The position numbers were made by a program, and so were the translations under genes. 64,000 bases of DNA from Alphaproteobacteria bacterium. Its GTDB lineage: Bacteria; Pseudomonadota; Alphaproteobacteria; Rickettsiales; SXRF01. The DNA lies in contig JAGVLO010000002.1 in the NCBI GenBank assembly GCA_020049775.1, positions 1-64,000 on the forward strand, read 5' to 3'. A model generated the notes under the pieces. It searched no databases, was not told the origin of the DNA, and saw only the letters and a list, made by a program, of their open reading frames with translations. Positions 1 through 64,000 of this stretch are shown here, in pieces (position 1 is the stretch's first letter; each line of letters opens with the position of its first letter).

Positions 1-964
1 CCCAAGATCTATTTGTAATATGTGGGTAATAATAAATAACCATAACCGACACGGGCATGTGAAAGAGCATAACGCCGTATGCCAACTTGCCTAGATTATC
101 ATCCATGATGGATATCCAGCGCGGCAATGTTTTAGAATCTATATGAATTAAATAATAAATGACGAGTACACCGCAGCCCAAGGTAACGTATTTCCCTATA
201 GATGCTACATTTCCCCACCATTCATACTTATATATATACCATAAATAAAATGTTATTATCCCGAATCCCATCACATGTAAAAACCAATGGCTATTAAATC
301 TCCGAGTATAGTATAGGCAAATTCCTAACATAAATGGCAGTAATGCAGCCGTAGTGCTAAAATAACGAAGGCAATACCACGTATTTCCTGTGCTTTTATA
401 TTGCAGATAATCCAAGGAAAACATTGTCGCGGTAAATATAAACCCCAAAACAAGACCTGCCACTCGTATGCGGTAAGACTCAACAAAATATGGCATCAAC
501 AGCCAAAAAAGAAGTTCTACACCTACTGACCAACCGGGAATAACATACGCAGGGCGTATCAGCGAACAATTGGTATCCGTTGAATCTATAAGAATTATAT
601 TCGAAATAAAGTTCGCCAGCGTAACATGGTTTTCCAATGGATTAACGTAGTAAAAACGTGGATCTGTTACGGAAGTAATGTGAGGAAAGTGATAAGCTAG
701 GTAGAATCCAATCACGAGCGCTATCCAGTACAGAGGATAAATACGCAAAAAACGATTTACAAAAAATCTACTCAAGCCATTTTCGGTTCTCAGATAATCA
801 TTGACCAGAACGTATGTAATGACATAGCCGCTCAAGGCATAAAAAACAAAAACAGCATCATGTGATATGCTTTGGGAAAAAGGCCCCACATGCCCCATAA
901 AGACACAGCATGCCAAAAAGAACCTTAAAGATCCTAGTGTCCCGTAAGTTTGCTTCTTTACCAT
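1..964 (-). CDS. Acyltransferase 3 family membrane protein, C-terminus cut by window edge
   Basis: The frame is open from ATG at 964 to the window edge, about 321 residues, with no stop, so the 3' end lies outside. It is very hydrophobic with many membrane segments. Hallmarks of the membrane acyltransferase 3 (OafA/NodX-like) family are visible: an early GH pair (MGHVGPF), an SGY motif (FYALSGYVIT), the arginine motif RFLRIYPLYW, and WSVGVELLFW in the middle. By family, such proteins move acetyl or other acyl groups onto surface sugars such as O-antigen or peptidoglycan. The substrate cannot be read from sequence. It follows lysA on the same strand after a 20-base gap, so it may be read through from it, though the two have no obvious functional link. 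Confidence 0.85.
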   Translation of the reverse strand, partial: MVKKQTYGTLGSLRFFLACCVFMGHVGPFSQSISHDAVFVFYALSGYVITYVLVNDYLRTENGLSRFFVNRFLRIYPLYWIALVIGFYLAYHFPHITSVTDPRFYYVNPLENHVTLANFISNIILIDSTDTNCSLIRPAYVIPGWSVGVELLFWLLMPYFVESYRIRVAGLVLGFIFTATMFSLDYLQYKSTGNTWYCLRYFSTTAALLPFMLGICLYYTRRFNSHWFLHVMGFGIITFYLWYIYKYEWWGNVASIGKYVTLGCGVLVIYYLIHIDSKTLPRWISIMDDNLGKLAYGVMLFHMPVSVMVIYYYPHITNRSW

Positions 965-984
965 ATCGCTATAATTTATGTAAG

Positions 985-2241
985 TTACCAAGAAGGTATA
1001 TAATCACGCGATAATAATTCATCGTAGGTCTGGCGTTTCCTGACCACTTCATATTTGCTGCCGTTGACCATGACCTCGGCCACCAGTGGACGCGCATTAT
1101 ACGTGCTGGACATGGACGCGCCATATGCACCTGCAGAGCGGAACGCCAGCAAGTCCCCTGCCTCGGGAAGCTGCAACATGCGCTGCTCGGCGAATATATC
1201 TCCGGTTTCACACACTGGCCCTACAATATCCACCGCCTCAGGTTTTACAGAAGCAGCAGGCGCAACCACAGGAACGATATGGTGATACGCCCCGTAGAGT
1301 GAAGGGCGAATCAAATCATTCATCGCCGCGTCCACAATCACAAAATTGCGTGTCTCACTCTTCTTGACGTAAATAACGCGCGACACAAGAATACCCGCAT
1401 TACCCACCAGAACGCGCCCCGGCTCAAAAACCAGCTGGCAACCGATGCCTTTAGTTTCCTGCTTGGCAATTTCAGCATAGCTGTCCGGCAGCGGCGGTTC
1501 GTCTTCGCCGTAGGGAATGCCCAGCCCGCCACCTAGATCCAGTGTACTAATGGTAAAACCTTCCTTGCGCAGCTCATCAACAAATATTCGTACACGGGCA
1601 AATGCCTGCTGGAAAGGCTCAAGCTGCGTGAGCTGCGAACCGATATGCACCGACACACCCTGAACATTGATACCAGCCAGCTTTGCCGCCAATTTATAAA
1701 GCGGTAGCGCGTGCGCAATCGCCACGCCGAATTTAGTTTCCTTCATGCCGGTGGAAATCTTGGCGTGGGTTTTTGGGTCCACATCCGGATTCACACGGAT
1801 GGCAATATTTGCTTTCTTGCCTTTCGACACTGCCACCTGATTGAGCAGTTCCACCTCCGGTGCCGACTCGACATTGAACTGGAAAATATCCTGCTCCAGC
1901 GCATAGGCCATTTCCGTGGCCGTCTTGCCCACGCCGGAAAACACGATATCAGACGGCTTGATGCCCGCCGCAATCGCAAGGCGGATTTCACCCTCGGATA
2001 CCACATCAGCGCCACAGCCAAGCTTTGCTAGCGTGTTGAGTATAGCAAGGTTGCTGTTAGCTTTCACCGCATAGCAGACCTTGGCGCCGATATCGGTGAA
2101 ATGGGCAGAAAACACCTTGTAATGGCGCGTGAGCGTTGCCGTGGAATAGCAATAAAAAGGCGTGCCTACTGCCTGCGCGATTGTCTCAAGCGATACGTCC
2201 TCGGCATAATACCTGCCGTCCCTGTAGGAAAAATGATCCAT
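985..2241 (-). CDS. lysA: Diaminopimelate decarboxylase
   Basis: 418 residues, normal length for LysA. It catalyses the PLP-dependent decarboxylation of meso-diaminopimelate to lysine, the last step of lysine synthesis, in the cytoplasm. Visible motifs are the PLP lysine in YAVKANSN (Lys60), the HIGSQ motif near residue 200, the glycine loop LDLGGGLGIPY, EPGR, and the active-site PVCETGDIFA near the C-terminus. The start codon directly abuts the stop of the small lipoprotein gene upstream, so argH, lptM-like and lysA form one tight operon. This order is common in alphaproteobacteria. Confidence 0.97.
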   Translation of the reverse strand: MDHFSYRDGRYYAEDVSLETIAQAVGTPFYCYSTATLTRHYKVFSAHFTDIGAKVCYAVKANSNLAILNTLAKLGCGADVVSEGEIRLAIAAGIKPSDIVFSGVGKTATEMAYALEQDIFQFNVESAPEVELLNQVAVSKGKKANIAIRVNPDVDPKTHAKISTGMKETKFGVAIAHALPLYKLAAKLAGINVQGVSVHIGSQLTQLEPFQQAFARVRIFVDELRKEGFTISTLDLGGGLGIPYGEDEPPLPDSYAEIAKQETKGIGCQLVFEPGRVLVGNAGILVSRVIYVKKSETRNFVIVDAAMNDLIRPSLYGAYHHIVPVVAPAASVKPEAVDIVGPVCETGDIFAEQRMLQLPEAGDLLAFRSAGAYGASMSSTYNARPLVAEVMVNGSKYEVVRKRQTYDELLSRDYIPSW

Positions 2242-2445
2242 TTATTTTTCCTCGACAGGCGCGACGGCTTCATCGGGCTTCGGCGCAGCTTCCTGCTTTT
2301 TCTTTGCTTCCTTGGCTTCGCGCGCTGCTTTCTTTGCTTCTTCTTCTTCAATCTGAGCCGGCGATTTCAACCTGCCCTTATTACCGCAGGAAACGGTAGG
2401 AAGCGCCAGCGACAGCACAAGTAAAAGTTGGATGAACAGTCTCAT
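2242..2445 (-). CDS. Small LptM/YifL-like lipoprotein
   Basis: 67 residues. A signal peptide of about 19 hydrophobic residues ends in a lipobox-like LPTVSC, followed by [10 protein letters not shown]. This resembles the CGxKGPL motif after the lipidated cysteine in LptM (YifL), which helps assemble the LptDE LPS translocon in enterobacteria. The rest is a charged Glu/Ala/Lys-rich tail (residues 32-67). It overlaps the argH stop by four bases (ATGA) and abuts lysA, the usual place for this lipoprotein in alphaproteobacteria. Lipoprotein status is well supported; an LptM role is an inference from the motif and context. Confidence 0.8.
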
Positions 2446-3890
2446 GACAAAAACCTCTTCTTCGCATTTGCCGCTGCTTTTTTCACATTATCCGGCGCAG
2501 TGCCGCCATAACTTTTGCGGCTCTTGACCGAATCAGCCACAGACAACACCGAATACACATCCTTGCGGATACGCGACTCTACCGATTGCATATCAGCCAG
2601 AGATAATTGCTCGAGCGATTTGGATTTTCCGGAAGCAATCTTCACCAGCTTTGCAGTGATGTGGTGAGCATCACGGAACGGCATTTTCAGCTCGCGCACC
2701 AGCCAGTCGGCAAGGTCGGTGGCGTTGGCATAGGCCACGCCTGCGGCATTCAGCATGGCGGATTTTGATACGGCCATATCCGCCACCATACCCGTCATGG
2801 CTTGTACACATAGCATGATGTTGGAAGCAGTATCAAACACCGGTTCTTTGTCTTCCTGCATGTCCTTGTTATAAGCCAGTGGCAATGCTTTCATAGTAGT
2901 AAGCAGGCTGACGAGGTTGCCAAACAAGCGGCCAGATTTACCGCGTACCAGCTCGGCAGCGTCAGGGTTGCGCTTCTGTGGCATAATGGAACTGCCGGTG
3001 GAAAACGCATCGGAAAAGCGGATAAAGCCGAACTGCGCGCTCGACCAGCTGACCATTTCCTCGGCAAGACGCGACAAATGCACGGCGCAAATCGCCACCA
3101 CAGAAAGATACTCCAGCGCAAAATCGCGGTCAGACACTGCGTCCAGCGAATTGGCCATCGGCCTGTCAAACCCAAGCTCCTTGGATGTGAATTCGCGGTC
3201 AATCGGAAATGACGTGCCAGCGAGCGCTGCCGCACCCAGCGGTGATTCGTTCAGCCGTTTGCGTGCATCCTGCACGCGCGAGCGGTCGCGCCCGAACATC
3301 TCAACGTAAGCCAGCAAATGATGGCCGAATGTCACCGGCTGCGCCGCCTGAAGATGCGTAAACCCTGGCATGATACTGTTGTAATGCTCATCAGCACGGG
3401 CAATCAGTGATTTCTGCAAAGCCATAAGCGCATTATCCAGTGCGTCAAACGCGTCACGCACATAGAGCCGGAAGTCAGTCGCTACCTGATCATTGCGCGA
3501 ACGCGCCGTGTGCAGCCTGCCTGCAGCTGAACCAATCCTGTCTTTGAGCGCAGATTCGATATTCATATGGATGTCTTCCAGCGCTTCGCGGAAGGTGAAT
3601 TTTCCTGCCTCGATATCGGCCAGTATGGACTTCAGGCCAGTTACAATCGCCTTGGCATCGCCATCGGTAATAATTTTCTGTTTGGCAAGCATGCGTGCAT
3701 GGGCAATAGAACCTTGTATATCCTGACGGTAAAGTTTCTGGTCAAAGCAGATAGAATTATTGATTCTGGATAAAATCTCCGCGGGCGCATGGGCAAACTG
3801 CCCGCCCCACATCGGATTAGCGGGGGGATTTACAGTTCCTGATTTTTTCGTTACAGGTGTTTTTTTTGTGGTACGCTTGCTGCCAGCCAT
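2442..3890 (-). CDS. argH: Argininosuccinate lyase
   Basis: 482 residues. It cleaves argininosuccinate into arginine and fumarate, the last step of arginine synthesis. The fumarase/aspartase superfamily signature [12 protein letters not shown] is at residues 299-310, with TARSRNDQ (about 128-135) and [11 protein letters not shown] (about 176-186) as further active-site regions. There is an N-terminal Lys/Thr-rich extension of about 24 residues before the conserved NPMWGGQF. The first codon of the next gene overlaps its stop. The tlpA-like gene diverges from it across a 29-base gap. Confidence 0.97.
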
Positions 3891-3919
3891 TGCTTCACTT
3901 TTAATAACGAGGTTTCAAG

Positions 3920-4465
3920 ATGTTATTTAATACCAATATTTCCGGCATGTTGGCAAGCTGTAGAATGGCCGCGTGCGCAGTGATTTTTTTAACCACCGCT
4001 GCCTATGCCGCTGGCGACGCAGAAATCGTCACCAGCAAGCCCCAAACCCTGCCAACCCTGAGTTATACAAACGATAAGGGCTTGGCAACACAGGTAAATA
4101 CGGCTGGAAAGCCATTAACTGCCCTGCATTTCTGGGCCACATGGTGCGTACCTTGCGTGGACGAACTGATACAGGTTGACCACTCCCAGAAAGCTTATGC
4201 CGATAAAGGATTCAAGGTCATTGCCCTGTCGCTCGACGGAAAAAACAACCGCGCCAAGGTGCAGCAATTCTATAAAACTCACCTTATCACGTCACTGGAA
4301 GCTAATATCGACGCTGACATGAGCATCTTTAAATCCGTTATGCTGCGTGGCCTGCCCACCACCATTTTCCTGAATGCCGAAGGCAAGGAAATCGCACGCG
4401 CAGAAGGTGCGCTGGACTGGGAAGCCAAGGAAACCAAGCGCTTTATCGAAAACCACCTAAAATAA
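3920..4465 (+). CDS. TlpA-type periplasmic thioredoxin-like protein
   Basis: 181 residues. An N-terminal hydrophobic stretch (about 12-31) ending in AYA looks like a signal peptide or membrane anchor. The thioredoxin fold follows, with the redox motif WCVPC at residues 75-79 and a later cis-proline region (GLPTTIFLN). Members of the TlpA/ResA group reduce periplasmic disulfides, for example in cytochrome c or copper-site maturation; the client here is unknown. It diverges from argH, a neighbour pair common in alphaproteobacteria. Its last nine bases overlap the 3' end of the convergent HAD gene. Confidence 0.9.
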   Translation: MLFNTNISGMLASCRMAACAVIFLTTAAYAAGDAEIVTSKPQTLPTLSYTNDKGLATQVNTAGKPLTALHFWATWCVPCVDELIQVDHSQKAYADKGFKVIALSLDGKNNRAKVQQFYKTHLITSLEANIDADMSIFKSVMLRGLPTTIFLNAEGKEIARAEGALDWEAKETKRFIENHLK

Positions 4466-5287
4466 AAACTTGGGTAAAATGTAATTGGGCGCAAGGCCAA
4501 TTTTTTTGCACATGGCCTCAATGGCGTGCGGTTTTTCGTGTTTGAGGATACCGCCGGTAACCAGGGCAGAATCTATCTCGTAGCGCACCGCACCGGGAAT
4601 ATCTGTCTCTAAGCTATCGCCAACGGCCAACGTACGCGGCTTGCCAATCGGCGAGAGCCAGCGCATGCATTGTTCATATACCGCCGGAAACGGCTTGCCA
4701 AACCACAGCACCAGCCCGCCCATATTCTGATAGGCATGGCCGATGACGCCAGCGCAAGGAAAGCGCTCACCCGTGATTTTCACGACCTCGAGGTCTGGAT
4801 TAAGACACACCATGGTCAGCTTTGCGGCACGTGCGGCACGCAGCAGCGGCATCCAGTCGTCGGTGGATTGTTCCTCGCTGCCAAAGCCGACATTGAGCAG
4901 GAAGTCAGCATCCTTCAGGTCATCCACACGCTTGAAATCCAACCCTTCAAGCACATCCAGATCTTTTGAAGGGCCAATATAATAATAGCGCTTGCCGAAA
5001 TTCTGCTTGCCGGAAGAAAGCCACTGAAAACCCTCCTCGCCCGAGGAAAGCACATGGTCATATAATCCTCTGTCAATTCCAAGCTTACCCAGCACCTGCT
5101 CTACCTTGACGGAGCGACGCGGCGCGTTGGAGAGGAAAATGATTTTTTTGTCCTGCTCGCGCAGCTTCACCAGCGCGTCATGCACGCCTTCATACAGGCT
5201 GGTGCCGTCATGGATGACGCCCCATAAATCGAGGATAAACGCATCATATTGCGGCGCAACTGCAGAAAGTCCTGAGAGCGATTTCAT
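4457..5287 (-). CDS. HAD-IIA family sugar/nucleotide phosphatase-like hydrolase (TIGR01459 type)
   Basis: 276 residues. It begins with the HAD nucleophile motif as FILDLWGVIHDG, then the IIA-type substrate-specificity loop KIIFLSNAPR, and ends with the Mg-binding motif LAVGDSLETDIPGA. This matches a HAD-IIA subfamily common next to lysK or ribF in alphaproteobacteria. The reaction is probably dephosphorylation of a small phosphorylated metabolite; the substrate is unknown. It lies two bases downstream of lysK in the same orientation, so the two are probably co-transcribed. Confidence 0.88.
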   Translation of the reverse strand: MKSLSGLSAVAPQYDAFILDLWGVIHDGTSLYEGVHDALVKLREQDKKIIFLSNAPRRSVKVEQVLGKLGIDRGLYDHVLSSGEEGFQWLSSGKQNFGKRYYYIGPSKDLDVLEGLDFKRVDDLKDADFLLNVGFGSEEQSTDDWMPLLRAARAAKLTMVCLNPDLEVVKITGERFPCAGVIGHAYQNMGGLVLWFGKPFPAVYEQCMRWLSPIGKPRTLAVGDSLETDIPGAVRYEIDSALVTGGILKHEKPHAIEAMCKKIGLAPNYILPKFLF

Positions 5288-5289
5288 GG

Positions 5290-6873
5290 TCAGGCCGCCA
5301 GATTTTCTTTCGCCAGCACACGACGGATGAGCTTAATAGTTTCGCCCTTGCCATATAGTGCTACAAATGAACCCATGCGCGGACCCTGCGGCTGGCCAAG
5401 CAATGTTTCATACAGCGCCGCGAACCATGCCTTCAACTCGGGGAACTCGAAACGTTTGCCGATTTCGTAGATTTCCGTCTGGATAACGTCCGGTGCTGTT
5501 CCATCGGGCAACTGCTCCAGATACGACGCGAGCGCTTCCAGCGCTCTTGATTCTACTTCCGTAGGCAGGCGGTATTTCTTGGTCGGCTTGATGAAGTCCT
5601 GATAATAATTCACCGCCCCCTTCACCAGCTGGTCGAGGAACGGATGCGTCTTGGGTGATAGGCTGGGCATGTAGCTGGTAATGAACGCCCACAGCACCTT
5701 CGGATCTTCCGTGCCAGCAACACCCGCAAGGTTCAGCAGCAGGTTGAAGCCCGGAATACCTTCCGACTTCGGTGGCTTGCCACCATGGATGTGCCACACA
5801 GGGTTATTATAGCGCGCCACACCCTCTTCTTTTTCAAACTTCTCAAGGAAGGTCTGGTAGTCGTCAACCGCACGCGGAATAACATCAAAATAGAGGCGTT
5901 TTGCCTTGCGCGGTGCCTGGAACATATACAGGCTGAGCGATTCCGGCGGCACATAGCGCAACCATTCGTCGATAGTCAGGCCGTTGCCCTTGGATTTGGA
6001 AATCTTCTGCCCCTTATCGTCAAGGAATAGCTCATACATGTATTGATTTGGCGGTATGCCGCCTGCGATTTTGCAGATAGCACTGTAAAGTTCGGCAGAG
6101 GTCAGATGATCCTTGCCATACATTTCATAATCCACGCCGAGTGCCGCCCAGCGCATACCCATGTCGGGCTTCCACTGCAGCTTACAATGGCCGCCGGTGA
6201 CCGGCACTTCTTCCAGTGAACCGTCTTCTTCCTCATAGACAATGGTACCGGAATTGAGCTTGGTTTCCACCACCTTTGCCAGAAGCACTTTGCCGGAGCG
6301 CGGCGATACAGGCAGGAACGGGCTATAAGTCTGCTGGCGTTCTTCACCCAGCGTCGGCAACATAACATCCATCACCTGCTTATAGTTTTCTAGCAATTTG
6401 AGTAATGTCTTGTCGAACTCACCCGCTTTATAGGTGACCGTGGAACTCTTGAATTCATACTGGAAGCCAAAATGGTCAAGGAATTCGCAGAGTTTGGCAT
6501 TCATATGGGCGCCGAAACTGTCATGGCAGCCAAACGGATCAGGAATTGAAGTAAGCGGTTTGCCAAGATTCTGCGCCAGCATCTCGCGGTTTGGCAGGTT
6601 ATCCGGCACTTTACGCAAACCGTCCATATCGTCAGAAAAACAAATCAGGCGGGTTGGAATATCGCTGATGGCTTCAAACGCACGGCGTACCATGGTTGTA
6701 CGCGCTACCTCGCCAAATGTGCCTATATGCGGCAGGCCCGAAGGCCCATATCCCGTTTCAAACAACACATAGCCTTTGGTCGGGGGAGCCGACTTGTAGC
6801 GTTCCGCAAGAGCTACCGCTTCCTGAAACGGCCAGGCGTTGCTCTGAACGGCCACATCTTTTGAATCTGCCAT
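5290..6873 (-). CDS. lysK: Lysyl-tRNA synthetase, class I
   Basis: 527 residues. It charges tRNA-Lys. It is the archaeal-type class I enzyme used by many alphaproteobacteria, not the class II LysS. The HIGH motif appears as PHIGTFGE (near residue 49) and the KMSKS motif as KISKSKGNG (near 290). The C-terminal half is the helical anticodon-binding cage. The start ATG is followed by MADSKDVAVQ. The 67-base gap to the giant gene upstream holds no clear promoter, so I cannot tell whether transcription is continuous. Confidence 0.96.
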   Translation of the reverse strand: MADSKDVAVQSNAWPFQEAVALAERYKSAPPTKGYVLFETGYGPSGLPHIGTFGEVARTTMVRRAFEAISDIPTRLICFSDDMDGLRKVPDNLPNREMLAQNLGKPLTSIPDPFGCHDSFGAHMNAKLCEFLDHFGFQYEFKSSTVTYKAGEFDKTLLKLLENYKQVMDVMLPTLGEERQQTYSPFLPVSPRSGKVLLAKVVETKLNSGTIVYEEEDGSLEEVPVTGGHCKLQWKPDMGMRWAALGVDYEMYGKDHLTSAELYSAICKIAGGIPPNQYMYELFLDDKGQKISKSKGNGLTIDEWLRYVPPESLSLYMFQAPRKAKRLYFDVIPRAVDDYQTFLEKFEKEEGVARYNNPVWHIHGGKPPKSEGIPGFNLLLNLAGVAGTEDPKVLWAFITSYMPSLSPKTHPFLDQLVKGAVNYYQDFIKPTKKYRLPTEVESRALEALASYLEQLPDGTAPDVIQTEIYEIGKRFEFPELKAWFAALYETLLGQPQGPRMGSFVALYGKGETIKLIRRVLAKENLAA

Positions 6874-6940
6874 AGTCTTAAACCTTCATTGTATGTCAGG
6901 ACATAAAATCCAGCCAACCCAATGAGAATTAAGCGGAATT

Positions 6941-9900
6941 TTATTTCTTTTTCCTATTGAAGAAGCCCGCCAGCGACATCCTGAGATTATCACCAGACTG
7001 CTCATTCACCCTCGTTACCATGTGATAGGCGTCATTGGCAATAAATACTATGCGGTTTTTCTTAGGAAATACGCACTTGCCGAACCCCTGTTCCACAGCG
7101 ATTTCATCCATGCGGTTGGCATGTAACCACTTACTCTTGTAGAAATCCATACCCCCCATTTCCTCGGCATACTTACGAATCATCCGATTTGCCTCGGGAT
7201 CGAGCATAATCAGCTGCCCCCCCCAATGTGGCCTCCATTCCGGATTCAAAAAGTACACATAAGCACCTGCGTAAACCCCTGCTCCGTCGTCATGCAAGGA
7301 TAGCGCCGTACCATGAGGATATAGCCATGCCGTTACCGAAACATGCCACCAATCCTGCGCCTCTTTGCCACTGACATGCCCAACAGCAGGCTGAGCTGCT
7401 CGCAAACTATCAATAAACCCATCAAATGGTGTTTGCGTAGGATATGCATATGCCGTATCCGGTTTGCTTTCAGGGTCTGCATAATAAAATGCGTTAATTG
7501 TGCTGCGCAATGGAAAGCCGTCATGCACATGCCATGCACGCGTCGATTTTGTAGTATTGATGCGGTCATAATCACAGCGCGTTACAAAGTCGTATAGTTT
7601 TTGGTAGCTCTGCTCTGAAAGAAAATCGTCAAAAATAATGCATTCTTTAGATTCAAACACTTTTTTAGGTTTATGATCTCCGCTGGCACCAATGGTTGAA
7701 GCGGGGCTATTGGAGTTTTGCATGGTATTCTCCTTAATTTCAACAGGTGGCGCATATAGGTCAACGCCTGAAATCTGCTCTGATGCTGATGTAGTCGGAT
7801 GACTTTCTGCCGGCACACCATGTACGGCTTGCGTAACTGTATCTGACTGCTTGTCGTATGAAACATTTTTCCTGAGCCAATCTTTGTAAAAGTTCCTGCT
7901 AAGCTGCAACTCAGAGTGTTGTCTTAGGGTTGGTACAAAATCACGAGGGTTTGCAGGCAAACCTTTTGTCATACAGTAATTGCGACGATAGGCTTCCCCT
8001 TCGTCATCATGGAAGAAACACACAAGTACAAAACGCTCTCCACTGATAACCGGAAGCGCCTCATGCAAGGTGCTGCAAGAGAATACCACACTGCTGCCAA
8101 GCGCAGGACGGTATATATTATCATCGTACTCTGGAAAACGTAACCCACCCCCATCATAATTATCAGAGAGGTGTACGGTTGCCGCAACACGCCTGTAGCC
8201 CAACGGATTATCAAAATTATCACGGTGCTGCTTGAAGAATCCTTGGTTTTCACCATTGTATAAACCAACTTTATACTGTTCACGCCTGGTGACATCAAAT
8301 CCAAATATCTTCTTAATCTCGGGAAACAAACTGCGTGATAATTTATCATCGATCTCCGCAGTAAGCTGCGCCCTCGGCACATGGTCAATACGCTTCTTTG
8401 CATTTGGCCTGTATGCTTTTTTATCTTCAGCACCCACTGTTCCTTCAAACGTATGGCCTGTACGGAATGAATTTATACATTTTGTACAAAACTCTGGTGT
8501 AAATGTATTGGGAACAATCAGAACGGGAGCAACTTCAGTAATGACGTGGCGATTACTATTTTTTGATTTGAATGATTGAATAGCTGCGCGGCAATCTTCA
8601 GTGCAAATCAATGCCAATTGCTTTGCATCATCCGAAACATGGCGCTTGATAATTTTGAGATTCTGGTCAAGCACAAAGCCTGTTGCCCTAATGGTTACGT
8701 CACCTTGCTGAGAAATCCCAAGAGACCTTGAAATTCTTCTGTCAGCATCTGACATGAGTATGTGTGGTAACCCGAGCTTTTCTTTTATTTCAAGCAAGCG
8801 TTCAACGGTTGCATCGATAATAAATAGCTGCCACCCATCAATTTTATTATCACCACCGGCACAGGTTTGCAGTTGCCTGAAAAATGCATTGAGAAAATCC
8901 AGATTATCTGATGGCAAGAAAAACAGCATGGAAAATTTTCCACCAAATGTTTCTATTGCCCGCATTTTATGGTTGGTATCAGGCACATGAAAAAGCGGCA
9001 TAAAGTCGCACGGCTCCAGAAGTGTTACCGGAGCATCTTTCTGCAATGCCTGCTTATCATCACGGTTTGACTGAACAGAAACGAGGCTTACAGATGGCTT
9101 GAGAGCATTACCACTCTGCTGCTGATTTTGTACTTTATGATCATCGCTTCTGGTTCCATGAATTTGCATGGTCTGTGTTGGTGTCACAACAGATGCCGGT
9201 CTACCTCTTTGCTGGGCAACCATAGGCATTTCCTGCGATGCCTCGCGGTTTTGCTGGTCAATTTCTGGAATGAAGATAGGGCGATCACGATACTTGTGCA
9301 GATCTTTAATAAATTGGCACCTCAGCGCGCGCTCGTTAGTAGTTTTATTCTTAAAATCTACACCACAATATTCACGATATTGTTCCAGTGTTCTGACCTT
9401 GCCCCACCCGAACTTGTCCAGCTCACGAATAATCTCTGGGTCATTGGACAATTGATAATCAGTCATGTGATTAAAACGCTTGAGTCCTCTTTCCCTAAGA
9501 AAGCGTATTCGCGATTCATCGGCTTGCCTTAAATCACGCCAGTGCAACGGCCGAACTGAACCACCCGGCACTTTGGCATCATTGTAGTAGTGATAAAGAA
9601 ACTGCCTGCGAGAACTGAAAATATCCCATCCATGGGTATATAATCGTGCGGCATAAGAAATTTCCTCCTGATCAAAGTACAGGTATGGATCGTACGGAAC
9701 TTCTTTTATGATTTCTGAACGCGAGAAACAAAAATTTGCCACCATGAATGCTGCGTTTAGCGGCTTTTCCGGCGCACGATCGAGCGCTTCGCCTTGACAA
9801 CGCATATTTCCATCCGGAAAGAATGGCTTAACCCTGCGTATTGTAGGGTTCATATTTTTACCAAGCTTGTTTGGCGGCCAATAAGGTGTTGGACTGCATG

Positions 9901-12900
9901 ACAGTACAGGCTTCTTTGATTCGCATGCTGCCAATTCCTGAATCATGAGGTCGTCCCAGCCAGGAACAAAACGCATATGACTATCTATCATCAACGTGTA
10001 TTCTTCACCATCCCATAACTGTTGCGTCTGGTAGCGCGCCCAGCACACACCTTCCGCCTCACGCCAGTCAACCGGCATAATACGTACCTGCTCAGGGCGG
10101 GTCACAACCTCAAAACAATGCTTGTCTTCTTCTTGGTCAAACTGCCAGCAAATGCCTACAAATATTCGGTCAGGATTGTTCGCCTTCTCAAACAAGTCCT
10201 TTACTGTCCATTGGCATTCGGGATCTCGGTAGCTGGCGATATTAATAAAGATACATCCCGGCTTTGAAATCTGAAAGCTTGTATTACTGTTTGAAGCCGT
10301 CACCGCTGGCAATTTTAGAAATTGCCCTTCTTCTGCTTTGCTAGAAATGGTGCAGTCTGAAAAATTTACGCCACTGAATTTTTGATAATCCTCAAGCGAA
10401 CGTGCCTTGCCAAGACCGTAACGATCAAGTTCTGCAATAATATTATTATCGGTACTTTTTTCGGTTCCTAAAAGATGCCGCACGCGTGCGTAGGACTTAT
10501 TGTTTAACTCTCCCCAGTTTTTATGATCTGCGAAATGGGTGCGGCGATAACTGCGATCCCAGTTATGAAAGGCCACTGTCTTGTTAGGATGATAAATATC
10601 ATAGCCATGCGTCCACAAGCGTGCCGCCAGTGCAATTTCCTGCCCAAAGAAATATAAGTGTGGATCATAAGGCGCATCCTGTATGATGCTGGCAGGCCCA
10701 AAAATCATATGCGCACTAACGAAGGCACCCTGTATAGGCTTACTCGGCATATCTTCGAGCTTGAATGCAGGTTTGCCGTGCATCAGCAAAATTTTATTTT
10801 CATCAAAATGTTTGGCCGCCATGCCAAATATCCAGCCACGATCCAGCGTATCTGGCGGTGTAAACCCCGGAGCGTAACAGGTAATCACTGACTTTGAAGT
10901 GTCAAGTTCGCTCCACATTTTTAATAATGTTTCGTCCCAACCCTGCTCAAAGCGCATGTGGCTGTCAATCTGCAGCGTAAATTCTTCACCTGCCCATAAC
11001 TCTTGCGCTTGCGCACGCGCCCAGCAAGATCCCTGACTTTTCATGGCATCGAACTCACAGACGCGCACTTGCTTAGGGCGTAAATATGGCTCCTTGAAAC
11101 AGGATTTGTCTTCGGCTTTTACATGCTGCCAGCAAATACCTACGTTTACCCTGTCAGGGTAAGTTGCCTTCTCGAACAGATCATTTACTGTGAATTGGCA
11201 ATCAGGATCACGATAGCTCGCTATCTGTACAAAAATCTTTAGGCGCGAAGTCGGAGTATCATTGGTTACATAAATGCTGGAAGCGCTAGAAGCTACTACA
11301 GCACCTTTTTTATCCTTAGAACTCTCACTCGTGGAAACATTGGCGTTTAGTACAAGGTTTGGCACATAACGTTCGTATTTACCCTCTTTGGCCAAATCAC
11401 TAATAGTACGCTTTGCAAAATCTACGCCGCTATACTGCTGGTATTGTTCCAGGCTTCTAGCTATGCCCAGCCCATATTTATCGAGTTCCTGTGTGATTTC
11501 AGGATCCGTACTAATCTCCGTTCCAAGTAAATGACGCACCCTTGCATAGGCTTTTTTGTTCTGGACGCCCCAGTCGCGATGATCGTCAAAATGCGTCTTA
11601 CGCTTGCCTCTGTCCCAGTCATGGAAAATCACAATTTTATTGGGATGGTAGATATTATAACCACTTGTCCATAAGCGTACTGAAACAGATATTTCCTGAC
11701 CGAAGAAGTACAGATGCGGATCAAATGGCACATCTTTGATCATGCTTCCGGGGCCAAACAGCATACAATCCGCAATAAATGCGCCCGACGTCGGCTTTTT
11801 CGGTTCACTTTTGCCAACTTTATAAGCAGGCTTACCACACATCAGGAAGATGTTGTTTTGGTCAAACTCCTTGGCTGCCATTCCATAAAACCAGTCACGC
11901 TGCAGGTCATTGGGCGGGGTGAATCCCGGCGGATACGAAGATAATATCGCCTTCTCATCTTCGCATTCGTACCACATATTTATAAGCGTATCATCCCAAC
12001 CTGGTTCAAAGCGATGATGTGCATCCATGCTCAAGGTAAATTCCTCACCCTGCCACTGTGATTGCGTGAGGTTACGTGCCCAGCACATACCACGGCTTTC
12101 TTTGGCATTGACTTCAATCACTCGCACCTGATCGGGATACGGGTAAGGCACTTCAAAACAGCATGCGTCTTCTTCTTTGACGAATTGCCAGACAACAGAA
12201 ACAAAAACGCGCTCCGGATGCGCGGCCTTATCGAACAAATCCTTGATCGTGTTCTGGCAGTCAATATCACGGTAACTTGGTATCTGCACTAGGATGCGCG
12301 GCAATTCGGATTTTGCAGAAGTTGATTTTTTAGCAGAAGTTTTTTTGGATGATGCCGTCTTTGATGACGTGCTTTTAGCAGTCTTCTTTTTATTCTTGTT
12401 TGCCTTTTCACGAACAGCCATATTCCATCGCCCTTCCAGCGCATTATTTGTGATGCTACGTTTTTGCCAGTTTATGCCTGCAAATTCCCATAAATCTTCC
12501 AGTTTACGCTCATCTCCTAGACCATAATACTCAAGTTCAGCAAGAGCCATTGTATCATCGCTTTTCTCTAAACCAAGCAAATGCTTTATGCGCGCCATAA
12601 TAGCCCTCGATTGTGGCCCGTCTGAACGCCGGTAAGGCTGAATACCCACCAGTTCATCCCGCCTCCAATAATGCCATATTACAAGGCGATTAGGTTGATA
12701 TATGTCAAATCCATGCGTCCAAAGGCGTGCAGAATACGTAATCTCGTCTCCCCAGAACCTGATATGGGGATCGAAGGGTATTTCTTCAATGGTTTCCGAG
12801 CGGCAAAACATAAAATTCGCGATATAAAATGGACAGGGATAAAGCCCCGACCTTTCGTCTCTGTTCAGAGGTGCGGGTACCTTAGTCAGGTGTAACAATT

Positions 12901-14287
12901 GCGGCCTGTTGTCTTCACCAAATTCATGCACACGTATGCGCAACAGATGGTCTGGTGGGATAAAAAGATTATTCGGCGGCGTATAGCGCGGCACGTACGT
13001 GCTAAGCACAGGCTTTTCAGACGGGCAGGATTCCAGCATTTCTATCATTGCTGTGTCCCAACCTTTGGCAACCCGCATATGGCTGTCTATCTGCAGAACA
13101 TACTCTTCGTCCTGCCATAACTTCTGGGCTTGCGAACGCGCCCAGTTAGCGCCCTTGCTGTCTTTAAAATGCACTTGCTGGATACGCACCTGCCACGGAC
13201 GTTCGGAATGTACGGTGCATAAGCTATCCTTTATAGGGTCTATCTGCAGACATATGCCTATAAATACACGCTCTGGGTTATCTGCCATATCAAACAGGTT
13301 GCGAACTGTGGGGTCGGTTTCTGCATCGCGGTAGCTGGCAATATTAACAAAAATTCTTTTTTGCCTGGTGTCATGCTGCACTTCCTCCAGCGCCATCTGC
13401 TTTTCCTCCGCCACAACGGACACTACGGAAGACTTATCGCCACTATGTTTGAGCGCTTGTGCCAGCATAGGCACTTGCGATAGTTTGCTGAACATTTCAA
13501 ATCCAGCCTCTTCCTGCTTGCGGCGCTTTTCATTGCTGGAGGCATATTCAAGGCAGGCTTCTACCAGTTGCTCATAGGGGCGGAACACCAGCGCTTTTTC
13601 ATATGGCCCTTCCAGCTGCTTGTCATCACCCACTTCGGAAACCACGCATTTGCGGTTAGCCAGCATGTAGGACACACGCACCACTTCAAACACATTGGCC
13701 GGTTGCAGATGCACATTCAGTATGACCTTGCTGCGCGCAATCATAGCATCGCGCTGCTCGCCATACATGTCCTGAATCACCTCAACACGCAGGCCGCGCT
13801 CTTTTAGCTCATCAATCAGTTTTTGCCTGCGCTGATGCATCGATCCGATGAAAAGCACATCGATGTCCTGCAGTTCGTTCTTGGGAATACGCGTGAGTTC
13901 AGCCATATAGCCAACGCCGCACATAGTGACATTGGTGATGCCGCGCCTGGCAAGCTCCGCCACATTATTCTGGCTGTAATCCCATACCGGATAACGGCGC
14001 AGGTAATTGATGTACGGATTGCCGGGCAGGAAAAAGCGCGCCTGCTCATGCACCTGCTCAAAATTGTAGATAATCATGTCTTCCGGAAGTTTTATGTCGT
14101 GTCGGTGCAAAACGCCAGCGCCCAGCACAATCACGCGCCCTTTTGCTTCCTCATGCGAACGCACAATCGGCACATCATAGCCCAGTTCCCGAAATGCAGA
14201 TTGCAGGGCAAGTGCCACCTCTTCAAAGCAGCGCGTGTGCCCCTGTGAATTATGCCAGGAATTGACGATCCAGATTGAGTATTGCAT
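6941..14287 (-). CDS. Giant multidomain protein: GT-B glycosyltransferase, four GT60-type GlcNAc-transferase domains, peroxiredoxin-like domain, two 2OG-Fe(II) oxygenases
   Basis: About 2,448 residues from ATG at 14287. A TTG four codons upstream is also open; neither start has a good Shine-Dalgarno. Residues 1-275 resemble a GT-B glycosyltransferase with a C-terminal Rossmann half (IDVLFIGSMHQRR). Four homologous domains follow at about 311-621, 663-966, 1016-1321 and 1344-1651. Each begins [IV]xI[AP]SYRD and keeps D[SA]HxRF..GWD (Asp401, 755, 1108, 1435). They match the Skp1 hydroxyproline GlcNAc-transferase family (GT60, Pfam GlcNAc). A Lys/Ser/Ala linker lies at about 629-658. Residues 1756-1900 look like a peroxiredoxin without its peroxidatic cysteine. 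Residues 1916-2097 are a prolyl-4-hydroxylase-like oxygenase (His2021, Asp2023, His2075, Arg2085). Residues 2211-2444 are a second, divergent oxygenase (His2332, Asp2334, His2422, Arg2436). No signal peptide or membrane segment is seen, so it is probably cytoplasmic. Domain calls are firm; a role in hydroxyproline glycosylation is inferred. Confidence 0.88.
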   Translation of the reverse strand: MQYSIWIVNSWHNSQGHTRCFEEVALALQSAFRELGYDVPIVRSHEEAKGRVIVLGAGVLHRHDIKLPEDMIIYNFEQVHEQARFFLPGNPYINYLRRYPVWDYSQNNVAELARRGITNVTMCGVGYMAELTRIPKNELQDIDVLFIGSMHQRRQKLIDELKERGLRVEVIQDMYGEQRDAMIARSKVILNVHLQPANVFEVVRVSYMLANRKCVVSEVGDDKQLEGPYEKALVFRPYEQLVEACLEYASSNEKRRKQEEAGFEMFSKLSQVPMLAQALKHSGDKSSVVSVVAEEKQMALEEVQHDTRQKRIFVNIASYRDAETDPTVRNLFDMADNPERVFIGICLQIDPIKDSLCTVHSERPWQVRIQQVHFKDSKGANWARSQAQKLWQDEEYVLQIDSHMRVAKGWDTAMIEMLESCPSEKPVLSTYVPRYTPPNNLFIPPDHLLRIRVHEFGEDNRPQLLHLTKVPAPLNRDERSGLYPCPFYIANFMFCRSETIEEIPFDPHIRFWGDEITYSARLWTHGFDIYQPNRLVIWHYWRRDELVGIQPYRRSDGPQSRAIMARIKHLLGLEKSDDTMALAELEYYGLGDERKLEDLWEFAGINWQKRSITNNALEGRWNMAVREKANKNKKKTAKSTSSKTASSKKTSAKKSTSAKSELPRILVQIPSYRDIDCQNTIKDLFDKAAHPERVFVSVVWQFVKEEDACCFEVPYPYPDQVRVIEVNAKESRGMCWARNLTQSQWQGEEFTLSMDAHHRFEPGWDDTLINMWYECEDEKAILSSYPPGFTPPNDLQRDWFYGMAAKEFDQNNIFLMCGKPAYKVGKSEPKKPTSGAFIADCMLFGPGSMIKDVPFDPHLYFFGQEISVSVRLWTSGYNIYHPNKIVIFHDWDRGKRKTHFDDHRDWGVQNKKAYARVRHLLGTEISTDPEITQELDKYGLGIARSLEQYQQYSGVDFAKRTISDLAKEGKYERYVPNLVLNANVSTSESSKDKKGAVVASSASSIYVTNDTPTSRLKIFVQIASYRDPDCQFTVNDLFEKATYPDRVNVGICWQHVKAEDKSCFKEPYLRPKQVRVCEFDAMKSQGSCWARAQAQELWAGEEFTLQIDSHMRFEQGWDETLLKMWSELDTSKSVITCYAPGFTPPDTLDRGWIFGMAAKHFDENKILLMHGKPAFKLEDMPSKPIQGAFVSAHMIFGPASIIQDAPYDPHLYFFGQEIALAARLWTHGYDIYHPNKTVAFHNWDRSYRRTHFADHKNWGELNNKSYARVRHLLGTEKSTDNNIIAELDRYGLGKARSLEDYQKFSGVNFSDCTISSKAEEGQFLKLPAVTASNSNTSFQISKPGCIFINIASYRDPECQWTVKDLFEKANNPDRIFVGICWQFDQEEDKHCFEVVTRPEQVRIMPVDWREAEGVCWARYQTQQLWDGEEYTLMIDSHMRFVPGWDDLMIQELAACESKKPVLSCSPTPYWPPNKLGKNMNPTIRRVKPFFPDGNMRCQGEALDRAPEKPLNAAFMVANFCFSRSEIIKEVPYDPYLYFDQEEISYAARLYTHGWDIFSSRRQFLYHYYNDAKVPGGSVRPLHWRDLRQADESRIRFLRERGLKRFNHMTDYQLSNDPEIIRELDKFGWGKVRTLEQYREYCGVDFKNKTTNERALRCQFIKDLHKYRDRPIFIPEIDQQNREASQEMPMVAQQRGRPASVVTPTQTMQIHGTRSDDHKVQNQQQSGNALKPSVSLVSVQSNRDDKQALQKDAPVTLLEPCDFMPLFHVPDTNHKMRAIETFGGKFSMLFFLPSDNLDFLNAFFRQLQTCAGGDNKIDGWQLFIIDATVERLLEIKEKLGLPHILMSDADRRISRSLGISQQGDVTIRATGFVLDQNLKIIKRHVSDDAKQLALICTEDCRAAIQSFKSKNSNRHVITEVAPVLIVPNTFTPEFCTKCINSFRTGHTFEGTVGAEDKKAYRPNAKKRIDHVPRAQLTAEIDDKLSRSLFPEIKKIFGFDVTRREQYKVGLYNGENQGFFKQHRDNFDNPLGYRRVAATVHLSDNYDGGGLRFPEYDDNIYRPALGSSVVFSCSTLHEALPVISGERFVLVCFFHDDEGEAYRRNYCMTKGLPANPRDFVPTLRQHSELQLSRNFYKDWLRKNVSYDKQSDTVTQAVHGVPAESHPTTSASEQISGVDLYAPPVEIKENTMQNSNSPASTIGASGDHKPKKVFESKECIIFDDFLSEQSYQKLYDFVTRCDYDRINTTKSTRAWHVHDGFPLRSTINAFYYADPESKPDTAYAYPTQTPFDGFIDSLRAAQPAVGHVSGKEAQDWWHVSVTAWLYPHGTALSLHDDGAGVYAGAYVYFLNPEWRPHWGGQLIMLDPEANRMIRKYAEEMGGMDFYKSKWLHANRMDEIAVEQGFGKCVFPKKNRIVFIANDAYHMVTRVNEQSGDNLRMSLAGFFNRKKK

Positions 14288-14395
14288 TTGGGTTAACAAA
14301 AAACGTTTTTTCTAATTGTAGCCGATGGTTATTAATGATTTGCAAATATTTTGGGGCATTGTACTGTTTATTATACCAATATATAAAGATTTTTT

Positions 14396-15214
14396 ATGCA
14401 AATTATCATTCTTGGAATGCACCGCTCCGGCACGTCGGCCACGGCCCGCCTCATTAACATGATGGGAGCGTATTTTGCCCCTGATGGCATGGCACTAGCC
14501 CCAAAACCTGACAATCCCAAGGGGTTTTGGGAACGCCGCGATATGCTGTTCCTTAATGATGAACTGCTGAAATCGCATGGCTGCCGCTGGAATCTGCTGG
14601 CGCAGTGGCGTTTTGAAAATGCCTCCCATGTGTCCGAACCCCTTAAACAACATATGCAGCGGTTGATTGCAGAGATGGATGCGCACCGCCCGTGGTTTCT
14701 CAAGGACCCCCGCCTTTGCCTGACTCTACCCGCATGGCAGCCATTTTTGAAAACCCCGGTGGCAGTTATTGTACACCGCAACCCGCTGGAAATTGCTGTT
14801 TCCCTTGCAAATCGAAATCCGCAGCCTCGGGAATACAGCCTCGCATTATGGGAATATTACGCAGTCGGTATGCTCAATAGCAGCCAGCGCATGCCGCGCA
14901 TTTTTGTGCGTCATGAAGATATTCTCGCAAATCCGGTCAAGGCTTGCAGGATACTGGCAGAGCAACTATCAGGTGCTGGCGTAAACGGGTTATCCATGCC
15001 TGCCACCGACGCAATAGAGAACTTCATTGACCCGCACCTGTACCACGCAAAACCCGCATTATCAGGTGATACCACTCTATCTGCTGAGCAGCAAAAGCTG
15101 GCCGATATACTGCGCGGCATGCTTCCGCAAAATCATACAGTGCAGGTTTCTGCGCAAAGCATGGAAATCATAACGCGGGGATTACCGGAAACGCTTTCAG
15201 GCACACATCACTGA
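14396..15214 (+). CDS. Sulfotransferase family protein
   Basis: 272 residues. The N-terminus carries the 5'-phosphosulfate P-loop of sulfotransferases (ILGMHRSGTSATA, residues 5-17). WFLKDPRLCLTLPAW follows near residue 98, and the 3'-phosphate-binding region IVHRNPLEIAVSL near 122. By family it moves sulfate from PAPS to a carbohydrate, lipid or protein hydroxyl. It diverges from the giant glycosyltransferase/oxygenase gene across about 108 bases, so it may sulfate that glycan, but this is only a neighbour argument. Its 3' end overlaps the convergent nlpD-like gene by seven bases. Confidence 0.87.
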   Translation: MQIIILGMHRSGTSATARLINMMGAYFAPDGMALAPKPDNPKGFWERRDMLFLNDELLKSHGCRWNLLAQWRFENASHVSEPLKQHMQRLIAEMDAHRPWFLKDPRLCLTLPAWQPFLKTPVAVIVHRNPLEIAVSLANRNPQPREYSLALWEYYAVGMLNSSQRMPRIFVRHEDILANPVKACRILAEQLSGAGVNGLSMPATDAIENFIDPHLYHAKPALSGDTTLSAEQQKLADILRGMLPQNHTVQVSAQSMEIITRGLPETLSGTHH

Positions 15215-16188
15215 AGAACGGCCACAGTCCTGTTCAGATGTTTCTGCGGGTCAAGAGACGTTTTGCCGTCTTTAATCGCAAAATGCAGCTGCGGCGTACG
15301 CACATTGCCCGTCGAGCCAACATAACCGATAATATCGCCCTGTTTTACACGCTCGTATTTTTCAACTGTCATACGGTTCAAATGCGCGTAGGTCGTGGTT
15401 TTGCCGTCTTTGTGTTTTAGCAGAATCATATTGCCGTAGCCCTTGAGTTCGTCTCCGGCAAATACAATCTCGCCTTCATCTGCGGCCCATACCGGCTCGC
15501 CTTCGGCTGATGCAATATTGATACCGTCATTCACCCTGCCGCCACCTTTAGGACCAAACGCCGAGACCACTTTCTTGCTGTTCACCGGCCACATGAAACC
15601 AGAGGTTTGCACGGCTTTATCCGGTTGTATGGTAGTTGCCTGTTTTGTGACAGGCGTATCATTACTAATAATGCTGTCGAGCTGGTTTACGGGGCTATTA
15701 GCGGTTTTTTTTTCCGTCATGGCCAATGGCTTTTCAGGTGCCTTGCCCGCAGCCGGTTTCATATCTGCCATATTTTCTGCATCTGTTTCCTCAGTGCGGG
15801 GCTTGCCTGTCCATAAATTAACGGGCTTGTTTTCTACTTTTGCAACCTGAGTGGATGCTTGAATTGCAGGTGCTTTCGCCGTGGCGGAAGGCGGCGGCAA
15901 ATCACTCACCCCGATAGATTCCACGTTCGCGGTTTGCTGTGTATTTTGCGGAACAATGCGCGACGTTGTGACGGATGATTGCGAAGCTGACTGATAGCTG
16001 ATGGGCGCTTTGTAAGTGCTGGCTGATGCGGCCTGATAGCTGTTGCCTTCGACAACGCCGTTGCGGCCAAATATCTGGTGACCCTTGAGTTCCACCTGTG
16101 CAGGTGCCTGTGTGCAGGAGGTGGTAGTAAGCAATATCAGCGCTAAGCCGAAACAAACGAGGCGCGAACGGGTGGCCATCTTAGACAT
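15208..16188 (-). CDS. NlpD-like lipoprotein with degenerate M23/LytM domain
   Basis: 326 residues. The signal peptide ends in LLTTTSC, so it is probably a lipoprotein. A long low-complexity Ala/Ser/Thr/Gln-rich region fills residues 30-200, and a LytM (M23) domain occupies about 200-320. The active-site region reads GGRVNDGINIAS where an active M23 enzyme has HxxxD, so the first zinc ligands are replaced by Asn. LHFAIKDG keeps only one His of the HxH motif. This pattern fits a catalytically dead activator of cell-wall amidases, like E. coli NlpD and EnvC. No LysM repeat is evident. It ends the pcm-surE-serS-tat block, its usual position in alphaproteobacteria. Confidence 0.85.
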   Translation of the reverse strand: MSKMATRSRLVCFGLALILLTTTSCTQAPAQVELKGHQIFGRNGVVEGNSYQAASASTYKAPISYQSASQSSVTTSRIVPQNTQQTANVESIGVSDLPPPSATAKAPAIQASTQVAKVENKPVNLWTGKPRTEETDAENMADMKPAAGKAPEKPLAMTEKKTANSPVNQLDSIISNDTPVTKQATTIQPDKAVQTSGFMWPVNSKKVVSAFGPKGGGRVNDGINIASAEGEPVWAADEGEIVFAGDELKGYGNMILLKHKDGKTTTYAHLNRMTVEKYERVKQGDIIGYVGSTGNVRTPQLHFAIKDGKTSLDPQKHLNRTVAVLQ

Positions 16189-16459
16189 GGCGGGTCTCCT
16201 AACTCTGTTTTTTGTCGTATATCCAAGCTTTAGGCCAGAAAGATTAAATAAGGGTAAAGCCGGTTCTTAAAGCGCCTGTAAAACCATGACTTACTTATGC
16301 TAATCACGAGAACAGCGGCGGATTTACACAAAATCAGGATAAATATTATAAATCAATATATTGAAGTTTATCGTTGCCTGCAATCCATTGACAAATCCCG
16401 CGTTTTGGTTAATACTGCTTAACAGTTTCCTCTTTTTAACCTTGGCTACAAGGTATGAG
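16189..16459. other. Gene-free stretch upstream of the NlpD-like gene
   Basis: AT-rich spacer between the NlpD-like start and the GC-rich patch. I see no open frame worth calling. A TTAA-N6-TTAAC string near 16404-16419 is one base short of a CtrA box. No RNA gene is recognisable. Confidence 0.5.
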
Positions 16460-16472
16460 GTAAACGCCTTCG

Positions 16473-16491
16473 ACAGACACGCCCTGTCTGT
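16473..16491. repeat. Hairpin (7-bp stem, 5-base loop) upstream of the GC-rich small ORF
   Basis: ACAGACA, loop CGCCC, TGTCTGT: a perfect 7-bp inverted repeat starting 48 bases before the ATG of the small ORF. A second hairpin of the same geometry lies after the ORF. It could be an RNA structure in the leader or an operator. Confidence 0.55.
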
Positions 16492-16520
16492 TGAAACACC
16501 CCCGTTCGGAGGTAGCGGTC

Positions 16521-16676
16521 ATGGGCAACTTGTTGATCGTCGGTGGCATCATCGTCGGCTTCGTGCTGGCGGTGTTCGGTCTGATGGTGTTCCTGAGCTG
16601 GCTGTTCGACAGTCCGCCGAAGAAGCCCACAACCCGCAAGCTGGAGATCATTAAGCTGGACGACCGCCGCGGCTGA
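16521..16676 (+). CDS. Small single-span membrane protein in a GC-rich patch
   Basis: 51 residues from ATG at 16521, which has a GGAGG Shine-Dalgarno eight bases upstream (16509-16513). Residues 3-26 form one hydrophobic helix (NLLIVGGIIVGFVLAVFGLM and on). A basic tail follows, SPPKKPTTRKLEIIKLDDRRG. Codons end mostly in G or C (ATC, CTG, GTG, GGC), unlike the neighbours. The surrounding 280 bases are clearly GC-richer than the rest of the window. I recognise no family. Either recent transfer or assembly contamination is possible. The strong ribosome site and the TM-plus-tail design make it a credible gene. Confidence 0.6.
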   Translation: MGNLLIVGGIIVGFVLAVFGLMVFLSWLFDSPPKKPTTRKLEIIKLDDRRG

Positions 16677-16710
16677 ACCCGTGGATAAGTCCAGCGTCGA
16701 CTCGGAGTGT

Positions 16711-16729
16711 GCTTCCCCACAAGGGAAGC
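16711..16729. terminator. Hairpin after the GC-rich small ORF
   Basis: GCTTCCC, loop CACAA, GGGAAGC: a perfect 7-bp stem 34 bases after the ORF stop. It has no strict T-tract (CCTCCGGGTTTAAATTT follows), so termination is plausible but not proven. Confidence 0.45.
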
Positions 16730-16761
16730 CCTCCGGGTTTAAATTTCCTGATTTTCCAAAA

Positions 16762-17454
16762 CTATTTATCCTGCACCAGCGGTACAAAACGCACCGCCAT
16801 CATCTTGTCGGTATGCAGCCCGCCCTGCTCATCCTTACGTATGCGCAGCAACAACTGATCGGCGGCATTATCCCCCACGGGAATAACCAGAACACCACCC
16901 GGCGACAATTGTTCAATCAATGGCTGCGGAATTTCGGCAGCGGCAGCGGTAACGATAATGCGGTCAAACGGCGCTGCTTCTTTCCAGCCGCGCGAACCAT
17001 CGCCACGGCGAGTAACTAAATTATTGAGCTTAAGACTGCGGAAGCGTTCCTCGGCCTGCGCCAGCAAATCGCGGTGGCGCTCGACGGTATAAACGCGGCG
17101 CGCCATACGCGCCAGCACTGCCGCCTGATAACCTGAACCCGTACCCACTTCCAACACACGCATGCGCGGGCTGACATCCAGCGCCCATGTCATCCACGCC
17201 ACCACACTGGGCTGGCTTATGGTCTGGCCGGAGGCAATCGGCAACGCCGTGTCGTCATAGGCATGTTCGCGGAAGGCTTCTTCAACAAACATTTCGCGCG
17301 GAGTGTGTTCAATCGCAGAAAGCACGCGCGTATCGTTAATGCCGCTGTTACGGAGTTTCATGAGCAAGCGTATACGGTCCGACACCGCGTCATTTGAGGT
17401 GGGCGGTGCAGGCGAATAAGCGAACGCATCGCGATATAATAAGGACTTGGTCAC
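16762..17454 (-). CDS. pcm: Protein-L-isoaspartate O-methyltransferase
   Basis: 230 residues. SAM-dependent repair enzyme that methylates L-isoaspartyl residues in aged proteins. Visible motifs are the PCMT N-terminal region (RLLMKLRNSGI, DTRVLSAIEHTPREMFV), the substrate-region ALPIASGQTISQP, and SAM motif I LEVGTGSGYQAAVLA. It follows surE across 34 bases on the same strand; the surE-pcm pairing is widespread in proteobacteria. Confidence 0.95.
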   Translation of the reverse strand: MTKSLLYRDAFAYSPAPPTSNDAVSDRIRLLMKLRNSGINDTRVLSAIEHTPREMFVEEAFREHAYDDTALPIASGQTISQPSVVAWMTWALDVSPRMRVLEVGTGSGYQAAVLARMARRVYTVERHRDLLAQAEERFRSLKLNNLVTRRGDGSRGWKEAAPFDRIIVTAAAAEIPQPLIEQLSPGGVLVIPVGDNAADQLLLRIRKDEQGGLHTDKMMAVRFVPLVQDK

Positions 17455-17488
17455 GCTACATTGTTAGTGGCGAAACCTTAAGATTGCA

Positions 17489-18304
17489 TTAATCAGACAC
17501 AGCTTTCCGCAGTGTTTCCATGGTCTTGTAATCGGTGAGGTCAAGGCACAATGGTGTTACCGCCACATGGCCGCGATAGAGCAAATCAAGGTCAACACCC
17601 GGCCTGTCTGCCGTGTTGTCGCGATCACCACCAATCCAGAAATATGACCTGCCCTTCAAATCCTTGCGTTCGGACAGCGCCACCCCTACCCTGCGTTTTC
17701 CCTGCGGGCAGAGGGTGACGCCCTTCACCTTGGAGAGCGCGCAGCCGGGAAAATTAATGTTGATAATCGTATTGGTCGGCCAACCAACCGATGCCAGCTT
17801 GCGGATAAGCGGCGCGCCATATTTCTTGGCTACGTCCCAGCGCGGATTTTCTCGGTCCTCGCAAACTTGGCTGAGCGCTACTGAAGGCACACCGAGCAGC
17901 GCACCTTCCATGGCGGCGGCAATAGTACCGGAATAGGTCACATCATCACCCGCGTTAGATCCACGGTTGACGCCTGAAAGCACAAGGTCAAACGGCTTGT
18001 GTTTTTGCTTTCCCTTCACACCGCTGTGGTTGGGCAGCACTTCCTGCAGCGCCATCAGCACGCAGTCGGTCGGCGTGCCGCTGACGGCAAAACGCCGCGC
18101 GTCAATTTTACGCAGGCGCACCGGCAGGTGCAGCGACAGTGAATGTCCTGCTCCGCTTTGTTCCTGTTCGGGCGCTACCACCCACACATCATCAGACAGC
18201 GAACGCGCGATGGATTCCAGCACCACAAGCCCATCGGCACTGATGCCGTCGTCATTGGTGACTAAAATGCGCGCACCGGAGAGTTTATTGGTTGGCAGGT
18301 TCAT
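17489..18304 (-). CDS. surE: 5'/3'-nucleotidase SurE
   Basis: 271 residues. Metal-dependent nucleoside monophosphate phosphatase. The metal-binding N-terminus ILVTNDDGISADGL and the conserved SGVNRGSNAGDDVTYSGTI are present. The start ATG overlaps the serS stop by ATGA, so the two are translationally coupled. Confidence 0.96.
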   Translation of the reverse strand: MNLPTNKLSGARILVTNDDGISADGLVVLESIARSLSDDVWVVAPEQEQSGAGHSLSLHLPVRLRKIDARRFAVSGTPTDCVLMALQEVLPNHSGVKGKQKHKPFDLVLSGVNRGSNAGDDVTYSGTIAAAMEGALLGVPSVALSQVCEDRENPRWDVAKKYGAPLIRKLASVGWPTNTIININFPGCALSKVKGVTLCPQGKRRVGVALSERKDLKGRSYFWIGGDRDNTADRPGVDLDLLYRGHVAVTPLCLDLTDYKTMETLRKAVSD

Positions 18305-19782
18305 GCGGCAATCTTCTCCATGCCGCCCATATACGGCTTCAGCTTATCGGGAATAGCAATGCTGCCGTCAGCTTGCTGGTAATTTTCGATAATGGCGACC
18401 ATGGTGCGGCCAATGGCAAGGCCGGAACCGTTGAGCGTATGCACGAATTGCGTTTCCTTGCTGTTCTTGCCTTTGAAACGCGCCTTCATGCGGCGTGCCT
18501 GAAAATCGCCACAGTTGGAGCAGCTGGAAATTTCGCGGAAGGCGTTCTGCCCCGGCATCCACACCTCAAGGTCATAGGTTTTCTGCGAGCAAAATCCCAT
18601 ATCGCCCGTGCAAAGCAGCATGGTGCGGTAATGCAGGCAAAGGCGCTTGAGGATTTCCTCGGCGCAATTGGTCATACGCTCATGCTCGGCCTTTGACTGG
18701 TCGGGATGCGCGATGCTCACCAGCTCTACCTTGGAAAACTGGTGCTGGCGAATCATGCCGCGTGTGTCCTTACCCGCCGCACCCGCTTCCGAGCGGAAAC
18801 ACGGCGTGTAGGCCGTCATGCGGATGGGGTTTGCTTTCAGATCGTCCTCATCAAGGATACTATCCGCCACAAGATTGGTCAGCGGCACTTCAGCGGTGGG
18901 AATGAGCCAATATTTATGCCCATGAGCAGTAAAGCGTTTAACATTCCCAGACTTTCCACTGATCACTAATTCTGGAAATTCGTGCCCATTTCTTTTCCAT
19001 TCATTAATCTGTTCTTGGATATCTTGATCAAGAATCTGTACATTTCCTGATGAATCAATTTTAACTTGTCCATCTTTTAATGGAATTTCTAAAGTATATT
19101 CACAATTAAAAAGGTCACCCTTAAATTTAGGTAGTTGGCCTGTACCATATAATGCAGATTTATCATCATCCCAATCACGCATTAAAACTGGCGGCACCAT
19201 TTCTGTATAGCCAAACTCATTGGTATGTATATCGAGCATGAAATTCGCCAGTGCGCGTTCCATGCGTGCAAGCGCACCTTTGAGCACCACAAAGCGCGCG
19301 CCGGAGAGTTTCGCCGCTGCGTCAAAATCCATCAGTTTCAGGGCTGTGCCGAGTTCGTCATGCAGCTTGGGCTTGTTGACAGTCAGCGCAGGCTTGCTTC
19401 CCACCACGCGCACTTCCTTGTTGCCGTGCTCGTCCTTGCCTTCCGGCACATCATCGGCAGGGATGTTGGGCAGCGTTTCTAAAATTACCTTCAGTTGATT
19501 CTCAACTTTTGGAAGTTGTTCTTCTATATCCTTTATATCGCGCCCAAAAGATTGGGATTTTTTTATAATTACGAGCTGTTCATCCGTGGGTTTGCCTTTA
19601 ACTACCCCAATAGAATTAGCTAATTCATTCTTCTGGTTTTGCAAACTTTGCAGCCTAGTTTTCATTTCACGCTGCCGCTTGTCGATCTCCAATATTTCTT
19701 TAGCTTTCTCGGATAATCCACGGCGAGCCAGCCCCTTGTCGAAAGCTTCCGGATTGGCGCGGATAAATTTAATATCATGCAT
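18301..19782 (-). CDS. serS: Seryl-tRNA synthetase with an internal insertion
   Basis: 493 residues, against about 425 for the family. The N-terminal coiled-coil arm is at residues 30-105. Class II motif 2 (AYTPCFRSEAG) and motif 3 (LNGSGLAIGRTMVAI) are intact, as is LIPTAEVPLTN. The excess lies at about residues 227-283, between LPKFKGDLF and HKYWLIPTAEV, where usual SerS has only a few residues. That segment is hydrophilic (DSSGNVQILDQDIQEQ) and its DNA (about 18935-19105) is visibly AT-richer than flanking serS. The reading frame is kept throughout, so the enzyme is probably functional. Its start overlaps the tatC stop by eight bases. Confidence 0.94.
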   Translation of the reverse strand: MHDIKFIRANPEAFDKGLARRGLSEKAKEILEIDKRQREMKTRLQSLQNQKNELANSIGVVKGKPTDEQLVIIKKSQSFGRDIKDIEEQLPKVENQLKVILETLPNIPADDVPEGKDEHGNKEVRVVGSKPALTVNKPKLHDELGTALKLMDFDAAAKLSGARFVVLKGALARMERALANFMLDIHTNEFGYTEMVPPVLMRDWDDDKSALYGTGQLPKFKGDLFNCEYTLEIPLKDGQVKIDSSGNVQILDQDIQEQINEWKRNGHEFPELVISGKSGNVKRFTAHGHKYWLIPTAEVPLTNLVADSILDEDDLKANPIRMTAYTPCFRSEAGAAGKDTRGMIRQHQFSKVELVSIAHPDQSKAEHERMTNCAEEILKRLCLHYRTMLLCTGDMGFCSQKTYDLEVWMPGQNAFREISSCSNCGDFQARRMKARFKGKNSKETQFVHTLNGSGLAIGRTMVAIIENYQQADGSIAIPDKLKPYMGGMEKIAA

Positions 19783-20575
19783 GGGCTTCTTCTTCCTCTT
19801 CTAGTGCATCAGTTGGCTTTGGCTGCGTATTCTTGGGGTTGCGGCAAAGCAAAATCGATATTTCATACAACAGGTATAACGGCACGGAAAGTGCAATCTG
19901 GCTGAACATATCCGGCGGAGTGATGAAGGCGGCAACGGTCACGATAATCACAATGGCGTAGCGCCTGCCGCGCCTGAGCGTTTCCACCGAAAGCAGCCCA
20001 GCCTTTACCAGTAATATAAGCACTACCGGAAGCTGGAACGACAGGCCGAAGGCAATAATCAAATGCATAACAATGCTCAAATAATCCGCCACCCGCGTTT
20101 CCAGCTGTATGGGCAGGCCGCCCGCCTCACCGCTGGATTCAAAGCCGATGAAGAACGTCCATGCCGCGGGGAAAATCAGGTAATAGACAAACGCCGCGCC
20201 CGTCATAAACAATACGGGTGCTGCCACAAGATAAGGAATGAACGCCCTGCGCTCCTGTTTATACAAGCCCGGCGCCATGAACAGGTAGAGCTGCGTGGCG
20301 ATAACGGGGAACGACAGCATGAATCCGGCAAACACCGCCAGCTTGAGGTATGACATGAAGGCTTCGGTCAGGCTGGTGTATATCATGCGACGATGTTCGG
20401 GACTGGGGAATGCATCGGCCAGTGGCTGCACAAGGAACGCATAAATATCATCTGCTATGAAATAACACCCGATGCTTGCAACCAAAAACGCAAGCAGGCT
20501 GTGCAGCAGGCGGCGGCGCAACTCCGCCAAATGTTCAATCAGCGTCTGCCGCCTGAGTTCACCTTCGCTAGTCAT
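19775..20575 (-). CDS. tatC: Sec-independent translocase subunit TatC
   Basis: 266 residues, six predicted membrane helices. It is the receptor of the twin-arginine export system and binds RR signal peptides. Conserved parts are LIEHLAELRRRLLHSL near the N-terminus and FGLSFQLPVVL in the second half. The C-terminus is an acidic tail (DALEEEEEAHA). It overlaps tatB by eight bases upstream and serS by eight bases downstream. Confidence 0.95.
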   Translation of the reverse strand: MTSEGELRRQTLIEHLAELRRRLLHSLLAFLVASIGCYFIADDIYAFLVQPLADAFPSPEHRRMIYTSLTEAFMSYLKLAVFAGFMLSFPVIATQLYLFMAPGLYKQERRAFIPYLVAAPVLFMTGAAFVYYLIFPAAWTFFIGFESSGEAGGLPIQLETRVADYLSIVMHLIIAFGLSFQLPVVLILLVKAGLLSVETLRRGRRYAIVIIVTVAAFITPPDMFSQIALSVPLYLLYEISILLCRNPKNTQPKPTDALEEEEEAHA

Positions 20576-20888
20576 TTTTTTTGTCTGTGGTTGGAGTGGC
20601 TTTTTTCGGCACTTCTATCATCAGGTCCGAGGTGTCGAAACTTTCATACATCTTGCCGTCGTCGCCTTCTATCATGCGCACCTCGCGCTCGATACCTTCC
20701 GCCGTTTCCTTCAATCCCGATTCCTCGGCAAGGCTGTCAAACGCGCCGCGTATTTCATTCATCAGCGAACGGATGGAGTGCATGGCACGCGCCATGGCGC
20801 GGATAACGGTGGGCAGCTCTTTAGGGCCGATGAAAATCACCGCCACCACAACCACCAGCATTACTTCTGCAAAGGAAAGGTCGAACAT
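20568..20888 (-). CDS. tatB: Sec-independent translocase subunit TatB
   Basis: 106 residues. One N-terminal helix (FDLSFAEVMLVVVVAVIFIG) is followed by the GPKELP hinge and a long amphipathic helix. The length and longer cytoplasmic tail distinguish it from the adjacent TatA. It forms the signal-peptide receptor complex with TatC. Confidence 0.92.
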   Translation of the reverse strand: MFDLSFAEVMLVVVVAVIFIGPKELPTVIRAMARAMHSIRSLMNEIRGAFDSLAEESGLKETAEGIEREVRMIEGDDGKMYESFDTSDLMIEVPKKATPTTDKKND

Positions 20889-20891
20889 GGT

Positions 20892-21086
20892 TTATGTGTT
20901 CTTGTTGTCTTTCTTGTCATCGGCCTTGGCAGCGTCGTTCTCGCCTTTCAGCCCGTCACGCAGGCTGCGGATGCCTTTACCGACATCACCCATCACGCTC
21001 GGCAACCTGCCCGCGCCGAAGAACACAAACACCACAATCACTATCAACAGCAGATGCCAGAAACTCATTCCCATGGTTAACTCCAA
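20892..21086 (-). CDS. tatA: Sec-independent translocase subunit TatA
   Basis: 64 residues. A short N-terminal helix (SFWHLLLIVIVVFVFFGAG) precedes the FGAGRLP hinge and a charged amphipathic tail ending KDNKNT. It is the pore-forming Tat subunit. It lies three bases before tatB. The ORF opens MELTMGMSFW, so the true start may be one of the internal Met codons. Confidence 0.92.
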   Translation of the reverse strand: MELTMGMSFWHLLLIVIVVFVFFGAGRLPSVMGDVGKGIRSLRDGLKGENDAAKADDKKDNKNT

Positions 21087-21175
21087 TATAATTGGCTAAA
21101 ATTATTTGAATGGCCGCAGGTTAGCACATGACCACCCTTACGGAAAGACCCTATTTAGCCGCAGTTTTGCTTGGT

Positions 21176-21850
21176 TTATTCACTGTTTCCCGTCAGCCAC
21201 ATTACCTGTTCCAGCAGCCAGAAGGTAGGAACGCCAATCAGGTCAACGGTAATATTATAGCCCATTAATGTAGGAACAAGCACCGCCGCCAGCACAATCA
21301 TCACCCCGTATGGCTCGACCTTGCCATAGTAATGCTTGGCTTTGCCTTGCAGGAAGGAATCCACCACCCGCCCGCCGTCGAGCGGCAGGATGGGTATCAT
21401 ATTGAATACGGCCAGCACACAATTAATCATCAGGCTGCGGTACAGGTTCATGAACAGCCACGGTGCTTGCTCGGGCGTGACCAGCGCATCGATATGCAGC
21501 AGGATTCCGGAGATAACGGCCAGAATGACATTGGTCATCGGCCCAGCGATAGCTACCATGCGCATACCCACACGCTGCGGAGTCAGGCGGTCGAAATTGA
21601 CCGGCACCGGCTTGGCATAACCGAATATGAAGCTGGAGTGCAACAACAATAAAATACCGGGGAATACGATAGTGCCGAAGCGGTCGATATGTTTTAGCGG
21701 ATTGAATGTCACCCGCCCTGCCATACGCGCCGTTTCATCGCCGTAACGCGCAGCCATCCATCCATGCGCGGCTTCGTGCATAGTCACGGCTATTATCACC
21801 GGCAGGATCCATGCCGACCCGTCCACCAGCCATTGCCATGTCTCACTCAT
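21176..21850 (-). CDS. Site-2 protease (M50) family membrane metalloprotease
   Basis: 224 residues from ATG at 21850. A longer open frame reaches 21961 but would overlap nagZ by 110 bases, so the start next to the nagZ stop (one base apart) is preferred. The zinc motif HEAAH is at residues 25-29 in the first membrane helix, and the second motif, PILPLDGGRV, is near residue 160. There are about five membrane segments. This is the small YwhC/Rip-like M50 group without a PDZ domain. Substrates are unknown. It occupies the slot between nagZ and tatA where many alphaproteobacteria have scpA-scpB. Confidence 0.9.
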   Translation of the reverse strand: MSETWQWLVDGSAWILPVIIAVTMHEAAHGWMAARYGDETARMAGRVTFNPLKHIDRFGTIVFPGILLLLHSSFIFGYAKPVPVNFDRLTPQRVGMRMVAIAGPMTNVILAVISGILLHIDALVTPEQAPWLFMNLYRSLMINCVLAVFNMIPILPLDGGRVVDSFLQGKAKHYYGKVEPYGVMIVLAAVLVPTLMGYNITVDLIGVPTFWLLEQVMWLTGNSE

Positions 21851-21851
21851 G

Positions 21852-22871
21852 TTACGCCGCTTTGGAAAGTATATCGCTGATGAGCGCCGTAGCCTCGGCC
21901 ACATCAAATTCCTTTGGCCCGCCCACCTTACGCATGGCGTCACCCGCGCGGGCAAAGGCAAGGCCGGAAAGCGGTGTCACGCCACGCGCAATTTCTACCA
22001 TTTCCTTCATGTCGCCGTTACAATGCAGCACCACATCACACCCTGCTTTCAGCGCATCGCGCGCGCGCTCGGCAAAGCTGCCCTTCATGGCTTTCATCGA
22101 AATATCGTCGGACATAAGCAGGCCGGAAAAGCCGATATCCTCGCGGATAAGGCGTATCACTGTCGGAGATACCGTGCCGAGATTGTTTTTGTCGATGGCG
22201 TTGTATAGCACATGCGCCGTCATTGCCATTGGCAGGTTTGCGAGTGCGCGAAACGGAACAAAATCAGTTTGCTGCAATATTTCCAGCGATTCTTCCACCA
22301 CCGGCAAATCATGATGGCTGTCGCACAGGGCGCGCCCATGGCCAGGAATATGTTTAAGCACCGGCACAATGCCGCCGTCCATCAGCCCGTCCGCCTGCGC
22401 CTGCGCCAGTGTAATCACCTGCTGCGCGTCATAGCCAAAAGCACGGTCACCAATCACATCATGTGCGCCTGCCACTGGCAAATCCGCCACCGGCGCACAA
22501 TCCACCGTGATGCCGAGTTCATACAATTCCTGCGCTATCAAACGCGCGTTGCAATACACCGCACGCACTGCCTCGTTCTTATCGCTGGCAGCGAGACTGG
22601 CAAACGTCGCCGCAGGCGGGTATTTGCGCCAGTGCGGTGGCTTCAGGCGTGCTACCCTGCCGCCTTCCTGATCAATCAATATTGGCAGGCGGTCGTCGCC
22701 ACCAAGCGATTTCAATTCGCCGATAACGCGTTTGACCTGTTCGGGCGATTCGATATTGCGCGCAAACAGGATATAGCCGTAAGGTTTGATGTCCTTGAAA
22801 AAATCCGCCTCGTCTTTGCCAAGGCCGGTACCCTTGATACCGTAAATGACCGCTGATGTATCCGTTGTCAT
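21852..22871 (-). CDS. nagZ: Beta-N-acetylhexosaminidase
   Basis: 339 residues, GH3 family. It removes GlcNAc from GlcNAc-anhydro-MurNAc peptides in the cytoplasm during cell-wall recycling. The substrate-binding and catalytic loop KHIPGHGRALCDSHHD and the nucleophile-region LLMSDDISMKAM are both present. It follows the SPOR gene by 12 bases on the same strand. Confidence 0.95.
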   Translation of the reverse strand: MTTDTSAVIYGIKGTGLGKDEADFFKDIKPYGYILFARNIESPEQVKRVIGELKSLGGDDRLPILIDQEGGRVARLKPPHWRKYPPAATFASLAASDKNEAVRAVYCNARLIAQELYELGITVDCAPVADLPVAGAHDVIGDRAFGYDAQQVITLAQAQADGLMDGGIVPVLKHIPGHGRALCDSHHDLPVVEESLEILQQTDFVPFRALANLPMAMTAHVLYNAIDKNNLGTVSPTVIRLIREDIGFSGLLMSDDISMKAMKGSFAERARDALKAGCDVVLHCNGDMKEMVEIARGVTPLSGLAFARAGDAMRKVGGPKEFDVAEATALISDILSKAA

Positions 22872-22883
22872 GCAGCCCCCGTG

Positions 22884-24095
22884 CTATTCAGTAGGCAGAA
22901 TACAGGCCTGACCAAGTATAGACATGGTGCCGCAGAATGCCTTGGCCTCAGCAGGACTTGCAAACGTGCCGGAGCGCAGGCGGTAATAGATACCCTTGGC
23001 ACCAAGGTCAGCTTTCACTATTACAGGCTGCATGTTGGCAAATTCCTTGTGCGCGGATTTCATTTTGCTCCATGCATCCTGCGCCTCTTTTTCCGAGCGG
23101 TATGCACCCAGCTGCACTTTATAAGCACCCGCCTTGGCAGCAGGCTTATCCTTGGCCGCGTCTTTAGACGTAACTCCCGCCTGAATCACCTTGGTGCCGC
23201 CTTTTTGCTCAGTTTCTTTTTTCTCGGCAATGGCTTTTTCTTCCGCTGCTTTCTTCTCGGCGGCTAGTTTTTCAGCTTTTAATTTGTCTTCAGCGACTTT
23301 CTGATCGGCCGCTTTTTTCTCTGCCGCCAGCTTTTCTTCATTTGCTTTCTTGTCAGCAGCCAATTTTTCATCGGCTATCTTTTTTTCTGCCGCTAGCTTT
23401 TCTTCATTTGATTTCTTGTCAGCAGCCAATTTTTCGTCGGCAGCTTTTTTCTCTGTGGCTAACTTCTCAGCTGCCGCCTTTTCTTCTGAGGCCTTTTTCT
23501 CAGCAACCAGTTTTTCCGCCGTGAGGTCTTTAGTAACAGGCGCGGCAGGTAAAGCTTGTGCAGAAGCAGGAGCAGGAGCAGCAACAGGTGCGGTGGCTGG
23601 CTGAGCCACTTCCGGTACTGGCACCGCCTGCGCTTTCATTTCCTCGCCGCCGATAACCTGCTCTGCCTTTGCCTTATCAGGTGGCACAGATGCCGCCTTG
23701 TTCTGTTCATTTTGCTTATGCAGTTTCTGGTTTATCCACGTTTTTGTCTCGGACGTATCGATTTTCTTTGACATGGGCTGTTCCGGCGTAGGCAGCACGC
23801 GTTCTACCTTGGGTTGCTGCTGGCCGCCTCCGGCAAAGGTTTCAAAAATGGTCTTATCCTGATTGGGGAACTGCATGCCACCTGGGTCTGTCGGTTTTTC
23901 CTTCACCGGCGTTTTTTCGGCTTCGACCACCAGCAAATCTTCCTCGTTAAGCGACTGCGAACCCGTGTGATAGGCATACCATGCCAGTGCCATAAAACCG
24001 GAAACCGTAGCAAAGACCACCATTACAGGCACTACCCGCGAAATCGCGGAATTTTCTGAGGGTTGGTTATTCCTGTCTGCGGGCCGTCTGTTCAT
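22884..24095 (-). CDS. SPOR-domain envelope protein with coiled-coil repeats
   Basis: 403 residues. A basic cytoplasmic N-terminus leads to one membrane helix (about 20-42). A Pro/Ala-rich periplasmic stretch follows. Residues 195-305 are a Lys/Glu/Ala coiled coil built on 22-residue repeats (units such as ADEKLAADKKSNEEKLAAEK). Residues 321-403 are a SPOR domain (AYKVQLGAYRSEKEAQDAW), which in this family binds denuded septal peptidoglycan. It abuts the argS stop with no gap and precedes nagZ, a standard alphaproteobacterial arrangement. A cell-division role is likely by domain. Confidence 0.9.
   Translation of the reverse strand: MNRRPADRNNQPSENSAISRVVPVMVVFATVSGFMALAWYAYHTGSQSLNEEDLLVVEAEKTPVKEKPTDPGGMQFPNQDKTIFETFAGGGQQQPKVERVLPTPEQPMSKKIDTSETKTWINQKLHKQNEQNKAASVPPDKAKAEQVIGGEEMKAQAVPVPEVAQPATAPVAAPAPASAQALPAAPVTKDLTAEKLVAEKKASEEKAAAEKLATEKKAADEKLAADKKSNEEKLAAEKKIADEKLAADKKANEEKLAAEKKAADQKVAEDKLKAEKLAAEKKAAEEKAIAEKKETEQKGGTKVIQAGVTSKDAAKDKPAAKAGAYKVQLGAYRSEKEAQDAWSKMKSAHKEFANMQPVIVKADLGAKGIYYRLRSGTFASPAEAKAFCGTMSILGQACILPTE
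23253..23520 (-). repeat. Imperfect 66-base tandem repeats inside the SPOR gene
   Basis: The string GCAGCCAATTTTTC recurs at 23356 and 23422, a 66-base period encoding the 22-residue coiled-coil unit. The flanking DNA follows the same pattern more loosely. Copy number could vary between strains. Confidence 0.65.
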
Positions 24096-25850
24096 TTAAC
24101 GCATTTCCTCTACCGGTTCTACGCCCAGCACATTCAGCCCGGACGCAATCACTTGAGATATTGCATTGGCGAGCGCAATACGCGCCGCCGTTAGTTGTAT
24201 ATCATGTTTTACGATAAAACGAAGCCCTAAGTCATCGTTACCCAAATTCCAGAAGCTATGGAAAGCTGCTGCCAGCTCTTGTAGAAAAAAGGCGATACGG
24301 TGCGGCTCGCGTCCAGCTGCGGCAGATTCAACCAGCCTTGGCCAACCACACAACAGGCGCATCATGGCCAGTTCTTCCTTGTGCGACAGGCGGTGCAGCA
24401 CATCGAACGAAGGGCTTGCTGCACTCTTTGCTGCTTCCGGTAATTCAGCCGTCGCATTACGTATCACCGAGCGGGCGCGGGCATGGGCGTATTGCACATA
24501 GAACACCGGATTGTCCTTGGACTGCTCCATCACCTTGGCAAAGTCAAAATCCAGCGGCACATCGTTCTTGCGGGTGAGCATAATAAAACGGAATACGTCC
24601 CTGCCCACTTCATCCACCACTTCACGCACGGTGACAAATGTACCCGCGCGCTTGGACATTTTCGCAGGCTCGCCATTGCGCAGGAATTTGACCATCTGGC
24701 AGAGCTTGACATCTAGTTCCACCTTGTTGTCTGACAAGGCATGAACTACGGCTTTCAGGCGTTTTACGTAGCCGCCATGGTCAGCTCCAAACACGTCAAT
24801 GAGCTTATGATAACCGCGTTTGCATTTGTCAAAATGGTAGGCGATGTCAGGCGCAAAATAGGTCCACGCACCGTCGGATTTTTTCACAGGGCGGTCAGAA
24901 TCATCGCCAAACTGCGAGGCTTTGAAAAGTGTCTGTTCCTTGGGTTCCCAGTCTTCCGGCGCTTTGCCTTTCGGCGGCTCCAGCACCCCGCGGTATATAA
25001 GCCCCTTGCTTTCTAGCGATGCAATGGCTTCTTCAACTTTGCCTGCCTCGGTTATTTCGCGTTCGGAGCTAAAAATATTATGACGAATGCCAAGCACGGC
25101 GAGGTCGTCGCGTATCATTTCCATCATGGCGCCCACCGTAAACAAGCGGATAATGGGACGGTATTCGCTGGCATCAACACCAATAAATTTCTTGCCGTAT
25201 TTTTCGGCAAGTGCCTTGCCGACAGGAACAAGGTAATCGCCCGGATACAAGCCCTCAGGTATGTCACCAATCACCTCACCGCAGGCTTCGCGGTAGCGCA
25301 GGTATGCCGAATCCGCGAGCTTGTCTATCTGTGCGCCGGCATCATTGATGTAATATTCGCGCGTAACGTCATAACCCGCCTTTTGTAGAAGCGTGGCCAA
25401 CGCATCACCATACACGGCGCCGCGTCCATGGCCCACATGCATCGGTCCCGTCGGGTTTGCTGAAACATATTCCACGTTTACCTTGCAGCCATTACCCATG
25501 CTGGACGTGCCGTAGCCACGGCCATGCTCGAGGATATCAAGTATGGCTTTCTGCCACATGCTCGGGTTTAGGGTAATGTTAATAAAGCCCGGGCCTGCGA
25601 TTTCCGACTTGGAAATAACCATCTCGTGCGAGAGTTTTTCCATTATCAGCTCGGCGATATCCCTCGGCTTTGCGGAAATCTGTGCGGCAATCACCATGGC
25701 TGCGTTAGTGGCGATATCGCCGTGTGCGGGGTCTTTAGAAGGTGTGGCCTCTACCTTTTCGGTACTTACATCGGCGGGAAGTTTGCCTTCCTGCTTCAGA
25801 TTTTCGATAAGGTGGCGAATTTCTTTTTCTATTTTTTTGTAAATATTCAT
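24096..25850 (-). CDS. argS: Arginyl-tRNA synthetase
   Basis: 584 residues, class I. The HIGH motif appears as PMHVGHGRG and the KMSKS-type motif as KMSKRAGT. The N-terminal additional domain (1-110) and C-terminal DALR anticodon domain (about 460-584) are present. Part of the conserved run dgt-argS-SPOR-nagZ. Confidence 0.96.
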
Positions 25851-25865
25851 TGCGCTATTTTCTTA

Positions 25866-27104
25866 TTACTTTCCTAGCCAAGAACGTGCCTGAACATCAA
25901 AAATGCGCCGATGCTCGTCCAGCGCAAAACGGTCTGTCATACCAGCGATAAAATCTGCCACCACGGTAGCAGTAGCCACGCTGCGCGGACCACCGGCCAG
26001 TTTGCGCCAATGCGTCGGCAGGCATTGCGGCTCAGCAAGGAAGAAGTTAAACAATTCCTTCACGACACGCTTGGCCTTGCTGGACATGCGGTTCACCTTG
26101 TAGTGACGGTACATGTTTTCCATCAGAAAGTTTTTAAGCTTGAGGTTGTTTTCCTGCATCTCGGCTGAGAATCCGACAAGCGGCTTGCCCAGCTTGCGTA
26201 TGTCGTCCACCGTCTCTATACCTTCAGCAGCAATGTTCTGCCGCGTCTGGTTCAGCAGGTCGGTAACCATGCGGTTAATCAGGCGGCGGATAGCCTCATG
26301 CGTAAGCCGCGCCGGTTCAATGCCCGGATATTTGTCACGTACTTCCTTGAAGATGCGTGCTACCGGCTCTAACTCATCAATTTGCTCGATGGTAAAGAGT
26401 CCGGCACGCAGGCCGTCATCTATGTCGTGATTATTATAGGCAATATCATCCGACAGTGATGCAACCTGCGCTTCCGCACTAGCAAAGCTTTCCAGCTCGA
26501 GGTTATGCTTGCTGTTGTACTCGGCAATCACACGCGGCAGGGCGGGTGCAGCCACTTTGTTAATGATCTTGTTGACAATCGACATCGGCGAACGACGGAT
26601 TAGAGGGCCATTATGCTTGGCGATGCCTTCCAGCGTTTCCCATGTCAGGTTGAGGCCGTCAAATTCAGCATAGTGCTGCTCAAGACTGGTGAGAATGCGC
26701 AGCGTATGCGCGTTATGGTCAAAGCCGCCGAAATTTTCCATGGCTTCGCCCAGCGCGTCTTCACCCGCATGTCCAAAAGGCGTATGACCGAGGTCATGCG
26801 CAAGTGCTAGCGCCTCGGCCAAGTCTTCATTAAGGCGAAGGGTGCGGCAAATGCCGCGCGCCATCTGCGACACTTCAAGGCTGTGCGTCAAACGGGTGCG
26901 GTAATGGTCACCCTCATGGTTTACAAACACCTGCGTCTTGTATTCCAGCCTGCGGAACGCAGTGGAATGGATGATGCGATCGCGGTCACGCTGGTAATTG
27001 GTGCGCGTGTTACTTTCTTCCTCGGCATAGAGCCTGCCCCGGCTGTTGGCAGGGTGGCAGGCGAAGGGCGCCAGTTGGCGTATGTCATTATTGAGCTGTA
27101 TCAT
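25866..27104 (-). CDS. dgt: Deoxyguanosinetriphosphate triphosphohydrolase-like protein
   Basis: 412 residues. HD-superfamily dNTPase that hydrolyses a dNTP to the nucleoside and triphosphate. The metal ligands are visible in RLTHSLEV (His74) and LALAHDLGHTPFGHAGE (His103-Asp104). It is the short dgt type (dGTPase type 2) found next to erpA in alphaproteobacteria. It diverges from erpA. Confidence 0.93.
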   Translation of the reverse strand: MIQLNNDIRQLAPFACHPANSRGRLYAEEESNTRTNYQRDRDRIIHSTAFRRLEYKTQVFVNHEGDHYRTRLTHSLEVSQMARGICRTLRLNEDLAEALALAHDLGHTPFGHAGEDALGEAMENFGGFDHNAHTLRILTSLEQHYAEFDGLNLTWETLEGIAKHNGPLIRRSPMSIVNKIINKVAAPALPRVIAEYNSKHNLELESFASAEAQVASLSDDIAYNNHDIDDGLRAGLFTIEQIDELEPVARIFKEVRDKYPGIEPARLTHEAIRRLINRMVTDLLNQTRQNIAAEGIETVDDIRKLGKPLVGFSAEMQENNLKLKNFLMENMYRHYKVNRMSSKAKRVVKELFNFFLAEPQCLPTHWRKLAGGPRSVATATVVADFIAGMTDRFALDEHRRIFDVQARSWLGK

Positions 27105-27167
27105 AAGGATAACAGCAATAACCGCTCAAGGGGCTAGACGCAAGCATTTGATAAAAAAATTTTCTTT

Positions 27168-27197
27168 GCCTATCAATAACCTAATATATTGATAGGC
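27168..27197. promoter_or_regulatory. Perfect 10-bp inverted repeat in the dgt-erpA intergenic region
   Basis: GCCTATCAAT, ten spacer bases, ATTGATAGGC. It sits 37 bases before the erpA start and 63 bases before dgt. The arms are too AT-rich and the loop has no T-run, so a terminator is unlikely. A dimeric repressor operator is the simplest reading, and iron or Fe-S control of erpA would make sense. It does not match the IscR or Fur consensus that I know. Confidence 0.55.
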
Positions 27198-27234
27198 CTT
27201 GTCAAAAGCCGTGCTTTGCCCCATATTAGGTAGT

Positions 27235-27615
27235 ATGCAGACACACGAAAACACATCAACGCCCGCCACTGGCTCTGCCAACGGTTTTTCGCTGTCAGAA
27301 AGCGCCGCCGCGCGTATCAACATTCTCAAGTCCGAAGACGGCAAAGCCGCCTTGCGCTTCCGCATCACCGTTAAAGGTGGCGGGTGCTCAGGCTTTCAGT
27401 ATGACTTTACGCTCGATGACGCTGCACCAGCTGCTACTGATGCTGTATTCGAGAAAAATGGCGCTGAGGTGGTGATTGATGATATTTCGCTGGGTATGCT
27501 GGCGGGCAGCCAGCTTGATTACACGGAAGACCTCGCCCATGCCGGTTTTGTCATCAAAAACCCGAATGCCACTGCACGCTGCGGCTGCGGAAATTCTTTT
27601 TCGGTTTCTTTATAG
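27235..27615 (+). CDS. erpA: A-type iron-sulfur carrier/insertion protein
   Basis: 126 residues from ATG at 27235; an upstream TTG at 27199 is less likely because the extra residues are not family-like. It carries Fe-S clusters to apo-proteins. The three cluster cysteines are in GGGCSGFQYDF and the C-terminal CGCGNSFSV. The N-terminus has a polar extension (MQTHENTSTPATGSANG). The neighbours dgt and, further on, xthA identify it as the alphaproteobacterial ErpA-type protein, but IscA-type function cannot be excluded from sequence. Confidence 0.92.
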   Translation: MQTHENTSTPATGSANGFSLSESAAARINILKSEDGKAALRFRITVKGGGCSGFQYDFTLDDAAPAATDAVFEKNGAEVVIDDISLGMLAGSQLDYTEDLAHAGFVIKNPNATARCGCGNSFSVSL

Positions 27616-27624
27616 TATTAGGAA

Positions 27625-28731
27625 CTACCGTTCATTTCCCGCGGGCTTGTATGTGCCCTTGTTCAGGCGGTCGATACGCCACTCAGTAGGCGGATGGGTG
27701 TCGCCCTTATCGGCATCGCCTTTGTGCGTGTCAATAAGATGTTCCGCTTTTGTTTTTGAAACGTCTTCAAACGACGTCAATTTTCCGAAATAGCCGGGCA
27801 AATCTTTAAGTGGTATGCCCTGATCCTTTAGCGATACTTTAAGTTTGGTGGAGAATTTTGCAAGTTCAGCCTGCCTGTCATCCAGTGCAAGCAATGCACC
27901 CGCCATATCATTGGCCGAGGTCAGCATCGCGCCGTAACCATCGGCACGGAACTCCTTGGCATACACATCTTCCATCGGCTGTTTGAAAGTCATGCTTTTC
28001 AAAAAACCGCCAATCCGTTGCTTCATAGTCCTTGGTTCAATATTTTTTTTGTCTTTTTCCAGCGTTTCGGCGATGTGGCCGATTTCATGGCCAATGACTG
28101 CCTTGAACTGGTCTTTAGTAAGCACTTGTTCCATGTTGCTGCTTATAAATATAGTGCCGGGAATACGGGGAAGCGACATCGCCAACCCCTGCGGCACATC
28201 ACTTTCCGTTATCACCAGCCTCGGCGTTTCAATGCCCACCACCTGCGCTGCATTCTTCAGCCAGTTGATAAGGTCTGGATCATCTTTTTCTTCCACCAGC
28301 CTTGCGCCAATGGCTTCCTGTTTGCCGTAAGCAACCCGCGCCTCAAGGTCCGTAAGTCCCTTGAAATCCGCCCTGATGGGCTCAGGAATGTCATAGCCAT
28401 ACTTTTTCTCCATTCCCTCCAGTTCGATTTTTTCAGCTGGAGTGAACCCGCCCTGCGGCTCTTGTGCATAAAGCTTGCCGGGAGAGTCCTGAATTACAGC
28501 GCCTTTTTTGTAGTTCGCGCCAGAAACTCTCTGGTACTGATCCCAGCTACCGCCCATTGACGCTATCATCTTGTTGGTTTCAGCCAGTTCGCCAAACCGG
28601 ATAGTTTTACGCAAGTCAGGGATAGTGATGTCCTGAGTTTCCAGTTTTTTGGTGTAAACGGGAAATTGGCTGTCCAAACCTTTTTGTTTGAACAGCTCAT
28701 GAAGACTATCCTGATGACCTGATGACCCCAT
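27625..28731 (-). CDS. M48-like metallopeptidase (paralogue 1)
   Basis: 368 residues, no signal peptide or membrane helix evident. The zinc motif HEIGH (from His215) lies in KAVIGHEIGHIAET, and the third ligand region KEFRADGYGAML (third-ligand Glu replaced by Arg-Ala-Asp arrangement) follows. This fits the peptidase M48 catalytic domain without the usual membrane helices of HtpX. The first 130 residues are unlike known M48 proteins. A closely related gene lies directly upstream. Both sit between erpA and xthA, genes that are normally adjacent, so this pair is probably an insertion. Substrate unknown. Confidence 0.82.
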   Translation of the reverse strand: MGSSGHQDSLHELFKQKGLDSQFPVYTKKLETQDITIPDLRKTIRFGELAETNKMIASMGGSWDQYQRVSGANYKKGAVIQDSPGKLYAQEPQGGFTPAEKIELEGMEKKYGYDIPEPIRADFKGLTDLEARVAYGKQEAIGARLVEEKDDPDLINWLKNAAQVVGIETPRLVITESDVPQGLAMSLPRIPGTIFISSNMEQVLTKDQFKAVIGHEIGHIAETLEKDKKNIEPRTMKQRIGGFLKSMTFKQPMEDVYAKEFRADGYGAMLTSANDMAGALLALDDRQAELAKFSTKLKVSLKDQGIPLKDLPGYFGKLTSFEDVSKTKAEHLIDTHKGDADKGDTHPPTEWRIDRLNKGTYKPAGNER

Positions 28732-28757
28732 ATCCCGCCAGAATTAAATTGCTGATT

Positions 28758-28804
28758 ATTATATATCACAAACAGTAACTTCGCCAAAGTTAACTTTTTG
28801 TGTC
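28758..28804 (-). promoter_or_regulatory. Putative promoter of M48 paralogue 1
   Basis: Reading leftward: a conserved block GACACAAAA-N-GTTAACTTT (28804-28786), a -35-like TTGGCG (28787-28782), an 18-base spacer and a perfect TATAAT (28763-28758). The same 19-base block stands before paralogue 2 (30039-30021). Confidence 0.6.
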
Positions 28805-28871
28805 CATTAGCTATTATATTGATTTTAAATTATAGTTTTTTGGCTTGGCCGCCAAAAATCATGAAAAAAAC

Positions 28872-29948
28872 TTATCCACGCCCGTTATCGCCGAACTTGT
28901 CATTGAGATTTTGCAAGCGCCATGAGGTGGGCGGGTGGTCGTCATCTTCACCATTTCCTCTGTGCGTATCGCGCTGACTGATATCCATCGGCTTGGCATG
29001 ATCATCTAGATCCATCAATGAAAGGATCCATGACGGAGTACGCTTTGGTTTTACGCGGGCAGCCTTAAAAAGTTCCCTTAACTGCACAGAAAATTTTGCA
29101 AGTTCCTCAGCGCGTCTGTCACATATTACCAGCGCCTCTTTCATTGTATCGCAGCTGGTCAAGCGCGCACCATGCTCGTCTGCATCATATTCCTTGCCAT
29201 AATGATCAGTCGTCGGACCAAACGATATGCTGGTGAACATCTGTTCAACGCGATTGTCCGAGCTGACATACTGATGCCTTGCTTCATCTTTAGATTTACG
29301 CTTTTTGGCGTGGTCCAACTCATGTCCGATAACCGCTTTTAATTGGTCCTTGCTGAGTATTTTTAGCATATTGTCGCTGACCAGCACTGTTGCGGGAATA
29401 CGCGGCAGCGACAACGCAGCAGCACAAGGCAGATCGCTTTGCGTAATTACCAGCCTTGGCTTGGGAATACCGGTTTTCTGAGCCGCTTCCACGATCCATT
29501 CATTTAGGTCGGGGTAGAAATTTTCATCCACAAGCCTTGCGCCAATAGCCATCTGTTCGTCAAATGCCACGCGTGATTCAAGGTCGGTTATCCCTTCAAA
29601 ATCGGCTATAATAGGCACTGGAATTCTGCGGCTGTATTTTTCGTTGAGCTGGCGTATCTCATGCCGTTCCAGTTCATTAAAACCACCCTCTGGTTCCTGA
29701 ATATATAGGCTAGACAGCATCGGAGGACGTTTCTTACGTTGCAGGTCCTTGTAAAATGTTTCCCACGGCAAAGCATTACGCCTTACTATCGAGTCCTGCT
29801 CCAAAAGAGTTGCAGCATAAATGGCACGGTCCAGATTCGGGATTACAATGTCTTTTTCTACCAAGCGTTCTATAATGGCAGGAAACTCTCCCTCGAGTTT
29901 CCGCTCGAGGAACAGATTCAATAAACTATTGCCGCTTTCTTTATTCAT
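28872..29948 (-). CDS. M48-like metallopeptidase (paralogue 2)
   Basis: 358 residues from ATG at 29948. A longer frame begins at 30011, but that ATG overlaps the likely -10 box (TATGAT, 30005-30000). The paralogue alignment also starts at 29948: both proteins read xSLxxLF...FP...L...DI.IP[DN]L. The zinc motif HELDH (from His209) is in KAVIGHELDHAKKR, with EYDADEHGARL as third-ligand region. It shares with paralogue 1 the LVITQSDLP...ALSLPRIP segment and the C-terminal HPPT[ES]WR. It ends in GRG, as do two other unassigned proteins here. Cytoplasmic or secreted by a non-classical route; role unknown. Confidence 0.82.
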   Translation of the reverse strand: MNKESGNSLLNLFLERKLEGEFPAIIERLVEKDIVIPNLDRAIYAATLLEQDSIVRRNALPWETFYKDLQRKKRPPMLSSLYIQEPEGGFNELERHEIRQLNEKYSRRIPVPIIADFEGITDLESRVAFDEQMAIGARLVDENFYPDLNEWIVEAAQKTGIPKPRLVITQSDLPCAAALSLPRIPATVLVSDNMLKILSKDQLKAVIGHELDHAKKRKSKDEARHQYVSSDNRVEQMFTSISFGPTTDHYGKEYDADEHGARLTSCDTMKEALVICDRRAEELAKFSVQLRELFKAARVKPKRTPSWILSLMDLDDHAKPMDISQRDTHRGNGEDDDHPPTSWRLQNLNDKFGDNGRG

Positions 29949-29999
29949 CTCCTGAAGCCACCGCCAAATACGCAATATCCGTGAATGTTCTATTGGTCT

Positions 30000-30039
30000 A
30001 TCATACCCCATTAGTTGACAAAAGTTAACGTTTTGTGTC
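30000..30039 (-). promoter_or_regulatory. Putative promoter of M48 paralogue 2
   Basis: Reading leftward: GACACAAAA-N-GTTAACTTT (30039-30021). It contains TTAACT as the -35 (30028-30023), then a 17-base spacer and TATGAT (30005-30000). It matches the block upstream of paralogue 1. The predicted transcript start near 29993 favours the start codon at 29948. Confidence 0.6.
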
Positions 30040-30082
30040 GATTTGTTTCTCTATTGATTTAAAAAGAAATTTTCGCTAACCA

Positions 30083-30883
30083 ATGCCTATGGAATGTTCA
30101 ATCGCCACATGGAATGTCAACTCGGTTAAGGCACGCTTGTCTCACTTGCTGGACTGGCTTAAAAATTCGCGTCCCGACATTGTGCTTTTGCAGGAACTCA
30201 AATGCGTAGATGATGCCTTCCCCGCCATGGAGATAGAAGAGCTGGGTTACAACATCGCAGTACACGGCCAGAAGACCTATAACGGCGTGGCCATACTTTC
30301 CAAATTCCCGCTGGAAGATGTGCGCAAAGGCCTTCCTGGTGACGACACAGACGAACAGGCACGCTATATCGAAGCCGTCGCAAGCTTTTCCGGCCATGCC
30401 GTGCGCGTGGCTTCTGTGTATGTTCCCAATGGACAAACCGCAGATTCTGATAAATTCCAGTACAAGCTGCGCTTCCTCAACCGCTTAGTTACACATAGCA
30501 AAACACTGGTAGAATATCAGGAAATGCTGGTTATCGGCGGTGACTATAATATCGCGCCAAGTGACGCCGACGTGCATAACCCAAAGGCGTGGGAAGGCAG
30601 CGTGCTGACAAACGACGACGTGCGCCGCCAGTTCCGCCGCTTGTGTAACACGGGATTGTTTGATGCTTTCCGCCTGCTCCATCCCGACGCGACGGAAAAC
30701 CACTTTTCATGGTGGGATTACCGCGCGGGCGCTTTCGCGCGCAACGATGGCCTGCGCATTGACCATCTTATGCTTTCGTCAATAGCTTCGGACAAGCTGG
30801 TATCGTGTGAAGTTGCAAAAGACGTGCGCGCACTGGAAAAGGCGTCTGATCATGCGCCGGTAGTGGCAAGTTTCAAACTATAA
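30083..30883 (+). CDS. xthA: Exodeoxyribonuclease III
   Basis: 266 residues. AP endonuclease and 3'-5' exonuclease of base-excision repair. Catalytic motifs of the EEP fold are present: ATWNVNSVKARL, LLQELKCVDDAFP, GDYNIAPSDADV, LRIDHLMLS and the terminal SDHAPVVA. Two ATGs lie close together (30083 and 30089). The gene diverges from the second M48 gene and converges on pleD. Confidence 0.95.
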   Translation: MPMECSIATWNVNSVKARLSHLLDWLKNSRPDIVLLQELKCVDDAFPAMEIEELGYNIAVHGQKTYNGVAILSKFPLEDVRKGLPGDDTDEQARYIEAVASFSGHAVRVASVYVPNGQTADSDKFQYKLRFLNRLVTHSKTLVEYQEMLVIGGDYNIAPSDADVHNPKAWEGSVLTNDDVRRQFRRLCNTGLFDAFRLLHPDATENHFSWWDYRAGAFARNDGLRIDHLMLSSIASDKLVSCEVAKDVRALEKASDHAPVVASFKL

Positions 30884-30908
30884 AATTACAAGAAGAACGT
30901 ATTGCTAG

Positions 30909-32276
30909 CTAGGCAGCAATCTTAACCTGATTGCGGCCGCCGTGCTTCGCTTCATACAGCACGCTGTCGGCGCGTTTCATCAGCGCCTCTGATGTATCGC
31001 CCTGGGGTTGCAATGTCGCAACGCCAATACTGATAGTCTTGGAAATGGTTTCGCCCTGCGCGTTGATTTTAAACGGCGTGGCTTCCACCTGTTCACGAAC
31101 GCGCGAAGCAGTGGTCATGGCTGCCTGTGCATCGGTTTCAGGCATAAGGATAACGAATTCCTCGCCGCCGAAACGCGCGGCCAAATCGGTTGAACGAACC
31201 GCACGGATAATAATGCCCGCTAATTGTTTGAGTACCATGTCGCCTGCATCATGGCCATGGGTGTCGTTGACCATCTTGAAATGGTCCATATCCATAATCA
31301 TCAGCGCCAACGGCTTGTTGTTTTTAATCGACTGCTGCACCATGTTGTCCAAGTGCGTATTGAGATAGTGGCGGTTATAAAGGCCGGTAAGCCCATCGGT
31401 CACCGCCATGGAAATACTTTTCTGGTAGTTGGAGCGCAGTGCTTCCTGATAACGTTTGCGGCGAATCTGCGTGCGTACGCGCGCCACCATTTCGTTGCGG
31501 TCCACCGGGACAGTCAAGTAATCGTTGATACCCAACTCCAACGCCTTATACATCAGGCGGCTGTCGTCTTCGTCCACCAGCACTACCAGCGGCACGTTGC
31601 GTATTTCTTCCTGGCTTTTCATTTGTGATGCAAGTCGTAGGCCATCGGCATCACTCAGCATGGTGCTGATGACAATGGCATCGAAATTACCTTCCGTCGC
31701 TTTTGGTAATGCCTGTTCACTTTCCTGCACCCACTCCGACACAAGGCCGCTTTCTGTCATCTTTGCTACAATCTGCTTGCCCTGCACTGAGTCATCATCC
31801 AGCAACATCACTTTTGCACCACTCACGTCAGAAAGCATCTGCGTATCGCTTTCAATACCCATCTGCGTACTGGTTTTATCGCGCAAGCGCAATTCATCGA
31901 GCAGCATTTTAATGCGCACCAGTGACTTTACGCGCGCGAATAGCGCCATGTCGTTAATGGGCTTGGTGAGAAAGTCATCCGCCCCTGCATCGAGGCCTTT
32001 CAGGCGGTCCGATTTTTCGGAAAGCGCGGTGACCATCACCACTGGTATGTGGGAAATTTCTGGATCTTCCTTGATTTTCTTGCACGTCTCGAAACCGTCC
32101 ATACCCGGCATCATCACGTCGAGCAGGATAATATCCGGCTTATGCGCCTTGGCTTGTGTAATCGCCTCAAAACCATCACGCGCGGTGATAACGTCATAGT
32201 ATTCGCTGGTGAGCTTCGCTTCAAGAAGCTTCACGTTGGCAGGAATATCATCAACAACCAGAATTTGCGCGGTCAT
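30909..32276 (-). CDS. pleD: PleD-type diguanylate cyclase response regulator
   Basis: 455 residues: two receiver domains and a GGDEF domain, as in Caulobacter PleD. REC1 has the phospho-Asp at 53 (DIILLDVMMPGMDG) and the Lys of the switch. REC2 (about 150-270) has lost the phospho-Asp (FDAIVISTMLSD), so it is an adaptor for dimerisation. The cyclase motif is GGEEF with an RSTD I-site five residues before it, so c-di-GMP feedback inhibition is expected. It lies three bases downstream of divK and is co-transcribed with it. In Caulobacter it drives the swarmer-to-stalked transition. Confidence 0.95.
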   Translation of the reverse strand: MTAQILVVDDIPANVKLLEAKLTSEYYDVITARDGFEAITQAKAHKPDIILLDVMMPGMDGFETCKKIKEDPEISHIPVVMVTALSEKSDRLKGLDAGADDFLTKPINDMALFARVKSLVRIKMLLDELRLRDKTSTQMGIESDTQMLSDVSGAKVMLLDDDSVQGKQIVAKMTESGLVSEWVQESEQALPKATEGNFDAIVISTMLSDADGLRLASQMKSQEEIRNVPLVVLVDEDDSRLMYKALELGINDYLTVPVDRNEMVARVRTQIRRKRYQEALRSNYQKSISMAVTDGLTGLYNRHYLNTHLDNMVQQSIKNNKPLALMIMDMDHFKMVNDTHGHDAGDMVLKQLAGIIIRAVRSTDLAARFGGEEFVILMPETDAQAAMTTASRVREQVEATPFKINAQGETISKTISIGVATLQPQGDTSEALMKRADSVLYEAKHGGRNQVKIAA

Positions 32277-32279
32277 ATG

Positions 32280-32660
32280 TTATACCAGCTCTTCTTCCCC
32301 TAAAAACCTGCGAACCGTATTCAAGAATGGCACGATTGAGATGGGCTTAGAAATATAAGCCTGACAACCGGCTGCTAATATTTTTTCTTCATCGTCTTTC
32401 ATAGCGAACGCCGTAACAGCGATGATAGGAATTGATTTTATGGCTTCTTCCGACTTAAGTCTACGCGTAACATCCAGCCCAGAGATTTCCGGCAACTGAA
32501 TATCCATCAAGATAAGGTCAGGATGTTCCGACCGCGTCAGCGTAATTGCTTCAAGGCCTTCTTTCGTCTCAATGGTTTCATAACCATGTGCTGTCAGCAG
32601 GTCCCTGAACAATTTTAGGTTTAAGTCGTTATCTTCTACAATGAGAATGCGTTTTTTCAT
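32280..32660 (-). CDS. divK: Single-domain response regulator DivK
   Basis: 126 residues, one receiver domain with Asp53 in [11 protein letters not shown], the acidic pair VEDND and the Lys of ISKPIS. In alphaproteobacteria DivK signals through DivL/CckA to control CtrA activity. Its placement directly before pleD matches Caulobacter and supports the name. Confidence 0.93.
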
Positions 32661-32718
32661 GTAACAGGTATTGATGCGTTGCTGTTATTAGCCAAAGTAA
32701 GTTTGTAGAATGTAAGAC

Positions 32719-32733
32719 TTAAAAAATCCCTAA
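32719..32733 (-). promoter_or_regulatory. CtrA-like box upstream of divK
   Basis: On the minus strand this reads TTAG-N7-TTAA, one mismatch from the CtrA consensus TTAA-N7-TTAA, about 59 bases before divK. In Caulobacter the divK promoter is CtrA-dependent. The single mismatch and AT-rich surroundings leave this weak. Confidence 0.35.
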
Positions 32734-32803
32734 ATTTGGTGTATTGTAGGCCGTTATTCCTTAAAATAATATTTACTCCTACAAAATTAATGGGTTACCA
32801 CGC

Positions 32804-33334
32804 ATGGATATTGCCATAACCGCAGCAGGCCTGCACCCCACCACCGAATCATGCCTTGAAGCGCTGCAATGGCTGCATGAACGTAGGGAATTTCATAATG
32901 TACTCGATATGGGCTGCGGCAACGGCATTTTATCCGTTGCCTCGGCAGGCATCTGGCAGGCGCCGATACTGGCTGTTGATGTGTCGGAAAAAGCCGTGCA
33001 GGACACACAAGGCATGGTGGATAAACACCAGTTGCAGTCATTGGTTACGGTTGCCCATAGCAACGGCTTTAGCAACCCGTTGATAAAAAACAATTCCCCT
33101 TATGATTTGATATTATTCAACCTGTTGGCTGAACCCATTGTCCAGATGGCTTCGGCAGTGAATAATCATATCGCCCCAAACGGGGTGATTGTGCTGTCTG
33201 GCATACTGGCGTGGCTAGAGGAATCTGTCATAAATACATATACGGCCTTAGGGTTTGTATTTATTCATGAAATTGTTAATAATCCATGGCGTACCCATAT
33301 TGCCTGTCACAAAGAAAAGACAGAAAAATCCTAA
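32804..33334 (+). CDS. Short PrmA-like methyltransferase
   Basis: 176 residues. It begins in the middle of what would be PrmA: AAGLHPTTESCLEALQWL, SAM motif VLDMGCGNGILSVAS, then YDLILFNLLAEPIVQMA in place of the PrmA YDLIVANILA. The N-terminal L11-recognition domain of PrmA is absent. It is therefore either a stand-alone methyltransferase with another target or a trimmed PrmA. It stands alone between divK and the glycine-zipper genes. Confidence 0.78.
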   Translation: MDIAITAAGLHPTTESCLEALQWLHERREFHNVLDMGCGNGILSVASAGIWQAPILAVDVSEKAVQDTQGMVDKHQLQSLVTVAHSNGFSNPLIKNNSPYDLILFNLLAEPIVQMASAVNNHIAPNGVIVLSGILAWLEESVINTYTALGFVFIHEIVNNPWRTHIACHKEKTEKS

Positions 33335-33335
33335 T

Positions 33336-33351
33336 GTAACTAAAGCTTAAC
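33336..33351 (+). promoter_or_regulatory. CtrA-like box upstream of glycine-zipper gene 1
   Basis: GTAA-N7-TTAAC, one mismatch from TTAA-N7-TTAAC, 78 bases before the ATG. The site before the neighbouring gene has the same form, and the two share the 12 bases AAAGCTTAACTT. Confidence 0.55.
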
Positions 33352-33428
33352 TTTATGAAGTGCATAGCATGTAATACTCTCAGACTATGGACAACCATGA
33401 CTAAGTGCTAACAAAATAAAATAGCAAG

Positions 33429-34241
33429 ATGGCGTACTCAAGCTCTTCAATGCCGGAACGTACTTTACCTCCCCGTAATATCAGGGGCAGGAGGTCGGGA
33501 CGTAGGGCCGAATACGAAGAACGCCGCACCGAATTAAACCTCGAACACTTGGCTAATCACAATAAATCACGCTATGAAGCTGCCATTGCAAAAGTGCAGC
33601 AGGAACACCCCGAGATAGACCCCAAATTGTTAGAAGATATCCGTCAGGAATATATGACTGGAACGGATTCCATCAAAGATGATATCCGCGATATCTCGAG
33701 ATTCTCACCAGATGGTGTGCCGCCCGACAGACGCTGGATTAGTCAGCAAGTGGACATGATACAAGGCGAGCAATCACTAACAATGAGAGCGAATATTGAG
33801 CGCAAATACGGCCAAAAGGGAATAGCAGCACTAGAACTTGTTTCAGAAGAAGCGCGTCCTAAAGGCATGGTGGGCGGGCTTTTGTCCAAGCTTGGAACTA
33901 CCGGTGGCATGATAGGTGCCGCTGCTGGTGGCCTGCTGGCATTTATGGGTATGGGTGGCATGGGTGGCGGCGTGCTGTCGATTATCGGTGCGATTGTTGG
34001 CGTTGTTGGCGGCGGCTTATTGGGTAATAGCGTTGGTGGCATGGTCACAGGTAACAATAATCCACCAAGTAATGCACTGGCAGCTCAGGCGGCAGGCCAG
34101 TCACGTGGCGTAAGCCGTGGTAACGGCCCTTCAAATGAACGGGAACAGGACCTAAGCGCTGCCGACACGGGTACCATGGCATCCCCCGCCAGCCCACGCG
34201 TTAACACACCATCGCAGGCCGCTGGTGTAACCTTTGGTTAA
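33429..34241 (+). CDS. Unassigned protein with glycine-zipper membrane segments (1)
   Basis: 270 residues; no family recognised. Residues 1-135 are hydrophilic and rich in Arg/Glu with a basic start (NIRGRRSGRRAEYEERR), likely helical. Residues 140-205 alternate Gly with hydrophobic residues (repeated GG-x-I/L/M-G patterns) and could form two glycine-zipper membrane helices. The tail (206-270) is polar, Asn/Ser/Pro/Ala-rich. There is no signal peptide. The next gene repeats this design, so the pair may form one membrane complex. A CtrA-like box stands upstream. Confidence 0.75.
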   Translation: MAYSSSSMPERTLPPRNIRGRRSGRRAEYEERRTELNLEHLANHNKSRYEAAIAKVQQEHPEIDPKLLEDIRQEYMTGTDSIKDDIRDISRFSPDGVPPDRRWISQQVDMIQGEQSLTMRANIERKYGQKGIAALELVSEEARPKGMVGGLLSKLGTTGGMIGAAAGGLLAFMGMGGMGGGVLSIIGAIVGVVGGGLLGNSVGGMVTGNNNPPSNALAAQAAGQSRGVSRGNGPSNEREQDLSAADTGTMASPASPRVNTPSQAAGVTFG

Positions 34242-34311
34242 TCAATCGGTTATATAATTCATTACAGTTTTATAACAGCCAGATGACAATATACACTTGG
34301 CGTGACTTCGC

Positions 34312-34327
34312 GTAATAAAAGCTTAAC
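34312..34327 (+). promoter_or_regulatory. CtrA-like box upstream of glycine-zipper gene 2
   Basis: GTAA-N7-TTAAC, 73 bases before the ATG at 34400. Spacing and sequence match the site before the preceding gene, so both are probably under the same regulator although each has its own promoter. Confidence 0.55.
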
Positions 34328-34399
34328 TTGTTCAAAGCGCTAGTAATTGAAATAATGTACTAAGTTGGAATAAACTTTGAACAGACCAGAAAGTTTCAA

Positions 34400-36373
34400 A
34401 TGCCCACCGTACAGGAATACAGGACTAATGTAGTCAACCAGATAACCAGCATGACGGCAGCTGGGGCAGCATCTCCTATACCCGGCGGCGCACCCTTATC
34501 TGATGGTGCCAAGGCAATTTTAAACGAGTACAAAAATTACGCTAGTGGCCTCACCGGTAATCAGCCGATGCAGGAATTCGGCGCATGGGTAGTTGCAAAC
34601 AAAGATCGGCTGACTGCAGCCACTCCCGGCGGACGCGACGCCGTAAATCAAGTCAGGTCCATATATAATGGCTATGTTGGCGATACCACCCCTACTCCAC
34701 CGCCACCTATGACTGCGCTGCGTCAGGAAGCGCAAAAGACATTCGGTAATAACAAGTCACTCCCTCTCGATTCACCAGGCTATGTTCCGCCAGCGGTTAC
34801 CACAACAGAGCTTCCAGGCGGCGAACAGCCGAGTGAAGGTGGTGGCATCATGGGATTTCTGGGCAAAAATAAAGGCGGCATTATTGGTGCTGTTATTGGT
34901 TTCATCATTAACATGGTCACCGGCGGCGGCGGCGGAATCATGGGTATGCTGCTTCCACTCCTGCTTGGTGCAGGTGGCAGCTTGCTTGTTGATGGAGGCA
35001 AGGGAATGCTGGGCGGACTGCTCGGCATGGGCAACAACCAAACTCCTCCGGCACAGGGCGCCGCTCAAGCACAGGGTCAGGGCGTAAATGCCCCTGCTGT
35101 AGCAATGTCCCAATCAGTATCCGGAGTTGACCAGCCCGTCACTATGCTACCCAATGCACAGGTTAAGGTTCGCAACGGTACGCAGGTCATTGACGGAAAT
35201 AACAGCTTTTCAGCCGCAACCGGAACACCTCCGCATGGCAACGAAATTACCCTTATTGAAAGAGGCAACAATGGCGCCCCCGGCTACCAGTACACAGGGC
35301 GTGTTGAAGGCAATAGCTTCCTCATTACAAGCGTAGCAGCATCTGTACCCGGAACCAATCCACCGCAAATGGCTGCACCTGTGCGCCCCAATCCGCCTCT
35401 GTCACTGCCGATTACGCCAGATGGCAACGTCAGCTTTAACCAGCCTTCGTCACCACTGTCCGTCGCACGCACACAGGCAATGGATAAAGTAGCACGTTTC
35501 AACGCGCCCAAAGATCTCCCGCTAACTGAAATCCCAACACCTCCGGGCCAAACACCACAGGTATCCGCGAGGCTTGATCCGGTCGTACGTGATGGCGTCA
35601 CCTATAATGTCACACTGCAGGGTACCCGCAACAGTAGCGGCTTGGTTACCTTCGACCGTGCAACCATGACGCAAACATCCGGCACACCGCCAACTACGAC
35701 TCCTGTAAACAACCCCAATAATGGCGCCCCGTCTTTTGAAGTGCGTAACTTGCCGCCTATGCAGCAATCCAACACTAATCCGAAGAAGGTCTCCATCGCC
35801 GAGGGCCTTGCCAGTAGCATGGGTGAGGATCTTGTCAATTTCTCGCGCAGCGGTCAACGCGCACGCGACCAGCGCAAAAATATTACTGTTAGCGCCATCA
35901 ATAGTTCTCCTGATGCGTCGCAGGCACTCAACAACCTCGAATCAACACTGAGTACCCAGCTTACACAAAGCGGGATGAATCCTCTGGATGCCAACCTTGC
36001 TGCCACCACAGTCAGTAATTTCTATGCCAAGCCCGAGAACCGCGGCCCGAATTTCAATGCAGATGCTTTGAAAGAACAACTCAAAAGCACAATGCGCCCA
36101 GCTATTCCGGGTAATGCCCCGCAGCGTGCGCTCACGGACAGACAGGTGGATGCCATAGTCGCCGAAGTAGGTTCACAAAATTCTGCCATAAACACGGCTG
36201 TCAATGCTAAGCCAATGGCGCCATCACCAACCACTTCCGTATCCAGTATGACTGCGGCTGCCACTATCCCAAGAATAGCACGCCCCGCGGCTGCCCCAAC
36301 CGTTGGCGTAGCAGTAGCCCCGATGGCAATTCCAGGCCTCAATACCGGCACCAGCGCAGGTATTGGCGGCTAA
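34400..36373 (+). CDS. Unassigned protein with glycine-zipper membrane segments (2)
   Basis: 657 residues; no family recognised. Residues 1-95 form a polar helical region, and 96-150 are Pro-rich (DTTPTPPPPM). Residues 148-215 are a glycine-zipper hydrophobic region (GGIIGAVIGFIINMV, GIMGMLLPLLLGAGGSLL). The remaining 440 residues are low-hydrophobicity, rich in Asn/Pro/Thr/Ala/Gln, with little charge. A segment near 250-310 and another near 385-430 resemble each other (TYNVTLQGTRN and YQYTGRVEGN settings), possibly small beta domains. The layout matches the preceding gene at larger scale. A surface or secretion-linked role is possible; nothing proves it. Confidence 0.75.
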   Translation: MPTVQEYRTNVVNQITSMTAAGAASPIPGGAPLSDGAKAILNEYKNYASGLTGNQPMQEFGAWVVANKDRLTAATPGGRDAVNQVRSIYNGYVGDTTPTPPPPMTALRQEAQKTFGNNKSLPLDSPGYVPPAVTTTELPGGEQPSEGGGIMGFLGKNKGGIIGAVIGFIINMVTGGGGGIMGMLLPLLLGAGGSLLVDGGKGMLGGLLGMGNNQTPPAQGAAQAQGQGVNAPAVAMSQSVSGVDQPVTMLPNAQVKVRNGTQVIDGNNSFSAATGTPPHGNEITLIERGNNGAPGYQYTGRVEGNSFLITSVAASVPGTNPPQMAAPVRPNPPLSLPITPDGNVSFNQPSSPLSVARTQAMDKVARFNAPKDLPLTEIPTPPGQTPQVSARLDPVVRDGVTYNVTLQGTRNSSGLVTFDRATMTQTSGTPPTTTPVNNPNNGAPSFEVRNLPPMQQSNTNPKKVSIAEGLASSMGEDLVNFSRSGQRARDQRKNITVSAINSSPDASQALNNLESTLSTQLTQSGMNPLDANLAATTVSNFYAKPENRGPNFNADALKEQLKSTMRPAIPGNAPQRALTDRQVDAIVAEVGSQNSAINTAVNAKPMAPSPTTSVSSMTAAATIPRIARPAAAPTVGVAVAPMAIPGLNTGTSAGIGG

Positions 36374-36391
36374 AGGAACAAAACACCGCAT

Positions 36392-36426
36392 AAAAAAAGC
36401 CCCGAAAAACTTCAGGGCTTTTTTTA
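36392..36426. terminator. Bidirectional Rho-independent terminator
   Basis: AAAAAAAGCCC, a 12-base loop, GGGCTTTTTTT: a strong stem flanked by A- and T-runs. It serves the glycine-zipper gene on the plus strand and acs on the minus strand. Confidence 0.9.
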
Positions 36427-36435
36427 TGCCTGCCT

Positions 36436-38370
36436 TCAGCGTTTGCGGTTGGAAATCAGTTCATCCACAATTTCCGGATTAGTCAGGGTGGACGTATCCC
36501 CCATATTGGAGAATTCACCCTCGGCAATCTTGCGCAATATACGGCGCATGATTTTTCCCGAGCGCGTCTTGGGCAGGCCGGGCGTGAAATGCAAATAATC
36601 CGGCGTGGCGATTGGACTGATGACCTTGCGAACATGCTGGATGATTTCTGAATGCAGTGCGTCAGCATACTGCACACCTGAATTCAATATCACATAGGCG
36701 TATATCCCCTGCCCTTTGATGTCATGCGGAAAACCCACCACCGCCGCCTCTGCCACATGCGGGTGTGCCACCAACGCACTTTCGATTTCTGCGGTGCCAA
36801 GGCGGTGGCCGGAAACATTGAGTACATCGTCCACGCGTCCGGTAATCCAGTAATAACCGTCCTTGTCGCGCTTGGCGCCGTCACCGGTAAAATATTTACC
36901 GGAGAATTGCGAAAAATAGGTTTGTTCAAACCGCGCGTGATCGCCATACACGGTGCGTGCCTGCCCCGGCCATGAATCGGCGATGCAAAGCATGCCTTCG
37001 CATGCGCCTTCCAGCACTTTACCACTCTGGTCAACAATCTCCGGCTTTACGCCAAAGAACGGGAATGTGGCGGAGCCTGGCTTAAGCGCAAATGCACCCG
37101 GGAACGGGGCAATCATGTTGCCGCCTGTTTCCGTCTGCCACCATGTGTCAACAATCGGGCAGCGCTCGTCGCCAACAGTGCGCCAATACCAAAGCCATGC
37201 CTCGGGATTGATAGGTTCACCTACGCTGCCAATCAGCCGCAGCGATTTGCGCGAGCTGCGCTTCACCAGCGCATCACCCTCGCGCATGATGGCACGAATT
37301 GCCGTTGGCGCTGTGTGGAAAATCGTCACCTTGTGCTTGTCCACCACCTGCCAGAAACGGCCAAAATCGGGGTGGTTCGGAACGCCTTCATACATCACCA
37401 CCGTCGCACCGTTGAGCAACGGCCCATAAACACAATAAGTATGACCGGTTACCCAGCCTATGTCTGCCGTACACCAGAAGACGTCGCCGTCACGGTAATC
37501 AAACGTATATTTATGCGTTACTGATGCCCACACCATGTAACCAGCCGTGGTGTGCAGCACGCCTTTTGGTTTTCCGGTAGATCCGGACGTATATAGAATA
37601 AACAGCGGGTCTTCGGCATCCACGGCAATGTCCGGAAAATCTACCGGAACTTTTGCTGTTTCTTCGTGATACCACTGGTCACGTTTGCCATCCCATGCAA
37701 TTTTGCCGCCCGTGCGTTTAACTACAATCACGCGCGATACGCTTGGCATGTCCTTTATGGCTTCATCCACATTCGCCTTCAGCGGCACTGCCTTACCGCC
37801 ACGCAGTCCTTCATCGGCCGTTATAACAATCCTGCTGGCGCAATCCTCGATGCGGCCCTTTAGCGCATCAGCGGAAAAACCGCCAAACACCACAGAATGA
37901 ATAGCCCCCATCCGCGCGCAGGCGAGCATAGCAACCGCCGCTTCAGGAATCATTGGCAAGTAAATGGTGACGCGGTCGCCTTTCTTCACGCCGTTGTTTT
38001 TAAGCACATTGGCAAAGCGGCACACATCTTCATAGAGTTCCTGATAGGTAATGCGCTTCGATTCTTCGGGGTTATCGCCTTCCCAGATAATCGCCGTCTG
38101 TTTTGCGCGCTGCGGCAAATGGCGGTCGAGACAGTTACGTGTGATATTGAGCTTAGCGCCCTCAAACCACTTGATGGAAACAGGGCTTTTGTAGCTGGTG
38201 TTCTTGACACGGTCCCAGCGCTTTTTCCAAGTGAACTGCTCGGCAATCGTTTCCCAGAACTGATCAGGCTGGGCAAGCGATTGCTGGTACATCTGCCGGT
38301 AGCGTTCGGCATTGATATATGCGTTCTTTGACCATTCCGGCATGACGGGAATAATGGTTTCTTCCTGCAT
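36436..38370 (-). CDS. acs: Acetyl-CoA synthetase
   Basis: 644 residues, typical length. It makes acetyl-CoA from acetate, ATP and CoA through acetyl-AMP. The adenylate-forming motifs are [11 protein letters not shown] (P-loop), WWQTETGG and [20 protein letters not shown]. The regulatory lysine motif [11 protein letters not shown] near the C-terminus is the usual site of inactivating acetylation. It is upstream of a bidirectional terminator and 21 bases downstream of HPr, so it might be read through from the PTS genes. Confidence 0.96.
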
Positions 38371-38391
38371 AACATTCTCCTTAGCCGTTAT

Positions 38392-38685
38392 CTATTCCGG
38401 CTCACCAAAACGGTTTTCCACCAGCTCCCTGAGCATAGTGGCTATGTGTTGTTCCTGCTCTCCCTGCACGGTAATCTGCAGCTTTGAACCCGGGTCAGTG
38501 CCAAGCATCATAAGCCCGAGAATTGAGCTGCCCTGCACCTGCGGCGAATCTTCCTCGCCATTCTGTCCCAGTTTGACCACGACCACTTGCACATTAGGAG
38601 CAGTGGCAACTTTTACAAACTTGGCGGCCGCCCGAGCGTGCAGTCCTTTTTTATTGATAATCTCAACCGTAACGCTTGTAACCAT
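38392..38685 (-). CDS. ptsH: HPr-like phosphocarrier protein of the regulatory PTS
   Basis: 97 residues. The active histidine is His16 in KKGLHARAAAKF. The regulatory serine site SSILGLMMLG (Ser54) is the target of HprK. A short acidic insert (QNGEEDSPQ) precedes it. No sugar-specific EIIB/EIIC genes are nearby, so this is a regulatory PTS. It is the last gene of the hpf-ptsN-hprK-rapZ-EIIA-ptsH run. Confidence 0.93.
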   Translation of the reverse strand: MVTSVTVEIINKKGLHARAAAKFVKVATAPNVQVVVVKLGQNGEEDSPQVQGSSILGLMMLGTDPGSKLQITVQGEQEQHIATMLRELVENRFGEPE

Positions 38686-38688
38686 GTA

Positions 38689-39093
38689 TCAGGCTTTGGC
38701 CGCCAGAAGATTACCGGCGACATTGATATATTTGCGTGCCGCCTCCTGCGCCTGAGCCACTGCATCCGCCATGGATACCTTGCCGCGCACACTGGCCAGT
38801 TTAATCATCATGGGCAAATTGACGCCTGCAATCACTTCAATCGTGTCACCCTTCATGGCTGAAATGGCGAGGTTCGACGGTGTGCCGCCAAACATATCCG
38901 TAAGCACCACCACACCTTGCCCTGCGTCCACTTCTTTTATCGCCTCCAGAATTTGCTGGCGCGCGGCTTCCGCGTCATCCTCGGGGCCGATGCCGACACC
39001 TTTCATCTGCTTCTGCTTACCCACCACATGTTCAGTAACTTCGATAAACGCTTCTGCGAGTTTTCCATGGGTAACTATCACTATGCCAATCAT
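38689..39093 (-). CDS. PTS EIIA component, mannose type
   Basis: 134 residues. The phospho-histidine is His9 in GIVIVTHGKLAEAF. The VVVLTDMFGGTPSN motif is typical of EIIA-Man. In alphaproteobacteria this stand-alone EIIA accepts phosphate from HPr as a regulatory output. It overlaps rapZ by four bases. Confidence 0.93.
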   Translation of the reverse strand: MIGIVIVTHGKLAEAFIEVTEHVVGKQKQMKGVGIGPEDDAEAARQQILEAIKEVDAGQGVVVLTDMFGGTPSNLAISAMKGDTIEVIAGVNLPMMIKLASVRGKVSMADAVAQAQEAARKYINVAGNLLAAKA

Positions 39094-39938
39094 GTTGCAC
39101 TATTCTCCAAATCTCTGTGACGTAATGCGATGTTATAATCATTCTTTTCTAAAAATGCACCGAGCTTTTGCACAAGATAGACAGAGCGGTGTCTGCCGCC
39201 GGTGCAACCGATAGCAATGGTCAGGTATTTTTTGCCCTCTTTACGGTAGCGTGGCAAGAGAGGAAGCAGCAGGTCGGTGAGATGTTTATAAAAGGATGCA
39301 AAGTCAGGGTCGGATTCAATATATTTGCCGACCGCTTTATCTTGGCCTGTAAGTGGCATAAGCGTAGGGTCGTAATGCGGGTTTTTGAGGAAGCGCACAT
39401 CAAACACTATATCAGCCTCACGCGGAATGCCCTGCTTGAACGAAAATGACGTCAGCACCAGTGACAACTCATTTTCCTTGTCTGAGAACTCTGAACTGAT
39501 GATCTCGCGCAATCTGGCCGCTTCAAAATCGCTGGTGTCTATGACAACATCGGCAGAACCGCGTATAGCTTCCACCAACTCGCGCTCGTGGCGGATACCG
39601 TCCATAACCGTGCGGTCCATGCCGAGCGGATGGCGGCGGCGCGTTTCCGTATAGCGGCGGCGCAGCACTTCATCCTCGCAATCGAGGAACAATATTTTGA
39701 AATCGAGTTTGGGATCGTTTCGAAACTGGCTGATGACGCGCATGAACTGCTCAACCGAAAAATCGCGGCTACGCACGTCGGTGCCGATGGCAAGGTTGCG
39801 CGTCACGCCGGAACCTGCCACAGCAGGCATAAACAATAGCGGAATATTGTCGATAGCCTCAAAACCGGAATCTTCGAGCGTTTTAAGTGCAACGCTTTTG
39901 CCCGCGCCGGACATGCCTGTTACCAGTACCAGTTTCAT
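39090..39938 (-). CDS. rapZ: RNase adapter/nucleotide-binding protein RapZ
   Basis: 282 residues. N-terminal P-loop GMSGAGKS (8-15), and a C-terminal domain with GCTGGRHRSVYL. In E. coli RapZ binds GlmZ/GlmY RNA and directs RNase E. In alphaproteobacteria it is part of the PTS cluster and its target is less certain. It sits 12 bases after hprK. Confidence 0.93.
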   Translation of the reverse strand: MKLVLVTGMSGAGKSVALKTLEDSGFEAIDNIPLLFMPAVAGSGVTRNLAIGTDVRSRDFSVEQFMRVISQFRNDPKLDFKILFLDCEDEVLRRRYTETRRRHPLGMDRTVMDGIRHERELVEAIRGSADVVIDTSDFEAARLREIISSEFSDKENELSLVLTSFSFKQGIPREADIVFDVRFLKNPHYDPTLMPLTGQDKAVGKYIESDPDFASFYKHLTDLLLPLLPRYRKEGKKYLTIAIGCTGGRHRSVYLVQKLGAFLEKNDYNIALRHRDLENSAT

Positions 39939-39950
39939 AGACTGGCCTTA

Positions 39951-40388
39951 TTATTGATTATGCGCTTGCAAGTATAAACGAATCTTAGCACAGACGGATC
40001 CCTCAAATGCGTTAAGAGATACTAACGGCAGTCTCACACCAAGGCAATCAAAGAACACTGGTTCCGGCAGTCTTTCTATGGTCTTTTGCGGTGTTACATC
40101 CACGGCAATTGAAACCGCTACTTCCTGTGTATGCGGCAATTCCAGTATTCCTATACCATAGGCTTCGATTTTTCCTGCAATCGGCGCAGGCGGCGAGGCA
40201 AGCAACTGACCGGACTTTACCACCAGATTGACCCTGTCGTCGGCCACCAATGATGCGCCGCTATCGATAAGCCGTAGTGCTAAATCGGATTTGCCGCTGC
40301 CGGAAGGTCCTAACAGCAAAACGCCACAGCCACCAATATTGACACAGGTGGCATGCTCCTGCACACCGCCCTCAGGCAGAAAAGGCAT
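39951..40388 (-). CDS. hprK: HPr kinase/phosphorylase, short alphaproteobacterial form
   Basis: 145 residues, only the C-terminal catalytic domain of the Gram-positive enzyme. Walker A is GPSGSGKS (27-34), followed by SLVADDRVNLV. It phosphorylates HPr on Ser54, linking PTS state to metabolism. The start overlaps the upstream ptsN-like gene by 17 bases. Confidence 0.92.
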   Translation of the reverse strand: MPFLPEGGVQEHATCVNIGGCGVLLLGPSGSGKSDLALRLIDSGASLVADDRVNLVVKSGQLLASPPAPIAGKIEAYGIGILELPHTQEVAVSIAVDVTPQKTIERLPEPVFFDCLGVRLPLVSLNAFEGSVCAKIRLYLQAHNQ

Positions 40389-40845
40389 CAGACGTTCCGT
40401 TGGCCGTAACCAGCAGTGTGTGCATTACCTTGGCGTCTGTGGTTTTGCGCAAAGATTCGCAACGCTGCTTATCACGAAGCAGGCGGGAAATAGTGGCCAG
40501 CGCTTTCAGATGTTCGGTATTGGCAGATGTTGGTGTGAGTAGCAAGAATATCAAATCCACCGGCTTACCGTCAGCCGAGCCAAAGGCAATCGGCTTTTCC
40601 ATGTGGGCGAACAATGCGTGCAGACCTTCCAGCTTTTCAAAGCGCCCGTGTGGAATGCACACGCCGTTACCCATACCCGTGCAGCCCTGATCCTCGCGCT
40701 CCATCAATACCGAATAGATTTCTTTTTCAGCAAGCCCCGTAAGCGTAGCTGCGCGCGCAGCCATCTGCTTAATCGCCTGCTTTTTATCGCGGGCGGCAAG
40801 GCATGGCAGCACAGCTTCCTGCGGGAGGATGGATTCGAGTTTCAT
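40372..40845 (-). CDS. ptsN: Nitrogen-regulatory PTS EIIA (EIIA-Ntr)
   Basis: 157 residues. Phospho-histidine His66 in GNGVCIPHGRFEKL. It is the terminal acceptor of the PTS-Ntr phosphorelay, controlling potassium, nitrogen and (p)ppGpp-related processes in relatives. It lies close to rpoN and hpf, its usual company. EI-Ntr (ptsP) is not in this window. Confidence 0.94.
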   Translation of the reverse strand: MKLESILPQEAVLPCLAARDKKQAIKQMAARAATLTGLAEKEIYSVLMEREDQGCTGMGNGVCIPHGRFEKLEGLHALFAHMEKPIAFGSADGKPVDLIFLLLTPTSANTEHLKALATISRLLRDKQRCESLRKTTDAKVMHTLLVTANGTSDAFSA

Positions 40846-40869
40846 GATTTGTGTCCGATGTCGCTTCGC

Positions 40870-41454
40870 TTACGCGGCCTGACCTTCAGGGTCAACCCAT
40901 GAAATGTTGCCGTCCACGCGGCGGTACACCACGTTAAGGCGGCCATGCGCGGAATTGAAGAACATGAGCGCAGGCACGTCCTGCAAGTCCATTTTCATCA
41001 CCGCTTCACTTACCGTCATGGTTTCGATTTCGGTTGGCTTTTCAGCGATAATCAGGCTGCTTTGCTTGTCATCATCCTGTTCGCCGGTTTCTGGCGGTAG
41101 AACGTATTTTCTAGCCTTCACAAGGCGCGGTGCCGGAGAATCAGGCATAGTCTTGTGGTGGTTGGTAAGACGGCGCTTGTAGCGGCGCAATTGCTTGCTG
41201 GTTTTTTCCAGCGCTTCATCAAACGCTGCATAAACATCAGGAGATTCTCCACGGCTGCGAACAACCATGCCTGCGTGCGTACCCATATTGCCTGTGATAT
41301 CGACACGGAAAAGATGCGCCTCGCGCGATACAACCACCTGAACGCTGGTCACCCTGTCGATGTATTTATTTACGTGTTCTTCAATCTGTAGCCCAATATG
41401 TCCACGAAGTGATTCACCAACGTCAACACCTTTGCCAGAAACAATAACTTGCAT
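40870..41454 (-). CDS. hpf: Long-form ribosome hibernation promoting factor
   Basis: 194 residues. N-terminal S30AE/RaiA domain (1-100; VSREAHLFRVDITGNMG), a linker, and a C-terminal dimerisation domain (about 130-190; MDLQDVPALMFFNSAHGRLNVVYRRVDGNISW). The long form alone can pair 70S ribosomes into 100S dimers in stationary phase. It is followed by ptsN at 24 bases. Confidence 0.94.
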   Translation of the reverse strand: MQVIVSGKGVDVGESLRGHIGLQIEEHVNKYIDRVTSVQVVVSREAHLFRVDITGNMGTHAGMVVRSRGESPDVYAAFDEALEKTSKQLRRYKRRLTNHHKTMPDSPAPRLVKARKYVLPPETGEQDDDKQSSLIIAEKPTEIETMTVSEAVMKMDLQDVPALMFFNSAHGRLNVVYRRVDGNISWVDPEGQAA

Positions 41455-41512
41455 AAAACTCTCGTATGTAGTTTTGAAAAAAGAAAGAACCTAGTCTCGT
41501 GTGTAATGCCAT

Positions 41513-41531
41513 TGTAGCACAAACTGCTACA
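41513..41531. repeat. Hairpin between the cpaF-like gene and hpf
   Basis: TGTAGCA, loop CAAAC, TGCTACA: a perfect 7-bp stem 59 bases upstream of hpf on its leader side. There is no T-run on either strand. It may be an operator or leader RNA structure. Confidence 0.4.
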
Positions 41532-41644
41532 GCAGCCCAAATTCTGTATATCCATAATTTCTATTTAAGGGGGTGCAGAATAGTCCTTTGCCATGCCCGC
41601 GTCAATGCCGGAAAATGCTTAATTTATCGATATATTGCAAAAGA

Positions 41645-42775
41645 TTAAGCCTTTGGTATCTTGATGCCGAGTGCAGTTCCCAGCCTGTCCAGCTCGCCAT
41701 AATAGGCTACGCGCTTGACAAAACGCGGTAAAATCCCGCTCCATTTAAATTCGCCATGCACCTTACCATCGCCTGTGTCAGGTTTTGATACAAAGGAAAA
41801 AAGCTCGTTCATTGTCACCACATCGCCTTCCATACCGGCGATTTCGGTAACATAGGTAACGCGGCGCACACCGTCACGCATGCGGCTTGATTGAATCACC
41901 AGATGCAGAGCCGAAGCAATCTGCGCACGCACAGAGCGGATGGGAATGCTGAGGTTGGCCATGCTTATCATATTCTCTAAGCGGGCAATGGCGTCGCGCG
42001 GGTGGTTAGCGTGAATGGTGGTCAGCGACCCTTCATGGCCGGTATTCATCGCCTGCATCATATCGAATGCCTCCGCACCACGCACCTCACCCACGATAAT
42101 GCGGTCAGGACGCATACGCAGCGCGTTACGCAACAAATCGCGGATGGATACTTCTTCGCTGGGGTCGTGGCCGTGCATCACGGGTTTGGTTTCCAGACGC
42201 ACAACATGCGGCTGCTGCAATTGCAATTCGGCAGCATCTTCAATGGTCACCACGCGTTCATGATGGTCGATATGTTCGGAAAGCGCATTCATCATCGTGG
42301 TCTTACCGGAGCCAGTACCGCCGGAGATAATGATATTCATACGGCATTTGCCCGCCACTTTCAGGAATTCAGAGAGACCTACGGATATATGGCCGCCAGC
42401 GGCCATATCATCCAGCGACACTTTGCGCTTGGTGAATTTGCGTATAGAGATAATCGTGCCGTCCACAGCCAGCGGCGGCGCTACTACATTCACGCGGCTG
42501 CCATCAGCAAGGCGTGCATCCACCAGCGGGCGGATGGGGTTTAGCTCACGCCCAACCATTGTGGCGATACGTTCCGCCAGTTCACGAACAGCTGCCTCAT
42601 TGGCAAATGTAATAGACGTTTTTTCCAGCTTGCCACCACGCTCGACGAATACGTGGTCCGGGCCGTTAACCAGCACGTCGCTCACGCTGTCATCATCCAT
42701 GAGGGGTTTGATTACCCCTACATCGGTCAGGTCAGCGTGACCTTGTATGCCTTTTTTGCTATCTGCGGTACTCAT
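41645..42775 (-). CDS. CpaF/TadA-type secretion ATPase
   Basis: 376 residues. PilT/VirB11 superfamily ATPase with Walker [10 protein letters not shown] (152-160), [19 protein letters not shown] (Walker B) and TTIHANHP (His box). It resembles CpaF/TadA of Tad pili but lacks the roughly 100-residue N-terminal extension of Caulobacter CpaF. It stands alone between rpoN and hpf, genes that are usually adjacent. No other tad/cpa assembly gene is seen here apart from an Flp pilin 9 kb away. A CtrA-like box stands upstream. Confidence 0.9.
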
Positions 42776-42797
42776 GGTTTCACGTTACGCCAACCGC

Positions 42798-42813
42798 GTT
42801 AACATTTGGTTAC
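42798..42813 (-). promoter_or_regulatory. CtrA-like box upstream of the CpaF-like gene
   Basis: On the minus strand it reads GTAA-N7-TTAAC, 23 bases before the ATG. It has the same half-site variant as the two glycine-zipper genes. In Caulobacter pilus genes are CtrA-regulated, which fits. Confidence 0.5.
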
Positions 42814-42890
42814 CGAAAAAGTTTATTTTTTATTTAAATTTCAGCATATTGCGAAGCTAAGGCTGCTGGCAAGGTGTCAGCGGCATGATT

Positions 42891-44390
42891 CTAAAAATCA
42901 TTTACTTTCATTCGTTTGCGCTTTGGTGAGGAGGGAATATTCAGCGCCTCGCGGTATTTAGCTACCGTACGGCGTGCCACAGTGATATTGCGGATCTTGA
43001 GTTTTTCTACAATATCGTCGTCAGACAGCACATTATCAGGCGTTTCCTTGGAAACCAGCTCTTCAATATAGTGCTTCACCGATTCGCTGGAAACATCCTC
43101 CCCGCCGCCTTCGATACGCTGCAGGGCGGAAGTGAAGAAATATTTCAGCTCAAACGTGCCGCGCGGACACAGCAAATATTTGCCGTTGGTCACACGGCTG
43201 ATAGTGCTTTCATGATAGCCGGTTTCGGCGGCAATTGTTTTCAGCGTCATCGGTTTTAAATAGCGCACGCCGAGACGGAAAAAAGCATCCTGCTGCTTAA
43301 TAAGCTCGCCGCCTACTTTCAGCATGGTTTGCGCACGTTGCTCGAGCGCACGTACCAGCCAATTGGCAGAGCCAAATTGCTCGGCGAGATATTGTTTGTC
43401 TTTCACGTTGCGCGTGGACGACGTGACTTTCTTGTAATAGCGCTTGTTGACCATTACCTTGGGGAAGTTGGCCATGTTGAGTTCGATATGCCAGTTGCCG
43501 TCCGGCAGGCGGCGCACAAAAATATCCGGCTCGATGGCCTGCACCACCTCGTGCGAGAATCCAAGCCCGGGCTTGGGGTTCAGCTCCCTCACCTCGGCTA
43601 TCATGTCGCGCAAATCTTCCTTGTCCACCGCGCAGCGTTTCTGGAGTTCGTCAAATTTGCGGTCGGCCAGCAGGTTCAGATGGTCGAGCATGGTTACCAT
43701 CGCGGGGTCGAGATGGTTTTTATCTTTCAACTGAAGGCTGAGGCACTCTTTTAAATTACGCGCACATACGCCAGGCGGGTCGAAGGTCTGCAACTGCAAC
43801 AACACTTCTTCGATATCTGGCAGCTCTGCGCCAAGCAGATCCGCGAGCGGCTGCAAATCTTCCTTGATGTAGCCCGATTCATCAACCATGTCGATAAGGT
43901 GTGCGCCAATCAACCGCATGGCCGGATCAGTTATCTGCACATGCAGCTGTGTCAGCAAATGTTCGCGCAGGCTTATACCTTGCGAAGGATTATCCTCGAC
44001 ATCACGCGTGTCTTCGTCGGCATCATAGCCCGCGCTGTGGGATACAATGCTTTGGTCGTGACGCAGGTAATCAGTTTCAATGGCCGCCGAATCATCGCCT
44101 GTATCTTCCCATTGCTGGCTGGCTGGAACTTCATCTGAAAAATTTTCATCGCCTTCAAAGTCGGCTTCGCGCGGCTCGTCGTTCGACTCGCTTCCTTCTT
44201 CGCGCTCTATGGTATTTTCTGGATTTTCCTGTTCGTCCTGCGACAGGAAGGGATTCTGCTCCAGTTCCTGATCCACAAATGCGCGCAGCTCAAGCGCATT
44301 GCACTGCAGCAGCTTGATGGATTGCTGCAACTGCTGGGTCATGACCAGCGATTGACTATGCCTGAGTTCTAGTTTTGGTCCTGCCGTCAT
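42891..44390 (-). CDS. rpoN: RNA polymerase sigma-54 factor
   Basis: 499 residues. N-terminal Gln-rich activator region (LEQNPFLSQDEQ, QQLQQSIKLLQ), an acidic region II (about 55-125), core-binding domain, and the diagnostic RpoN box ARRTVAKYRE at 472-481. It recognises -24/-12 promoters and needs an AAA+ activator. It sits in the conserved lptB-rpoN-hpf-ptsN neighbourhood. Confidence 0.96.
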   Translation of the reverse strand: MTAGPKLELRHSQSLVMTQQLQQSIKLLQCNALELRAFVDQELEQNPFLSQDEQENPENTIEREEGSESNDEPREADFEGDENFSDEVPASQQWEDTGDDSAAIETDYLRHDQSIVSHSAGYDADEDTRDVEDNPSQGISLREHLLTQLHVQITDPAMRLIGAHLIDMVDESGYIKEDLQPLADLLGAELPDIEEVLLQLQTFDPPGVCARNLKECLSLQLKDKNHLDPAMVTMLDHLNLLADRKFDELQKRCAVDKEDLRDMIAEVRELNPKPGLGFSHEVVQAIEPDIFVRRLPDGNWHIELNMANFPKVMVNKRYYKKVTSSTRNVKDKQYLAEQFGSANWLVRALEQRAQTMLKVGGELIKQQDAFFRLGVRYLKPMTLKTIAAETGYHESTISRVTNGKYLLCPRGTFELKYFFTSALQRIEGGGEDVSSESVKHYIEELVSKETPDNVLSDDDIVEKLKIRNITVARRTVAKYREALNIPSSPKRKRMKVNDF

Positions 44391-44578
44391 GTCTCTCTAT
44401 AGTTCGTCAGGGAAAATGATGCCATCCTTAAGTATACACCTGAACTCAAATCGTTTTCTACTATAGCTTTTATGCAAGCAAAAGTCGACCTTTAGGCGAG
44501 AATTTACCTAAAATACTGCATAGATTGTGGATATCAGGCAACTCTATGAATGGAATTGCAAATTAGATATGCCGTAAA

Positions 44579-45394
44579 TTACAGGCTAAAACGCTCGCCC
44601 AGATAGACGCGGCGCACATCAACATTGTTGACAATTTCAGAAGGCGTGCCTTCCATCAGCACCGTGCCGTCATGCATGATGTAGGCGCGGTCGATGATAT
44701 CCAGCGTTTCGCGAACATTGTGATCAGTGATAAGCACGCCGATGCCGCGATCCTTGAGATGCTTCACCAGATTGCGCACTTCATCCACTGCAATCGGGTC
44801 GATGCCTGCAAGCGGTTCGTCGAGCAAAATAAAAGACGGGCGGCTGGCCAGCGCGCGTGCGATTTCCACGCGGCGGCGCTCACCGCCGGAAAGCGTAACG
44901 CCTTCTGCCATGCGCAGGTGGGTGATAGAAAATTCCGCGAGCAGCTCATCGAGCATCATGTGGCGCGTGGACGGGTCTTTTTCATGTATTTCCAGTACGG
45001 AAAGGATATTCTGCTCCACCGTCAGTCCACGGAAAATCGAGGCTTCCTGCGGCAAGTAGCCGATGCCCATACGCGCGCGGCGGTACATGGGAAGGCGCGT
45101 GATATCTTCGCCATCAAGCATGATGGTACCGATGTCTGGCTGGATAAGTCCGGTAATCATGTAGAAGCAGGTGGTCTTGCCGGCACCGTTAGGGCCAAGC
45201 AGACCGACGGCCTCGCCGTGCTGGAGCTGCAGCGAAACATCGCGCACAACCGGACGCCCGCCATACCGTTTGCCGATATGCGTTACCTCAAGGCCGTTAT
45301 TGGTAGTCACCAGCCTCGGGCCTAACGTCATGTCTTGTATGTCGCTACTTATCCCATCCATGGGAGCATCCTGTCTTTTCCAAAACCACAGCAT
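44579..45394 (-). CDS. lptB: LPS export ABC transporter ATPase LptB
   Basis: 271 residues. Walker A GPNGAGKTT, signature LSGGERRR and Walker B FILLDEPLAGID. It powers extraction of LPS from the inner membrane with LptFG. About 30 extra N-terminal residues precede the usual LEVTHIGKRYGG start, so translation may begin internally. It follows lptA by 11 bases. Confidence 0.95.
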   Translation of the reverse strand: MLWFWKRQDAPMDGISSDIQDMTLGPRLVTTNNGLEVTHIGKRYGGRPVVRDVSLQLQHGEAVGLLGPNGAGKTTCFYMITGLIQPDIGTIMLDGEDITRLPMYRRARMGIGYLPQEASIFRGLTVEQNILSVLEIHEKDPSTRHMMLDELLAEFSITHLRMAEGVTLSGGERRRVEIARALASRPSFILLDEPLAGIDPIAVDEVRNLVKHLKDRGIGVLITDHNVRETLDIIDRAYIMHDGTVLMEGTPSEIVNNVDVRRVYLGERFSL

Positions 45395-45405
45395 ATAGTT
45401 TTACA

Positions 45406-46029
45406 TCATTTTTTGTCTTTTGTAACGCCCTGATTTTGTTCAGGAACAAATAAAGCGCGAACCCTCTGCTTTCCCTGCCCCGGTACGGACTCTGCGCTTC
45501 CTGCCGCTTTTTGGCCGGGATTGCTGGTCAGCTTGCTCTGGCCGGTGGCAAAGCTATAGGTAAGATGCTCACCTTTAAGAACATTCTGGCCTCTGGTCAG
45601 CACCACGTTATTATCGAGGTAAATGGTGTTGTTTTCCACATCATACGTACCCTTGGCGCCGCTGGCGGTTTCCTCGGGGGTGGATAAAAATACACTTCCG
45701 GTGGCCTCAATCTTCTCGATTGCGTTCTTTTCTTCCTCGGTAGTGGCCTTTTTAGCCTCTGTTTTGGGCTTTTCCTTGCTGCCGGGCTTGGCCTCTTCCT
45801 GCGCGCGATAAAACACGGTCATCTGGTCAGCCTTAAGGCGCACATCCTTCTGGATGGCAACAACATGGCCGGTGAATACGGCGCGGTTTTCTTCCTGAAA
45901 TACTTCCAGCGTGTCAGATGTCACTTCGATCGGGTCGCTGTTCCTGCGCGATTTTAGGGGGTTTTCCTTGGCAGATACAGACGATGCCAACACAGTTCCT
46001 GCCAGTAATGCCAATGCGAGTGTTTTCAT
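45406..46029 (-). CDS. lptA: LPS transport periplasmic protein LptA
   Basis: 207 residues. Signal peptide ends in SSVSA. An OstA/LptA beta-jellyroll follows (PIEVTSDTLEVFQEENRAVFTGHV; NTIYLDNNVVLTRGQNVLKGEHL). A Lys/Glu-rich insert at about 85-105 lies between the strands. It bridges the periplasm between LptC and LptD. The tail is basic (VTKDKK). Confidence 0.92.
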   Translation of the reverse strand: MKTLALALLAGTVLASSVSAKENPLKSRRNSDPIEVTSDTLEVFQEENRAVFTGHVVAIQKDVRLKADQMTVFYRAQEEAKPGSKEKPKTEAKKATTEEEKNAIEKIEATGSVFLSTPEETASGAKGTYDVENNTIYLDNNVVLTRGQNVLKGEHLTYSFATGQSKLTSNPGQKAAGSAESVPGQGKQRVRALFVPEQNQGVTKDKK

Positions 46030-46034
46030 ATTAC

Positions 46035-46625
46035 CTATCGGTATAATTTCATTTTAACATTGCCGCTGAAGCGAATGACACGGCCACGATCTTTGACCTC
46101 AAAACTGTCAGCTGTCAGCGTACCCGGGGGTCCCTGTCCCTCCACAGGCATGTTACCGTAGGCGTTGCCTTTCTGTATGTCAACATGGGCGTAATCGCTG
46201 CGAAATTCATAGCCGCCCTCGTAGAACATATTTACCTTCTCACGCAACTCGAGTTCTTTACTGTTTATGTTTAGTTTTCCATCTCCGGCATTGACTGCCA
46301 TCCAAGCACCGTCGCCCATCAGCATGTCACCGCGCACTTTGCTTAGCACAACATTATCACTGTCCAGTTGCGTGGCAGTTTCGGCAATGACGGTAAATGG
46401 CTGGTTGCGCGCATCCACACCCTGATAATGCGGCTTCAACATCACGTTCTGGAGGTTCTCGGCACTCTTTTGCATTTGGGAGAATGCCACGCGCATACCG
46501 CTGTCGCTGCTGTTGTCAGATGCCAGCCATACCACCATGCCCACCACAAACACAATCAGCATCCACAGCGAACTGCGCGCGAATGATACCCAGCGTGTGT
46601 AGCGTTTTACCGACACAGCAACCAC
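46035..46625 (-). CDS. lptC: LPS transport protein LptC
   Basis: 196 residues. One N-terminal membrane helix (about 18-36), then a periplasmic LptC jellyroll (VDARNQPFTVIAETATQLD; GTLTADSFEVKDRGRVIRFSGNVKMKL). It passes LPS from LptBFG to LptA. It lies five bases before lptA and four after kdsD. Confidence 0.9.
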   Translation of the reverse strand: MVAVSVKRYTRWVSFARSSLWMLIVFVVGMVVWLASDNSSDSGMRVAFSQMQKSAENLQNVMLKPHYQGVDARNQPFTVIAETATQLDSDNVVLSKVRGDMLMGDGAWMAVNAGDGKLNINSKELELREKVNMFYEGGYEFRSDYAHVDIQKGNAYGNMPVEGQGPPGTLTADSFEVKDRGRVIRFSGNVKMKLYR

Positions 46626-46629
46626 GAAA

Positions 46630-47673
46630 TCAGACTATCCCTGCACGCAGGCAGTCATGGATATGCAGGATGCCTATCGGCTTTTCATCCTCAACAATGA
46701 ACAGGCTGGTAATGCGCTTCTCATTCATGATGGCAAGTGCCTCGGCTGCCAGCGCCTGCGGGCGGATGGTCAGCGGGTTTTTGGTCATCACCTCCGTCGC
46801 CTTCATGGAAAGCAGGTTGGGGTTCATATGGCGGCGCAGGTCACCATCGGTAATCACGCCGGCAAGACAGCCTTTGCTGTCTAGCACACCACTGCAACCA
46901 TAACGTTTTCCGGTTACCGATAGCAGCGCATCCGACATCAGCATGTCGCTTTCCACCAGCGGAATTTCCTTGCCTGTGTGCATCAGGTCGGCCACACGGA
47001 TAAATGCCTTGCCCAGTTTTCCACCAGGATGGAACACCGAAAAATCATCGCGCGAGAAGCCTTTGCGCTCAACCAGCGCCACGGCAAGCGCATCGCCCAG
47101 CGCCATCATCATCGTCGTAGAGGTAGTAGGCGCGCCGGTAATACAGGCCTCCGGCGTATTGGGCAGCACCATAGGAATGTCTGCTGCATCCACCAACATG
47201 GATTCCTTACGGCGCACCATGGCAATCAGTGGAATGGAAAAACGTTTGCAGTAGGCAATGAGGTCGGACAGTTCTGCGGTTTCGCCAGAGTTGGAAAGCG
47301 CTATCACGGCATCGTCCGGTGTAATCATACCGAGATCGCCATGGCTGGCTTCGCCCGGATGTACAAAATGGGCCGGCGTGCCTGTAGATGCCATGGTCGC
47401 CGCAATCTTGCGCGCCACATGACCGCTTTTACCCATGCCGCTGACTATCACACGACCCTTGATTTTTGATATACATTCTACAGCCTGTGCAAAATGATCG
47501 TCCAGCGTGTCGGCAAGCGACTGCAAACCCTTGATTTCCTGCTCAAGCACCTTGCGGCCATGCGCTATATCGCTGCTGGCCAGATTTTTGTCTTTGTTTT
47601 TGAATGCCGATGAATCATGCATTTTTTTAACCTTGGCTATCACTGTGTTCTGCATTCCGCCACTCCCAATCAT
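46630..47673 (-). CDS. kdsD: Arabinose-5-phosphate isomerase
   Basis: 347 residues: SIS domain (about 40-210; VSGMGKSGHVARKIAATMASTGTPA, LSNSGETAEL) and two C-terminal CBS domains. It makes arabinose 5-phosphate for KDO synthesis. The first 30 residues are extra compared with E. coli KdsD, so one of the early Met codons may be the true start. The lptC gene follows. Confidence 0.93.
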   Translation of the reverse strand: MIGSGGMQNTVIAKVKKMHDSSAFKNKDKNLASSDIAHGRKVLEQEIKGLQSLADTLDDHFAQAVECISKIKGRVIVSGMGKSGHVARKIAATMASTGTPAHFVHPGEASHGDLGMITPDDAVIALSNSGETAELSDLIAYCKRFSIPLIAMVRRKESMLVDAADIPMVLPNTPEACITGAPTTSTTMMMALGDALAVALVERKGFSRDDFSVFHPGGKLGKAFIRVADLMHTGKEIPLVESDMLMSDALLSVTGKRYGCSGVLDSKGCLAGVITDGDLRRHMNPNLLSMKATEVMTKNPLTIRPQALAAEALAIMNEKRITSLFIVEDEKPIGILHIHDCLRAGIV

Positions 47674-47736
47674 TATGTTTTTCTGCGGAATCCATTTTTA
47701 ATGTAATTGGGTTCTAATGTAAATAAACGCAAAAGT

Positions 47737-47757
47737 CAGGCCAAAAGAGCCTGTTTT
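47737..47757. terminator. Possible terminator between rnd and kdsD
   Basis: CAGGC, 7-base loop, GCCTG, then TTTT on the plus side. On the minus strand it follows rnd by about 22 bases and is trailed by ACTTTTGCG. The stem is short, so termination is plausible but unproven. Confidence 0.4.
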
Positions 47758-47778
47758 CACCAAAAAACGGCAAAAATC

Positions 47779-48393
47779 TTAGGAATGGGCGAAAATATCT
47801 TCGTTTTCCCAGCCTGCAAGGTCAAGTTCGGCTCGGAAAGGCAGAAAATTGAAACAGGCTTGCGCTAACTCTGTGCGCCCTTCGCGGGAAAGCATTTCAT
47901 TTAACTTTTCCCGCAGCTTATGCAGGTGCAGCACGTCAGAAGCCGCATATTCCACCTGCTCCGGCGACAGGGTCTTGGCACCCCAGTCCGAGCTTTGCTG
48001 CTGCTTGGAGATTTCCACGCCTAGCAGTTCCCTGCAAATATCCTTGTAGCCGTGGCGGTCCGTATAGGTACGTACAAGACGCGAAGCTGTGCGGGTGCAG
48101 TAAACATTGGTGAGGCTGATGCCAAGATAGCAGCGCATGATGGACAAATCGAAGCGCGCGAAGTGGAAAATCTTCACACGCGCGGGATCACTCAGTACTT
48201 TTATGAGGTTTGGCGCTTTGTAATTGTCGTGCGAGAGCTGCACCAGATGCGCGTCGCCATTGCCGTCGGAAAGCTGTACCACGCACAGGCGATCGCGCTT
48301 GTTATTCAGCCCCATTGCCTCGGTGTCCACGGCAATGTCGCCTTTCAAAACCAGCCCTGACGGCAAGTCGTCTTTATGCAGAGTATTGGTAAT
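47779..48393 (-). CDS. rnd: Ribonuclease D-like 3'-5' exonuclease (short form)
   Basis: About 204 residues. DEDD exonuclease domain only, without HRDC domains: DTEAMGL (motif I), FHFARFDLSIM (motif II), YAASDVLHLH (motif III). The first ATG-type start is not clear. TTG at 48366 has no ribosome site. Nine codons earlier an ATT at 48393 follows a perfect AGGAG by seven bases and restores the usual N-terminus (ITNTLHKDDLPSGL). The nearby ATG has AGGAG directly against it and is out of frame. I favour ATT, or a base-call error there. This short type is common next to lptC/kdsD in alphaproteobacteria. Confidence 0.85.
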   Translation of the reverse strand: MTNTLHKDDLPSGLVLKGDIAVDTEAMGLNNKRDRLCVVQLSDGNGDAHLVQLSHDNYKAPNLIKVLSDPARVKIFHFARFDLSIMRCYLGISLTNVYCTRTASRLVRTYTDRHGYKDICRELLGVEISKQQQSSDWGAKTLSPEQVEYAASDVLHLHKLREKLNEMLSREGRTELAQACFNFLPFRAELDLAGWENEDIFAHS

Positions 48394-48467
48394 GGCACAT
48401 CTCCTGTTTCTTCATTCAGCCAGAGTATTACCTAACGCCATCCCCAGCGCCAAGTCTTATTTTCAGC

Positions 48468-49139
48468 TCATGGGTATAGCGTAAGCACATATCCATCCAC
48501 CGTGTAGCTCCTGAACTGCCGTAAAAACGACATGCCCAGCAGCGACTGATCCATCGCCGCACGGTTTACCGATGCAGGCACATTGCGAAAACTGGCGGTA
48601 CCCACTTTCATGTTATCGAGCGTTACCCCTGCCCCTGCACCCCTTCCGTTGGCGGTGTTATACACACGGTTATAATCCAGAAGATCGATTACAAATCCGG
48701 CGCGTTCGGCATCACGCGGGGAAAGCACAATGTCGCTAGCGCCGGTATCTACCATGAAATTTACAGGAGCGCCGTTAATGATCGCTTCAATATAAAAATG
48801 TCCGTCTTCGCTGGCACGCACGCTCAGCCCGCCATCCACACTCATTTGTATCTGGTTGGGGAAAAGTTCCGCCTTGATGCGTTTCCATTGCAACGCGTCG
48901 CGGTAGCTGTACACCAGCACCAGCGCAAGGATAATAGCCAGCCAAATAGCGGCTTGCCTGAACAGCTCCGACACTTTGTGATAACGCGCCATCCAGCCGC
49001 CGCCTGCAAGCAATGCAATCATAATCGCAAGATAGATGATGCGCCCGATCTCGCCGTCGCGATTGACCGCATACGGAAATTTGGCCTGCAGCAGCAAGAC
49101 CAGTCCGGTAATACCCAATATCAGAATGACAAAACGCAT
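48468..49139 (-). CDS. Retropepsin-like aspartic protease (TIGR02281 type)
   Basis: 223 residues. Three N-terminal membrane helices (about 3-75), then a single-domain aspartic protease with the catalytic FMVDTGASDIVLS. This membrane-anchored clan AA family is widespread in alphaproteobacteria; it works as a homodimer on unknown substrates. It is separate from rnd (about 75 bases) and probably has its own promoter. Confidence 0.9.
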   Translation of the reverse strand: MRFVILILGITGLVLLLQAKFPYAVNRDGEIGRIIYLAIMIALLAGGGWMARYHKVSELFRQAAIWLAIILALVLVYSYRDALQWKRIKAELFPNQIQMSVDGGLSVRASEDGHFYIEAIINGAPVNFMVDTGASDIVLSPRDAERAGFVIDLLDYNRVYNTANGRGAGAGVTLDNMKVGTASFRNVPASVNRAAMDQSLLGMSFLRQFRSYTVDGYVLTLYP

Positions 49140-49243
49140 GAATGCAGCCTAGCCGTTCACTATAAGAACAGTAGAGTAGCAGACGTGCGTTAAGCAACTC
49201 TTAAATAAGGGGTAACTTAATACGATAAACAGGAAAGTGAGCC

Positions 49244-50860
49244 TTAGCCGCGGCCGGTTTCTACTGCTTGGGCGGGTGGGTTGCGGCGTTTGTATTCTGC
49301 CATAAGCTGGGATACTTCACTAGTCTTGAAGGCCGTTGAAAGCAACGTTTCCATCTTGCTTTCCAGCGAAGACGGCGCTGCGCGGCCAGACAAAGCCGCC
49401 ACATGGCTGCTGCGGTCAGTGCCGCTAAGGTCGATGTGAATCTCGTTTCCGGCAATGATGGCCGTATTTGCAAAACCTTCAGCCTTGAACGCATCCACCA
49501 CTGTGCGCAAATCGCCTGCTTCAGAGCCAATGGCTGCAAAACGAATGATCTTTGAACGCGACGGGAACGAAATGGTTGATTTGTCCAGCTCCTGTTCATG
49601 ATTGTGGCTATCACGCACCATTTTTTTGCGGAAGTCTTTCAGGAATGTCATAACCTGCTCGGCGGTTGAAGGTGCGGCGGCCACTTCGGTTGCATCCGGA
49701 ACAGGGATTGGCACTACTTCAACGGCAGGCGCCATACCGCGCACCTTCTCTGCCAGCATTTTATTGCTTATTCTGGTCTGTCCGGCTTCCATTACGTCAT
49801 TTCTATCAAGCCCCACAATAGTGACGCCGCTGACCGACGGGTCTGACTTGGACTGATAGCCTTTGATATACTCCTTGCCGTCTTCGCCAAAGTTGGCGCG
49901 AAGTTCCTGAAGGTAGGCCTGCTTGCGCTCACGTGGTAGATCCTGCGGAAAACGGAAAGACACGCTTTTTGAACCATCCACAAGGTTGGCTACTTCCGCA
50001 AGGTCAATGACCATTTCTGTATTTACACCTGCCTTGATAGCGCGGATTTTTTCAATAATTTCCGCTTTGCCAACCGCAGTATCAGATGTGATGCCCAGTT
50101 CTTCAGCCGTGATACCCGTAATCACGATACCACTGTTAGAAAGGTTGTTCTGTTGCTGGTAACCCCTAACGCGGTCCTTGCCTTCTTCGCCAAACTCGGC
50201 ACGCAGTTCCTTAAGGTCTGTATGCTTGGTTTTCTGCTCGGTATCCGCAGGAAAACGCAGTGCCACTCCGCCTTCAGGACTGTTTTCGGCATCCAGTGTA
50301 TATTGTGTTTCCAGAATAAAGTCTGCCTGCGTAGCTTCCGGTTCGGCTTTTTTCCTGTCATCACTGGCTGGCTTCTTGGCCGCTTTCTTATGTTTTGCCT
50401 TTTCAGCGATTGCTTCTTCCATGTCACGCACGGCAAGCTTCACATGCGAGCGCAGGTTGGAAAGCGTGGGGTCATATTGCTGGCGTATAGCCAGCAGGTC
50501 TTCCGTCGTGATGCCTTCCATTTCATCCTGCCTTGCACGGTCTTTCAGCTTAGGCAGGTGCATTTTCTTGGCGCTGCCGCGTAATTTTTCCAGCGCGGAT
50601 ACTAGTTGTTCGATATTCTCCTCTTCATGGAATACGATGCTGCGCTTGAGATGGCCTTCCGGAATATCAACGCTTTCATGTTTCAAAGATTTGACCAGTG
50701 CTTTAATGGCGCTTTCGTCACCGCTAAGCATTATGCTCGGCTTTGCCTGGTCACTGACATCAAGACGGAGTTCAACGTTTTTTACCACATCACTCAGAGC
50801 CTTTGGCTTGAACCAACTACCAAACCAGCTTGATCCAGACTTCTTTTCCGCAGTAGCCAT
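49244..50860 (-). CDS. Unassigned cytoplasmic protein with a duplicated ~50-residue module
   Basis: 538 residues; no family recognised and no signal peptide. It begins with a basic region, then a mixed alpha/beta N-terminal part (LRLDVSDQAKPSIMLSGDESAIKALVKSL). Two copies of a module lie at about 200-250 and 305-355, each of the form RFPxD...L.ELRA.FGE.GK..xxGYQ...SGxxIxG. They recall each other clearly, so this is an internal duplication. The C-terminus ends ETGRG. It borders the candidate origin on the left. Confidence 0.7.
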   Translation of the reverse strand: MATAEKKSGSSWFGSWFKPKALSDVVKNVELRLDVSDQAKPSIMLSGDESAIKALVKSLKHESVDIPEGHLKRSIVFHEEENIEQLVSALEKLRGSAKKMHLPKLKDRARQDEMEGITTEDLLAIRQQYDPTLSNLRSHVKLAVRDMEEAIAEKAKHKKAAKKPASDDRKKAEPEATQADFILETQYTLDAENSPEGGVALRFPADTEQKTKHTDLKELRAEFGEEGKDRVRGYQQQNNLSNSGIVITGITAEELGITSDTAVGKAEIIEKIRAIKAGVNTEMVIDLAEVANLVDGSKSVSFRFPQDLPRERKQAYLQELRANFGEDGKEYIKGYQSKSDPSVSGVTIVGLDRNDVMEAGQTRISNKMLAEKVRGMAPAVEVVPIPVPDATEVAAAPSTAEQVMTFLKDFRKKMVRDSHNHEQELDKSTISFPSRSKIIRFAAIGSEAGDLRTVVDAFKAEGFANTAIIAGNEIHIDLSGTDRSSHVAALSGRAAPSSLESKMETLLSTAFKTSEVSQLMAEYKRRNPPAQAVETGRG

Positions 50861-51072
50861 GTAAAACCCCTAATCATTTGTTTGAAAACATATAAAGTGA
50901 TTTACATTTATGTGTTTCCTGTTGGAAATAATCATAGCGATGTTTAATTAATTAATATAGTTAGGAAATGTGAAGTTTTGATGAAGAAAAGTTAAAATAA
51001 GCCTGCATTAGTTAATGTAATACAGCATGTTATTTATAAAGGGCTGTTTTTCGTTTGTTGCCACCAGAAATA
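50861..51072. other. AT-rich stretch left of the DnaA boxes
   Basis: Mostly AT with runs such as TTTAATTAATTAATATAG, suited to duplex unwinding. No open frame of note, and no CtrA box by my reading. Confidence 0.5.
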
Positions 51073-51269
51073 TTATCCACAACAAAACTCCCTGTGAATA
51101 ATCCCTTATCTATCTATCAAAAACAGATTTTTAGATAGTTATCCTCGTTTTGAATACAAATATTTATCCACAGCAAAATCGTGCGGCTACAAGTGAATAG
51201 GCATAATCGTAAAAATCATTCGCGTTTCTTAACTATTCAGTATAGCCTCGAGCAAGAGGATTATGCACA
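51073..51269. other. Candidate replication origin (four DnaA boxes in an AT-rich gap)
   Basis: Four perfect TTATNCACA boxes lie in 197 bases: TTATCCACA at 51073-51081 (+), TTATTCACA on the minus strand at 51101-51093, TTATCCACA at 51164-51172 (+), and TTATGCACA at 51261-51269 (+). The 420-base gap is strongly AT-rich. To the left nearly all genes run leftward, away from it. The last box overlaps the leader of the gene at 51282, so DnaA control of that gene is the main alternative. Confidence 0.55.
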
Positions 51270-51281
51270 AAGAGTGAAAAA

Positions 51282-51992
51282 ATGAGTACCAAGAATACTA
51301 ACCCCACGAAGGTCTTCACCGCTGACGACCTGACGTTCCTTGCCGGTTTCTTTACCGGAAAAACACTGGGCGAACTGGCTATCTCCCATGAAGACGCCAT
51401 GAAGTCCATCCGCGAAATCACCACAGTTGTGGATGATAAAGTGGATGACCCAAGGGAATCGCTGGCAACGTTCATATCGCAACTCGGGGCTGCCCTTAAT
51501 GAGATGGAATCCCCCGTAGCGCATCGCTATGCGGAACAGCTAACGAAGGCCGCCCAGAACGGGTTGCATCCCACCCATGTGGCATTGCAGGCTGTAAGCA
51601 CAGCACTGGAGGAAGCCCACCAGCATGCCGAGACACGTGATCCGGAAGTTCGCAAGAAAATCGCCAAGTCATTAAAGAAAGTGCCTGCGGCAATCGATTA
51701 TATTGTGGGCCAGATGGAATCCTTCGCCGCTGATTTCCGCTCGGCACAGGACAGTTTCCGGTCAGAACTTGACCATCAGAAAGCCATGGTGCCGGAAAAT
51801 ATGCGCGCGCATCAGGACGAGAACACCAAAATTCTGGAGCAGCTTGAAACAATAGATAAAATTTTTGCCCGTGCGCGCATGCCTGTACATAATTTTCGCG
51901 CGCAGCACATACGCATTAAAAATCTTGCCACACGGCTTGAAAAAGCTTTTATGCTTCCCCCTGCTACTGCATCAGAAGTGGCTATAAGCTGA
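51282..51992 (+). CDS. Unassigned helical protein
   Basis: 236 residues; no family recognised. It is mostly charged and predicted helical throughout, with heptad-like stretches near 75-130 and 165-225. There is no signal peptide or membrane segment. It starts 13 bases after the fourth DnaA box (ribosome site AAGAG/GAG near 51270), facing away from the candidate origin. An origin- or cell-cycle-related role would be only positional. Confidence 0.7.
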   Translation: MSTKNTNPTKVFTADDLTFLAGFFTGKTLGELAISHEDAMKSIREITTVVDDKVDDPRESLATFISQLGAALNEMESPVAHRYAEQLTKAAQNGLHPTHVALQAVSTALEEAHQHAETRDPEVRKKIAKSLKKVPAAIDYIVGQMESFAADFRSAQDSFRSELDHQKAMVPENMRAHQDENTKILEQLETIDKIFARARMPVHNFRAQHIRIKNLATRLEKAFMLPPATASEVAIS

Positions 51993-52000
51993 ATACAATT

Positions 52001-52174
52001 TTAGCGGAAAGCCCCTACTACCAGATTTTCGATATTGTCGTACATATTATCGACGTTTCCGGCAAGCAGCCCCATCGCCCCAATTACTGCAATAGTAATG
52101 AGTGCGACAATCAACCCATATTCGATGATTACGTCGCCACGCTCGTCTATAAGCAAGCGCTTAAGGCTATTCAC
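52001..52174 (-). CDS. Flp-type pilin
   Basis: 57 residues from GTG at 52174, with GGGCGGGGG about seven bases before. It reads VNSLKRLLIDERGDVIIEYG, then a 20-residue hydrophobic helix (LIVALITIAVIGAMGLL) and a short tail ending VVGAFR. That matches Flp/Fap pilins of Tad systems: short basic leader, G-[DA]-x-x-IEYG at the prepilin peptidase site, one helix. It is the likely substrate of a Tad apparatus that includes the CpaF-type ATPase at 41.6-42.8 kb. It is too small for a 60-residue ORF cut-off. Confidence 0.85.
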   Translation of the reverse strand: MNSLKRLLIDERGDVIIEYGLIVALITIAVIGAMGLLAGNVDNMYDNIENLVVGAFR

Positions 52175-52348
52175 GCGCGTACCCCCGCCCCAGTTTTGAC
52201 CTTAGTTCGGCCGCCATTCTAGCCGCTTACCTATTAATTTTATAATAAACAGGCGGCAATGGCAATTTATCATTGAAATTCATATGTTTCATAAAAATTG
52301 AGGCAAATTGCTTTAACCTCGGGCCATGCATAACAACGGCTTACACCA

Positions 52349-52597
52349 CTACCATCTATGCGCACGCTGGGCGCTCGGGGAATGCAGGTCATCAGTACCC
52401 TGCATCCGTTCTTCCCTGCGCTTCTGCTCTGCGCGGCGCATTTCAGCGCGGCATTTGTCAAACTCCGGTGTTTCTGGCGCTATCCCGCGGCTGACACATG
52501 CGTCGATTTCCTTTTGCGCCCGTTTCTGCGCGCGTTCCTCAGCAGAGCTGCAACCTATAACTAACAATACCAGTATGATGATGTAAGATGATTTCAT
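52349..52597 (-). CDS. Small lipoprotein
   Basis: 82 residues. Signal peptide ending in LLVIGC (lipobox Leu-Val-Ile-Gly-Cys), then a polar highly charged region (residues 20-70) with two Cys. No known family. It lies 24 bases downstream of the glycosyltransferase gene on the same strand. Confidence 0.7.
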   Translation of the reverse strand: MKSSYIIILVLLVIGCSSAEERAQKRAQKEIDACVSRGIAPETPEFDKCRAEMRRAEQKRREERMQGTDDLHSPSAQRAHRW

Positions 52598-52621
52598 GTC
52601 ATGTGCTGCCTTGTGCCAGAA

Positions 52622-54463
52622 TTACATTCCTATTGCCGTACGCAACATATAATACGCACCCAATATTGCAAAGGATAGCAGCAGACAACCCTCAACGCTC
52701 GCCAATACGTACCGCTTTTGTTTCCATAGTTTTTCCGTCAGCACACCTACCAGCGATAAAAACGCAATGATAACAGGAAACGTCATGCGGGCATCCTGTG
52801 TTCCCACTGTCATATTGATAAGACGATTGATAATCTGTGCGCTGACTGCAACAACAATCGCAATGACGAAAAAGCCATACCCACCGGAATGCCGCATCAT
52901 AATTGCCAACCATGCCGTGTAGGCAACAAGCGAGGTAAGCACCACGCTCAACCATATCGCTATCCTTGGATATGGCCACGTATCAAACCCAAACATTGAG
53001 GATTTTAGATATGAATGCCAAAAATACAGCCTGCCGCTTTCGTCCCTACCATAACTTAGGTATGGCTTGCTGAGTAATGTATCAAAATCGATAGTAGTGA
53101 ATTTCCAGAGATCATTTGTCGAATATTCGCTATCTCTTCCGGGATGGATATACATATTGCCAATAATGAATCCCAGCTCCGGCGCATCATTAAATTTGTG
53201 ATACAATGTGCGGCCAAAATTAAAGCCCCCGCCGATTATTACTAGAATCAGTGCAATAAAAATTACAGGCTTAAGGAAATGCCTCCAATCAACACGCTTA
53301 TGCACAAGTTCATACAAAACAACACCGCCGGCAATGCCAAGAGGCACTAACGCGGTAGTTTTGATAACCAGCATAATTCCACAAAGGCCAACGGCGAGCG
53401 CTAGATCTGTAGGTCTGCGCTGCTGGTACCAGCATAGCAGATAATAATTACTCGCTGCCCAGAATGGATAAATCATTAATTCATTGCTCATGCGGCCGAT
53501 AAGGGCCAAAAATAGCGGCCAGAACATAAAACTTGCCGAACACAAACACGCAAGCCATTTTAAAGAAATGGCTCTTCTAATGAATAAAAGCCCATACAGT
53601 ATGAATGCAAGTGTGCATAACATAGAAAAATGTCTTGCGGCGTCTAGAAACCCAAGCCCCATCCACGCGCCGACTCTTCCCCAGATAACAGCTATAAAAT
53701 AATACAGCGGCTGCTGGTAATATTGCCATCCATCCGGCGCGGGCGGAATTTTCCAGTATTTATTTACATAGCCAATATATGGGATGTGGCCCCACCAGTC
53801 AGGCCCGTGATAGTTGAACGAGGTGTAATAAAAGGCAACGATACAAATTGCCACGGATACTAATGACATCGCAATAACTGGAGCGGAAAACTTTAACCGC
53901 AACAATATCCAAGACCAAATAGCCCCCACCAAAAAGAAGGTGGATATTGCGCGGTGCATCTTTTGCTCAACCGGCAGAAGCAATGGATTTAGTGATATGC
54001 CATAATTGCCACCTTTTGAGTCCCGAACGAATGCCTCAATCTTATTAGTGCCTTCAACAAGTTCGCTGCTGAGATTTATAATTATGCCACGCGATAAATC
54101 GCAGCGCTGATGTTGTGTATAGCCCTCAAGACTATAGAACATGTTGTTTATGTATAGCTCCCTAAGGCAGTCATCTGCGATAATCTGAAACCACCCACTC
54201 TTGTGTGGTTTACCTTGCACTTCAATAATAAAGCGGTAATCCACATTTTTATCATCTGGGATATTCCCAGTCGAAGCACGTGATCTTGCAGAATACGGCA
54301 GCTTGATTTCATTCGGCCAGCTATCCGAATCAGCATTGGACTCCAGATCAACACTCTGGGCAGAAACAATTTGATAGACACCATATTCCCACGACACCTG
54401 CCATACGCAGTATGTAAGCAGAAAGAATACGGGTAAACACTTAAGGAATTTCGCAAGAGACAT
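52622..54463 (-). CDS. Membrane glycosyltransferase (GT-C fold) with extracytoplasmic beta-sandwich insert
   Basis: 613 residues. The first membrane helix (8-24) is followed by about 130 residues with the pattern of a PA14/galactose-binding beta-sandwich (GWFQIIADDCLRELYINN, LVEGTNKIEAFVRD). About ten further membrane helices follow. The first loop after helix 2-3 contains FNYHGPDWWGHIPY and PDGWQYYQQPLYYFI, the type of acidic and aromatic loop seen in PMT/ArnT-like GT-C enzymes. It probably transfers a sugar from a polyprenyl phosphate to a periplasmic acceptor. Substrate unknown. Confidence 0.78.
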   Translation of the reverse strand: MSLAKFLKCLPVFFLLTYCVWQVSWEYGVYQIVSAQSVDLESNADSDSWPNEIKLPYSARSRASTGNIPDDKNVDYRFIIEVQGKPHKSGWFQIIADDCLRELYINNMFYSLEGYTQHQRCDLSRGIIINLSSELVEGTNKIEAFVRDSKGGNYGISLNPLLLPVEQKMHRAISTFFLVGAIWSWILLRLKFSAPVIAMSLVSVAICIVAFYYTSFNYHGPDWWGHIPYIGYVNKYWKIPPAPDGWQYYQQPLYYFIAVIWGRVGAWMGLGFLDAARHFSMLCTLAFILYGLLFIRRAISLKWLACLCSASFMFWPLFLALIGRMSNELMIYPFWAASNYYLLCWYQQRRPTDLALAVGLCGIMLVIKTTALVPLGIAGGVVLYELVHKRVDWRHFLKPVIFIALILVIIGGGFNFGRTLYHKFNDAPELGFIIGNMYIHPGRDSEYSTNDLWKFTTIDFDTLLSKPYLSYGRDESGRLYFWHSYLKSSMFGFDTWPYPRIAIWLSVVLTSLVAYTAWLAIMMRHSGGYGFFVIAIVVAVSAQIINRLINMTVGTQDARMTFPVIIAFLSLVGVLTEKLWKQKRYVLASVEGCLLLSFAILGAYYMLRTAIGM

Positions 54464-54620
54464 ACAAAAATTATGCTAATGGATCGACCACATTATTAAG
54501 TTCATCAGACAGTCGGATTTTGCAGCCAGTTTACATAAATACCGCTTACAATACACACAAAAAACGCTATAAAACAAATGAATATTTGATACTATTGGCT
54601 TCATTTGTCGTTAGATTAAT

Positions 54621-55874
54621 ATGGGGGATGCGATGACGGTCACTGCCGCAACAGATCAAAAACCCGTATTTTACATATTATGTGGAAATGCAGCCTATAA
54701 CCGAGGTGACCGAGGCAATCTCTATAGCCAAATTACTTTAATTAAAAAGCATTTTCCTAATGTACAGTTGGTTTTTGACTCCGCCCAATATGGGCGAGAC
54801 CAGGAATGGTACGATGTACTCATATTAAAACGCAGCATTATTCCAAACAAACAGCAGCGAATCTGGCTCAAGAAAGCTGATATCGTCATCGTCGGCGGTG
54901 GCGCGCTGCTGGCAGATAATAGCTGCAGGCTGCTGGTGCCATACTGGTTCTTGTATATCTTTTATGTCAAAAAGCTGCTGGGCAAACCCGTCATGATCTG
55001 GGCAAACGGCCTGATATTGCAAACACGCGCCGGTAAATGGCTTGGGCGGCTGGCGCTCAATATGGCCGACTATATAACCGTACGCGATATAGGAAGCCTG
55101 CATACATGTCAGGAATTAAAGATTGAACGACCGACCGAGCAAACGGCAGATCCCGCCATATTACTAACAGCAGGTGACAAAAGCGAAGGTGAAGCAATCC
55201 TCAAGGCAGAAGGCATTCCAACAGACAGGCCTATCATATGCCTAAGCCCTACTTTCTGGCATTTTTACCATGACCAGAAAAGCTGGCTGCCCTACCCTAT
55301 GGGAAAACGCTTCTTTTCACCCCTAAACAAAAAATGGGAGATTCTGGAACGATACTTATATGCCATGTCCAGACTCGCTCAGCTACTGGCACAAGAGCAT
55401 TCTGCCACTATATTGCTGATGCCACGTTACGCAGCAGCCGAATGGGATGACGTTTCCTTCTGCAAACAAATCGCCGAAGAATCAGGGCTGAATGACAAAA
55501 TTCATATCATGGCGAATGATAGCTACCCACCTGAGCAATTTTTTGCACTGTGGAAATGTTTTAGTCTCAACATCAGCGTTGCGCTGCATGATGCAATATT
55601 TGCCACCGTTATGGACTGCCCGGTCCTCCACCTTCACTACGAAAGCAAAGGCAAAGACTTTTTTGACGCGCTGGATACCCCCGAACAGTTGATGCCATGG
55701 ACCACGCTTTTTGATCATGAGGGGCCGGAGCGCATTGCAAAGCGCGCGACACGAATATTATCTAACTGGCATATAACAATGCCTAAACGAGCAGACAACA
55801 TAAACCATATGAAAACACTGGCCTTACGCAATGTGGATGTATTGAAACAGCTCTATGCAGAAATTTCTGCATGA
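54621..55874 (+). CDS. Polysaccharide pyruvyl transferase family protein
   Basis: 417 residues; the first ATG is 54621, but ATG at 54633 has the better upstream GGGGGA. Motifs of the WcaK/PssM-like family are GNAAYNRGDRGNLYS at the N-terminus, DIVIVGGGALLADNS, and a later C-terminal half with SVALHDAIFATVMDCPVLHLHYE. By family it adds pyruvate ketal groups to surface sugars or related small-donor transfers. The next gene overlaps its stop by ATGA, so the two are coupled. Confidence 0.85.
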   Translation: MGDAMTVTAATDQKPVFYILCGNAAYNRGDRGNLYSQITLIKKHFPNVQLVFDSAQYGRDQEWYDVLILKRSIIPNKQQRIWLKKADIVIVGGGALLADNSCRLLVPYWFLYIFYVKKLLGKPVMIWANGLILQTRAGKWLGRLALNMADYITVRDIGSLHTCQELKIERPTEQTADPAILLTAGDKSEGEAILKAEGIPTDRPIICLSPTFWHFYHDQKSWLPYPMGKRFFSPLNKKWEILERYLYAMSRLAQLLAQEHSATILLMPRYAAAEWDDVSFCKQIAEESGLNDKIHIMANDSYPPEQFFALWKCFSLNISVALHDAIFATVMDCPVLHLHYESKGKDFFDALDTPEQLMPWTTLFDHEGPERIAKRATRILSNWHITMPKRADNINHMKTLALRNVDVLKQLYAEISA

Positions 55875-57100
55875 GAGCATTTAAACAACCGCCATCTGTA
55901 AAATTTAACCGGTACACTATCTGTTTTTCTGTTCTGGTGCTGGCACTGGTGGCAAGCGTGGCCCTCAGAATTTATTTAATGTCAAGCTGGCAGGATAATG
56001 ATTTCAAGTTTTTCAGCCATTATATCTATAAAATGCGTAATGACGCCTTCGGAGATATAATGTCCACGCATTTTACAAAACTCAGCACAGCATACCTGTA
56101 CCTTCTCTACCCGCTCACCGTGCTTGAAACACCTTTGCTCTATCCTTTTAAATGCATGATTGCACTGTTTGACTATCTTTCGGCATTCTGGTGTTTTCTT
56201 ATTATCAGGCTTCGGTTCACAAGACCTTCACTCATGCCGCTTCTGGCGGCCACACTGGTCGCCTTTGCTCCGGTATCTCCCATGGTATCAAGCGTATGGG
56301 GACAATTAGACGGCGTATATACTTCGTTCCTGTTTGGCAGTGTCTATTTCCTGATGCACTGTCATTCCCCGCAGGCAGGCAAGCATGACGGCTTGTGGGC
56401 AATGCTCATGTTCTCGCTGGCATTCTGCTTTAAGCTCCAGTCCATACTGATAATTCCGGCATTATGTTTCTTTATTGCCTGCGGCACGTTACGCGTACGA
56501 TATGCAATCATACCCGTGGCCGTGTATGTGCTGATTCAGCTGCCCCGCTTTCTGGTCGGCTACCCTGTCGGGAATCTCTTTACCGGTTACGTCGAGCAGG
56601 TAAATACATTTTACGGAATCGCCGTCGATGCGCCTAACATGTATCTGTTGCTCCAGAAATACACGACCCAGGAATGGCGCATGGCGGCAGACAACTTCGG
56701 CACTTACACGGGTCATATATTATGCCTGCTGGCACTGTGGGCAGGCAGCCGCGTTAAGTATATGAAACTATCGTCCGCCTTTGTGTTGCTAACCTGCACA
56801 CTCAGTTTATTACTTGCTACATATGTCATCACAAGAATGCATGCACGATATTTCTACCCGGCTGATTTAATATCAATTGCCATGGCATTTTATTTCCCAC
56901 GCCTGTGGTATGTGCCTTTAATAGCAAATCTCGCTGGCGCATTGAGCTATCTCCCACGCTTCATGATGCACGAGTATATGTTCATTCCCCTGCATTGGCT
57001 TGCGATACTAGTGCTAATTGCTATTGTTGTTATAGCCCGACAGTGGATAATACTCTATAAGAGGCTTTATGCTAGTGACAAATCAGATGCTCTGCGCTAG
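55871..57100 (+). CDS. Membrane glycosyltransferase (Gpi18/PIG-M-like GT-C)
   Basis: 409 residues with about ten membrane segments. The loop DNDFKFFSHYIYKM after the first helix carries the acidic motif of GT-C mannosyltransferases. SSVWGQLDGVYTSF (typical WGQ.D.) and FKLQSILIIPAL follow, as in the Gpi18-like bacterial family. It probably adds mannose or a related hexose from a lipid donor. It overlaps the previous gene by four bases, so the pair likely works in one surface-glycan pathway. Confidence 0.82.
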   Translation: MRAFKQPPSVKFNRYTICFSVLVLALVASVALRIYLMSSWQDNDFKFFSHYIYKMRNDAFGDIMSTHFTKLSTAYLYLLYPLTVLETPLLYPFKCMIALFDYLSAFWCFLIIRLRFTRPSLMPLLAATLVAFAPVSPMVSSVWGQLDGVYTSFLFGSVYFLMHCHSPQAGKHDGLWAMLMFSLAFCFKLQSILIIPALCFFIACGTLRVRYAIIPVAVYVLIQLPRFLVGYPVGNLFTGYVEQVNTFYGIAVDAPNMYLLLQKYTTQEWRMAADNFGTYTGHILCLLALWAGSRVKYMKLSSAFVLLTCTLSLLLATYVITRMHARYFYPADLISIAMAFYFPRLWYVPLIANLAGALSYLPRFMMHEYMFIPLHWLAILVLIAIVVIARQWIILYKRLYASDKSDALR

Positions 57101-57136
57101 AGCATGAACAGGCTATTATCTTACCAAGGAGTTTGT

Positions 57137-57646
57137 ATGCGTCATTTGCTCACGCCTGCTGTTGTTGCCATAGCAATATCGGCCAGCGCCTGTACTATCC
57201 AGCAAAATGACGGTAAAACCGAAGCCGTCTTTTCTCCCCTGGTTGCAGCCAGCCAGCCATGGCATGTTTCGCAGCAGTTTCTCGATGGCAATGGCGACCG
57301 TATCTGTACCATTTCCGCAGGAGAAGTTGACGTAACACAGCGCAAGAACGCAGGCGGCATCGCACTTCAGGTCGCAACCTCAAGACACCTGATACCGGGC
57401 TACCGGTATAAAATACTGCTGGCCGGCCACAGCTATGAAACAGTGGAAGACTGGTTCCTCCCCGATGAATCCAGAAAGATTATTGACGCTATGCTGCAAA
57501 GTGACAAGCTTTACACTGAATTTCGTGAGCGTGGCACGCGTGGCCAAGGCAGCGCCATCAAGGTTACCAGTAACGTAATATCGCTTAAGGGGTTTAACCT
57601 GCTATACAAAAACTGTACGGACTACATCAACTCCAAACGGAAATAA
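57137..57646 (+). CDS. Predicted lipoprotein, unassigned
   Basis: 169 residues from ATG at 57137, with AAGGAG upstream (57125-57130). The open frame extends to 57104, but that start lacks a ribosome site and would spoil the signal peptide. The signal peptide ends in ISASAC. The mature part is polar with two further Cys and has no recognisable domain. It is 36 bases after the GT-C gene on the same strand. Confidence 0.7.
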   Translation: MRHLLTPAVVAIAISASACTIQQNDGKTEAVFSPLVAASQPWHVSQQFLDGNGDRICTISAGEVDVTQRKNAGGIALQVATSRHLIPGYRYKILLAGHSYETVEDWFLPDESRKIIDAMLQSDKLYTEFRERGTRGQGSAIKVTSNVISLKGFNLLYKNCTDYINSKRK

Positions 57647-57649
57647 GCT

Positions 57650-58456
57650 TTACTCCTGAGAGCGCCCTCGGCTTGCATATATTTCCTTCGCACGCCTAAT
57701 TTCTGACAGCACGTTTTTCATGACGTTATCGGAAACTTGCGCCACATCGCTTACGCCTGCGGCAACAAGACCCTTCTGCAGACCTGCACGTATGGCCTGC
57801 CTTGCCTCGTGATCTGACAGATCCGAACTCATCTCATAAGGCAGAATGGAAACTGACGCCTTCTCATCACGCGCATGCCGGATGGAGTCCATCACCATGT
57901 CAGACACAGCCAGTAATTGTAATGCGCCATTACTGGTATAATGGTCCGTGTAGCTGTCAATGAGGCTAATGCCAATGGCCGTCCTAAGTATGCTATCGGG
58001 AAGCACCATACGCGAACGCTGAGTTATTTGCTGCTGTGTCAGTAATTCTTCCTTTGGTGCTGTAGGGTTTAGCTCGTACATACGCCTTACAGCCATGCCG
58101 AAGCCAGTGAGATTACCGATTTCATCCGTGTTTTCGGCAATCCTCTTTAGCTGGCGCAAAGTAACCTCAACTTCATTGACTATGGCCTTAGGCCCAAGCT
58201 CCTGCCAGTAATTGGCATCATAAGGAGTAAAGCGCATTCTGTTGTCGTTCATGTCGGAACGCACGTTCGCGGATTTTACGCTGTACCCGTTATTGGCGAA
58301 CAGGTGGCTGAGCAGCATATAGACAGCGGCGCCCCTTCCGAAGTTATCTTCGCCATCAACCTGCAGGAATAAATTTTCATCATTGAAATAACAGCTGAAG
58401 GTCGTGCCATCAATGGTCACTACAAACTGCCGTTCATCTCCCTGATGACGTGGCAT
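57650..58456 (-). CDS. Unassigned protein
   Basis: 268 residues; no family recognised. The first 60 residues look like a beta-rich domain (FVVTIDGTTFSCYFNDENLFLQV). The rest is mainly helical with no membrane segment. It converges on the lipoprotein gene with a three-base gap and is 28 bases after the methyltransferase gene, so it is likely co-transcribed with it. Confidence 0.65.
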   Translation of the reverse strand: MPRHQGDERQFVVTIDGTTFSCYFNDENLFLQVDGEDNFGRGAAVYMLLSHLFANNGYSVKSANVRSDMNDNRMRFTPYDANYWQELGPKAIVNEVEVTLRQLKRIAENTDEIGNLTGFGMAVRRMYELNPTAPKEELLTQQQITQRSRMVLPDSILRTAIGISLIDSYTDHYTSNGALQLLAVSDMVMDSIRHARDEKASVSILPYEMSSDLSDHEARQAIRAGLQKGLVAAGVSDVAQVSDNVMKNVLSEIRRAKEIYASRGRSQE

Positions 58457-58484
58457 TGCACCTCCCGCATTAATTTAGTCAGTA

Positions 58485-59033
58485 TTATCCCATCACTATT
58501 TTTGGCTTCACAATAAGCCAAAAACCATTGCCCATAATTTGGTGGGCCTGTAATTGTACCACCTCAAAATATTCAACAAATTTCTTCAGCCACCACGAAC
58601 TGGGATTTTGAATCAGGTGTGCATTACGCCCATCCGACAACACTTTTCCCGCCGGCCCCATATGCACCGAATAAAAGCCGAGATTGGTGGTGATTTTGGC
58701 GAGTTCACCAATTACATTATCGATCAGTTCCGGCTCGATATGTTCCAGCACATCGATACAGCAAACAAGATCAGCGTTTTTTGGCTCACCATATTCAGGA
58801 AATGCCGGATCATATGGAAAATAGTCAAAACCGGAAACACCTGCCTGTGTTAAGGCCTTCAGCAAATTTTGTTTGCCGGCCCCATAATCCGCCACCGACT
58901 TGACCCCTGTCTTTTTGATAATTTCTGCGACAATCGGTGCAAAATGCAATGAAGCAACGCCATAATTCGGGTTTTGGTGCAGCTCCTGCTGGAGCTTGCG
59001 GTAACCTTCGGTAATGGTTTGGCTTTGTGGCAT
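58485..59033 (-). CDS. Class I SAM-dependent methyltransferase
   Basis: 182 residues. Motif I VADYGAGKQNLLKAL and motif post-II DLVCCIDVLEHIEPELID match Rossmann-fold methyltransferases. The N-terminus is a short helix. Substrate unknown; small-molecule or glycan methylation would both fit the neighbourhood. Confidence 0.8.
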   Translation of the reverse strand: MPQSQTITEGYRKLQQELHQNPNYGVASLHFAPIVAEIIKKTGVKSVADYGAGKQNLLKALTQAGVSGFDYFPYDPAFPEYGEPKNADLVCCIDVLEHIEPELIDNVIGELAKITTNLGFYSVHMGPAGKVLSDGRNAHLIQNPSSWWLKKFVEYFEVVQLQAHQIMGNGFWLIVKPKIVMG

Positions 59034-59093
59034 TATGCATGCTCCATGTGTTAATGCACAGTCAGCAATGGTCTGCTATCCAGACCATATCAC

Positions 59094-59684
59094 CTACTGT
59101 GTAATTTTATACTCCATTTTTTCTACTTCCGGCTTGCACTGGCTAGCGCGCGGCGCTTTATGGTCGAATGCGTTCTTCTCGACATGCAGCGTGTCACCGT
59201 CAATCCTGGCATTCTTGAAACAAGGCACAAAAGTATCTGATACAAGGGTTAGCACATGCACCTTTCGTGCATCCGGTTTTAGCATGTCTGGTCTTACCTG
59301 CCGCTCGTCAATGCGGTATGCTGCCAGTTCATTACCGCTGTGATGCACGATGAACAGACCGCTGGACGTCTTGCCGATAACCTTGTAGCCAAAACTTTCA
59401 CCCTCTACTTCAGTGGAAACAACGCCATTTTTTATATCCACCGGTTTTTCATGGAAGGCCCAGTTGCTCTTCTGGCACTCCTCCAGCACGATGGATTTGA
59501 CAATGATGTCCTTGTCGCTCTGCCACGGGCGCATCCGGCTGATGCACACAGGATTAATCACCTCGCCATTTACGCTGAAGCCCCCGAATTTCTCGACCGA
59601 CTTGGTTGGCAGTGCTGTCTGCGCCTGTGCCTGAGGCACAGAAGCCATCATTACCAATACTGCGGAAACAAATATTCTGCTCAT
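59094..59684 (-). CDS. Unassigned secreted protein
   Basis: 196 residues. The signal peptide ends in VPQAQA. The mature part is mixed alpha/beta with three Cys and no recognisable domain. The ribosome site AGGAG stands about nine bases before the ATG. The leader bases CAGGAGTGTG are shared with the 754-residue protein gene just upstream. Confidence 0.65.
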   Translation of the reverse strand: MSRIFVSAVLVMMASVPQAQAQTALPTKSVEKFGGFSVNGEVINPVCISRMRPWQSDKDIIVKSIVLEECQKSNWAFHEKPVDIKNGVVSTEVEGESFGYKVIGKTSSGLFIVHHSGNELAAYRIDERQVRPDMLKPDARKVHVLTLVSDTFVPCFKNARIDGDTLHVEKNAFDHKAPRASQCKPEVEKMEYKITQ

Positions 59685-59762
59685 ATACGCACACTCCTGA
59701 ATAATTCGGTATCCGGAAGCTATGCTAATTTATTGGCTCAGACAATACTAAAAATTACAGGA

Positions 59763-62027
59763 CTAGCCGCGCCCTGCGCCAGTAGCAGCGACAGGTTTAT
59801 CAACCACATCACGGCCGGAGTTACCCATGGCGTTATCGTAATATGCGAGCATAGCCTTTACCTCAGGCCCTTCGACCATATCCAGTGGGGGAACACCGAT
59901 CTGTTGGCGCATTTCAAGCCTGCGCATGAATGAATCTCGGTATTTATGCAGATTGTCGTCGCTCCGTACAGGCGACTCACCACGCTTCTCAGCACGTTTA
60001 TACATGGTAGAATAATCCATACCCGGCGTCTTGCCTTCAGCAACCTGATCTTTGATACGTTCATCAGTCAAAATTGGGTCAAGGACCGTTTCCTTGAATT
60101 CCAGCCACGGCATATCAGGATTGGTAAACGAACGTATGAACTGTTTGCGTTCATTTTCCGAAAGCCCAAACTCGTCTGCGATTATGGTCAGGTTTTGCAC
60201 CATAAAGAGGTCGTCAACTTTGTATTCATCCTGCAGGCTGTTGCGTAACCCTTCTATCAGTGATTTGCGCTCCTTTACCGTTGCAGCAGGCAGCACAAAC
60301 CCGTCAGGGTTTCTGTCAAACTTCTGTACCTGGTCGGTGATATGCGCCACGACATCGTCGACAAAGCCTTTGCTGCCAAGTCGCCAGCCAAGTCGCCAGC
60401 CGCTGTTTGCGCTATAGCCGGACATAGCCTCAGGGTCACGCAGCATTTCCGTCATAGTGCTGCGCCTGTCGGCAATCTTCGGGCCCGCATTGGTCAGTGC
60501 ATACGGACGATCAGGATTGGTAGGCTCTAGCGGGCGTTCCGGATTGGTCCAGCGCGGGTCGATATCGGCGAATACAAAATTTTCCGATGCAAGCGTCTTA
60601 CGCGCCTTCTCGGCGCCCTGTTCATGGCTTGTTTTTTTATCGGCAGCATCGGTGAGGTCTGCCACCAGCTCTGCCACCAGCGGGCTGAAACGATCGCGTA
60701 TCATAGACAATGAATTATTCAGGCCAGCAACTTCAGGCCCCCCATCTTCCGCAAGGTCATGCAACACAAGGATGGTGGCGACAATCGGGCGTAGCGCCTC
60801 ACCCAACCCGCGAGACCCCGTAGAGAAAGTCTGCGTAAGGTGGCCGATAATAGAGTTATTACCCTTGCGGTAGCCGTTATGGTGATAGCGTGATGCCTCC
60901 ATCAGTGCCTTGATAAGGGTGGCGTTTGCATTTTCCTGCCCTTTTACCGCAAAGTTCATCACAGGCAGGTCACGATGGAACATGGCCAGTGCCTGCCCGT
61001 TGCGATTACCTTCCGGACCTTCATAGCCAACCATGCGCGATGCGTCCATAGCACCAGCAAGCACCTGATCTACAATTGCCACCTGACGGTTACGTACAGG
61101 ATCTGAGACAGCCTTTTCCAGCCCGTTCAAGGTTAATGCCGCTTTCACTTCTTTTTGTTTTTTAGCCAACAGTTCATCCTGCGCAAGTGCAGGATTTTCA
61201 GAATCGAGACCCAACGCTGAAAGCTTTGCGGCCAGTTCTTTTTTAATAACGTCATGATCTTTCGGAGGCACATGTGTGTAGCCCTCTATAGCTTCCAGTA
61301 CACGATAGGATTTTATCCTGACGACTTCTTTCAATTCCGCTGATTTTATCGCCAGCACTGCGTTAGTATATGCCGGATCAATAGATTGTAGCAGTGCCTG
61401 CTTTTCTCCGTCGGTCTTGCTGCCCATTGCATCATCAAAACTTTTCATGGCGTCCTGCAACCCATGCAACTTTTCCAGCACGGCGTCACCAAAACGTTCG
61501 CGCACAACCTTGTCATCTACTTTCTGGGTTTTCCCTTCGTCTAGTTGCAGACTTTTCAGGGTTTTACCCACTGTTTTATAAATGGTGGTAGCGATAATCA
61601 CGTCATCGGCTATGGCGGAGCGTGATTCATCATATTTACCATCTGCATTGATGCGCGCACCATAGGTCATGCCGACTTCAAGTATAGCCTCATTAATGGC
61701 CGAACCGATTTTGGGAAGAATATTGCTGTTAAATTTATCTTTGCGTGCATCAAGTGCTTCACCCGTCGCCAGTTTCGGATACATCCTGGCCAGTTCTCTC
61801 CATACGTCGGGATGCATAGGAATTTTGGGGTTGTAGCTTTTCACTCCATTGATATCTTGTAACTCTGCAATATCAGACAGAGGTAGTGATTGTTCCTGCT
61901 CGGCTTGCGCCCATACCTTGTTTGCTTTTTCTGAGAACGCACCAAGTATGCTGCGCTCTGTGTTCAAAGTATCACCCAGCAGTTCAAATGCCCTGTAAAG
62001 CTTGGCTTTAAAACTCAGTTCACTCAT
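59763..62027 (-). CDS. Large cytoplasmic protein with an HD-like motif
   Basis: 754 residues; largely helical, no signal peptide or membrane helix. Near residue 423 it has LVLHDLAEDGG, then FSPLVAELVADLTDA. This resembles the ALLHDVVEDT...V..LVDGVTKL region of RelA/SpoT-type HD domains, and HH at about 377 could supply further ligands. A phosphohydrolase of the HD superfamily is therefore possible, but the upstream His of the domain is not clear. The C-terminus ends GAGRG. The ribosome site AGGAG is well placed. It faces the deaminase-like gene across a divergent 318-base gap. Confidence 0.65.
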   Translation of the reverse strand: MSELSFKAKLYRAFELLGDTLNTERSILGAFSEKANKVWAQAEQEQSLPLSDIAELQDINGVKSYNPKIPMHPDVWRELARMYPKLATGEALDARKDKFNSNILPKIGSAINEAILEVGMTYGARINADGKYDESRSAIADDVIIATTIYKTVGKTLKSLQLDEGKTQKVDDKVVRERFGDAVLEKLHGLQDAMKSFDDAMGSKTDGEKQALLQSIDPAYTNAVLAIKSAELKEVVRIKSYRVLEAIEGYTHVPPKDHDVIKKELAAKLSALGLDSENPALAQDELLAKKQKEVKAALTLNGLEKAVSDPVRNRQVAIVDQVLAGAMDASRMVGYEGPEGNRNGQALAMFHRDLPVMNFAVKGQENANATLIKALMEASRYHHNGYRKGNNSIIGHLTQTFSTGSRGLGEALRPIVATILVLHDLAEDGGPEVAGLNNSLSMIRDRFSPLVAELVADLTDAADKKTSHEQGAEKARKTLASENFVFADIDPRWTNPERPLEPTNPDRPYALTNAGPKIADRRSTMTEMLRDPEAMSGYSANSGWRLGWRLGSKGFVDDVVAHITDQVQKFDRNPDGFVLPAATVKERKSLIEGLRNSLQDEYKVDDLFMVQNLTIIADEFGLSENERKQFIRSFTNPDMPWLEFKETVLDPILTDERIKDQVAEGKTPGMDYSTMYKRAEKRGESPVRSDDNLHKYRDSFMRRLEMRQQIGVPPLDMVEGPEVKAMLAYYDNAMGNSGRDVVDKPVAATGAGRG

Positions 62028-62345
62028 GTAACCACACTCCTGTAATTTTTATTTGCCAACCGTATAAAATATTCATACTACACGGTATGATTTTAAATTG
62101 TCTAATATATAAATATGACAATGTCATGACCGTGTTTATGCACGTCAATGAATTCTAGATGTTAATCTTTAAAATAGTAATAAGGCCTGCCAGCAAGCAT
62201 ATTATTAATCAATTGATATGTATTAATATATTTCTATTCGTTATACTTTTTTCTTGATAATCTTCTGCGAACTTTCATAAATAATTAATTAATAAAATGC
62301 TATATTCTCTCAGGATTTGTTAATGTTTTGGAATGGTGGATAGTT
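62028..62345. other. Gene-free divergent intergenic region
   Basis: Strongly AT-rich 318 bases between two divergent genes. It holds several TTAATTAAT-type strings. I find no CtrA box, RNA gene or small ORF I could defend. Promoters for both genes are expected here. Confidence 0.5.
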
Positions 62346-64000
62346 ATGGTCAGTAGTGTAAATCACGCCTTGGATCAAAACAATACCTTAGGCTTCCGCT
62401 TCTCGTACGTCCCGGAACAAAACGTAATCAGGGGTGGGCTGCTCAAAAGCACTAAAGAACATTTTGGCGACAGTCTGGTGGAAAATGCTGCGGATATCAC
62501 ACATGTTGTGATTAACGGGCAGGAAATACCCCTGAAACGCACTGATCCATCGGTCGGACCACAGCAATTTGAAACCGTCTTTGAATACCCAGTTACTAAT
62601 GTAGATGAAAAGCTGTCTCTTCAAATAAAACTCAACAACCAGACATTCGGCAGTTACGAAATTGATGCACAGTCCGGTGCTATTAGCGGCGGGGTAACCA
62701 ACAAACTGGTGGCCTTTGAAACGAGATTGATGGCAGGCACCAAGGATCTGATGGACGTTCCCTATGACCGCTCAAAGGGAGTTGATTTTAAAGCCACAAC
62801 TGACCTGCATACGCACCTTGCCGGCAATCTTTCTTCAAGTAAACTCGTCGAACTTGCAATAAATAAACCCGGCGAGCCGATTACCTATCCAACCTATTTG
62901 CTGGACTCATTGAACATTGATACCAGCCAGTATTCTGTAAAGGACAAGCAAGTCGCAGTACGTGACCTGACTCCATATGACTTAGAAAAACTGGAAATGG
63001 CAATGGCGATTCCTGTTGATAAGCAGGACACGTTCAACGGCATGGAAGGAATTTACCAATATCGCGGGCCTATTACCAAGAACAAGGACCTCTTTAAAGA
63101 CATATTGCGGGAAATCGGGCGCGATTATGCCGCCAGCGGAACAAAATACGCGGAACTATCGCATGCAAGCATCATTACCGACCCTGAACTGTTGAGAATG
63201 GCGAACGAAGTGCTGCCGGAAGTAGAACAGGAAACCGGTGTGAAAATACGCTTCCTTGCCGCTATGTGGCGTCATTCTGATAAGGAATGGAACCAGGATG
63301 AAGTGGACCGCATTAAAGCAATTGCGGAGAACCCTTATGTCGTTGGCGCAGACTTCATGGGACATGAAACCAACCCTACACGTGACTTTGTTGGCGAAGT
63401 TAAGGAACTGACAAAATGGGCAGTTAAAAATGATCCTGATTTTACAGTACGCGTCCATGCAGGCGAGAACCCACTATTTGCTGCGGCAGGATTTAAGAAT
63501 GCACAGGAAACACCTTGGGATTTCCATAACGTAAAAGAAGTGCTGCAAGCCGTTAAGGACGCACGTGCTGAAGTAGCACAGGAGATGGGTGTAGAAGCAG
63601 AAACTCTACCAATGCCAAGGGTTCGCGTCGGCCATGGTCTTTACGGCCTGGACCAAGAAACCATTGCGCTGTTCCGTGAAACCGGAGCAATTGTTGAATT
63701 CAACATGAGTTCCAACCTCGCGCTCAATAACATCAACGATATTTCAGAAATTCCCATCAGCCGTTACATCGAAGCCGGTATTCCCGTGGTACTCGGGCAT
63801 GACGGCAAAGGCGTATATAAAACTGACCCCGAGCAGGAAGCTCTTATGGCGGGTGCGGCTGGTGTTACCGAAGCCGGATTCGCACTGATGAGGCAAACCG
63901 AAACCACGCACATCGCCCGCGACCAGAAACGCTTTGAGTCAAAAGTTGCGTCTTATGAACAGAAGCTGGAAGATATACGTAAAACACTTCTGCCGGAGGG
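62346..64000 (+). CDS. Adenosine deaminase-like protein, C-terminus cut by window edge
   Basis: Open from ATG at 62346 to the window edge, 551 residues visible. Residues 1-150 are an extension with beta-like character not seen in ordinary adenosine deaminases. From 150 on the metal and catalytic residues of the ADA/AMP deaminase group are all present: His155 and His157 (TDLHTHLAG), His371 and Glu374 (VHAGEN), His430 (RVGHG), and Asp486 (LGHDGKG). The usual second Asp of the DDP motif is Gly487. The segment FNMSSNLALNN matches the conserved CPTSN region. It probably deaminates a purine nucleoside or related ring; the substrate is unknown. Confidence 0.78.
   Translation, partial: MVSSVNHALDQNNTLGFRFSYVPEQNVIRGGLLKSTKEHFGDSLVENAADITHVVINGQEIPLKRTDPSVGPQQFETVFEYPVTNVDEKLSLQIKLNNQTFGSYEIDAQSGAISGGVTNKLVAFETRLMAGTKDLMDVPYDRSKGVDFKATTDLHTHLAGNLSSSKLVELAINKPGEPITYPTYLLDSLNIDTSQYSVKDKQVAVRDLTPYDLEKLEMAMAIPVDKQDTFNGMEGIYQYRGPITKNKDLFKDILREIGRDYAASGTKYAELSHASIITDPELLRMANEVLPEVEQETGVKIRFLAAMWRHSDKEWNQDEVDRIKAIAENPYVVGADFMGHETNPTRDFVGEVKELTKWAVKNDPDFTVRVHAGENPLFAAAGFKNAQETPWDFHNVKEVLQAVKDARAEVAQEMGVEAETLPMPRVRVGHGLYGLDQETIALFRETGAIVEFNMSSNLALNNINDISEIPISRYIEAGIPVVLGHDGKGVYKTDPEQEALMAGAAGVTEAGFALMRQTETTHIARDQKRFESKVASYEQKLEDIRKTLLPE

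Follow-up and report, generated by a model that had tools for sequence, protein, structure and literature searches.

Plants, algae, and protists are known to glycosylate hydroxyproline, and LH3/PLOD3 and mimivirus L230 are known examples of single-chain hydroxylase-glycosyltransferases, of a type different from the one described here. TcOGNT of T. cruzi and the ppGalNAc-transferases of animals are Golgi enzymes with no known oxygenase domain, and HMW1C is a GT41 enzyme that glycosylates Asn and has no known hydroxylase. The Dictyostelium enzyme Gnt1 we take to be a member of GT60. Its substrate Skp1 carries a pentasaccharide extended by further glycosyltransferases, according to one report (PMC9485057), and according to another, DxH replaces DxD in GT27 and GT60, which share polypeptide Ser/Thr O-glycosylation (PMC7185993). 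Within the portions of text that a literature search returned, no paper links GT60, bacteria, and 2-oxoglutarate (2OG), none concerns bacterial hydroxyproline O-glycosylation with a prolyl hydroxylase and an adhesin, and we did not find a GT60-2OG oxygenase fusion in print.

The 64,000-nucleotide stretch of DNA analyzed here (the window) contains a giant gene on the minus strand (6941 to 14287), a strand absent from the original prediction. The frame is real and intact, with an ATG at 14287 (alternative TTG at 14299) and a stop at 6941, and codes for 2448 aa arranged as a GT-B-like domain, four GT60 domains, a peroxiredoxin-fold domain, and two 2OG-Fe(II) oxygenases, A and B (OGA and OGB); the proposed single multidomain gene of 7.3 kb is borne out by the open frame and by Pfam, which identifies six families at E 0.05, none of them a collagen-type glycosyltransferase. 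A Pfam scan of the neighbors covered 19 other genes of the window (2 to 30883), including a TatC gene, and an acyltransferase-3 frame lies at the left end of the window (2 to 991). Surveying other genomes for the fusion had been suggested, and giant-type genes are found in 9 of the 15 others searched in the same taxonomic family (10/16 including our own), several of them cut at contig ends; because the same build recurs in these nine, it is more than chance. The giant gene lies between lysK and a sulfotransferase gene in a synteny conserved in the family, and at least one 2OG domain is present in all eight relatives whose contigs extend to that part of the gene. OGA or OGB is sometimes absent, with genome G007 lacking OGB and the G002 relative having no redoxin-OGA segment up to its contig end.

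We lean toward a reading in which a cytosolic single-chain machine hydroxylates and glycosylates a surface protein, after which the glycan is sulfated. In the order of steps that we infer, one or both 2OG-Fe(II) domains would hydroxylate residues of the substrate, likely a surface or exported protein, and GT60-4, which adjoins the oxygenases, would add the first HexNAc to the new hydroxyl or to a nearby Thr/Ser; the remaining GT60 copies and the GT-B-like domain would then serve further sites or extend the glycan, and the product of the divergent gene would sulfate it. More tentatively, and with distinctly less confidence, the system could be a bacterial form of hydroxyproline O-glycosylation, with a prolyl hydroxylase and GT60s in one chain a glycan extended by GT60 and GT-B domains and capped with sulfate by the dedicated sulfotransferase, and surface proteins resembling extensins or mucins as the substrates. 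The original claim that one polypeptide carries both steps stands as far as the domains go, with GT60 and oxygenase domains in one chain and the fusion recurring elsewhere, the steps themselves being predicted from sequence.

The four predicted GT60-like repeats all score above the curated cut-off of PF11397 (21 bits), with 170 to 210 bits for the main stretch of each copy and 938 bits in total. Reading along the protein, they are copy 1 (12422 to 13375; residues 305-622, DxH 401-403, C-terminal His ~539), copy 2 (11369 to 12316; residues 658-973, DxH 755-757, His ~889), copy 3 (10313 to 11254; residues 1012-1325, DxH 1108-1110, His ~1241), and copy 4 (9305 to 10270; residues 1340-1661, DxH 1435-1437, His ~1566), all on the minus strand; copies 2 and 3 are 58.6% identical, and the DxH metal site and C-terminal His are kept in all four. 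The core proposed for every copy, D[SA]HxRF..GWD, holds for the D[SA]H, R, and WD, but copy 1 reads DSHMRV, and the core common to all is D[SA]HxR[FV]...WD. Copies 1 to 3 are GT60 family members as judged by sequence, and copy 4, placed by profile, tree, and model, falls in a short-tipped group of the GT60 tree. A GT60 profile has no significant sequence match among PDB chains. The structure prediction that had been proposed gives a confident AlphaFold model of copy 4 (pLDDT 94.5), which matches 29 GT27 entries at VIA Z 19.2-22.5, with the next other fold at 16.7, and Foldseek ranks 1 to 42 are all GT27. The model indicates a fold of the polypeptide HexNAc-transferase type, a GT-A fold near GT27.

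The predicted GT-B domain at the N terminus (13400 to 14287, minus strand; residues 1-296) fares less evenly: Glyco_trans_1_2 (PF13524) scores 16.9 bits, under its cut-off of 25, and a sequence profile has no PDB match at E 0.1, but the domain forms a conserved family (alignment A9) with plasmid relatives, one of which, a stand-alone protein, is annotated as glycosyltransferase family 1. The original prediction overlooked a peroxiredoxin-fold domain (8576 to 9040, minus strand; residues ~1750-1904), which scores 23.9 bits with AhpC-TSA, under the cut-off of 26, and the confident part of its model matches Bcp1 (TMt 0.82) and PrxQ. It has four Cys here, none in a column conserved over the eight rows of its alignment, where no peroxidatic cysteine of peroxiredoxins was found; it probably serves for structure or docking.

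OGA (7961 to 8563, minus strand; residues 1909-2109) matches 2OG-FeII_Oxy_3 (PF13640) at 75 bits (cut-off 27), with its best stretch at 2010-2093. Counting along the sequence confirms the predicted His2021, Asp2023, His2075, and Arg2085, and this HxD...H iron triad and basic 2OG residue are invariant in alignments of eight and seven rows. The nearest PDB sequences are LH3 (1.5e-5), P4H alpha-2 (9e-5), and a bacterial P4H (4e-4), and also P3H1, with an unassigned 2OG oxygenase (9e-5) and PKHD (4e-4) as near; entries matching at E 0.06 only are presumably mimivirus L230. In agreement with the proposed prolyl-4-hydroxylase-like character, OGA is nearest in sequence to lysyl and prolyl hydroxylases, an assignment that allows lysine as well as proline, and proline is a plausible residue to be hydroxylated. 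The second predicted oxygenase is also present: OGB (6947 to 7660, minus strand; residues 2210-2447) matches 2OG-FeII_Oxy_4 (PF13661), a family we take to be of Tpa1/OGFOD1 type, at 40.5 bits (cut-off 27) over 2322-2386, and its catalytic His2332, Asp2334, His2422, and Arg2436 are invariant in alignments of seven and eight rows; catalytic residues are kept in the GT60 copies and in both oxygenases. The OGB profile has no significant PDB sequence match (6t8m P4H, E 0.11; 4nhx OGFOD1, E 0.48), and that of OGB alignment A4 gives a chance match only. An AlphaFold model of the C-terminal 704 aa, built from eight sequences, is poor (pLDDT 46) and usable for the peroxiredoxin-fold part alone, and OGA and OGB are placed by sequence, not by fold. 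Neither oxygenase has a relative among the viral contigs scanned by profile. Genes for an FkbM methyltransferase and an aldo/keto reductase are found close to a stand-alone relative of OGB, a neighborhood that would be equally in keeping with a glycan or a small molecule as substrate.

Divergent from the giant gene is a second gene that had been overlooked (14396 to 15214, plus strand), which codes for a 272-aa sulfotransferase-like protein (PF13469, 31.4 bits, cut-off 27) with GMHRSGTS and KDP invariant in seven rows; RSGTS is presumably the PAPS sulfotransferase motif, and an APS kinase is present in the genome. The sulfotransferase gene adjoins the giant gene in all nine relatives' loci whose upstream side is covered, and occurs in 10/10 family genomes with the giant gene (our own included) and 0/6 without it; the two are strictly paired across the family. 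Several glycosyltransferase domains beside a sulfotransferase resemble a glycan assembly line, and it is conceivable, if improbable, that the glycosyltransferases build a surface polysaccharide or lipid-linked oligosaccharide that the sulfotransferase sulfates, with the 2OG domains oxidizing a sugar or lipid; the FkbM gene near the OGB relative and the acyltransferase-3 frame fit such a role. However, GT60-4 is nearer to the polypeptide GalNAc-transferases than to chondroitin polymerase or GlfT2, which match at a Z of about 16, the giant protein has no hydrophobic stretch suitable for a membrane helix (maximum KD19 1.26), none of the 19 other genes scanned in the window codes for a flippase or polymerase, and in other genomes the neighbors of GT60 include repeat proteins that are exported, along with transporters for them.

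Outside the family, we took the best 80 of 251 GT60 genome loci and scanned for partner domains in 66 of their 75 GT60 frames (those of at least 400 aa), together with a 67th protein, which is viral and was picked for its already seen 2OG match. GT60-2OG fusions are found in 3 of the 66 (loci L071, L080, and L101), and a search of 87 viral GT60 frames with our own profile gives one 2OG match, the phage fusion gene being present in two viral contigs, L127 and L251. In L101, from genome G126, an OGB-type domain is fused to a single GT60; L101 is itself a row of alignment A4, which it matches by construction. In L080, a GT60 plus P4H-like fusion gene, whose 2OG part matches P4H alpha-2 at 4e-8, is followed by a two-partner secretion system, TpsB and then the exoprotein TpsA with (PEPTPEPTPT)n, all on one strand, an operon that by its sequence sets the enzyme beside a candidate substrate. 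The fusion which the original prediction had proposed to look for in other genomes recurs at L080, L127/L251, L101, and L071, once within an operon for a Pro-rich exoprotein. In the plasmid and phage collections, no record matches the L080 fusion over 80% of its length, and a class-wide search with the L080/L127 oxygenase at E 1e-20 identified 3 of 385 genomes, with frames of 259 to 406 aa. If the hydroxyproline reading is right, L080 and the phage fusions of GT60 with a P4H-like domain would be minimal forms and the giant gene an elaborate one.

The partners of GT60 vary: among the 67 bacterial and phage proteins scanned (66 of them from the best 80 of 251 genome loci), 42 have a methyltransferase joined to GT60 and five have PqqD (three checked). 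PF11397 proteins occur as stand-alone proteins on chromosomes, plasmids, and phages, mostly with a single GT60 domain, and one gene with two GT60 domains lies upstream of three pseudopilin-like genes. A Pfam scan of 117 neighbor proteins (those above 1200 aa cut to 1200) gives TPR (5) and LuxR-type regulators (4) as the commonest among the 25 of 108 families listed. Thr/Pro tandem repeats are present in 18 of the 202 frames that lie no more than two genes from GT60 and 2 of 357 farther away (Fisher 6e-7), and a looser test gives 22/202 against 8/357 (4e-5). The repeats were already known when this comparison was set up, and the mechanical frame choice can take antisense frames in GC-rich loci. 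These counts come from 63 of 71 loci, the overlap filter having removed the GT60 frame from L059, L061, L063, L083, L085, L089, L091, and L092, and 18 of the 63 (from the best 80 of 251) have such repeats near GT60. Because the GT60 protein is without a 2OG domain in 17 of these 18, Thr/Ser may be the acceptor there. A rather unlikely extension to the giant protein is that its GT60 domains add HexNAc to Thr/Ser in a mucin-type reaction and its 2OG domains hydroxylate other residues (Lys, Asp/Asn, or Pro) that stay unglycosylated. These repeats and the frequent methyltransferase in place of an oxygenase suit it, as does the trypanosome GT60 that makes GlcNAc-alpha-Thr on mucins (PMC9472816), but the repeated GT60 and P4H-like fusion, and a 2OG domain in every relative that reaches that part of the gene, suggest a coupled step, as in the surface-protein reading that we prefer.

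No substrate for the giant protein was found in its own genome or in the family. Two frames in the window have a 60-aa stretch of at least 20% Pro, and in both the stretch richest in Pro falls short of 20% Ser/Thr. RTX repeats (6/16 family genomes) and flagellin (15/16) do not track the giant gene and are not favored as substrates; the two flagellins of this genome (906 and 915 aa) are 24% Ser/Thr and 1% Pro. The original prediction had allowed either a Pro-rich protein of the bacterium itself or a eukaryotic-like target, and of the two a surface protein of the bacterium is the likelier because the lysK-giant-sulfotransferase synteny is conserved and no ATP/ADP translocase (TLC) is found in the 16 family genomes, though host contact may still occur; on the own-protein side, the searches above returned no candidate. 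An effector-like enzyme for a protein of a eukaryotic or rival cell, such as a Skp1-like one, seems very improbable, despite the action of the Dictyostelium prolyl hydroxylase and Gnt1 on Skp1 (PMC9485057), the Rickettsiales label on some relatives' public records, and one unrelated GT60 gene that precedes a contractile-injection cluster. Besides the synteny and the missing translocase, the large size of the protein and its occurrence in most of the family's genomes speak against this role, and the 19 other genes scanned in the window include TatC but none for secretion of type III, IV, or VI.

The small fusions elsewhere suggest that some bacteria may decorate surface proteins much like eukaryotic mucins or hydroxyproline-rich proteins. 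If a one-chain bacterial system is real, mucin-type glycosylation and the Skp1 pathway may trace back to bacteria, simple cells would allow surface glycosylation that depends on O2 to be studied, and a single gene may be enough as a tool for producing peptides that are both hydroxylated and glycosylated.

Among known systems, the Dictyostelium Skp1 pathway is alike in using a 2OG hydroxylase (PhyA) and then a GT60 HexNAc-transferase (Gnt1), with other glycosyltransferases extending the glycan; however, PhyA and Gnt1 are separate proteins that target Skp1, whereas the giant gene codes for one chain, which also holds a peroxiredoxin-fold domain and a second 2OG domain, and is paired with a sulfotransferase gene. 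A single chain with hydroxylase(-like) and glycosyltransferase domains is likewise found in LH3/PLOD3 and mimivirus L230, and LH3 is the best PDB sequence match of OGA, but these enzymes act through hydroxylysine and other glycosyltransferase families; the giant protein lacks their collagen-type glycosyltransferase domains, and has several GT60 and two 2OG domains and a sulfotransferase gene beside it. TcOGNT (GT60) and the ppGalNAc-transferases (GT27) resemble it in fold and DxH metal site; they act on mucin-like acceptors, and bacterial GT60 genes often lie close to Thr/Pro repeats (18/63 loci). HMW1C-type systems for two-partner secretion adhesins share with L080 a cytosolic glycosyltransferase in an operon with TpsB and TpsA. 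The stand-alone bacterial PF11397 proteins have the same domain as the giant protein, mostly as one GT60 and often with a methyltransferase (42/67, all but one of the 67 from the best 80 of 251 genome loci).

The gene at 6941-14287, predicted from the sequence as one giant gene joining glycosyltransferases to oxygenases, is a single minus-strand frame running without stops from 14287 to 6941 and coding for 2,448 amino acids. Its four GT60-like domains are recognized by Pfam as four GlcNAc (PF11397) domains and both oxygenases are recovered (2OG-FeII_Oxy_3 and 2OG-FeII_Oxy_4); the N-terminal GT-B assignment is weak (Glyco_trans_1_2). Profiles built on relatives set the borders of a GT-B-like part (residues 1-296), GT60 copies 1 to 4 (305-622, 658-973, 1012-1325, and 1340-1661), a peroxiredoxin-fold or redoxin domain (1750-1904; AhpC-TSA in Pfam, slightly below cut-off, between GT60 and the first oxygenase), and the 2OG-Fe(II) oxygenase domains OGA (1909-2109; 2OG-FeII_Oxy_3) and OGB (2210-2447; 2OG-FeII_Oxy_4). 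Hydrophobicity along the whole protein peaks at KD19 1.26, too low for a membrane helix, so it should be cytosolic.

All four GT60 copies have the D[SA]H site and the C-terminal His; identity is 58.6% between copies 2 and 3 and 38.5-43.3% for all other pairs. The last copy, GT60-4, gave a structure model with pLDDT 94.5, for which rows 1-42 of a Foldseek search of the PDB are polypeptide GalNAc-transferases, and VIA gave Z of 19.2-22.5 for 29 polypeptide GalNAc-transferase entries, with the next fold at 16.7. PMC7185993 places GT60 beside GT27, with DxH instead of DxD and polypeptide Ser/Thr glycosylation common to both, and PMC9472816 gives GlcNAc-alpha-Thr in mucins as the trypanosome GT60 product. 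The fold agrees with both, which argues that GT60-4 should be a putative polypeptide HexNAc-transferase in its mode of action; copies 1-3 should be likewise, judging from their sequences. A tree built from 109 GT60 domains clusters the last copies of nine giants (ours and those of eight relatives) with 90/88 support, below the mark for firm support, and with mostly short tips (0.08-0.3). The exception is G002, a relative whose last copy groups with the penultimate copies of others (99/94) and which has no redoxin-OGA before its contig end. A wider group around the last copies (88/95) also takes in L054, L055, L056, and L060, of which L054 and L056 are GT60 proteins followed by an AhpC-TSA domain. 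GT60-4, redoxin, and OGA may thus constitute one old module.

The OGA residues singled out in the original prediction (His2021, Asp2023, His2075, and Arg2085) are kept in all eight aligned rows. Against PDB sequences, the OGA profile matches LH3 (1.5e-5), P4H alpha-2 (9e-5), an unassigned 2OG oxygenase (9e-5), bacterial P4H (4e-4), PKHD (4e-4), and P3H1 (0.001), with entries that we take to be mimivirus L230 reaching only 0.06; this profile comparison places OGA in the neighborhood of peptide hydroxylases, with Lys and Pro enzymes equally near. OGB is a PF13661 member by profile and its His2332, Asp2334, His2422, and Arg2436 are kept in aligned relatives; its profile has no significant match among PDB sequences. 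We claim no fold for OGA or OGB because the joint model of the C-terminal part is poor (pLDDT 46). The redoxin piece matches Bcp1 in structure model comparison, and should not be a peroxidase, since an alignment of eight rows contains no conserved Cys. A Rhizobium plasmid gene matches giant residues 1759-2110 in one piece and so encodes redoxin and OGA as a protein of their own, 380 aa long. Two more 2OG oxygenase frames, each about 250-260 aa long, lie on contig C11 of our genome (L249:5439-6224 and 7036-7791).

PF11397 is rare in the class (6 of 385 genomes, our own counted); of 90 genomes, 11 carry it (ours among them), comprising 10 of the 16 in the taxonomic family and one from elsewhere in the order. 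lysK follows the giant in all six relatives' loci with that side present, and a divergent sulfotransferase-like gene (14396-15214, plus strand, 272 aa in the window) precedes it in 9/9. Whole-genome searches found the sulfotransferase gene in 10/10 family genomes with the giant (own included) and 0/6 without, these being related genomes rather than independent events and one of the six, G014, only 55% complete. The GMHRSGTS and KDP motifs of the sulfotransferase are invariant, and our genome encodes APS kinase within a 668-aa frame. The GT60 copy number is three or four in the seven relatives with an unbroken block (G002, G003, G004, G007, G008, G009, and G011), and at least one 2OG domain is present in all eight relatives whose contigs extend that far. 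The architecture varies: the G003 and G008 giants begin with GT60 and thus lack the GT-B-like part, which a profile search did not match in G007 either; G007 has OGA without OGB, G002 has OGB directly after GT60 and no redoxin-OGA before the contig end, and the G011 frame stops inside the redoxin domain at its contig end.

Outside the family we scanned 67 GT60 proteins, 66 of at least 400 aa from the best 80 of 251 genome loci plus one phage protein picked for its 2OG match. A methyltransferase is present in 42, PqqD in five (including L085, L103, and L111, with the L085 match under cut-off), AhpC-TSA in two (L054 and L056), and a 2OG domain in four (L071, L080, L101, and phage L127), so the GT60-2OG fusion recurs in other genomes. 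PqqD serves RiPP enzymes as a peptide-binding element; GT60-PqqD proteins could therefore have peptide substrates. The L101 oxygenase is of OGB type, 40% identical to ours, and OGB occurs in three of 289 class-sample genomes (our own, that of L101, and one stand-alone). Viral contigs commonly carry GT60 genes (at least 573 of 600 candidate stretches confirmed), and a contractile-injection-like cluster with Pvc16_N, sheath, tail, and VgrG on a plasmid of Azospirillum thermophilum is directly preceded by a gene of the GlcNAc-transferase family (L043:8001-16903).

Long Thr/Pro tandem-repeat frames (TTEPATTEP, TDTPAP, TTEPPV, and others) lie near GT60 genes in 18 of 63 loci. In a test devised after the repeats had been noticed, they make up 18/202 frames within two genes of GT60 versus 2/357 farther in the same loci (Fisher 6e-7), and by a looser test 22/202 versus 8/357 (4e-5). 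The 117 neighbors scanned include ShlB (3), outer-membrane efflux (3), HlyD (2), ABC exporter (2), LapD (2), TPR (5), and LuxR-type regulator (4) proteins. In L080, the GT60-2OG fusion heads a row of genes on one strand, with TpsB after a gap of 14 bases and then TpsA after one of 152; TpsA continues into (PEPTPEPTPT)n, where the contig ends. The 2OG part of the fusion matches P4H alpha-2 (4e-8) and the algal P4H 2jig (1e-5), and is 57% identical to that of the phage fusion. In viral contigs of two metagenomes, a GT60-prolyl-4-hydroxylase-like fusion directly follows a phage capsid gene (L127:1773-3428 and L251:1061-2716). G003 has a second gene, of two GT60 domains (L031:2078-6591), and 14 bases behind it come three pseudopilin-like genes whose products have N-termini resembling those of type IV pilins. 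Together, the L080, phage fusion, and G003 loci point to exported or structural proteins as bacterial GT60 substrates.

We propose that the 2OG domains of the giant would hydroxylate a substrate, GT60-4 would add the first sugar, the other GT domains would act on further sites or in extension, and the partner sulfotransferase would add sulfate; the coupling is suggested by recurrence of the fusion, and the substrate class by neighbors in other organisms. The P4H-like matches and the Pro-rich L080 exoprotein favor proline, as originally predicted, as a plausible hydroxylation target. However, GT60 proteins without a 2OG domain are present in 17 of the 18 Thr/Pro-repeat loci; the GT60 family may therefore use mainly Thr as acceptor, with hydroxylation an added feature. 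There is little for the eukaryotic-like target also raised in the original prediction, as the synteny is stable and a search found ATP/ADP translocases in none of the 16 family genomes, and five in one of two genomes from the rest of the order. Two flagellins encoded in our genome are large, with 906 and 915 aa (L248:6557-9277 and 14174-16921; Ser/Thr 24%, Pro 1%), and long flagellin frames are also found in family genomes without the giant. The window has a plus-strand 657-aa frame at 34400-36373 with one 60-aa stretch at 22% Pro.

Single-chain hydroxylase-glycosyltransferases already exist in LH3 and L230. The literature searched yielded no report of GT60 and 2OG domains in one bacterial chain. 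In PMC9485057, PhyA and Gnt1 are separate proteins, whereas the giant joins GT60 and 2OG domains in one polypeptide. As far as the literature searched goes, the bacterial single-chain GT60-2OG arrangement, its elaborate eight-domain form, and the sulfotransferase partner are new.
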